Part shown: positions 1 to 22,895 of the stretch, piece after piece | How positions within the stretch are numbered: position 1 is the stretch's first letter | Layout of the letters: each line of letters starts with the position of its first letter | Source of the DNA: a virus | Length of the DNA stretch: 22,895 nt | Strand: one strand, 5' to 3' | Virus record (IMG/VR): IMGVR_UViG_3300026473_000584 | Coordinates: 1-22,895 of that record | The notes under the pieces: model-generated | Told to the model about the DNA's origin: nothing | The model's input: only the letters and a program-made list of their open reading frames with translations | Database searches by the model: none | Position numbers and translations under genes: made by a program

Positions 1-931
1 TATGGAACCATTTAACAGTGTGTTCCGTGGGATAGACTGTTGCATCGTTTTCCGTGGCTAGTGCCGCTATCTGTTTGTTAATTTTTTCGTGCCAGAGATT
101 TTTACCAAACGTTTTAGGGAAGCTGCCAGTATAACAACAGGGATAGACTTCGCCATTGGCTGCTATGAAGATACCACTATGTTGTACAGTATCACATACT
201 ATTTTGTCCCTGGGTTTAACATATAATTCGGCATCTCTTACAGGTATGTTGTTTTTAACATTATACTTAAAATTTTCTAGTGTATTGGTATGATCTTCAT
301 TATTGAAATTGTCAACCACGTGTAATAGTTTACCTTCTTTATCGTAGGTAGGCATATTTGAACCGTAGCTGGGACGAGTAATAAATTTAAAGCCGTGTTG
401 ATGAGCGAGTTGTTCACATTGATCTATTTGATGTTTGTTATGTGAAAAGACAGTAAGTTTCCAAACTGCTGTGCCACCACTGGCTCTAAATATGTCAGCA
501 TTTTTTATAATCTGACGCCAGCTGGTGTTTTGGCGATAGAGATGATGTGTATCTTCCAGTCCATCGAGACAGAATTCTACAGTAATTTTAAGTCGTCCCA
601 GACGCTGCCAGAATTCTCTATCGCGACCACTGCCGTTGGTGCTACACACAATATAGAGTCTGGGATTGATGCTTAAAAAATATTCCACTATTTCTGGTGT
701 TTCGGGATTCATTATCATATCACCAAAGTTACCGCTTATTTGGATATGGTTCAATTGATTAAGAAACAGTGGAGTAAAAATTTTTTTGGTTTGCTCTAGT
801 GTGAGATTGGTTTCAGGATAACCGCCATTGTAGGGATATCCACCAAAATTTCTAGGACAACCAGGACAACGTGCATTGCAAAAACTAGAAAGTTCTAGAT
901 GAACACTTGTTATATTACTAAATTCTATCAT
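1..931 (-). CDS. Radical SAM/SPASM-like enzyme, C-terminus outside window
   Basis: Reading from the ATG at 931-929 the frame stays open to the window edge (about 310 codons), so the C-terminus is missing. The N-terminus carries CNARCPGC, a CxxxCxxC motif (C18, C22, C25) that binds the 4Fe-4S cluster used to cleave S-adenosylmethionine. Near the visible end lie a lone Cys (KIVCD) and then ANGEVYPCCYTGSFP, the kind of Cys-rich auxiliary-cluster region found in SPASM/twitch enzymes, which often modify peptides or proteins. The substrate cannot be read from sequence. A TATAAATA late-type promoter sits 5 nt before the ATG with no room for a ribosome binding site. It is divergent from ahpC. It does not look like PqqE, whose cluster motif context differs. 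Family assignment is firm; role is unknown. Confidence 0.88.
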   Translation of the reverse strand, partial: MIEFSNITSVHLELSSFCNARCPGCPRNFGGYPYNGGYPETNLTLEQTKKIFTPLFLNQLNHIQISGNFGDMIMNPETPEIVEYFLSINPRLYIVCSTNGSGRDREFWQRLGRLKITVEFCLDGLEDTHHLYRQNTSWRQIIKNADIFRASGGTAVWKLTVFSHNKHQIDQCEQLAHQHGFKFITRPSYGSNMPTYDKEGKLLHVVDNFNNEDHTNTLENFKYNVKNNIPVRDAELYVKPRDKIVCDTVQHSGIFIAANGEVYPCCYTGSFPKTFGKNLWHEKINKQIAALATENDATVYPTEHTVKWFH

Positions 932-936
932 AGAGA

Positions 937-944
937 TATTTATA
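937..944 (-). promoter_or_regulatory. T4-late-type promoter TATAAATA
   Basis: On the minus strand TATAAATA runs 944 to 937, a perfect match to the T4 late promoter core recognised by gp55-type sigma factors. The radical SAM ATG begins 5 nt downstream, so transcription would start on or next to the start codon (leaderless or nearly so). Confidence 0.6.
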
Positions 945-1014
945 GGCGTAGTTTTTAATAAAAAGATTCTATAAAGTCCATTAAAAAATAAAATGGAAAA
1001 CCTATTGAAAATGC

Positions 1015-1043
1015 TTGATTTATAGGTTAAATAAAAGTATAAT
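1015..1043 (+). promoter_or_regulatory. Sigma70-type promoter of ahpC
   Basis: TTGATT at 1015-1020, 17 nt spacer, perfect TATAAT at 1038-1043, followed by a short leader with AAGGAGA at 1067-1073, 6 nt before the ahpC ATG. Confidence 0.7.
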
Positions 1044-1079
1044 ATTTTATCGATTAATTTTTACATAAGGAGAAACTTA

Positions 1080-1613
1080 ATGAAAACCGTAGGACATAAA
1101 ATTGAGAAGTTTGCAGTAACTGGCGTTAATCCCGGTCGAGATGATTTCTTTACCATCACTGATGAATCATTTGCCGGCAAGTGGAAAGTAATTGTTTACT
1201 ATCCAAAAGATTTTACTTTCGTATGCCCAACTGAAATCGTAGCATACGATAAACTATTCCAGGACTTTGCTGACCGTGACGCAGTATTGCTAACAGGTAG
1301 TACAGACAATGAGTTCTGTAAACTAGCCTGGCAAGCAGCACACGAAGATCTAAAAAAGATCAAACACATTCAGTTTGCTGACACACAGCGTGGTGAGTTA
1401 AGCCTAATCGAGCAACTAGGTGTATTCTATGCACCAGCAGGTGCAGCTCTACGTGCCACATTTATTGTTGATCCCGACAACGTTATCCAGCACGTTACTG
1501 TCAATAACTTGAACGTGGGCCGTAGCCCAGAAGAAACACTTCGTGTTCTTGATGCACTACAGACCGGCGAACTATGTGCCTGCAATCGCACAGTTGGCGG
1601 CGAAACACTGTAA
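1080..1613 (+). CDS. ahpC: Peroxiredoxin AhpC (2-Cys, CxC type)
   Basis: Thiol peroxidase that reduces hydrogen peroxide, organic hydroperoxides and peroxynitrite in the cytoplasm. The 177-residue protein has the peroxidatic motif PKDFTFVC (P42, T46, C49) followed by PTE, and a C-terminal CAC pair (C166, C168) that matches the CxC resolving-cysteine arrangement of actinobacterial-type AhpC, the class reduced by AhpD rather than by AhpF. Start is fixed by AAGGAGA 6 nt upstream and its own sigma70-like promoter. It heads a plus-strand cluster that also contains ahpD 0.8 kb downstream, with four small genes between, so the two probably form one system. Peroxiredoxins are uncommon in phages; every key residue is present, so the protein is probably active. 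Confidence 0.93.
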   Translation: MKTVGHKIEKFAVTGVNPGRDDFFTITDESFAGKWKVIVYYPKDFTFVCPTEIVAYDKLFQDFADRDAVLLTGSTDNEFCKLAWQAAHEDLKKIKHIQFADTQRGELSLIEQLGVFYAPAGAALRATFIVDPDNVIQHVTVNNLNVGRSPEETLRVLDALQTGELCACNRTVGGETL

Positions 1614-1621
1614 GGTAAACT

Positions 1622-1783
1622 ATGAAGCCAGTATTAATACAAACTTTAATAAAGAAAATGCGTGGACGCATCAGTAACCTACCAATGCCCAATGCTGTGG
1701 AAATTCCCACCAGACGGGATAGATCGGGTACATTTATAATAGTTTTTTTAGTACTGGCATTAATTGCTACTATTTTAATTTGA
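1622..1783 (+). CDS. Small C-tail-anchored membrane protein
   Basis: A 53-residue protein starting 8 nt after the ahpC stop, with AAGG just upstream of the ATG. The first 35 residues are basic and polar (KKMRGR, PTRRDR) and the last ~18 are hydrophobic (FIIVFLVLALIATILI), ending the protein inside the membrane. This fits a single-span C-tail anchor with a cytoplasmic basic head. No family recognised. The tight spacing to ahpC and to the next gene indicates co-transcription. Confidence 0.65.
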   Translation: MKPVLIQTLIKKMRGRISNLPMPNAVEIPTRRDRSGTFIIVFLVLALIATILI

Positions 1784-1790
1784 GGTTGTT

Positions 1791-2186
1791 ATGTTAGAAT
1801 GTCTTATTCTAGGAGACAGCATTGCCAAGGGTATAAGTGATGTAAGAAGGGAATGTGCTGCCTTTGTGCAAAGTGGTATCAACAGCAGTGACTGGAACGA
1901 CAAGTATGTTAAGAAAATCGTACCTGCCCGTAGTACAATTATAAGTCTAGGCAGTAACGACTACCGCAACCTTAACACTGAAATTGAATTAGTAGCATTA
2001 AGAACGCACGTAAATTCCGATCACGTTTACTGGATAGTACCTGCAATTAAACCAGAAAAACAAGAACTAGTTAGAAAAATTGCTAGACACTTTGGGGATA
2101 CTTTTGTCAATATTCCTGAACTTTCCCCTGATAAGGTACACCCCACCTATCGTGGTTATAGACAACTAGGAGTACTTACTAAATGA
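1791..2186 (+). CDS. SGNH/GDSL-like hydrolase, short
   Basis: 131 residues with the landmarks of the SGNH hydrolase fold: ILGDS near the N-terminus (nucleophile S10), SLGSNDY (G54, N56) as the oxyanion block, and SPDKVHP (D114, H117) as the C-terminal catalytic pair. Members are esterases or lipases acting on acyl or acetyl groups, and phages often carry short ones, sometimes for surface sugar de-acetylation. At 131 residues it is shorter than the usual ~180-200, with a compact middle. GAGG precedes the ATG. Its stop overlaps the next ATG (ATGA), so translation is coupled. Substrate unknown. Confidence 0.7.
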   Translation: MLECLILGDSIAKGISDVRRECAAFVQSGINSSDWNDKYVKKIVPARSTIISLGSNDYRNLNTEIELVALRTHVNSDHVYWIVPAIKPEKQELVRKIARHFGDTFVNIPELSPDKVHPTYRGYRQLGVLTK

Positions 2187-2254
2187 GTTATAGAGAATAT
2201 TTTGACTATTTAAAAAATTATCATTGCCCCAGTTGTAGGAGTAACAAACAATGA
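2183..2254 (+). CDS. Tiny CPSC protein, 23 aa
   Basis: A 23-codon frame starting in the ATGA overlap with the hydrolase and ending in another ATGA overlap with the next gene. It contains YHCPSCRSNK, a CxxC knuckle that could bind zinc. The start and stop overlaps on both sides are the main argument that it is translated; at this length nothing more can be claimed. Confidence 0.5.
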   Translation: MSYREYFDYLKNYHCPSCRSNKQ

Positions 2255-2400
2255 GCAAGGGAAGTAAACCTAGACCCTACAGTGTGGATCAGAAAACTTT
2301 TGATCAACGATGGGACGCAATTTTTAAAAAACAAGATACTGATACAGATCTAAAACAAAAAGAAAAGGAAAAGAAAAATGAGTTGGATAAATCAAATTAA
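2251..2400 (+). CDS. Small charged phage protein, MSKGSKPRPYS type
   Basis: 49 residues beginning MSKGSKPRPYSV and continuing with FDQRWDAIFKKQ, then a highly charged Lys/Glu/Asp tail. The N-terminal wording is one I associate with small conserved proteins of many tailed phages, without a known function. It starts in an ATGA overlap and its last 23 nt overlap the start of ahpD in another frame, so it is part of the same translational chain; its Lys-rich tail codons also hold the ahpD ribosome binding site (AAAAGGAAAAG). Confidence 0.65.
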   Translation: MSKGSKPRPYSVDQKTFDQRWDAIFKKQDTDTDLKQKEKEKKNELDKSN

Positions 2401-2890
2401 AGAAAGTTTGCCTGAGTATGCCAAAGATACAAAACTTAATATCGATGCTGTTATTACTCGTAGCAGTCTTGATATTACCGAAGCTAATGGATGCGCTCTT
2501 GCAGCCGCAATGGCGACCGGTAATGGAAAACTCGTTACGTTTATACAGTCAAATATGGAAGATGCCCTTGAACGAGACGCCGCACTGACAGCAGCGGCAA
2601 TTATGGCACAGAACAATGTCTGGTATCCCTATGTTGAAATGGCTGAAGATGAAAATTTAAAAGGTCTACCAGCGCAACTACGTATGAATGCAATTGCCAG
2701 TCACGGTGGCACTACCAAGGCAAGATTTGAAGCCTATAGCCTCGCTGCAAGTATTGTGGGCAAGTGTCATTTCTGTGTTAAGGCACACTACGACACACTC
2801 AAGAAGGAAGGCTACACAGTAGAACAACTTCGTGACATTGGACGTATTGCCGCAGTAATCAACTCAGTTGCCAAGGTTTTAAATAGTTAA
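2378..2890 (+). CDS. ahpD: Alkylhydroperoxidase AhpD
   Basis: 170-residue all-helical thiol protein that passes electrons from dihydrolipoamide (SucB/DlaT plus Lpd in mycobacteria) to AhpC, with weak peroxidase activity of its own. The catalytic set known for mycobacterial AhpD falls at exactly the same residue numbers here: E118 (RFEAYS), C130 and C133 (KCHFCVKAH) and H137. The start is supported by AAAAGGAAAAG just upstream, inside the previous gene. With ahpC in the same cluster the phage has the complete peroxidase-adaptor pair and would need only host lipoamide and its dehydrogenase for reducing power. Confidence 0.93.
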   Translation: MSWINQIKESLPEYAKDTKLNIDAVITRSSLDITEANGCALAAAMATGNGKLVTFIQSNMEDALERDAALTAAAIMAQNNVWYPYVEMAEDENLKGLPAQLRMNAIASHGGTTKARFEAYSLAASIVGKCHFCVKAHYDTLKKEGYTVEQLRDIGRIAAVINSVAKVLNS

Positions 2891-2905
2891 ATATCACCAT
2901 AATTC

Positions 2906-2933
2906 TTGATTTACACTCATTGTTATGTATAAT
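2906..2933 (+). promoter_or_regulatory. Sigma70-type promoter, leaderless output
   Basis: TTGATT at 2906-2911, 16 nt spacer, TATAAT at 2928-2933. The expected start point, about 7 nt after the -10 box, coincides with the ATG at 2941. Confidence 0.55.
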
Positions 2934-2940
2934 AAACAAT

Positions 2941-3180
2941 ATGAAAAAACAAACATATAATTTTGAAATAGCAATGAGTGCCCTACTCAGTCCTGAGGTT
3001 GTAAAAGAAATGGTTATTAAAGAAGCAGAAGCCCACACTGGAAAAAAAGTAATTGAAATAGCTGCTCTTTATAAGTCCGGTGAATTCGATGGCTACCAAG
3101 TTTTCTTTGAATCTAGCACTACTCCTAAAAAGCCAGTATCCAGCAAGGAATTTATCAAGATGAAATGGGACGGGGAATAA
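2941..3180 (+). CDS. Conserved-looking small protein, 79 aa
   Basis: Begins MKKQTYNFEIAMSALLSPEVV. The frame is open from an earlier ATG at 2920, but that one lies inside the predicted promoter, so 2941 is the likely start and its mRNA would be leaderless. The protein alternates a helix (LSPEVVKEMVIKEAEAHTG) with strands (KKVIEIAAL, GYQVFFES) and ends in SKEFIKMKWDGE. No family recognised; no signal peptide or membrane span. Confidence 0.65.
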   Translation: MKKQTYNFEIAMSALLSPEVVKEMVIKEAEAHTGKKVIEIAALYKSGEFDGYQVFFESSTTPKKPVSSKEFIKMKWDGE

Positions 3181-3208
3181 ATACCCAGTAGTTAAAGGAG
3201 TAACTATT

Positions 3209-3385
3209 ATGCGTTATGTTATAATGGTTTTCGCCCTGGCTGGCTGTGCAGACAAATATGCAGATTGCATCGAGCAACAAAAACAAGAATATCGTGATCG
3301 TAATCCCAAAGCTAGTTATAGTCAGGTGCAAAACAAACAGTTTGAATTTGAGCTAATGTGCTCTAAATTTAAAAAAGGAATGTAG
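3209..3385 (+). CDS. Small lipoprotein, 58 aa
   Basis: Starts MRYVIMVFALAGCADK: a short hydrophobic N-terminus ending in the lipobox LAGC with C13 as the lipidated residue, and D15 at +3 after it. The mature part is about 46 residues, charged, with two more cysteines (ADC and LMC) that could form a disulfide in the periplasm. AAAGGAG lies 8 nt before the ATG. Phage lipoproteins of this size include Rz1-type spanins and superinfection-exclusion proteins; Rz1 is normally proline-rich and nested in Rz, which is not the case here. The stop is directly followed by the TTG start of the next gene. Confidence 0.7.
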   Translation: MRYVIMVFALAGCADKYADCIEQQKQEYRDRNPKASYSQVQNKQFEFELMCSKFKKGM

Positions 3386-3706
3386 TTGGAGTACCACGCA
3401 CATATTTATTGGAGAAATGATCAAGAAAGAGCTCGTGCTATTTCTTTTAGAAATTATCTCGAAGAATCAGGATGTGTGATGGGTAGAGTTTGGGATTGGC
3501 CTATTGGGCCGCATCCATTGCCAATGTATCAAATTGTATATAATAGTAGTAATAAAGAATTAGTTGAACAGTTTCTTAGAAACCATAGGACGACTAATAC
3601 CGTATTGTTGCACGAAAGTATTAATGACGATTTACGTGATCATACTGAGGGCGCAAGATGGTTAGGCGAAGCATTAGAATTAAAGTTAGACATTTTTAAA
3701 GAATAG
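3386..3706 (+). CDS. DOPA 4,5-dioxygenase-like protein
   Basis: 106 residues matching the small DOPA 4,5-dioxygenase (DODA, Pfam PF08883-type) family: YHAHIYW at the N-terminus (H4, H6), IGPHPLPMYQI (H43), LLHES (H76) and DDLRDHTEGARWLGE (H86). Family members are vicinal-oxygen-chelate-like extradiol enzymes that open catechol rings. The essential HxH lies upstream of the first in-frame internal Met (M32), so the gene must start at the TTG at 3386, immediately after the lipoprotein stop, with AAAAGGA 7 nt before it. Native substrate unknown; in bacteria the family is mostly uncharacterised. Its presence in a phage is unusual. Confidence 0.82.
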   Translation: MEYHAHIYWRNDQERARAISFRNYLEESGCVMGRVWDWPIGPHPLPMYQIVYNSSNKELVEQFLRNHRTTNTVLLHESINDDLRDHTEGARWLGEALELKLDIFKE

Positions 3707-3716
3707 GAGAATAACA

Positions 3717-3794
3717 ATGGCCTAGATAGCTTACCAATGTAAAGATATAGTATTTCACTTCAACAAACGACACCTAGAGGACGACACCATCCCT
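3717..3794 (+). other. In-frame 5' extension broken by amber codon
   Basis: AGGAG is followed by ATG GCC TAG at 3717-3725. After the TAG the same frame continues without interruption (IAYQCKDIVFHFNKRHLEDD, then TIP) into the 160-codon gene at 3795. The extension looks like protein sequence and carries the good ribosome binding site, so the ancestral start was probably 3717 with a Trp (TGG) or other sense codon at position 3. It may be a nonsense mutation, an assembly error or a leaky stop. Confidence 0.6.
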
Positions 3795-4277
3795 ATGTGG
3801 GTAGTTAAAAGTCACGGTGTAACCTTTTACGTTAATCACGTAACCGCAGAAGTTCCCTGGAGTACCAAGGAAACTCCAGATAATTCCCATACCAAAGGTA
3901 GTTTAAAGTTTAAAAATTGTAAGTTAATCATCGACGATGATAACTGTGCTACGATTACAAAACTTGGGCTATTAGATAAAAAATTACCTCACCCAAGATT
4001 AATCTTTAGGATTCTTTTCTATAATAACGGTGAAGTTCATAAAGCATTAAAAGACAATGAGTTTGAGCATACTGAATTTAAGTTTGTATCTGGTGGTTGT
4101 GGTACGTCCTGGACTATCTGTGATATCCTGCACGAACACGATCAGACTATGTTAGGTTTAAAGTATGCAACCAAATTTAGAATTCTTAGTCCTAATGAAG
4201 GCTACTATAAAGCCTATGACGAAAAAGGTCAGTGGATACAAGAAGATGAAGATTACGAAGACGAACTAGATGACTGA
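3795..4277 (+). CDS. Conserved phage-type protein, unknown function
   Basis: 160 residues with PWSTKETPDNSHTKGS near the N-terminus, a central basic segment, GGCGTSWTICDIL and a C-terminal ILSPNEGYYKAYD followed by an acidic tail (EDEDYEDELDD). I recognise the pattern from uncharacterised proteins of large aquatic phages but know no function. The ATG at 3795 has only GAGG 14 nt upstream, a poor distance, while a better start lies 78 nt upstream in frame behind an amber codon, so this start is provisional. The last 25 nt overlap the convergent gene on the other strand. Confidence 0.7.
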   Translation: MWVVKSHGVTFYVNHVTAEVPWSTKETPDNSHTKGSLKFKNCKLIIDDDNCATITKLGLLDKKLPHPRLIFRILFYNNGEVHKALKDNEFEHTEFKFVSGGCGTSWTICDILHEHDQTMLGLKYATKFRILSPNEGYYKAYDEKGQWIQEDEDYEDELDD

Positions 4278-4561
4278 CGTAGTTCATCATATGTTTGAAC
4301 AATGGCAATTTTACTAGGATCAGATTTACTGTCGCTAGGTACTGGTAAGGTTTGCCATTCTTCTTCGCTGACGTCACAGACTATAACTAGTTCGTATTCG
4401 TGTCCATCTGAACTGTAGCATCGGACGGTTTCTAGTCCCGCTAGACCCTGGGCGGCATCTTCTAGATGTCTAGCCAGGGATCTTAGTGCGGATCGTTCTG
4501 CTACAATATAACCTCGTGTACCTGGTCCTTGGTGTGAATGTAAGTGTATTCTTGATTTCAT
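4253..4561 (-). CDS. Small unknown protein coupled to DnaE-like gene
   Basis: 102 residues, starting in an ATGA overlap with the stop of the polymerase gene, which implies translational coupling. Sequence shows HLHSHQGPGTRGYIV, a helix rich in Ala/Leu (SALRSLARHLEDAAQGLAG) and a strand-rich middle ending in a six-serine tail. The Ser tail is encoded antisense to the acidic Glu/Asp tail of the convergent plus-strand gene, so the two C-termini share 25 nt. No family recognised; co-transcription with a polymerase suggests but does not show a DNA-metabolism role. Confidence 0.65.
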   Translation of the reverse strand: MKSRIHLHSHQGPGTRGYIVAERSALRSLARHLEDAAQGLAGLETVRCYSSDGHEYELVIVCDVSEEEWQTLPVPSDSKSDPSKIAIVQTYDELRQSSSSSS

Positions 4562-6231
4562 TGTATGTGTGCTATGTCGATTAATTTTAATTTTTTAGAT
4601 TTAAACACTGTAACATATTCTGTGTTGTTTTTGTAGCCAAGTTTACCGAATCCCCACAAAACTGGATGATCTTGAAAACTTGCCGCGTGTGGTAGCACAA
4701 CATCTAGGTAACGGCCATTACCAGTACCCAGTGTGACAAAGGTTATATAATCTTTCGCTCCTGATTTAAACACACGATAGTTAGCCACTAGACCACAAAA
4801 CTCCACCTGGCCGGGCTTGCGTATTTCCTGACAGGCTGGTATAAATCTTGAAGAACGCCAACGTCCCTGTTCAATGAGATCACTTACCTCGCCACCTTCT
4901 CCCAATGAGGGAACTGCGCCAGCTAATTTGGCTTCCTGCCAGTAGACCCAGTGTGCGTAACTACCCTGGCAGTGTTTGAGTGCAGCTTGCCAAAACTTTT
5001 CTGGGTTATGAGCTTTTTGGTAGGCCAAGGCCCAGATAAGTCTGCCTAGATTTATGGCGTGTGCTCGGCAAAGTCCGAAGTGACTGAGTTCTCGTAGTGC
5101 TAGTAGTACATCATCTCGTCTTGGATGATCACCCACTAACTGCATAAACTCAAACATTTTTTCTTCATTCTTTTTTGCAAATGCACGACGCCACATATCA
5201 GCTTCATACTGATCACAACCTAGTATCTGTCCTATTAGTTCAATGGCATCATCTTCAAAGACAATAGTTTCTGATAGGTTATCTTTTGTCCAGTCCTGGA
5301 AGGCACTGGCTCGGCGGCGGCCTTGTGTGGCCACTGGTCTTATTAGTGCTGTGGCCAATACGCAGTCGGCACGACTAGTGGGACGTATGGCTCTAAATAA
5401 TCTTTTCATAGCAGGACTTTCTGCCTGCGTAACACCCAGTATGTCTCCACGACTTAATAGAGCTGAGGTTTTGTCATCTGTTTCAGGATAATCCAAGAGG
5501 TCACGTTGCTCTATTTCCCAGAGCTGACTAAGTCCACGGTTGGATAATATGTCTATTTTAAAATGCTCAAGATCTTCTATCTCATATTTGTCTAGTAGTA
5601 TCTGATTCTCACCGTTGATTAAACTTTTAGGTACACTACGATCAAATATCAGTATGCCGCCACAGTGTTTAGAGATACATCGTTTTTTGCCTAGTAGTTT
5701 ATCTGCTAGACGTTCTGCTTCATCAACGTATTCTTCTGCCACAACGTCTGATAGTTTAAAATTACGTTTGAGTTTACCCTTGGCGCCGTAGCGTTTGGCA
5801 GCTTCGCGTCTTGCTGATTTTTCTTTGTAGGTGACATAGTTACTTACACGGGCACTCTGACCGGGCCAGCGGCGGAAGATTCTGTTCATTACAGTTTCTT
5901 GTTGATAATGCGGAAAGTCAAGATCAATGTCGGGTAGATCGTCCCTCTTGGGATTCATAAAACGTGAAAGGGGTATACGTTCTTTTATGGGATCTACATC
6001 ACTGATGCCCATCACGTAACAGATTAAACTGCTGCCTGCTGAGCCACGAGTTATATGTGGTATGTCTTGTGTTAGGTCTAGTATTTCTCTTACACGTAAA
6101 AAATGTTTGGCAAATCCCAGTTTAGCTATTATCTCTAGTTCTTCTTCAAGTCTTTTAGTATATTCTTCAGTGTCGGGTATTGATCTAGTAAATTTTTTAA
6201 TTAGTTTTTCGAGTTCGTCATATCGGTTCAT
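4558..6231 (-). CDS. PHP-less DnaE-like family C DNA polymerase
   Basis: 557 residues aligning with the catalytic core of bacterial DNA polymerase III alpha. RGSAGSSLICYVMGISDVDP and the palm motif PDIDLDF (D101, D103 aligning with E. coli D401, D403) are followed by HCGGILI and FKIDIL, where D227 aligns with the third catalytic Asp (E. coli D555). Later blocks (ADMWRRAFAKKNEEKM; a GRLIWALAYQKAHNPEKFW helix) match the fingers and following region, and an OB-like segment (VEFCGLVANYR) lies near the end. The N-terminal PHP domain and the beta-binding/tau-binding tail are missing, so it is about half the usual ~1100 residues. It could be the replicative or an accessory polymerase. AGGTGA precedes the ATG and a TATAAATA box lies 30 nt upstream. 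Confidence 0.87.
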   Translation of the reverse strand: MNRYDELEKLIKKFTRSIPDTEEYTKRLEEELEIIAKLGFAKHFLRVREILDLTQDIPHITRGSAGSSLICYVMGISDVDPIKERIPLSRFMNPKRDDLPDIDLDFPHYQQETVMNRIFRRWPGQSARVSNYVTYKEKSARREAAKRYGAKGKLKRNFKLSDVVAEEYVDEAERLADKLLGKKRCISKHCGGILIFDRSVPKSLINGENQILLDKYEIEDLEHFKIDILSNRGLSQLWEIEQRDLLDYPETDDKTSALLSRGDILGVTQAESPAMKRLFRAIRPTSRADCVLATALIRPVATQGRRRASAFQDWTKDNLSETIVFEDDAIELIGQILGCDQYEADMWRRAFAKKNEEKMFEFMQLVGDHPRRDDVLLALRELSHFGLCRAHAINLGRLIWALAYQKAHNPEKFWQAALKHCQGSYAHWVYWQEAKLAGAVPSLGEGGEVSDLIEQGRWRSSRFIPACQEIRKPGQVEFCGLVANYRVFKSGAKDYITFVTLGTGNGRYLDVVLPHAASFQDHPVLWGFGKLGYKNNTEYVTVFKSKKLKLIDIAHIQ

Positions 6232-6261
6232 TGATCACCTATGTTAGATTCTAGGTAGAAA

Positions 6262-6269
6262 TATTTATA
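6262..6269 (-). promoter_or_regulatory. T4-late-type promoter TATAAATA
   Basis: Perfect TATAAATA on the minus strand (6269 to 6262), 30 nt upstream of the polymerase ATG. Here the leader is long enough to hold a ribosome binding site (AGGTGA), unlike the copy before the first radical SAM gene. Confidence 0.6.
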
Positions 6270-6368
6270 GTTCTAAAACTAGTGTTAAGAACTTTTGGAT
6301 CATATGCTAATGAAATCACTTAGTATAAAATAATGATTCACTGGATATGAATCTTGGGAATTTTTAGT

Positions 6369-6374
6369 TATAAT
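6369..6374 (+). promoter_or_regulatory. Likely -10 box for pqqA
   Basis: Perfect TATAAT 50 nt before the pqqA ATG. The -35 position (6346-6351, TATGAA at 17 nt) is poor, so expression may need an activator or phage factor. The leader contains AAGGAG at 6411-6416. Confidence 0.5.
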
Positions 6375-6423
6375 TGGGATACATACAGAGACAGTATGTC
6401 AATTTTTATCAAGGAGAATGAAA

Positions 6424-6498
6424 ATGGCTTGGACAACACCAGCAGCACAAGATATGCGTTTTGGTTTCGAAATCACAATGTACATCGCAAATCGTTAA
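6424..6498 (+). CDS. pqqA: PqqA, PQQ precursor peptide (24 aa)
   Basis: 24-residue peptide beginning MAWTTPAAQDMRFGFEIT and ending MYIANR. PqqA is the ribosomal substrate from which pyrroloquinoline quinone is made: PqqE, a radical SAM enzyme, with the chaperone PqqD joins a Glu to a Tyr three residues apart, and PqqF/G, PqqB and PqqC finish the cofactor. The peptide has the family length (23-29), the W-x-x-P start, the R-x-G-F-E core and E16 and Y20 at the same numbers as the reactive residues in the Klebsiella peptide. AAGGAG lies 7 nt before the ATG and a strong terminator begins 9 nt after the stop, so it is a free-standing transcription unit, like many bacterial pqqA genes. No pqqB-E is visible here, so host enzymes would be needed. 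Confidence 0.9.
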   Translation: MAWTTPAAQDMRFGFEITMYIANR

Positions 6499-6507
6499 TA
6501 AAAAATT

Positions 6508-6528
6508 AAGCCCCGCAAGGGGCTTTTT
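6508..6528 (+). terminator. Rho-independent terminator of pqqA
   Basis: AAGCCCC-GCAA-GGGGCTT: a 7 bp perfect stem with a GNRA tetraloop, followed by T residues. It lies directly after pqqA and may also stop minus-strand transcripts that pass the glycosyltransferase gene. Confidence 0.88.
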
Positions 6529-6571
6529 GCTGGTTACGAGTTCCAGCGGCGCTCTATCAACACACCCGATT

Positions 6572-7279
6572 TCAACTCCAATATTTAGAATTATTGTTAT
6601 CCCAATACTTTGTGTTATTACGATTTATAAAATTTTTAATCAAATACCAAGCCATACCTAGGTATCCCATCTTTTTAAACCTACGGGAATCCTGTCCAAA
6701 ATAATGATCAACAATTTTAAACTTCTTAGGATGATACATTCTTGACAAGAAGAAATCTTCTGAAGTGGCAAATTTCTCAGGGAACCCTCCATATTCTTCA
6801 AACTTGTCTCTACGGGTCAACATAAATGCACCCACAGCAAAAGGACTAAAATATTTTAAAACGTCATTAATACCATTAAAAATCATAAATCCAATAGCTG
6901 CTCTTACATCATCGTCATAACATCTAATTTTTAATCCAACTAAATCTAAATTATTATTTTCTAGTTGTTCTACTGCGTCACGAATAGCATAATTATCGAA
7001 AAATCTCACATCCGAGTCAATAAATAATATATAGGGTGTGTTTACTAGTCTTGCTCCATTATTTCTTGCTACAGAAACAGGCCCACCATCAATAATTTCA
7101 ATGTTTAAAAAGAAACTGTTATTTTGTATAATCTGTCTTGTATTATCAGTAGAGTAATCAGCAATAATAATTCTAGTTGAACCTATTTCCTGTTTTCTAA
7201 GATCGTTAAGTAGATGCCCGATATACTTTTCCTCGTTATAACAGGGAATCACAATTGTAATTTTATCTTTTAATCTCAT
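6572..7279 (-). CDS. Family 2 glycosyltransferase
   Basis: 235 residues from the ATG at 7279. GT-A fold signatures: ITIVIPCYNEEKYIG (nucleotide-binding start), ADYSTDNT (normally DDGSTDNT), GGPVSVARNNGA and the metal-binding FIDSDVR (D88-S-D90). It transfers a sugar from a nucleotide sugar; acceptor unknown, perhaps a host surface glycan or phage DNA or protein. An upstream ATG at 7315 exists, but 7279 is preferred because the preceding small gene overlaps it by only 17 nt and GGAAAG is well placed. The C-terminus has a short tandem repeat (NNTKYW, NNSKYW). Last gene of the minus-strand unit with the phosphoesterase. Confidence 0.87.
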   Translation of the reverse strand: MRLKDKITIVIPCYNEEKYIGHLLNDLRKQEIGSTRIIIADYSTDNTRQIIQNNSFFLNIEIIDGGPVSVARNNGARLVNTPYILFIDSDVRFFDNYAIRDAVEQLENNNLDLVGLKIRCYDDDVRAAIGFMIFNGINDVLKYFSPFAVGAFMLTRRDKFEEYGGFPEKFATSEDFFLSRMYHPKKFKIVDHYFGQDSRRFKKMGYLGMAWYLIKNFINRNNTKYWDNNNSKYWS

Positions 7280-7448
7280 TTTTAAAACACTTTCCGTCAA
7301 TTTTAAATGATTCAAACTTTACCCAATAACTCATTGATTTTAAACTTTGTTCGCACGTTGTCTGATCAGGAAATTCCAGAGTTAGTTTTGCGGGAACGTC
7401 CTTTGGATCGTTTACGTGTACCGCTATCAATATCATCAACCACATCAT
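7263..7448 (-). CDS. Small exported-looking Cys protein, overlaps both neighbours
   Basis: 61 residues: hydrophobic N-terminus MMWLMILIAVHV, then NDPKDVPAKLTLEFPD, TCEQSL and SYWVKFESFKIDGKCF with two cysteines that could pair outside the cytoplasm. CAGGAG lies 5 nt upstream of the first ATG, inside the 3' end of the phosphoesterase gene, with which it shares 83 nt; its own end shares 17 nt with the glycosyltransferase. Well-placed SD, protein-like composition and chain position argue it is real despite the overlaps. I recall similar short phage proteins but no function. Confidence 0.68.
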   Translation of the reverse strand: MMWLMILIAVHVNDPKDVPAKLTLEFPDQTTCEQSLKSMSYWVKFESFKIDGKCFKNEIKR

Positions 7449-8196
7449 CTTGCTCCTGTGTCCAAGTTACTATTTCCCAAGTGCCATTGTGATGTTCTAC
7501 TAGAGCAGTCATTGATTCCACCCAGTCACCGTCATTCATATACACAACACCGTCTATGTTCTTGATCTCTGCGTGATGTATGTGCCCACATATAACACCA
7601 TCAAATCCACGTTTTTTACAGTATGCGGCTAGATTCTTTTCAAATTGAAATATAAAGTCTACCGCTTTCTTAACTCTTCCTTTAAGATATAGACTAAGAC
7701 TCCAATAACCAAAACCAAGGCGATGACGTATCCAGTTGAATCGTGAATTAAGTCCCAATACAAAATCATATGCACGATCTCCCAATAAAGTTAACCAGGG
7801 GGCTAGTCTAGTAATACCATCAAATAGGTCGCCGTGTGTAACTAGATAATGCTTCCCATCAACACCAATATGTTCAAATTGATTATGTAATTCCACCATT
7901 CCAAAATTTAAATTATACTGCAAAAAGGGTCTTAAAAATTCATCGTGGTTACCAATTATATACACAACTCTTGTGTCACGCTTTGCGTGACCTAAAATAC
8001 GTCGAACAACGTTGGTGTGGCTTTGTTTCCAACGCCATTTGTTTTGCTTGATTTTCCAAGCATCTATAATGTCACCTACTAGATAAAGAGTTTCACAGGT
8101 GTTATGTTTCAAAAAATTATTGAGTGCTTCAGCTTTACAATCTTTAGTACCTAGGTGAACATCACTAATAAAAATACTACGATAAGTTTTGTTCAT
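7366..8196 (-). CDS. LpxH-like metallophosphoesterase
   Basis: 276 residues with all calcineurin-like metal motifs in order: SDVHLG (D12, H14), GDIIDAW (D42), GNHDE (N83, H84, D85), THGD (H121) and GHIHH (H204, H206). Overall layout and the central helical lid (SRFNWIRHRLGFGYWSLSLY region) resemble the UDP-2,3-diacylglucosamine pyrophosphatase family (COG2908), which makes lipid X in lipid A synthesis; many COG2908 members outside true LpxH act on other phosphoesters. The C-terminus adds a basic low-complexity tail (GTRKRSKGRSRKTNSGIS) that overlaps the next gene. A TATAAATA-like box (CTTAAATA) sits 5 nt before the ATG. Confidence 0.85.
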   Translation of the reverse strand: MNKTYRSIFISDVHLGTKDCKAEALNNFLKHNTCETLYLVGDIIDAWKIKQNKWRWKQSHTNVVRRILGHAKRDTRVVYIIGNHDEFLRPFLQYNLNFGMVELHNQFEHIGVDGKHYLVTHGDLFDGITRLAPWLTLLGDRAYDFVLGLNSRFNWIRHRLGFGYWSLSLYLKGRVKKAVDFIFQFEKNLAAYCKKRGFDGVICGHIHHAEIKNIDGVVYMNDGDWVESMTALVEHHNGTWEIVTWTQEQDDVVDDIDSGTRKRSKGRSRKTNSGIS

Positions 8197-8201
8197 ACAA
8201 A

Positions 8202-8209
8202 TATTTAAG
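8202..8209 (-). promoter_or_regulatory. Possible degenerate late promoter
   Basis: CTTAAATA on the minus strand, two mismatches from TATAAATA, placed exactly 5 nt before the phosphoesterase ATG, the same spacing as for the radical SAM gene at 931. No ribosome binding site is visible. Confidence 0.35.
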
Positions 8210-8243
8210 GTTTACCAAATTACAAATCCATTACATAGTCAAT

Positions 8244-8269
8244 AAAAAAGCCCCTTTCGGAGCTTTTTT
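8244..8269 (-). terminator. Terminator of the pstS-porin operon
   Basis: Hairpin AAAAAAGC-C-CC / GG-A-GCTTTTTT with one internal mismatch and a TTTC loop; A and T tracts on both sides allow function in either direction. It lies 3 nt beyond the porin stop on the minus strand. Confidence 0.82.
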
Positions 8270-8271
8270 AA

Positions 8272-9678
8272 TTAGAAGTTCAATTGACTTCTAAACATTA
8301 TGGCTCGATCACCAGTTACTCGACCACCTGCAGAGCCTACAAGTTGATCAAACTGCGTGTCAACATAGTTAAGCATAAATCTCATATTATCAGTAGCGAA
8401 CCAAGTTAGACCGTAGGTAATAGCTGTAGCACGATTTGATTTACCTGTAGCTACGGTGATGTCGCTAGCATCAAACTCGCTTAAACGTACACCTATTTGC
8501 CAGGCACCGCGACCACCTTTGTCTAGAGGATTGTTGGGTTTAACTGCACCGAACACTCCATCCTTGTAGTTATAACCTTCGCCTGTCAGGTTGTACACAG
8601 CCAATACATAGTAACCTTTAATTTCCTTATCTGCACCTGTTGTAGGATCATATTTAAAATTAAATTGTTCTGCTTGTACTTTGAATGCGTTATAGGCAAA
8701 TGCAGCTTCTAGACCTTGACGTGTTCTTGTAGTGATGCCACCGAGTGCTGGACCAGTAAACCAGGCATTTTGTGAGCGTGATTCTGTCCTAGCACTAGCA
8801 GGTGTTACACCACCTTTTATCTCACCTGTACTGTAAGCAGCACCCAAATGAGCAACATACGTCTTACTGCCAGTAAGATCAGCAATGTTAGTAGTAACAC
8901 GACCAATATAGTCTAGACCATCTGATACAGCATCTTTGTTGCCACGACCACGACTTACTGCTAGAGCGTAAGTTAATCCAGTTTTTGGTACACCGTGTAG
9001 CATAAATCCAGTTTCTTTTGCGGGAATTAGTTCGCCTTCCGCTTGACCAACTAGGCTGCGTTCCATCATATCAATGTTGTTAGAACTTTGTAGTTGTTCA
9101 AGACTGAATGGCATCTTGAACAAACCAAATTGGTATTGTAGTTCTGGATTAGCAGCATAGTTGACCCAGGCTACGTCCATATTAGTTGACGAACTAGCTG
9201 CACCTACATCGTTACCAAAGTTACCAACTAGTTCGTATTTGAAGTCTTTGGCAAATTGTCCACGCACTCCAAAACGTGCGCGGCGCATTTCTGCTAGGTC
9301 CTGATACGAATCTGTGGTTTGACCTGCACCGTAAGTCGGGGAGTATTGACGATAGTCCATATGTAGTCGACCTGTAAGCTGAATGGTATTGTTGCCATCT
9401 TTGCTTTTGAGACCGATTCCGTTTTCTGTGACTGCGCCGTCGTTGACTCTTGCGATTCTATATTTGTTTGATTCGCTGACATCCTTGTCTATTCTTTGTT
9501 CTATGAACTTACGGTTTTCTGCTCGTTCTTCGTGAGCTTGTACTTTACTGTCATATTCACTCTGCGTCAATATACCTTTGTCCTTTAAAATTTTTAAAGT
9601 ATCAAGGTAATCGTCTGCATAGGCTGGTACACAAAATGCAAGACTAAAGGCCAGAGCTAGTGTTGTTAATTTTTTCAT
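8272..9678 (-). CDS. Phosphate-selective porin, OprO/OprP family
   Basis: 468 residues. Signal peptide MKKLTTLALAFSLAFCVPAYA with cleavage after AYA, then a short periplasmic helix (TLKILKDKGILTQSEYDSKV) typical of OprO/OprP-type porins, then a long beta-barrel with alternating aromatic/polar strands ending in QLNF, a terminal Phe that the BAM complex recognises. Family members (PF07396) form anion pores selective for phosphate or polyphosphate. Start taken at 9678, where AAGGA lies just upstream and the signal peptide begins, rather than at an in-frame ATG 18 nt earlier that overlaps pstS. Its position 8 nt behind pstS makes phosphate the likely solute. Outer-membrane porins are rare in phage genomes. 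Confidence 0.88.
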   Translation of the reverse strand: MKKLTTLALAFSLAFCVPAYADDYLDTLKILKDKGILTQSEYDSKVQAHEERAENRKFIEQRIDKDVSESNKYRIARVNDGAVTENGIGLKSKDGNNTIQLTGRLHMDYRQYSPTYGAGQTTDSYQDLAEMRRARFGVRGQFAKDFKYELVGNFGNDVGAASSSTNMDVAWVNYAANPELQYQFGLFKMPFSLEQLQSSNNIDMMERSLVGQAEGELIPAKETGFMLHGVPKTGLTYALAVSRGRGNKDAVSDGLDYIGRVTTNIADLTGSKTYVAHLGAAYSTGEIKGGVTPASARTESRSQNAWFTGPALGGITTRTRQGLEAAFAYNAFKVQAEQFNFKYDPTTGADKEIKGYYVLAVYNLTGEGYNYKDGVFGAVKPNNPLDKGGRGAWQIGVRLSEFDASDITVATGKSNRATAITYGLTWFATDNMRFMLNYVDTQFDQLVGSAGGRVTGDRAIMFRSQLNF

Positions 9679-9686
9679 TTTTTTCC

Positions 9687-10712
9687 TTATTTCCAAATTG
9701 TTGTATTGTCTGGACCTTTAAGATCCTTTTTCCAGTTATCCTGTACTAACTTGATAACTGACTGTGGCAAGTGAACATACTCTAGCTCTTCACTCATCTT
9801 AGCACCGTTCTTATAACTCCAGTCAAAGAATTTAAGAATTGCACGACCTGTTAGTGCATCAGTTTGTTGCTTGTGCATTAAAATAAAACTTGCACCTGTA
9901 GCTGGCCAAGCATCCTTACCTTTTTGATCTGTTAGCAACAAATACATTCCTGGAGCATTAGCCCAGTCTGCATTAGCTGCTGCCGCTTTAAATGTACTAT
10001 CATCTGGTTGTACAAAATTACCATCACGATTTTTTAATTGTGCATAGGCAATTTTATTTTTTTTAGCAAAGGCATATTCAACATAACCAAACGAACCTTT
10101 AACACGTTGAACGTTAGCTGCCACGCCTTCGTTACCTTTGCCGCCTACGCCCACTGGCCATTTAACTGCGGTGCCCTCACCAATGGCCTTTTGAAATTCG
10201 GCATTAACTTTACTTAGATAGTTTGTCCAAATAAATGTTGTGCCCGATCCATCTGCACGATGAATAACTGTAATATTGATTGCAGGTAGATTAACACCAG
10301 GATTCAAATCAGCAATTGCTTTGTCATTCCATTTTGTAATCTTACCTAGATGTATATTAGCAATGACATCGCTGGTTAGTTTAAGTTGTCCAGGTTGTAC
10401 TCCATCTAGATTAAACACAGGCACTACGCCTCCTATGATGGCAGGGAACTGTACAAGTCCTTCTTTATCTAATTCCTCAGGCTTTAGTGGCATATCACTG
10501 GCACCAAAATCAACTGTCTTGGCTTTGATTTGACGAATACCGCCACCTGAACCAATTGATTGATAATTTAATCCAATACCAGTTGAAGCTTTATAAGCCT
10601 CGGCCCATTTAGAATATATTGGATAGGGAAAGGTAGCACCTGCTCCAGTTAGGTCTGCTGCCTCAGCGGATATAGCTAGTGAGGAAAACAATACCAATAA
10701 AAACTTTTTCAT
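9687..10712 (-). CDS. pstS: Periplasmic phosphate-binding protein PstS
   Basis: 341 residues. Signal peptide MKKFLLVLFSSLAISAEA, then mature ADLTGAGATFPYPIYSKW, very close to E. coli PstS in wording throughout: IGSGGGIRQI and DFGASD (phosphate loop), FPAIIGGVVPVFN, HRADGSGTTF (anion-binding Arg/Asp/Ser/Gly), WPVGVGGKGN and FFDWSYKNGA. It binds phosphate in the periplasm and delivers it to the host PstCAB transporter. GGAGAT lies 5 nt before the ATG at 10712; a longer frame from 10763 would place 17 residues before the signal peptide and is rejected. Phage pstS genes are known from marine cyanophages. First gene of a two-gene operon with the porin. Confidence 0.95.
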   Translation of the reverse strand: MKKFLLVLFSSLAISAEAADLTGAGATFPYPIYSKWAEAYKASTGIGLNYQSIGSGGGIRQIKAKTVDFGASDMPLKPEELDKEGLVQFPAIIGGVVPVFNLDGVQPGQLKLTSDVIANIHLGKITKWNDKAIADLNPGVNLPAINITVIHRADGSGTTFIWTNYLSKVNAEFQKAIGEGTAVKWPVGVGGKGNEGVAANVQRVKGSFGYVEYAFAKKNKIAYAQLKNRDGNFVQPDDSTFKAAAANADWANAPGMYLLLTDQKGKDAWPATGASFILMHKQQTDALTGRAILKFFDWSYKNGAKMSEELEYVHLPQSVIKLVQDNWKKDLKGPDNTTIWK

Positions 10713-10746
10713 ATATAATCTCCATTTAATGTGCATTGCACAAAAA

Positions 10747-10754
10747 TATTTAAA
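10747..10754 (-). promoter_or_regulatory. Possible late-type promoter of pstS
   Basis: TTTAAATA on the minus strand, one mismatch from TATAAATA, 34 nt upstream of the pstS ATG with room for the GGAGAT site. I saw no convincing Pho box (paired CTGTCAT repeats) in this gap. Confidence 0.4.
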
Positions 10755-10815
10755 CACAGGCATATTACCGTTTAATTACAAATCTGCAATTTAGGCAGTA
10801 AACTGGTAATATTAC

Positions 10816-10844
10816 TTGACTTTTTCTACCAAAAACTGTAGACT
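10816..10844 (+). promoter_or_regulatory. Sigma70-type promoter
   Basis: TTGACT at 10816-10821, 17 nt spacer, TAGACT at 10839-10844; drives the membrane-protein gene at 10872. A 10 bp palindrome GTAATATTAC (10806-10815) abuts the -35 box and could be an operator. Confidence 0.55.
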
Positions 10845-10871
10845 ACTGGTATTAAATTAGAAAAAGGTTAT

Positions 10872-11105
10872 ATGAAAAACAACATAGTATTTTATCTTAA
10901 ATGGTTTGCAACATTTATTACTATTGTGGGCGCAGTATGTACGGCACTGAATATCTACCCCGCCAGTCCCATTTTGCTTAGTATAGGCAGCGTGGCCTGG
11001 CTGGCTGTAAGTATTATCTGGCGTGAATGGAGTTTAATTGTAATTAATGCAACTCTGTTAGCAATTTATACAGTATTACCTCTAGTAAAATACTTCTTGC
11101 TATAG
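10872..11105 (+). CDS. Small multi-span membrane protein, 77 aa
   Basis: Three hydrophobic segments: FATFITIVGAVCTALNIY, ILLSIGSVAWLAVSIIW and LIVINATLLAIYTVLPLV, joined by short polar turns (PASP; REWS). AAAAGG precedes the ATG. Organisation suggests a three-helix inner-membrane protein; no family recognised. It leads a short operon with the tiny membrane gene that follows. Superinfection exclusion, holin-like or transport roles are all possible and none is shown. Confidence 0.7.
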   Translation: MKNNIVFYLKWFATFITIVGAVCTALNIYPASPILLSIGSVAWLAVSIIWREWSLIVINATLLAIYTVLPLVKYFLL

Positions 11106-11114
11106 GAGCAACAA

Positions 11115-11195
11115 ATGATCTGGATATTTGTTATATTTTTGTTAATAGTTATCTGGGGTTACTTTGCCCATAAAGACGGCTCAGGACATAGTTGA
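11115..11195 (+). CDS. Tiny single-span membrane protein, 26 aa
   Basis: MIWIFVIFLLIVIWGYFAHK followed by DGSGHS: one transmembrane helix and a short polar tail. AGGAG lies 7 nt before the ATG and 9 nt separate it from the previous stop. Its stop codon overlaps the -35 box of the next promoter. Confidence 0.6.
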   Translation: MIWIFVIFLLIVIWGYFAHKDGSGHS

Positions 11196-11220
11196 CAAAA
11201 TGGTGCCTTTTTGCTAGACT
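11192..11220 (+). promoter_or_regulatory. Sigma70-type promoter of the HD-domain gene
   Basis: Perfect TTGACA at 11192-11197, 17 nt spacer, TAGACT at 11215-11220; GAAGGAG follows before the ATG at 11248. Confidence 0.65.
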
Positions 11221-11247
11221 GTAATTACAGTGAAGAAGGAGCCTAAA

Positions 11248-11703
11248 ATGAAACGAGGCGAATTGTTAGATAAAGCACTACTAATTGCCACTAATGCCCA
11301 TCACGGACATTTTGATAAAGGTGGCGCACCATACATTCTGCATCCGCTTAAAGTTATGCACTATCTAAAAAGCGATGACGAAGAATTAATGGCAATGGCA
11401 CTTATGCACGATGTAGTGGAAGACACCAGCACCACCTACACAGACCTTCGTGAAGCTGGTATGACAGAAAGAGTCATTGCTGGTGTAAGGGCACTTACCA
11501 AAGTTCCTGGGGAAACTCTAGATGAGTACAAGGAAAGAATATTCGCAAACAAAGATGCTATGCGTGTCAAATCAGCAGACCTTAGACACAACAGCGATAT
11601 CCGCCGCCTCAAGGGCGTAACAGAAAAAGACATTGCCCGTATCGCCAAGTACCATACTTTTTATCTGGAAATTAAAGAACGCCTGGCAGCTATTAAAGAG
11701 TAA
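11248..11703 (+). CDS. HD-domain (p)ppGpp hydrolase-like protein
   Basis: 151 residues resembling the hydrolase half of SpoT/Rel and the free-standing MESH1/SAH enzymes: AHHGHFDKGGAPYILHP (first metal His and the nucleotide-binding block), LMHDVVEDT (HD pair H54-D55 plus ED), and KSADLRHN (final metal Asp and the Asn). These enzymes remove pyrophosphate from (p)ppGpp, and MESH1-type proteins also act on NADPH. No synthetase or TGS domain is present. A phage copy could lower the starvation alarmone during infection. A GTG frame start at 11230 is rejected because the GAAGGAG site would lie inside it; it serves the ATG at 11248. Confidence 0.85.
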   Translation: MKRGELLDKALLIATNAHHGHFDKGGAPYILHPLKVMHYLKSDDEELMAMALMHDVVEDTSTTYTDLREAGMTERVIAGVRALTKVPGETLDEYKERIFANKDAMRVKSADLRHNSDIRRLKGVTEKDIARIAKYHTFYLEIKERLAAIKE

Positions 11704-11743
11704 AATTTAAACACTTTTAAAAATAAATTAAACAGGAGTATAT

Positions 11744-12136
11744 ATGAAATTTGATCGCCGGGTAAATTTTATAACAAAAACAGATGGTAAAGGTTATTGG
11801 TCCGAGACAAAAAAAACTGTAAAAATCAACCGTGTGGTATTAGCTAGTATTAGCGATGATAGTAGCTACGGTGAACTTCGTGCCTACTTTGATCCTAAAG
11901 ATTGGAACGTTGATCGCGATGGCTTAATTTATTCTGATATTTTTTGGAAACACACATTCCTGACCTGTATGGAAAAAACTTTTGGTTTCAGTCCTGATGC
12001 CATACTGGATGTTTCCTACACAGAGCAAGGTATGCAGGGTGTGGATTATGTGAGTCTAGATGTTGGCGAACAGTTTATTACTGAATGTGATGCACTTTAT
12101 CGCTTTGCAATTAAAAAGGAATCAGTTAACAATTAA
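11744..12136 (+). CDS. Unknown protein, 130 aa
   Basis: Starts MKFDRRVNFITKTDGKGYW after ACAGGAG. Strand-rich, with Tyr/Trp/Asp clusters (YFDPKDWNVDRDGLIYSD), FLTCMEKTFGFSPDAI and VSLDVGEQFITECDALYRFAIKK. Looks like a globular cytoplasmic protein. No family recognised. Separated from the HD gene by 40 nt and probably read from the same promoter. Confidence 0.7.
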   Translation: MKFDRRVNFITKTDGKGYWSETKKTVKINRVVLASISDDSSYGELRAYFDPKDWNVDRDGLIYSDIFWKHTFLTCMEKTFGFSPDAILDVSYTEQGMQGVDYVSLDVGEQFITECDALYRFAIKKESVNN

Positions 12137-12172
12137 GCAACTTAGTTGTTAGCCTAGCAATAAAGAATCTGG

Positions 12173-12231
12173 TTGACATTAACCTCCAAATTGGTTATAA
12201 TAGCGGTATAGTAACTAATAAGGAGCGCAAA
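12173..12231 (+). promoter_or_regulatory. Repeated early promoter-leader cassette, copy 1
   Basis: TTGACA (12173-12178), 17 nt spacer, TATAAT (12196-12201), then AGCGGTATAGTAA and AAGGAG before the ATG at 12232. Matches three other copies in the window across both the spacer and the leader. Confidence 0.85.
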
Positions 12232-12414
12232 ATGTCAGAGCGTATAATTAAAGCAATACCCGACGTGGGCTATGTCAGCGTGGACAGAGAAGCAAGCCCT
12301 GGGAACGGTCCTTTTTGTGTTGTATATTTTGCAACAGATTACGACGCTTGCGGCTTTGACACCTTTGAAGAAGCCTGGGCTGAGCTTGAACTTTTGGTTG
12401 ACATTAATTCCTAA
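12232..12414 (+). CDS. Small unknown protein, 60 aa
   Basis: MSERIIKAIPDVGYVSVDRE, a glycine-rich turn, FCVVYFATDYDACGFDTFEEA and a C-terminal helix. Short beta-beta-alpha arrangement. Strong AAGGAG and a consensus promoter directly upstream. Its last codons (LLVDINS) are built from the -35 region of the next promoter cassette. No family recognised. Confidence 0.68.
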   Translation: MSERIIKAIPDVGYVSVDREASPGNGPFCVVYFATDYDACGFDTFEEAWAELELLVDINS

Positions 12415-12457
12415 TTCCACTATAATAGCGGTATAGTAATTAACAAGGAGCTAAAAA
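12398..12457 (+). promoter_or_regulatory. Repeated early promoter-leader cassette, copy 2
   Basis: TTGACA (12398-12403, inside the previous gene), 17 nt spacer, TATAAT (12421-12426), AGCGGTATAGTAA, AAGGAG. Confidence 0.85.
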
Positions 12458-12724
12458 ATGAGAACAGCATTCCAAGGCCTTACTACCCAAGAAATCCGCG
12501 AAGTTTCGATGTACGGTTGCACTGAAGCGCAGATGCGCGAAGCAGTGGAGTCTAGTATTACTTTTCGACTTTCTGGTCCTGAGATGGTTGTTGCTGGTAT
12601 GATGAGCGACGCACAGGAGATGATGGCTTTTGAACAGCCTGACTTTAATATAATTGAGGATCAGCGTCAACTTCTTAATCGTGCAAAATTTGTGTTATTT
12701 ACCTACATTATGGATCGTAAATAA
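12458..12724 (+). CDS. Small helical protein, 88 aa
   Basis: MRTAFQGLTTQEIREVSMYG, then predominantly helical and Met-rich (EMVVAGMMSDAQEMMAFEQ) with a basic C-terminus (FTYIMDRK). Ribosome binding site AAGGAG 8 nt upstream and a consensus promoter. First gene of a unit that runs into rIIA and rIIB. Unrecognised. Confidence 0.7.
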   Translation: MRTAFQGLTTQEIREVSMYGCTEAQMREAVESSITFRLSGPEMVVAGMMSDAQEMMAFEQPDFNIIEDQRQLLNRAKFVLFTYIMDRK

Positions 12725-12725
12725 T

Positions 12726-12872
12726 ATGAATAAAACTTTACTGGATTGTCTCTACGAAGAACTTGTTATGCTGGATGAGCAGGCTGGTTGCTTTGATGAA
12801 GAAACTAACGCTCGTATTGATGAACAGCGTAACAAACTCTATAATCAAATTAAAGAACTGGAAGTAAATTAA
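12726..12872 (+). CDS. Small helical protein, 48 aa
   Basis: MNKTLLDCLYEELVMLDEQA followed by a charged helix ending KLYNQIKELEVN; heptad spacing of Leu/Ile suggests a helical hairpin or coiled coil. A longer frame from 12654 lies inside the previous gene and is rejected. One base separates it from the preceding stop and its TAATG overlaps the rIIA start, so it is translated in the rII operon. Confidence 0.68.
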   Translation: MNKTLLDCLYEELVMLDEQAGCFDEETNARIDEQRNKLYNQIKELEVN

Positions 12873-15037
12873 TGATTATCAATAATGCACCCCAAGAACA
12901 GGCAGTGGTAAGCAATGTTAACGAGATTGGTGAATTCCGTATCCGTAACAGTGCAAAAGCTTTTAACATTCTTTCGTCAGGTCTTTATGCCAACAAAATT
13001 CGTGCAATTATACGAGAGCTATCGTGCAATGCTGTGGACAGCCACGTGGCTGCTCAGCGTGGTGATCTACCTTTTGACGTCCATCTTCCTAATGCGCTAG
13101 AACCCTGGTTCAGCATTCGTGACTACGGCACAGGCCTTAGCCACGAGCAGGTCACCAACATCTACACCACCTACTTTGAAAGCACCAAGACCGAAAGTAA
13201 TGATTTTATTGGTGCTCTTGGTCTGGGTAGCAAGAGTCCCTTTAGCTACACTGACAACTTCACTGTGACCGCGGTGCAGAATGGTCAGCGTGGCATCTAT
13301 ACTGCCTTTATCAATGATCAAGGTGTGCCCAGTATTGCCCTGATGATGCAGGATGCCAGTGACGAGCCCAACGGTGTTGAGGTTAAGTTTAGCGTAAACG
13401 ATCGTTCGGACTTTGATCGTTTTCGTCAGGAGGCTATCTTTGTCTATCGTTACTTTAAACTACGTCCCATAATTTCAGGTTGTGAAGGTTTTACATTTAG
13501 CGAACCAGAATACCTTGATCAGGATATCATTCCCGGTGTGCATACTTCCTCCAAGTCGCGGCACGGCGACAGTGTGGCTATTATGGGTAACATTGAGTAT
13601 CCAATCTCTGTACCTAATGCAGACAAAGGACTTGGTGATCTAGCTAAACTTCTAGAATGCGGTCTTGTTATGGAGTTTGACATTGGCGAACTGGATTTTC
13701 AGGCCAGCCGTGAAGGTCTTAGCTATGTTCCGCAGACTATTCTGGCTATCAAGAGCAAGTTAGAAAAACTCAAGGCTCAGCTCACTGTCAAGGTGGCAGA
13801 AGAAGCTGACAAAATTGACAACCTCTGGAAACGTAGCTACTACCTTATTGAACGTAGCCATCACCTGCTCTGGCGTCCCGCAGTGCAACAATACATAGCT
13901 GACAGTGGTTTTAAATTAATTAATGCCCAACAATCTAGTTATGTCAGTGTCCATCGTTTTCGCCCCTACGTTGATGATCTTGCTGCTAATTTTAATATTG
14001 TTATTAAAAGTTTTAGCAGATCACGTGGTATGGACACCTGTCAGAGTCGCAAGCCCCATAAAGAATATAAACCCAACACACCAGACCAACTGATGTTCTG
14101 GGAAATCCTTGCCAGCACAGTTACTCATTTTGTAGTAAACAAATCCAAACTGGGTGGATTGGAGCGTACTAAACATCATTATCGTAGACATAGTATAATC
14201 CCCCAGGGCGAACATAATGTAGTGGTCTATGTCATTGAAGCCAAGGATCATAGCCAGCCAATGAAACTAGATGAGTTCTGGCAGTATCTAGAAAATCCTC
14301 CTGCCGAGCAAATGTTTGACATTGACGATCTAGACAAAAAACCACGTGCTAGCACGGGCCTAGGTCAAAACGTTACTCTGCTCAGTCTGGAAGAGCGTAG
14401 TGTACGTGGAGGATACAGTCATCAGAAAAAATATGTCTGGGCTGATGCTGGTAAACTTACCAGCTACGACAAGTCACAGCCCTTTTACTATGTGCCTCTA
14501 GTTGGTTACCAGGCACAGGGTGTATTTGATGATGCCAAGGATCTTAAAGATTATTTGGTAAAGGCTGACATCTTCACAGGTCGTATTTTTGGAGTAAGAA
14601 AAGCTGATCTTAAGACTGTGGAAAGTCAAAAAAATTGGATAAACATAGACCAATTTGTCCGGGAAAAATTGTCCGAAGTGAACAAGGACTCTGTGATGGG
14701 TATGGTCAAGTCAGCCATTGACTTTAAAGAAGTTTTCAAGCATAATGATGCTATTGCGCTGATTGATGCTCGTAGTCCCTATGTACAATTTTTTAATATT
14801 TTTCGGGATGTACGTGCCGTTAACAGTCGTGTGGAAAGTGCTCAGCAATACTTGTTCAAGAGGTATGGTATTAACTCACAGGTGGGTGATCCCGGTCAGT
14901 TAATTACAAAGTATCGTAAGGAAATTGAAGAGATAACTAAAAGATATCCTCTGTTGTTGAATATAAGTTCCTACAGCACCACTAACGAAGCACTAGCAGA
15001 ATATATTAACGCAATTGATCTAATGAAAGGTATTTAA
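12872..15037 (+). CDS. rIIA: RIIA-like GHKL ATPase
   Basis: 721 residues. The N-terminal third has the Bergerat ATP-binding fold of GHKL ATPases: N box IIRELSCNAVDSH (E49, N53, D56), G1 box RDYGTGLS (D84, G86, G88) and G2 box GALGLGSKSPFSYTDNF (G114-G119). The rest lacks familiar motifs and matches the long, poorly understood C-terminal part of T4 RIIA-type proteins. In T4, RIIA and RIIB are membrane-associated proteins needed to grow on RexAB lysogens and they influence lysis and replication. TAATG overlap with the upstream small gene; rIIB begins 1 nt after its stop, the classic rIIA-rIIB arrangement. Confidence 0.9.
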   Translation: MIINNAPQEQAVVSNVNEIGEFRIRNSAKAFNILSSGLYANKIRAIIRELSCNAVDSHVAAQRGDLPFDVHLPNALEPWFSIRDYGTGLSHEQVTNIYTTYFESTKTESNDFIGALGLGSKSPFSYTDNFTVTAVQNGQRGIYTAFINDQGVPSIALMMQDASDEPNGVEVKFSVNDRSDFDRFRQEAIFVYRYFKLRPIISGCEGFTFSEPEYLDQDIIPGVHTSSKSRHGDSVAIMGNIEYPISVPNADKGLGDLAKLLECGLVMEFDIGELDFQASREGLSYVPQTILAIKSKLEKLKAQLTVKVAEEADKIDNLWKRSYYLIERSHHLLWRPAVQQYIADSGFKLINAQQSSYVSVHRFRPYVDDLAANFNIVIKSFSRSRGMDTCQSRKPHKEYKPNTPDQLMFWEILASTVTHFVVNKSKLGGLERTKHHYRRHSIIPQGEHNVVVYVIEAKDHSQPMKLDEFWQYLENPPAEQMFDIDDLDKKPRASTGLGQNVTLLSLEERSVRGGYSHQKKYVWADAGKLTSYDKSQPFYYVPLVGYQAQGVFDDAKDLKDYLVKADIFTGRIFGVRKADLKTVESQKNWINIDQFVREKLSEVNKDSVMGMVKSAIDFKEVFKHNDAIALIDARSPYVQFFNIFRDVRAVNSRVESAQQYLFKRYGINSQVGDPGQLITKYRKEIEEITKRYPLLLNISSYSTTNEALAEYINAIDLMKGI

Positions 15038-15038
15038 T

Positions 15039-15806
15039 ATGAGCTACCCTTATATAATCCAGGGCAAAAACATCACTGTGGTCATTGATAATGTACCGCA
15101 TACTATTAGTAATACTCACATCACCTACCAGAAGGTTCTTGATGCTATCAAGGCCGAGGACTGGACACAGGTGCGTGACATCATTGAACCACGTAAGGTT
15201 GTGTTGAACTACGGCCAGGGCAATGTCAGTATCCAGGGTGAAAAGATGTTCTGGAAGGGCCGCGAGTTTCATAATGCTATGAGCCGGCGTATGATTCAAA
15301 TGCTGCAAGAAGGTTTCAGCATCGAGCCTCTGGTTAACTTTATGGATAACCTAATGGAGAATCCCAGCCATCGCAGCGTAAACGAACTCTACGGTTTTCT
15401 AGAAAAGAACAACCTTCCTATCACACCCGACGGCCATTTCTTAGCCTACAAGCGAGTGCGCGAGGATTACCGGGATTGCCATACTGGAACTATGGATAAC
15501 AGTGTGGGTAAAATTGTAGAGATGGAACGTAATTCAGTGGATGACAATTCTAGCAACACCTGCAGCTCGGGTCTACACTTCTGCTCACAGGAATACCTGA
15601 GTAGTTTTGGTGGTGAGCGAACAGTGATCGTCAAGATTAATCCACGCGATGTGGTTAGTATTCCCAACGATTACAATAACAGCAAGGGTCGTGCCTGCCG
15701 TTATGAAGTAATTGGTGAGGTTGGTGTACGTCAAGAAGATGAAGAGCAGGATTTTACTGCACCAGTACAGGAAAATGCCAACTCTGTACCTGATAGCCTA
15801 TACTAA
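15039..15806 (+). CDS. rIIB: RIIB-like protein
   Basis: 255 residues. Contains the RIIB-type core: TYQKVLDAIKAEDWTQV, the FHNAMSRRMIQMLQEGFSI helix, PLVNFMDNLMENPSHRSVNE, FLEKNNLPITPDGHFLAYKR, and the C-terminal CSSGLHFCSQEYL with two Cys, then IKINPRDVVSIPNDYNNSKGR-like wording with RYEVIGEV. RIIB acts with RIIA; in T4 both affect host membrane physiology and exclusion. It directly follows rIIA and ends a run of co-oriented genes. Length is below T4 RIIB (312). Confidence 0.9.
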   Translation: MSYPYIIQGKNITVVIDNVPHTISNTHITYQKVLDAIKAEDWTQVRDIIEPRKVVLNYGQGNVSIQGEKMFWKGREFHNAMSRRMIQMLQEGFSIEPLVNFMDNLMENPSHRSVNELYGFLEKNNLPITPDGHFLAYKRVREDYRDCHTGTMDNSVGKIVEMERNSVDDNSSNTCSSGLHFCSQEYLSSFGGERTVIVKINPRDVVSIPNDYNNSKGRACRYEVIGEVGVRQEDEEQDFTAPVQENANSVPDSLY

Positions 15807-15827
15807 TTAGAACTTTTTGGTTACACT

Positions 15828-15856
15828 GAGGTGGTTGGAAGAGATTCCACCACCTC
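15828..15856 (+). repeat. Hairpin downstream of rIIB
   Basis: GAGGTGG (15828-15834) pairs with CCACCTC (15850-15856), extended inward by GG/CC with a one-base bulge. The T tract after it (TTGTTATAT) is weak. It may be a poor terminator or an RNA stability element. The left arm reads CTGAGGTGG, the same bases that encode LRW at the ends of the tandem genes that follow. Confidence 0.5.
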
Positions 15857-15876
15857 TTGTTATATGTGATAGTAAG

Positions 15877-16131
15877 ATGCGATTACAATGTCATTATCAT
15901 CAACCTGATGGAAGAGCCAGGCCACAGCCCTGGTGGGAAAAGTTTCGTACTGACACCTTTGGGCTAACACATCATTTTTATATTGACTCAATAGCACCAC
16001 AGTACTATGTGGTTAGATTACGAGAGCGATTACAGGATTACAATGGTTACCTAATAGAAACACACTTTGGTGAAGTCTTGGAGTTTGACGACGAGCAAGA
16101 CGCAACCTTTTTCCTGTTGACCTGGGGTTAG
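15877..16131 (+). CDS. LRW-tail family protein 1
   Basis: 84 residues from the ATG at 15877. Pattern shared with the next genes: a strand with a Trp-rich first half (QPWWEKF), a middle strand pair, then an acidic DDEQDATFFLLTW ending. A TTG at 15817 extends the frame but would run through the hairpin after rIIB, and 84 residues fits the paralogue sizes (67-85), so 15877 is preferred although its ribosome binding site is poor. First of seven consecutive genes. Function unknown. Confidence 0.6.
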   Translation: MRLQCHYHQPDGRARPQPWWEKFRTDTFGLTHHFYIDSIAPQYYVVRLRERLQDYNGYLIETHFGEVLEFDDEQDATFFLLTWG

Positions 16132-16132
16132 C

Positions 16133-16378
16133 GTGAACAGCAAACAGCGAAGACTGGATCGTAGAAAATGGCGTTATAATGTTAGCGTTAAAACACCTAG
16201 CTTTCAAAGATACATTGATCAATGGAGCTGGCTGGATGAACGTTTTGGTAGAATAATCGCGGAATGTGGCTGGCGTGAGCACCGAGAAAATGCTGACTGC
16301 TGGGACATTACAGGATATTCCATCTGGGAGTTTGAACGTGAGCGTGACGCAAGTGAATTTGCTCTGAGGTGGTCCTAA
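16133..16378 (+). CDS. LRW-tail family protein 2
   Basis: 81 residues with a GTG start 1 nt after the previous stop, CCTGGGGT serving as ribosome binding site. Basic N-terminus (KQRRLDRRKWRY), then VSVKTPSFQRYIDQWSWLDE, and the family ending FERERDASEFALRWS. Stop and next ATG overlap (TAATG). Confidence 0.7.
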   Translation: MNSKQRRLDRRKWRYNVSVKTPSFQRYIDQWSWLDERFGRIIAECGWREHRENADCWDITGYSIWEFERERDASEFALRWS

Positions 16379-16728
16379 TGCCAAAAATTTATAACAAAAA
16401 AACTCTATGTGATGGCCAGAACATTTACCTGATGGGCTGGATCAAGCCCTACGAGTTTAGTAAATTTTATCGAGAATTCAACCAGGATGCCCTTATTCAC
16501 AGCTGGAGTGATCAGCAGCAGGCGCATATGGCTATGGCCCGTGCCATTAAATTTCATCTTCCCCAGCTGGCTAAATGGTTAGGGGAGAATAATGCCAAGA
16601 CCACGCACTGGATAGATCCTGAAATTTTTGAGGTTTATCCCGAAGCTGATGGCAAGGGTTTCGACTGGGGAATTGGTTTTAAACCTGGTGATCCACTAGA
16701 AAGCTGGTTTGTAGTAAGGTGGTCCTAG
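16378..16728 (+). CDS. LRW-tail family protein 3 (divergent, 116 aa)
   Basis: 116 residues from the ATG in the TAATG overlap. The longest member: an extra helical block (DQQQAHMAMARAIKFHLPQL) precedes the family-like second half that ends ESWFVVRWS. A GTG start 9 nt earlier lies within the RWS codons of the previous gene and is rejected. The AGGTGG in the previous gene's RWS codons acts as its ribosome binding site. Confidence 0.7.
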   Translation: MPKIYNKKTLCDGQNIYLMGWIKPYEFSKFYREFNQDALIHSWSDQQQAHMAMARAIKFHLPQLAKWLGENNAKTTHWIDPEIFEVYPEADGKGFDWGIGFKPGDPLESWFVVRWS

Positions 16729-16729
16729 A

Positions 16730-16933
16730 ATGATTAACAAAATTTTTCCACTAAGAGTTGCAGTACCTATTTACGGAAACGATGAATGGCGCAGGGTCGT
16801 AAACTGGCTGGAAGATCAGGCTGCTGGTAAATGGCATTATATAGGAATCAAGACCAGTGCTGACAGTCATCTTAGGGTATTTGCTTTTAGGCAAGAACAA
16901 GATGCTATGATGTTTTCTCTAAGGTGGTCCTAG
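16730..16933 (+). CDS. LRW-tail family protein 4
   Basis: 67 residues, the most compact copy: RVAVPIYGNDEWRRVVNWLE (strand, then amphipathic helix ending in W-L), a strand pair (WHYIGIKT, LRVFAFR) and the ending RQEQDAMMFSLRWS. Starts 1 nt after the previous TAG, with AGGTGG of the previous gene 7 nt upstream. Confidence 0.72.
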   Translation: MINKIFPLRVAVPIYGNDEWRRVVNWLEDQAAGKWHYIGIKTSADSHLRVFAFRQEQDAMMFSLRWS

Positions 16934-17191
16934 ATGGTTTTTAGGTATAGACCCAATGAGTATGATTATAAAATTACAATTCCCGAGACAGACATACAGG
17001 AGACAATAGCCTACCTGTCGGAACTCTGGGGAGAACCAAACTGGCAAGATAATGAATTTGTGGGTAATGATGTCTGGTGTGTAAGTACCATACATCAAGT
17101 AGACGTAGATCTTTATACAGTGTGCAGTCTGGGGTTTAATTCTGGTCCGGCACTGGCCTGGGCATTGTTAAAATGGGAAACTTATCAATAA
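16934..17191 (+). CDS. LRW-tail family protein 5
   Basis: 85 residues starting right after the previous TAG. YDYKITIPETDIQETIAYLS matches the strand-helix start of the family, with NDVWCVSTI as the middle strand. The tail is degenerate: ALAWALLKWETYQ, without the E-x-DA element and with four extra residues. Confidence 0.7.
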   Translation: MVFRYRPNEYDYKITIPETDIQETIAYLSELWGEPNWQDNEFVGNDVWCVSTIHQVDVDLYTVCSLGFNSGPALAWALLKWETYQ

Positions 17192-17192
17192 T

Positions 17193-17399
17193 ATGAATAA
17201 ATCCTATCCCTTGTTCAAATGTAAGGTTGCAGAAATGTATGCCAAACTCAGCTGGTGCGAACAATATCTTGGTCCCAGCGGCGAGCGTTGGTATCGCGAT
17301 CGTGGCTATCTCTGTTTCTGGGAGGAGAAAGATTATATGTGGTTTAAATTGCGTTGGTTAGGTGACAGCAAGATACTGGAATGGCGTGAGCTATCTTGA
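17193..17399 (+). CDS. LRW-tail family protein 6
   Basis: 68 residues beginning 1 nt after the previous stop. FKCKVAEMYAKLSWCEQYLG gives strand and helix with the W-C pair also seen in protein 7, then WEEKDYMWFKLRW followed by a 12-residue extension (LGDSKILEWREL and S). The stop overlaps a TTG start of the next gene. Confidence 0.7.
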   Translation: MNKSYPLFKCKVAEMYAKLSWCEQYLGPSGERWYRDRGYLCFWEEKDYMWFKLRWLGDSKILEWRELS

Positions 17400-17611
17400 A
17401 ATTTAAATATAAAGTTAGTGTTAGCAAACGACAGTACCACAATCTTATGGAGATGATGGACTGGTGCCGTGATAGCATTGGTGGTGGAGGCTATATAGCA
17501 CATCACGATTGGGATTCCTGGCATATAGAATCTGTGTTTGGAAATTCGACCTTTAGTTTTCGGCGTGAACAGGATGCAGTTATGTTCGTGCTGAAATGGC
17601 CTAGTGAATGA
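17396..17611 (+). CDS. LRW-tail family protein 7
   Basis: 71 residues from a TTG start that overlaps the previous stop (TTGA). KYKVSVSKRQYHNLMEMMDW, CRDSIGGGGYIAHHD, SFRREQDAVMFVLKWPSE: the cleanest full pattern together with proteins 2 and 4. There is no in-frame ATG before the first helix, so TTG is required. Confidence 0.7.
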   Translation: MKFKYKVSVSKRQYHNLMEMMDWCRDSIGGGGYIAHHDWDSWHIESVFGNSTFSFRREQDAVMFVLKWPSE

Positions 17612-17626
17612 GTAAATGAGAACGAA

Positions 17627-18034
17627 ATGGATAAAGATAAACGACAACTATTATTTTCTGTAACCAAGGACGACTGTGACTGGAGTTATACACGAGGAAC
17701 TGGTAATGGTGGACAAAAAAAGAATAAAACTAACTCAGCAGTTCACTGTCGCCATAGAGCGTCAGGTGCCCGTGGTTACAGTGAAGCTAGCCGTAGTCAG
17801 CTGGACAACCGAAGAGACGCCTTTGTCAAAATGTGCAATACCGACGAGTTCAAACGATGGCATAAACTCGAAACCCTCAGACGAACAGGAATGATGGATC
17901 AAATTGATCGCAAGGTTGCAGAAGAGTTGACAAAGATTAAATTAGAAATTAGAATAGATGGTAAGTGGACTGAAGTTAAAGAAAGCCAGTTAGTTGATGA
18001 TCCTGACGATTTTAAATTTGAGGTAAGCGTATAA
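17627..18034 (+). CDS. GGQ-domain release factor-like protein
   Basis: 135 residues with the peptidyl-tRNA hydrolysis loop of class I release factors: YTRGTGNGGQKKNKTNSAV (GGQ at 28-30), then RHRASGARGYSEASRSQLDN. The Gln enters the ribosomal peptidyl transferase centre and triggers release. The codon-reading domains are absent, and the C-terminus (DDPDDFKFEVSV) is acidic, unlike the basic mRNA-channel tail of ArfB, so it is not a simple ArfB. Possible roles: rescue of stalled ribosomes during infection, or cooperation with a partner. Weak ribosome binding site. TAATG overlap with the next gene. Confidence 0.85.
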   Translation: MDKDKRQLLFSVTKDDCDWSYTRGTGNGGQKKNKTNSAVHCRHRASGARGYSEASRSQLDNRRDAFVKMCNTDEFKRWHKLETLRRTGMMDQIDRKVAEELTKIKLEIRIDGKWTEVKESQLVDDPDDFKFEVSV

Positions 18035-18243
18035 TGAACGAACGAATCAAAGAATTGATGGTAAAATCTGGTGCATACAATCATTATGAAATTAATGAGG
18101 GTGTCAACGGTGATGAACTACCAATGGTTAAGTTCGCCGAATTGATTGTGAAAGAATGTGTTGAGTTGTTTGATGGAAATGAACAGTCAGAATTAGGCTA
18201 TCGTATCGGCGACAGGATTTATAAACATTTCGGAGTTAAGTAA
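18034..18243 (+). CDS. NERI/HFG family small protein A
   Basis: 69 residues: MNERIKELMVKSGAYNHYEI, central KFAELIVKECVELFDG, and the end YKHFGVK. This N-terminal NERI, middle FAELIVKEC and C-terminal HFGV layout recurs twice more within 0.9 kb and is familiar from many tailed phages as short uncharacterised proteins. Coupled by TAATG to the genes on both sides. Confidence 0.8.
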   Translation: MNERIKELMVKSGAYNHYEINEGVNGDELPMVKFAELIVKECVELFDGNEQSELGYRIGDRIYKHFGVK

Positions 18244-18350
18244 TGAAAATTATTACAGTACTTGTATCTTGGATTATTATGCCCATCGCTATAATTGTGG
18301 TCGCATATGATATAGCCAAATGCTTTGTAGAGAGTAAGGTACTCAAATGA
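18243..18350 (+). CDS. Tiny membrane protein, 35 aa
   Basis: MKIITVLVSWIIMPIAIIVV then AYDIAKCFVESKVLK: one membrane span with a short cytoplasmic tail. Starts in a TAATG overlap with protein A and ends in an ATGA overlap with protein B; these tight junctions support translation. Confidence 0.62.
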   Translation: MKIITVLVSWIIMPIAIIVVAYDIAKCFVESKVLK

Positions 18351-18547
18351 ACGAACGAATTCGGGAATGTATGTATAATGCAGGTTTGAATTCTAATTAC
18401 GTTGAAGGATTTAATAGCATTTATTCCGAGCAACTAGAAAAGTTCGCCGAGTTGATTGTTAAAGAATGTGCTGAACTATCAGTAACTGACTGGACTGGCT
18501 ATGCTATCAGTGAGAAGATTAAACAACATTTCGGAGTTGAAGAATGA
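18347..18547 (+). CDS. NERI/HFG family small protein B
   Basis: 66 residues: MNERIRECMYNAGLNSNY, KFAELIVKECAEL, KIKQHFGVEE. Clear paralogue of protein A with the same three motifs in order; the DNA around AAGTTCGCCGA and TTGATTGT is also nearly identical, so duplication is recent. ATGA overlaps at both ends. Confidence 0.8.
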   Translation: MNERIRECMYNAGLNSNYVEGFNSIYSEQLEKFAELIVKECAELSVTDWTGYAISEKIKQHFGVEE

Positions 18548-18708
18548 ATGAAAAACTAACATATGAAGAATGGCGTAAACGATACACAGTGTCATTTGGT
18601 GATGATATAAAGTCTCAACTGCAAGAACTTCATAATATTGATGCTGATGCGGAAATTGAAAAAGCAATGCGTCTGGAATACGATTTTTATTTGAAAGGAA
18701 TTGACTAA
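18544..18708 (+). CDS. Small charged protein, 54 aa
   Basis: MNEKLTYEEWRKRYTVSFGD, then a helical acidic stretch (SQLQELHNIDADAEIEKAMR) ending FYLKGID. Coupled by overlaps to proteins B and C. Not a NERI family member. Unrecognised. Confidence 0.65.
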   Translation: MNEKLTYEEWRKRYTVSFGDDIKSQLQELHNIDADAEIEKAMRLEYDFYLKGID

Positions 18709-18926
18709 TGAACAAACGAATTACTGAACTAATGATAGAGGCTGGACGAAATATTCCAGGAGATAAACACATTGATGCTGATTTTTGCGACAGGTTCGCC
18801 ACACTGATAATATGTGAATGCTTAGATGTATTTGGCAAAGATCTACCCGAGCCCAGTGCTGATCATCGAATGATTGAGGTAATCAATCGTATTTGTAATG
18901 TAACAGATCATTTTGGAATACAATAA
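18708..18926 (+). CDS. NERI/HFG family small protein C
   Basis: 72 residues: MNKRITELMIEAGRNIPGD, RFATLIICECLDVFG, VTDHFGIQ. More diverged copy of proteins A and B with the same motif order. Starts in a TAATG overlap. Confidence 0.75.
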   Translation: MNKRITELMIEAGRNIPGDKHIDADFCDRFATLIICECLDVFGKDLPEPSADHRMIEVINRICNVTDHFGIQ

Positions 18927-18929
18927 CAA

Positions 18930-19220
18930 ATGGATTTACTAAAAGATATAGGCTTATTTTTTCTAGTGCCTGGTATTGTTGTTTTATGGGCAGTATTATG
19001 CTATAGGGGTGATGAACCTAGTAATTATAAAATTATTCGCGAAACTAATTCACTGGGAGAGACGAGATACGAAGTATGGTTTGAATATCCAGTATTTTTT
19101 TGGAATCCCCATACCTGGTGTTTAAAGGAAATATTTGATACTGAGCAACTAGCAATGGAGTTTGTAGCTCGACAAAAAAACAAAAAAAGAGAAGTACTTA
19201 AACAGGGTCAACTAAATTAA
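18930..19220 (+). CDS. Membrane-anchored small protein, 96 aa
   Basis: N-terminal membrane span (IGLFFLVPGIVVLWAVLCY) followed by a cytoplasmic part with aromatic strands (YEVWFEYPVFFWNPHTWCL) and a charged helix with Lys-rich end. Starts 3 nt after the previous stop. Ribosome binding site not obvious. Its last 23 nt overlap the convergent radical SAM gene. Confidence 0.65.
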   Translation: MDLLKDIGLFFLVPGIVVLWAVLCYRGDEPSNYKIIRETNSLGETRYEVWFEYPVFFWNPHTWCLKEIFDTEQLAMEFVARQKNKKREVLKQGQLN

Positions 19221-20499
19221 TCCAGTTAACAAACTCGATGGGGAATATATCTTCAAGTTTATGTTTAGAAGTCTGTTGATAGATTTTGACAAATCGTGAA
19301 AGATCTTTTCTAAGAACAGTGGCATCTCCCACAAGCAAACTATTTTCTGTTTTTAGAAATGCTATTATTTCTTCTATATGACTTAATTCGTTATGATCTA
19401 AAAAAGATTTATTCTCATCTAACCAGGTTATAAATTTTGTAGCTAGATGTTCTTTTATATTAGTTGGTAATAGGGCGACGCATTGAAACTCTGGTTTTCT
19501 TACCAGTGAATTAAAATAATGTGCAATTTTATTATTATATTTTTCTCTCAGTGATAAGTGATAACTAATTGCATCTAGAAGTCCCCATATACTAAAAACA
19601 TTTGTGGTACTTTGAATATACAAATAAAAATTTTCTGGTGTGTTGTCTAGGTAATAGGATACATTATCATAAAAGGTTTTAACATCAAGGCCTTGTCGTG
19701 TAAATTCTGCTATAGGCCCATCTGCATCCAGACTAGCAGCAATTATTATCCTTTTAAATTTTTTTGTTTTTTCAATAAATTTGTCTAGGGTACTCTTATC
19801 ACAACTTAAATTACTGTTAATTGATATATCTAGTTCCGGAGAACTTTCCGACAGTATTTCCAAAAATTGCCAGAAATTATTACTCAATAAAGGCTCACCT
19901 CCACTAATACGTAGATATTGAACTTTATCCTGAATGAGCGGCCACCACTTCATCCAGGCGTCAAAATATTCCTGTTTAGTCTGTCCAGGTTTAATCCAGA
20001 CCTTATTGTATTTGTGCTCAGTGTCAGATTTTAAGAAAAAAGGTCGTTTTTTAATAATGGTTGCCCAGCTGGAACTCTGTCCGGAATCACAATAACTACA
20101 AGTAAAATTACAAACATTATCAAATATAACTTCTATAAACTTGGGTATATGATGAGGATCAATTGCCAGTGTATCAATATCATCCTGCCAGACGTCATTG
20201 TGTAATAGTCTATCACTTAAAATGTTGTCTCCAAGATCTTCTATTTGCCAACAACTATAACATTCATTGGGTCTATGACCATCTAGCATAAGCTTCTGCA
20301 TTTTGAGTTTATGCGGTGTATTATGTAGTACAAAGGGATCGTCTAGAAGTTCCTGAGGAATCTGATGTGGTGGCGGAAGGCTGCAACTATTGCTATTTCC
20401 GTGATTTAAATAGAGAAATAAATCGTTCCATTTTCTAGGACAAAAAAATTTACTTCTTGTTTCTAGCTTTTTGTAGATGGCAAGGTCTTTTTGATTCAT
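19198..20499 (-). CDS. Radical SAM enzyme with N-terminal Cys-rich region
   Basis: 433 residues from the ATG at 20499. The core has CNFTCSYC (C130, C134, C137), LRISGGEPLLS (SAM-binding GGE) and SINSNLSCD. Unusually, a Cys-containing segment of about 120 residues precedes the core (FFCPRKWNDLFLYLNHG; HRPNECYSCW with C80, C83), reminiscent of the twitch-type auxiliary-cluster region seen in radical SAM proteins of large aquatic phages. Substrate unknown. An earlier ATG at 20550 would read through the late-type promoter and is rejected. Overlaps the convergent gene by 23 nt. Confidence 0.87.
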   Translation of the reverse strand: MNQKDLAIYKKLETRSKFFCPRKWNDLFLYLNHGNSNSCSLPPPHQIPQELLDDPFVLHNTPHKLKMQKLMLDGHRPNECYSCWQIEDLGDNILSDRLLHNDVWQDDIDTLAIDPHHIPKFIEVIFDNVCNFTCSYCDSGQSSSWATIIKKRPFFLKSDTEHKYNKVWIKPGQTKQEYFDAWMKWWPLIQDKVQYLRISGGEPLLSNNFWQFLEILSESSPELDISINSNLSCDKSTLDKFIEKTKKFKRIIIAASLDADGPIAEFTRQGLDVKTFYDNVSYYLDNTPENFYLYIQSTTNVFSIWGLLDAISYHLSLREKYNNKIAHYFNSLVRKPEFQCVALLPTNIKEHLATKFITWLDENKSFLDHNELSHIEEIIAFLKTENSLLVGDATVLRKDLSRFVKIYQQTSKHKLEDIFPIEFVNWINLVDPV

Positions 20500-20510
20500 A
20501 ATTATTGAAA

Positions 20511-20518
20511 TATTTATA
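20511..20518 (-). promoter_or_regulatory. T4-late-type promoter TATAAATA
   Basis: Perfect TATAAATA on the minus strand (20518 to 20511), 11 nt before the radical SAM ATG; expected transcription start leaves a leader of only a few bases with no ribosome binding site. Confidence 0.6.
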
Positions 20519-20543
20519 GATGTCCTAAGCTTGATTTTTATAA

Positions 20544-20572
20544 TTGACAAAATTATAAACTATTGCTAGAAT
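20544..20572 (+). promoter_or_regulatory. Sigma70-type promoter
   Basis: TTGACA (20544-20549), 17 nt spacer, TAGAAT (20567-20572), diverging from the late-type promoter of the radical SAM gene and driving the gene at 20589. Confidence 0.65.
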
Positions 20573-20588
20573 TTGAGTGGGGGTTAAT

Positions 20589-21014
20589 ATGAAACTAAAT
20601 CGTTTTCCTGCGGAAAAACACGAACAAATTGAACAATTAATAGTCTTTGCCAAGCTTATGGGACTTTCTGGTCGCGACCTAGTTGCCATTGGTGGTAAAA
20701 TAGATCGTGAGGAACGGAAAGCTCTTGTTCAGTCAAATATGCATCTGGTTAACACATTCCAATGTTTAACCATTGGTTTTGACAGTGTCCACAACCTTGA
20801 TTCAAGATTTAAACTTAAAACTGGTCGTGGAGCCTATAATTTTCATTCCATAGGCTGGAACAGTTGGTTAATTACTAGTTTAAAGACCAAGATAAAACAG
20901 ACATATACTGTAGACGTCTACAGTTATGATCTGCCTCGCATAGATTTCCGCACCAAGTGCCGCTATGCCATACTACTAGACATTGCCCAGGGTAAATTAG
21001 TGTTAAATTTTTAG
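20589..21014 (+). CDS. Unknown protein, 141 aa
   Basis: Starts MKLNRFPAEKHEQIEQLIVF; the N-terminal half is helical (AKLMGLSGRDLVAIGGKIDRE), the C-terminal half strand-rich with a Trp/Tyr core (IGWNSWLITSLKTK, VDVYSYDLPRID). Basic overall. A GTG at 20577 is rejected: GTGGGGGTT just before the ATG at 20589 is the better ribosome binding site. Followed by a clear terminator, so it is a single-gene unit. No family recognised. Confidence 0.7.
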   Translation: MKLNRFPAEKHEQIEQLIVFAKLMGLSGRDLVAIGGKIDREERKALVQSNMHLVNTFQCLTIGFDSVHNLDSRFKLKTGRGAYNFHSIGWNSWLITSLKTKIKQTYTVDVYSYDLPRIDFRTKCRYAILLDIAQGKLVLNF

Positions 21015-21027
21015 TAATATTTACAAT

Positions 21028-21054
21028 CTAGCAACATATTCTGTTGCTAGTTTT
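21028..21054 (+). terminator. Rho-independent terminator
   Basis: CTAGCAACA and TGTTGCTAG form a perfect 9 bp stem with a 5 nt loop, followed by TTTT; 13 nt after the preceding stop codon. Confidence 0.82.
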
Positions 21055-21071
21055 GCAATGAAAAAATCTGG

Positions 21072-21130
21072 TTGACAATAACCTCCAATTCGGCTATAAT
21101 GGCAGTATAGTAAATGATAAGGAGCTAGAG
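21072..21130 (+). promoter_or_regulatory. Repeated early promoter-leader cassette, copy 3
   Basis: TTGACA (21072-21077), 17 nt spacer containing AACCTCCAATT, TATAAT (21095-21100), GGCAGTATAGTAA, AAGGAG. Confidence 0.85.
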
Positions 21131-21442
21131 ATGAAATTACTTATTACTACCCAGGTTTACGAAAACTATGCTGCCCACGATTGGGACGGTAAAGGTGATT
21201 GCCCTGAGTACTGGAAAGCCAAGGGCGGCAACGACTATGTGGTCAAGAATTTTCAAGGTAAAGATGTAACTGTAGCTGTGATGGCTTTGCGTAGCCAGAT
21301 TGAAGAAGATAGTGTTTACTTCCGTGAGCACATTGTGGACTTCAATATTGTAGCAGACGACTACCTTACTGAATTTGAGCGTGATCAACTTGAGTTTGAT
21401 GGTCGGATTGAATTTCCAGCTCGTGAATTAATACTTTCTTAA
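21131..21442 (+). CDS. Unknown acidic protein, 103 aa
   Basis: MKLLITTQVYENYAAHDWDG, then GDCPEYWKAKGGNDYVVKNF, a central helix (AVMALRSQIEE) and an acidic C-terminal half (DFNIVADDYLTEFERDQLEF). Globular and cytoplasmic in appearance. The YENYAAHDW and PEYWKAKGG wording looks like that of a conserved small phage protein, but I know no function. Strong promoter and AAGGAG upstream. Confidence 0.72.
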   Translation: MKLLITTQVYENYAAHDWDGKGDCPEYWKAKGGNDYVVKNFQGKDVTVAVMALRSQIEEDSVYFREHIVDFNIVADDYLTEFERDQLEFDGRIEFPARELILS

Positions 21443-21462
21443 TGTTGCAAGATCAGCAACCA

Positions 21463-21522
21463 TTGACATTAACCTACCAAATTGCTATAATAGCGGCATA
21501 GTTAGATAACAAGGAGTCAACA
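21463..21522 (+). promoter_or_regulatory. Repeated early promoter-leader cassette, copy 4
   Basis: TTGACA (21463-21468), 17 nt spacer with AACCTACCAAATT, TATAAT (21486-21491), AGCGGCATAGTTA, AAGGAG. Confidence 0.85.
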
Positions 21523-21777
21523 ATGGAAGAAATTATTACCCAGAAGCAACTTATGCGTTTGCTCAAAGGTCCACAGTTTGAGCGTGGTCGTCACGGTGCT
21601 TTGTTTGATCGCGGCAGTGCGGATAGTTATTATCATCGCAGTCCTGCCCCACACTGGTGGCCTCTAGGCACTGGCAACGGTGAAAAAATTACCAAGCTTA
21701 CCCCTGAAGAACGTGCTGAGTATATGGCAGGCTACGAGCATAATGAAAAATATGGTGACAAGAAAAATTGGGGGTAA
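21523..21777 (+). CDS. Conserved small phage-type protein, 84 aa
   Basis: Central motif DRGSADSYYHRSPAPHWWP followed by GTGNGEKITKLTPEERAEYMAG and an Asn/Lys/Gly end. The DRGSADSYY...PHW block followed by an E-Y-x-x-G-Y helix is one I have met in short proteins of unrelated tailed phages; function unknown. Starts after AAGGAG of the promoter cassette. Its final codons (NWG) supply GGGGG as the ribosome binding site for the next gene. Confidence 0.75.
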   Translation: MEEIITQKQLMRLLKGPQFERGRHGALFDRGSADSYYHRSPAPHWWPLGTGNGEKITKLTPEERAEYMAGYEHNEKYGDKKNWG

Positions 21778-21778
21778 T

Positions 21779-21949
21779 ATGGGATACTTTAGCAATTTAG
21801 AAATCGAAATTCGTGAAATGGATTTTAATGGTATGCCCTTGCAACAAATTGCAGATCAGGTTGGCCTAAGTGTTCCGCAAGTATTAGATATTCTAGATCA
21901 AATCGATGATGAAGAATTTGATTTACAAGGAGATACAAAATATGAATAA
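21779..21949 (+). CDS. Small helix-turn-helix protein, 56 aa
   Basis: MGYFSNLEIEIREMDFNGMP then LQQIADQVGLSVPQVLDILD, a typical helix-turn-helix (IA..VGLS..QV), followed by an acidic tail. Could be a small regulator or a DNA-contacting accessory protein. Start at 21779 is 1 nt after the previous stop with GGGGG upstream; a longer frame from 21680 overlaps the previous gene and is rejected. Confidence 0.72.
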   Translation: MGYFSNLEIEIREMDFNGMPLQQIADQVGLSVPQVLDILDQIDDEEFDLQGDTKYE

Positions 21950-22112
21950 GAAAACCAATCTAGAAATCCTAGCAGAACAGGTAGCGTTACTTGATCAGAA
22001 TCAACTACTTGAATTTGCTAGAATTTTGACTAAGACGTATCCTGCTCATACAGATTTTCTAGAATCCTATATTAAAATTTCTTGGCAAGAAATAATTTTT
22101 GAGGAAGTATAA
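21942..22112 (+). CDS. Small helical protein, 56 aa
   Basis: MNKKTNLEILAEQVALLDQN followed by QLLEFARILTKTYPAHTDFL and a hydrophobic-acidic end (WQEIIFEEV). All-helical. AAGGAG lies 7 nt upstream within the previous gene, which it overlaps by 8 nt; TAATG overlap with the next gene. Unrecognised. Confidence 0.68.
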   Translation: MNKKTNLEILAEQVALLDQNQLLEFARILTKTYPAHTDFLESYIKISWQEIIFEEV

Positions 22113-22492
22113 TGGTTAAGCCTTACTGGGAAACAAGCGAGTGGTCGGACAATACACCCAATCACGTCTACTTTCTGGATGACAGCAAGAGCAAGATGTA
22201 TGCCTACGTCATACAGGGTGATGCGGAAGTGACCAAGGTCTTTAATAAACCCATTCGCTTTGATTCGCGGTATCGTAAATTTGTAGAAGTGCCCAACATC
22301 TGGGACGCAGAATTTGAAGAAGTAGAACTAAAGGGTCTAGCTGTTAATGACCCAAGTTGGGAATTTGAAGGCAGTAAAGGTGCCAAATATACAGTGACGC
22401 TGACCCAGGGTGCCTACAATTGTACTTGCCCGGGTTTTACCTACAGAGGTAAATGTAAACACGTTGACTCTTTAGACAAGGAAGCAAAATGA
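22112..22492 (+). CDS. SWIM zinc-finger protein
   Basis: 126 residues. The C-terminus YNCTCPGFTYRGKCKHVDSL is a SWIM zinc finger, CxCx8CxH with C104, C106, C115 and H117. SWIM domains bind DNA or proteins and occur with helicases, transposases and recombination factors. The N-terminal 85 residues form a strand-rich domain with YVIQGDAEVTKVF and FDSRYRKF but no known motif. Stop overlaps the ligase ATG (ATGA), so it may be a partner of the ligase or of replication. Confidence 0.82.
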   Translation: MVKPYWETSEWSDNTPNHVYFLDDSKSKMYAYVIQGDAEVTKVFNKPIRFDSRYRKFVEVPNIWDAEFEEVELKGLAVNDPSWEFEGSKGAKYTVTLTQGAYNCTCPGFTYRGKCKHVDSLDKEAK

Positions 22493-22895
22493 ATCAACCC
22501 TGGGAAGTTATTAAAAAGCTAGAAGCAGATAATAGCCGTTTAGTTAAGGAAGCCATTGTGGCACAGGAGGCCAGTGCAGGTAATGAATATTTTTTCCTAG
22601 GATCTAGACTAGCTCTAGATCCTATGGTTACCTTTGGACTTAAACAAGTTCCTGAGAAAAAAGATACTGATAGTGCCGAGGGCGGTCTAGGACAAGAACT
22701 TTTCGTGGAACTCTGCCGTCAACTCAAGGAAAGAATTGTAACTGGTAATAATGCTCGTGGTCTAGTAGAACGAGCAATGCAAATGGCTACACTGGACGAG
22801 TGGAATTTTTGGTGCCGCAGAATCTTGATCAAAGATTTGCGTTGTGGTCTAAGTGAAAAGACCATCAACAAAGTTGTAGAGAAAAAATATGCAAA
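22489..22895 (+). CDS. ATP-dependent DNA ligase, N-terminal part
   Basis: The frame begins at the ATG in the ATGA overlap and stays open to the window edge (135 codons). The N-terminal domain shows PWEVIKKLEADNSRLVKEAI and FFLGSRLALDPMVTFGL, and the family signature WCRRILIKDLRCGLSEKTIN, near-diagnostic for the DNA-binding/adenylation linker of phage and bacterial ATP-dependent ligases of the T4 gp30 type. The catalytic KxDG motif would lie beyond the window. It seals nicks during replication, recombination and repair. Confidence 0.87.
   Translation, partial: MNQPWEVIKKLEADNSRLVKEAIVAQEASAGNEYFFLGSRLALDPMVTFGLKQVPEKKDTDSAEGGLGQELFVELCRQLKERIVTGNNARGLVERAMQMATLDEWNFWCRRILIKDLRCGLSEKTINKVVEKKYA

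Follow-up and report, generated by a model that had tools for sequence, protein, structure and literature searches.

What does a phage gain from a gene for PqqA, the precursor peptide of PQQ, when it must leave the conversion of that peptide to its host? The question is raised by a viral contig from IMG/VR (record IMGVR_UViG_3300026473_000584, positions 1 to 22,895), whose whole stretch of 22,895 nucleotides is here called the window. A preliminary description, made from the letters alone, had recognized a pqqA gene in it; no described viral pqqA was known to its author. One exists, though: viral pqqA together with a viral methanol dehydrogenase had been reported from Lake Baikal for VP_266, a virus with a Methylophilaceae host (Coutinho et al., 2020; PMC7678222), and pqqA is also listed among viral genes in a reservoir paper of 2026 (PMC13188868). 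Viral pqqA is thus of a known kind; its spread and its host-type control are, as far as we can see, new. In the open-access literature we found no account of the spread of viral pqqA, its solitary state or the shared box described below, and the papers on the phages Melnitz, MEP301 and MEP401/402 do not report pqqA.

The Peptide and Its Reacting Pair

The 24-codon PqqA with a W-x-x-P start, an RFGFEIT core, E16 and Y20 that had been read from the letters is indeed there: the ORF lies exactly at 6424-6498 (+), and W3-x-x-P6, RFGFEIT, E16 and Y20 are in place. A PqqA profile search, which had been proposed as a check, placed the peptide above the curated cut-offs of both Pfam (PF08042; 38.8 bits, E = 8.4e-10, cut-off 21.1) and NCBIfam (equivalog TIGR02107; 39.1 bits, E = 4.7e-10, cut-off 20). 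Glu and Tyr are three residues apart (E16-I-T-M-Y20), as PqqA membership requires, and E16/Y20 in the numbering of Methylorubrum PqqA is the pair cross-linked by PqqE (PMC10906245). A chance ORF is excluded because related phage contigs carry pqqA at 92-100% identity and because all 120 IMG/VR pattern matches listed (see below) extend to a W-x-x-P start and to a stop a few codons past the core. As judged from its sequence, the ORF is confirmed as a genuine PqqA with the reacting pair intact. The features of the window are given in Table 1.

Table 1. Positions of pqqA, its putative expression signals and other genes in the window
Feature	Position	Strand	Basis or remark
pqqA, 24-aa PQQ precursor peptide MAWTTPAAQDMRFGFEITMYIANR	6424..6498	+	ORF and PqqA profile matches
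Candidate PQQ box CTAATGAAATCACTTAG, near-palindrome	6307..6323	+	9.2 bits to cellular motif
Weak second site TAATGATTCACTGGAT	6331..6346	+	By position only, <3.5 bits in the window
-10 box TATAAT; -35 hexamer not found	6369..6374	+	Sequence and promoter search
5' leader hairpin ACATAC-AGAGACA-GTATGT	6381..6399	+	At predicted transcript 5' end
Ribosome binding site AAGGAG, 7 nt 5' of ATG	6411..6416	+	Sequence
Terminator-like hairpin AGCCCC-GCAA-GGGGCT, then T (GC-rich, five T)	6509..6528	+	
Two radical SAM proteins	2-931 and 19198-20550	-	Second of twitch-domain type (NF033640)
AhpC-like peroxiredoxin, conserved small protein (1791-2186), AhpD-like protein	1080..2890	+	
Phage DnaE-type DNA polymerase, phrog_405	4558..6231	-	Lineage marker adjoining pqqA
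Phosphate-selective porin and PstS-like phosphate-binding protein	8272..10763	-	Served host prediction
rIIA and rIIB, viral hallmark genes	12872..15806	+	Mark the contig as viral

A Phage Contig

Besides the phage-type genes rIIA and rIIB, the contig encodes a DnaE-type DNA polymerase, an ATP-dependent ligase and a protein resembling a phage release factor. The gene pqqA also occurs in two contigs from other samples that belong to this polymerase lineage, L339 (record G002) and L340 (record G004), the encoded peptide being identical to that of the window in L339 and 92% identical in L340; PstS, the porin and the polymerase are encoded on both. On L339, AhpC is followed by the small protein, AhpD and, directly adjoining, pqqA, whereas in the window the three genes are found 3.5 kb upstream of pqqA. 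That pqqA has moved relative to them argues against an assembly artefact. The phage origin assumed at the outset is therefore borne out, both by the hallmark genes and by neighbors that are kept in related contigs from other samples; the window contig is genuine phage DNA, and its contamination with bacterial DNA is out, given rIIA, rIIB, polymerase and ligase and the same neighbors in other assemblies. Within this lineage pqqA is patchy (present in L339 and L340, that is in 2 of the 42 other polymerase-bearing records searched, several of which are fragments) and hence dispensable.

Other features of the window may be mentioned here. The PstS and phosphate-selective porin pair, phage genes of phosphate uptake, is common to the pqqA-bearing contigs L339, L340 and L342. 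Six or seven small proteins encoded one after another between 15817 and 17611 resemble tandem paralogues, and many of them share an F-x-L-R-W-S-like tail; between 18034 and 18926 there is a tandem of three small proteins of the same type (beginning with MNERI, HFG at the end). The two radical SAM proteins were considered as PqqE and rejected, since neither matched the PqqE model.

Spread of Viral pqqA

When 50,697 phage records were searched at the protein level, pqqA was found in Melnitz (four records), P19250A, MEP301, Venkman and MEP401/402, all phages of Methylophilales, as well as in a podovirus from Manatee Spring (uncultured) and two records named Acinetobacter phage MD-2021a. The latter was discarded as a viral relative because the record that was opened (L005, CAKLQF020000010.1) contains a bacterial-type pqqABCDE operon; with its ppk, fur and isochorismatase genes it is probably bacterial DNA. 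In the inspected records of cultured methylophages pqqA is either not annotated or overlaid by an ORF on the wrong strand, in agreement with the earlier suspicion that the gene had been missed in related phages. ORFs annotated opposite to pqqA mask the real gene at 5967-6062 in L002 (Melnitz gene 152) and at 2067-2195 in L004, and the annotation of both needs correction.

Scanning IMG/VR with a degenerate DNA pattern yielded at least 120 contigs with pqqA. A second scan, for which E16, T18 and Y20 were left free in the pattern, found 15 contigs beyond the first, so that at least 135 IMG/VR contigs with pqqA are now at hand; among the matches listed, all three residues were kept in 120 of 120. 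Viral pqqA is under purifying selection (pN/pS of 0.28 in the codons outside the scan pattern, calculated from sequence pairs that are not independent). When two shared proteins were required for grouping, the loci fell into 17 groups, an approximate number as many loci are fragments; with one shared protein nearly all loci joined. The groups include the T4-like Melnitz, P19250A/Venkman, the Zobellviridae MEP401/402 and large phages of up to 356 kb. A single phage lineage as the carrier of all viral pqqA was rejected in view of these gene-sharing groups. Viral pqqA is far commoner than described and mostly unannotated.

Substrate Without Enzymes

Homologues of PqqB, PqqC, PqqD and PqqE were not found beside viral pqqA at any of the 120 loci listed, and none of 50 whole pqqA-bearing viral records contained PqqE above the cut-off. 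At these loci and in these records a complete viral PQQ pathway, with PqqB, PqqC, PqqD and PqqE on the phage, was not encountered. A phage without PqqB-E contributes the peptide but depends on the host for the enzymes. One of the 50 records encodes a PQQ alcohol dehydrogenase (34049-35731 in L051, record G608, 72 kb), perhaps a case like Baikal VP_266.

Candidate hosts carry cellular pqqA as well as PQQ dehydrogenases, and viral PqqA identical to the host peptide is common. Among the cellular genomes tested, the number of pqqA copies was 3-7 in Methylophilaceae, nine in one Methylophaga and one in Comamonadaceae-type genomes. The nine copies of the Methylophaga MAG (G064, behind locus L189) are located within 2.6 Mb, some of them close together. 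For a PQQ-producing methylotroph five pqqA have been reported, which differ in their expression (PMC9851590). The extra pqqA of Methylophilaceae and Methylophaga are like the viral ones in that they stand alone, outside pqqBCDE.

A Candidate PQQ Box and Other Putative Expression Signals

A near-palindrome recurs upstream of host and viral pqqA. The motif, learned solely from 149 dereplicated cellular pqqA upstream regions, is CTMAKKAAAATCATGA (reverse TCATGATTTTMMTKAG, 16 bp), has 20.6 bits and is present in about 69% of the cellular upstream regions. At 10 bits or more it was found in 66% of 111 dereplicated viral pqqA upstream regions, as compared with 1.3% of dinucleotide shuffles and 1.2% of 817 upstream regions of other genes at the same viral loci. 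Relearned from 49 pqqA that are surely cellular, because their loci carry pqqB-E homologues, the motif gave 65% for viral pqqA versus 1.2%.

In hosts, near-exact matches precede pqqB and copies of pqqA; others adjoin the genes for a PqqU-like TonB receptor, a SoxYZ-like carrier (quinoprotein-associated), the quinoprotein relay zinc metallohydrolase 2 and cytochrome b561. We therefore named the motif the PQQ box. The remaining host matches, mostly with one mismatch, are at sites without an evident link to PQQ, and in one host a box-like site adjoins a catalase-peroxidase gene. For Methylophilaceae and their relatives the box outlines a candidate PQQ regulon, of interest even without phages. In Methylophilaceae, many of the extra pqqA have this box in front of them, as viral pqqA does; measured from the ATG, most box centers are at -110 to -140 in cells and at -70 to -120 in viruses.

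The box of the window is weak (p about 0.02 when the region upstream of its pqqA was shuffled for comparison); its position (-115 to -117) is kept in the relatives L339, L340 and L012, which have sites of 14-15 bits there. The second site corresponds to one of 9.1 bits in L339, at -92, and to one of 18.6 bits in L108, at -91. Across unrelated phages the box is recognizable, whereas most of the leader is not. Viral pqqA thus looks as if it carries a host-type PQQ box, a candidate host operator. In Pseudomonas a LuxR-type response regulator, AgmR/PedR, co-controls pqq and quinoprotein genes (PMC12997753). This control, and the gene for a LuxR/NarL-type response regulator that is found, with a PqqU-like gene, near pqqA in the related genomes L389 and L390, suggest a regulator of this type as the candidate that binds the box. 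The likeness to AgmR/PedR lies in the regulator gene near pqqA; the PQQ-box regulator is here a candidate only.

The pqqA of the window had been credited with expression signals of its own, which holds with two qualifications. The ribosome binding site, the -10 box and the hairpin followed by T are present, but a -35 hexamer was searched for on the + strand upstream of the gene and not found, and the terminator scan scored the hairpin at 6509-6528 on the - strand only, the + strand score being missed because two T pair into the stem. A terminator-like hairpin follows pqqA in 48 of 123 viral cases. The leader opens with ACATAC-n-GTATGT directly 3' of the -10 box not only in the window but also in several other large phages. 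Among the viral loci checked, such a hairpin occurs only ahead of pqqA, except for one conserved sequence near the polymerase gene, which we take to be coding. Taken together, the leaders of viral pqqA have more structure than those of other viral genes (Mann-Whitney p = 1.7e-7). A 5' hairpin as a universal feature of viral pqqA proved true in part only, since 26% of the leaders are individually significant in their structure. An Rfam search of the pqqA leader gave no match to a known RNA family. The 5' hairpin and the terminator-like hairpin would suit a short, stable and abundant message. In general the viral cassette consists of a host-type box, a promoter without a clear -35, a ribosome binding site and 23-24 codons, often with a 5' hairpin and sometimes with a terminator.

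The Predicted Host

For host prediction 399 genomes of the Burkholderiales as defined in GTDB (Methylophilaceae included) were compared. Both the peptide (92%) and PstS (76%, against 70% for the runner-up) were matched best by one genome of 3 Mb, G206; for the porin, this genome ranked second within its family (54%; best 56%). Its pqqA lies near a PqqU-like gene, its pqqB has the box at the start, and the PQQ alcohol dehydrogenase model gave eight matches in it, several of them above the cut-off. From peptide type, PstS and porin the host is predicted to be a member of the Burkholderiales outside the Methylophilaceae, with several PQQ alcohol dehydrogenases and not necessarily a methylotroph. 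The emphasis that had been placed on methanol dehydrogenase therefore suits the phages of Methylophilaceae, whereas for the window the same three markers point elsewhere in the Burkholderiales.

Proposed Role and Alternatives

We consider it likely that phage pqqA is a minimal auxiliary metabolic gene, which adds only the substrate peptide to the PQQ pathway of the host and does so under host-type control. The phage would make PqqA during infection and host PqqD would present the peptide to host PqqE, which would cross-link E16 with Y20; host PqqB, PqqC and proteases would complete PQQ. The extra PQQ would be loaded into periplasmic quinoprotein dehydrogenases, and the benefit that we infer for the phage is that electron flow into respiration would be maintained. 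The dose of peptide is a plausible bottleneck because one peptide is spent per PQQ. Since the cassette contains a host-type box, to which a host regulator would bind, viral pqqA is probably on when the PQQ regulon of the host is on. In engineered Acetobacter PQQ rose by 29% with pqqAB and eightfold with the full pqqABCDE (PMC7936290), and in some hosts the main limit may therefore lie elsewhere than in the peptide.

The AhpC and AhpD homologues near pqqA in the window, and directly adjoining it in L339, together with the box-like site beside a catalase-peroxidase gene in one host, could mean that PQQ or the peptide serves mainly in the defence against oxidative stress. We regard this as unlikely, because L340 has pqqA without AhpC or AhpD within the 20 kb examined, because the AhpC of the window was matched in one other contig only among the pattern-found viral pqqA contigs listed, and because in hosts the box marks quinoprotein genes. 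The phage could also profit from shutting down host metabolism, and PqqA binds PqqD and forms a 1:1:1 complex with PqqE (PMC10906245); the peptide might then be a decoy that ties up PqqD/PqqE and lowers host PQQ, or might act unconverted as a regulatory or other peptide. A decoy could do without the reacting pair, but all of the 120 matches listed have E16 and Y20, and host-identical peptides are common among viral PqqA, which makes this role quite unlikely.

A bacterial contamination of the kind met in the MD-2021a record with its whole pqqABCDE operon, or a useless passenger gene, is very improbable in view of the phage genes on the same contig (rIIA, rIIB, polymerase, ligase), the recurrence of the same neighbors in other assemblies, the complete genomes of cultured phages that carry pqqA and the purifying selection. 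Hardly credible is that the box rather than the peptide matters and that the cassette titrates the host regulator: the box is recognizable in unrelated phages and most of the leader is not, which is in favor of this reading, but one or two sites per genome are few and the invariance of the coding sequence would be left unexplained. Returning to the supply of substrate to the host pathway, we lean towards the wider view that numerous unrelated phage types carry an operator-promoter-peptide cassette of about 200 bp, which places the substrate under the PQQ regulon of the host, and that viral pqqA is among the commonest overlooked auxiliary genes in phages of PQQ-using Proteobacteria, methylotrophs among them.

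Relation to Other Phage Genes and Significance

The genes pmoC, dsrC and psbA are single-subunit auxiliary genes of other phages. Viral pqqA is like them in that one part of a host pathway is supplied in dose, and differs in that it provides the consumed substrate of a ribosomal-peptide pathway, where those provide an enzyme or carrier. VP_266, like the window, is a phage contig with PqqA and was read as carrying an auxiliary metabolic gene that raises PQQ. In contrast to VP_266, pqqA of the window is solitary, encodes a Burkholderiales-type peptide and has a weak candidate for a host-type promoter box, and 49 of the 50 pqqA-bearing viral records tested are without a PQQ alcohol dehydrogenase.

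Viral pqqA is an unusually clear case of a phage gene that retains an apparent host operator. The cultured pairs of phage and host (Melnitz and Venkman with H5P1; MEP401/402 with FZCC0133) make the idea testable now. In lakes and coastal seas, methanol and alcohol are oxidized with PQQ enzymes. If the phages of the main methylotrophs routinely boost PQQ, an effect on one-carbon cycling would have been missed, also for cultured phages with published genomes, because the gene is too small for gene callers.

Follow-up and report, generated by a model that had tools for sequence, protein, structure and literature searches.

Arrays of small phage proteins from one undescribed family, with a conserved end that may double as the ribosome-binding site of the next gene

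Five of seven consecutive small genes in a 22.9 kb virus record (IMGVR_UViG_3300026473_000584; this whole stretch of DNA is referred to here as the window) belong to one large, undescribed family of small phage proteins of about 60–110 aa. As the first-pass annotation had reported, seven small ORFs stand in a row on the + strand at 15877-17611. They lie between an rIIB-like gene (15039..15806, +; phrog_609, E 3.3e-83), itself preceded in the window by rIIA, and a gene directly after the array that encodes a small RF-1 domain protein of 135 aa (17627..18034, +; phrog_3122, E 1.7e-23; PF00472, E 7.2e-12). At E 0.001, the seven ORFs gave no PHROG and no Pfam match. The explanation that we consider best, and reasonably probable, is that the family consists of cassettes with a conserved domain, the end of which doubles as the predicted ribosome-binding site of the next gene. 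What computation shows is the family and its spread, the fold predicted for one member, the effect of context on codon choice and the reordering of genes; that ribosomes use the tail site and that it couples translation is what we infer from sequence.

Membership in the window was tested with a profile built without the window rows, and the score of each gene was compared with those of 2000 shuffles. Gene 1 (15877..16131, +; 84 aa, tail FLLTWG; 18.5 bits), gene 2 (16133..16378, +; 81 aa, GTG start, tail FALRWS; 31.7 bits), gene 4 (16730..16933, +; 67 aa, tail FSLRWS; 46.7 bits), gene 6 (17193..17399, +; 68 aa, FKLRW followed by 13 residues; 39.8 bits) and gene 7 (17396..17611, +; 71 aa, TTG start, FVLKW followed by three residues; 65.2 bits) each outscored every shuffle (0/2000). 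In contrast, gene 3 (16378..16728, +; 116 aa from the ATG at 16378, tail FVVRWS) was matched or beaten by 1002/2000 shuffles and gene 5 (16934..17191, +; 85 aa, ending LLKWETYQ) by 139/2000, leaving their membership unsupported by sequence. The hhalign probabilities were 93.7 for gene 1, 2.3 for gene 3, whose alignment to the family covers only the last eight residues (the FVVRWS end), and 0.7 for gene 5, while the controls, two genes from nearby in the window, scored 1.3 and 0.2. Because the shuffle test and hhalign agree, we regard five of the seven genes as related by sequence. With gene 7 as query, genes 2, 4, and 1 were recovered from the window at E 3.7e-5, 1.7e-4, and 0.0037. Window genes 1, 2, 4, and 7 were among the seeds by which the profile's members were originally collected, and these four are therefore not fully independent tests; gene 6 was absent from the seed and so provides the cleanest confirmation. 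No relatives of genes 3 and 5 were found, for gene 3 by viral scan, and a single-sequence fold of gene 5 (pLDDT 53) was too poor to use. The first-pass annotation had described all seven as paralogue-like, with a constant C-terminal element and a shared LRW-type ending. The paralogy holds for genes 1, 2, 4, 6, and 7 but not, by shuffles and hhalign, for genes 3 and 5, and the ending is less uniform than described, since it reads LTWG in gene 1, VVRWS in gene 3, LLKWETYQ in gene 5, and LRW plus 13 residues in gene 6.

Beyond the window, a scan for rIIB relatives yielded 52 loci, and one of them, L060, on a 264.6 kb contig, showed a run of the same tails; reading its ORFs revealed an array of 13 consecutive members. 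A seed of 11 sequences (A2), four of them from the window, was used for a second scan that gave 42 loci. An iterated profile search over 104 loci, comprising 17,121 stop-to-stop segments, returned 484 segments at E 0.01 or less, with up to 41 in one 20 kb locus and 422 non-redundant members altogether. A replicate set was obtained by scanning IMG/VR with a DNA pattern for the coupled tail, which matched in at least 120 stretches. Among the 80 pattern-fetched loci listed, 79 held at least one member and 69 held three or more, and these 80 loci contributed 414 new non-redundant members, bringing the total to about 830. When whole records were searched, the maximum was 47 matches in a 154 kb contig, with 34 in a 354 kb contig, and all 18 records had matches, having been chosen for earlier hits. 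Eight named isolates were also searched with the profile (E 0.01 or less): Sinorhizobium phage Phosso had 45 matches and Agrobacterium phage Atu_ph07 had seven, and there was no match in T4, PAU, XacN1, CcrPW, SCTP-2, or CM1. The Phosso matches (PV764938.1) are scattered in clusters at about 3-14, 95-100, 113-117, 348-349, 369-370, 405-408, and 451-461 kb, and thus represent many separate small arrays in one genome. Synteny with rIIB is loose, because a family member lay inside the fetched flanks of only 10 of the 52 rIIB loci; in L011, the closest relative, different genes stand downstream of rIIB. tRNAs were present in three of 13 loci scanned (L104, L105, and the Phosso locus L119).

Assignment to a known family was attempted and rejected, as Pfam, PHROGs, NCBIfam, PADLOC, and PDB sequence searches gave no repeated match. 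At E 0.01, 124 members hit three PHROGs families and two Pfam families, each with a single member, and no NCBIfam family. By profile, hypothetical proteins of Atu_ph07 and Phosso belong to the same family; the Phosso genes are annotated as hypothetical where examined and, unlike the coupled arrays, rarely contain the embedded AGG site described below. Genome contigs scanned with A2 gave 11 pattern matches and no confirmed relative, a scan with a single pattern that is therefore no evidence of absence from bacteria. No description of the family was found in the literature searched, mostly without subscription papers and preprints. New here is the combination of a shuffled gene order with a conserved protein motif joined to a Shine-Dalgarno site within the upstream gene.

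The DNA encoding the tail depends on what follows it. Members were classed as coupled when an ATG opening a frame of 40 codons occurred within 8 nt after the Trp codon, and as uncoupled when no start codon occurred within 15 nt; 14 of 422 members without a recognisable tail were dropped, as were 48 of the remaining 408 with an ambiguous downstream start. Before a close start, the LRW codons typically read (TT)GAGGTGG, which is Shine-Dalgarno-like. In the first set, Arg was encoded by AGG in 156 of 192 coupled members versus 1 of 29 uncoupled members. As background, AGG accounts for 7.0% of the 6028 Arg codons found in long ORFs from these loci, and for 8.4% of the 1362 in the bodies of family genes. 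Within the 20 loci that hold both classes the difference persisted (AGG in 90/114 coupled, 1/28 uncoupled), and it recurred in the replicate set (115/163 coupled, 3/24 uncoupled), from which 51 hits already in the first set and 74 matching the scan pattern had been dropped. Where Lys replaces Arg, the codon was AAG in 42 of 77 coupled and 10 of 42 uncoupled members. The ratio of Arg to Lys also differed, at 192:77 in coupled and 29:42 in uncoupled members, with 163:37 versus 24:24 in the replicate. As members are related to each other, Fisher P values for these comparisons overstate independence. Exceptions among coupled members are the 36 of 192 Arg members with a codon other than AGG and the 77 with Lys.

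Of the 305 members with an ATG within 15 nt, 161 have it 2 nt, 73 have it 5 nt, and 29 have it 7 nt past the Trp codon. In the arrays, a Shine-Dalgarno-like site thus lies a short, fixed distance ahead of a start that overlaps or adjoins the preceding gene, which is the arrangement that characterizes coupled arrays. Of 280 coupled starts, 129 had GAGGTG as the best Shine-Dalgarno string ahead of them, in contrast to non-family coupled junctions of the same loci, where neither GAGGTG nor an RW in the last six residues occurred (0/139 for each); long genes in these loci favour AAGGA/AGGAG-type strings, where any is present. The gene following a coupled member was itself a detected member in 182 of 280 cases, and the site would therefore also serve other genes. 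The window follows the same rule, genes 2 and 4 being coupled and using AGG, and genes 6 and 7 being uncoupled and using CGT (Arg) and AAA (Lys), respectively. A DNA search of the window found the exact 11-mer AGGTGGTCCTA, overlooked by the first-pass annotation, at three junctions in a placement like that of a ribosome-binding site. It encodes the RWS of gene 2 (16367..16377, +), gene 3 (16717..16727, +), and gene 4 (16922..16932, +), and is the proposed Shine-Dalgarno of genes 3 (ATG 16378), 4 (ATG 16730), and 5 (ATG 16934), respectively; none of 100 shuffled windows contained three matches. The element is confined to these three junctions of the window, one of which follows the unsupported gene 3, so it can occur without the family.

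A structure of gene 7 predicted by AlphaFold2 with 124 members (pLDDT 91.0, pTM 0.80) adopts a beta-alpha-beta-beta-alpha arrangement, with strands at 5-9, 42-47, and 50-55 and helices at 11-27 and 58-67. The conserved columns W23, W42, F55, D60, F64, L66, and W68 fall in or beside these predicted elements and are probably buried in the model, and the LRW tail runs along the last helix and ends it. The conserved end, about F.F..E.DA..F.LRW, would thus be the last strand and helix of the domain. A BFVD search returned one hit below E 0.001 (A0A6J5L980, E 2.2e-6, TMq 0.85); many others, from uncultured phages, had probability 0.9-1.0 and E above 0.001. Comparison with the PDB revealed common alpha/beta arrangements only (Foldseek best E 0.45; VIA best Z 6.3), and in comparison with ferredoxin-like, RRM, ACT, and NGN folds the model, ordered beta-alpha-beta-beta-alpha, lacks a final strand.

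Several other explanations for the constant end and variable bodies were weighed against the cassette explanation. The tail could be only a translation signal, with unrelated bodies and an LRW that is simply what a ribosome-binding site spells, as the first-pass annotation had allowed when it named the condition that would overturn its own proposal. The strong tie between AGG and a following start favours this reading, as does gene 3, whose body is unrelated by sequence even though it carries the exact 11-mer. However, an upstream F, E.DA, and F are conserved besides LRW, together with a Trp in helix 1 and another in strand 2, and the scores of the five window genes exceed those of all shuffles. 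Furthermore, most uncoupled members keep the peptide (R or K in 71/80, W in 60/80), and a 69 kb stretch of Phosso contains 16 members at E 0.01 with FKL-type ends and mostly non-AGG codons; among the 15 readable tails (one of the 16 was unreadable), five have Arg, and AGG is used in two of these five. Since the peptide is kept both in uncoupled members and in Phosso, it is conserved on its own account, and since the tail persists where coupling does not, it is best regarded as both protein core and probable ribosome-binding site. The scarcity of the embedded site in Phosso makes it a habit of lineages rather than a rule of the family, and the sequences suggest that an RNA signal was superimposed on a conserved peptide in some lineages. 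We therefore reject a pure translation signal for five of the seven genes, while gene 3 fits it, and as a general account we consider it very improbable. Nor is there support for a free tail read by one shared receptor, which the first-pass annotation had also suggested. A docking tag or degron for a single partner, with the bodies as interchangeable effectors, would account for a constant end on variable bodies and for the 317 of 408 members that end one residue after the Trp. Against it, 89 of 408 members have 2-39 residues after the Trp (two have none), the one-residue ending is commoner in coupled (236/280) than in uncoupled members (47/80), as if the start/stop overlap fixed the end, and the tail residues form part of the helix that closes the predicted domain. 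The additional residues in particular disfavour a docking tag, to which we give little credence. A role for the proteins in translation, through RNA or the ribosome, is suggested by a weak resemblance in topology to domains of the EF-G, ACT, and RRM types (VIA Z at most 6.3) and by neighbouring genes, namely the RF-1 domain gene in the window and tRNA and peptidyl-tRNA hydrolase genes in Phosso. Yet Foldseek found nothing in the PDB below E 0.45, and a VIA Z below 8 may mean no more than a common arrangement; this reading too is improbable.

The remaining alternative concerns how the arrays arose. The first-pass annotation had proposed tandem duplication within the array and then fast, arms-race divergence of anti-defence proteins, and such a history could leave arrays whose copies differ as much as these do, placed in an accessory region near rIIAB. 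Best hits within the same array dominate in L105 (9/13) and L090 (7/12), and one pair in L085 is 61% identical, and so some local duplication does occur. Across 415 members, however, the best match lay in another phage for 371, in the same array for 40, and nowhere for four. Each of the five window members is most similar to a gene of another phage and not to a neighbour in the array; for gene 2 this match is in L081 at 43% identity. For close orthologues the median dN/dS was 0.15 (range 0.03-0.43) in the 38 of 56 pairs that were not saturated, indicating purifying selection at that time scale and opposing an arms race. A search of 124 members with PADLOC, which is a library of defence rather than counter-defence systems, gave one hit (E 0.0017) and no repeated one. 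Tandem duplication with arms-race divergence is thus unsupported by the best-hit and dN/dS data, and we consider it unlikely. Instead, by comparison of sequences, the arrays look like shuffled cassettes drawn from a shared pool rather than fresh local duplicates. Between L082 and L086 there are 13 reciprocal best hits (32-86% identity) but no conserved adjacency, and 7 of 12 steps are in order; L104 and L117 keep one adjacency. L080 and L100 are collinear, as are, apart from insertions, L099/L102 and L102/L110. Near-identical loci (L083, L088, L108, and L111) and overlapping loci of contig G001 were omitted from some of the comparisons. Of 31 close pairs (at least 70% identity), 19 lost DNA similarity no more than 12 nt from the stop codon, 11 kept it beyond, and one missed. 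Similarity that ends at stop codons fits whole-gene exchange without proving recombination in the tail, and such an end is expected for any whole-gene replacement.

Under the cassette explanation, large phages would keep long arrays of interchangeable small-protein cassettes with the predicted beta-alpha-beta-beta-alpha domain. In most array members the codons for L-R-W, typically (TT)G AGG TGG, would also form the Shine-Dalgarno of the next gene, whose ATG would usually overlap the stop codon or lie a few bases away. Each cassette would then carry in its tail a ribosome-binding site for whatever follows, and reordering, gain, and loss would be possible while the chain stays translatable. A more elaborate version, which we hold at slightly less than even confidence, is that the C-terminal helix was captured as a portable ribosome-binding site, producing self-contained cassettes, a message translated as a chain, and reshuffled libraries of dozens of small host-directed proteins, with selection on the RNA signal shifting the choice between Arg and Lys. 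More tentatively, individual members may bind different host or competitor proteins in takeover or counter-defence, a reading that the large numbers, small size, and accessory location fit; the open face of the sheet and the loops would vary among members.

A Shine-Dalgarno sequence inside the upstream gene is ordinary at start/stop overlaps, and the family resembles such junctions in that the upstream coding sequence would supply the initiation site. Unlike at ordinary overlaps, the family site is found at a single set position and reading frame within a conserved protein motif. Integron gene cassettes are also single-gene units shuffled within an array, as these arrays appear to be, but the units described here share one protein family and end in a predicted ribosome-binding site that is itself coding. 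A further parallel is the lineage-specific expansion of zinc ribbons in Bacillus phage G, with about 35 copies, again a case of a jumbo phage in which a single tiny domain occurs tens of times (PMC7824862). The domain is a different one, and a dual-coded tail and cassette shuffling are not reported in the parts of that source drawn on here (PMC7824862).

If the cassette explanation is right, it would name more than 800 phage proteins missed by current libraries and give a simple reason for the recurring tail, as protein core plus ribosome-binding site. It would also open to testing the way in which large phages build up and reshuffle their banks of small proteins, for which a single DNA pattern, by itself matching in at least 120 stretches of IMG/VR, offers a search handle.

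Other genes in these records were noted in passing. By eye, a second set of look-alike small genes follows the array in the window (18034-18243, 18347-18547, and 18708-18926) and, in L060, separates rIIB from the array (11326-11568, 11565-11807, and 12554-12895); its members have in common a MNERI/MNKRI start and cores of the FAELIVKEC type. Proteins with a CxC...CxH end, alike by eye only, are encoded at 22112-22492 in the window and at 18738-19097 in L060, where the gene immediately precedes the 13-member array; we take this protein to resemble a SWIM-type zinc finger. Finally, a DNA polymerase ORF of 557 aa in the window (4558-6231, -) aligned to positions 347-828 of the 1190-position phrog_405, and because it covers only part of that family the polymerase may be split or partial.
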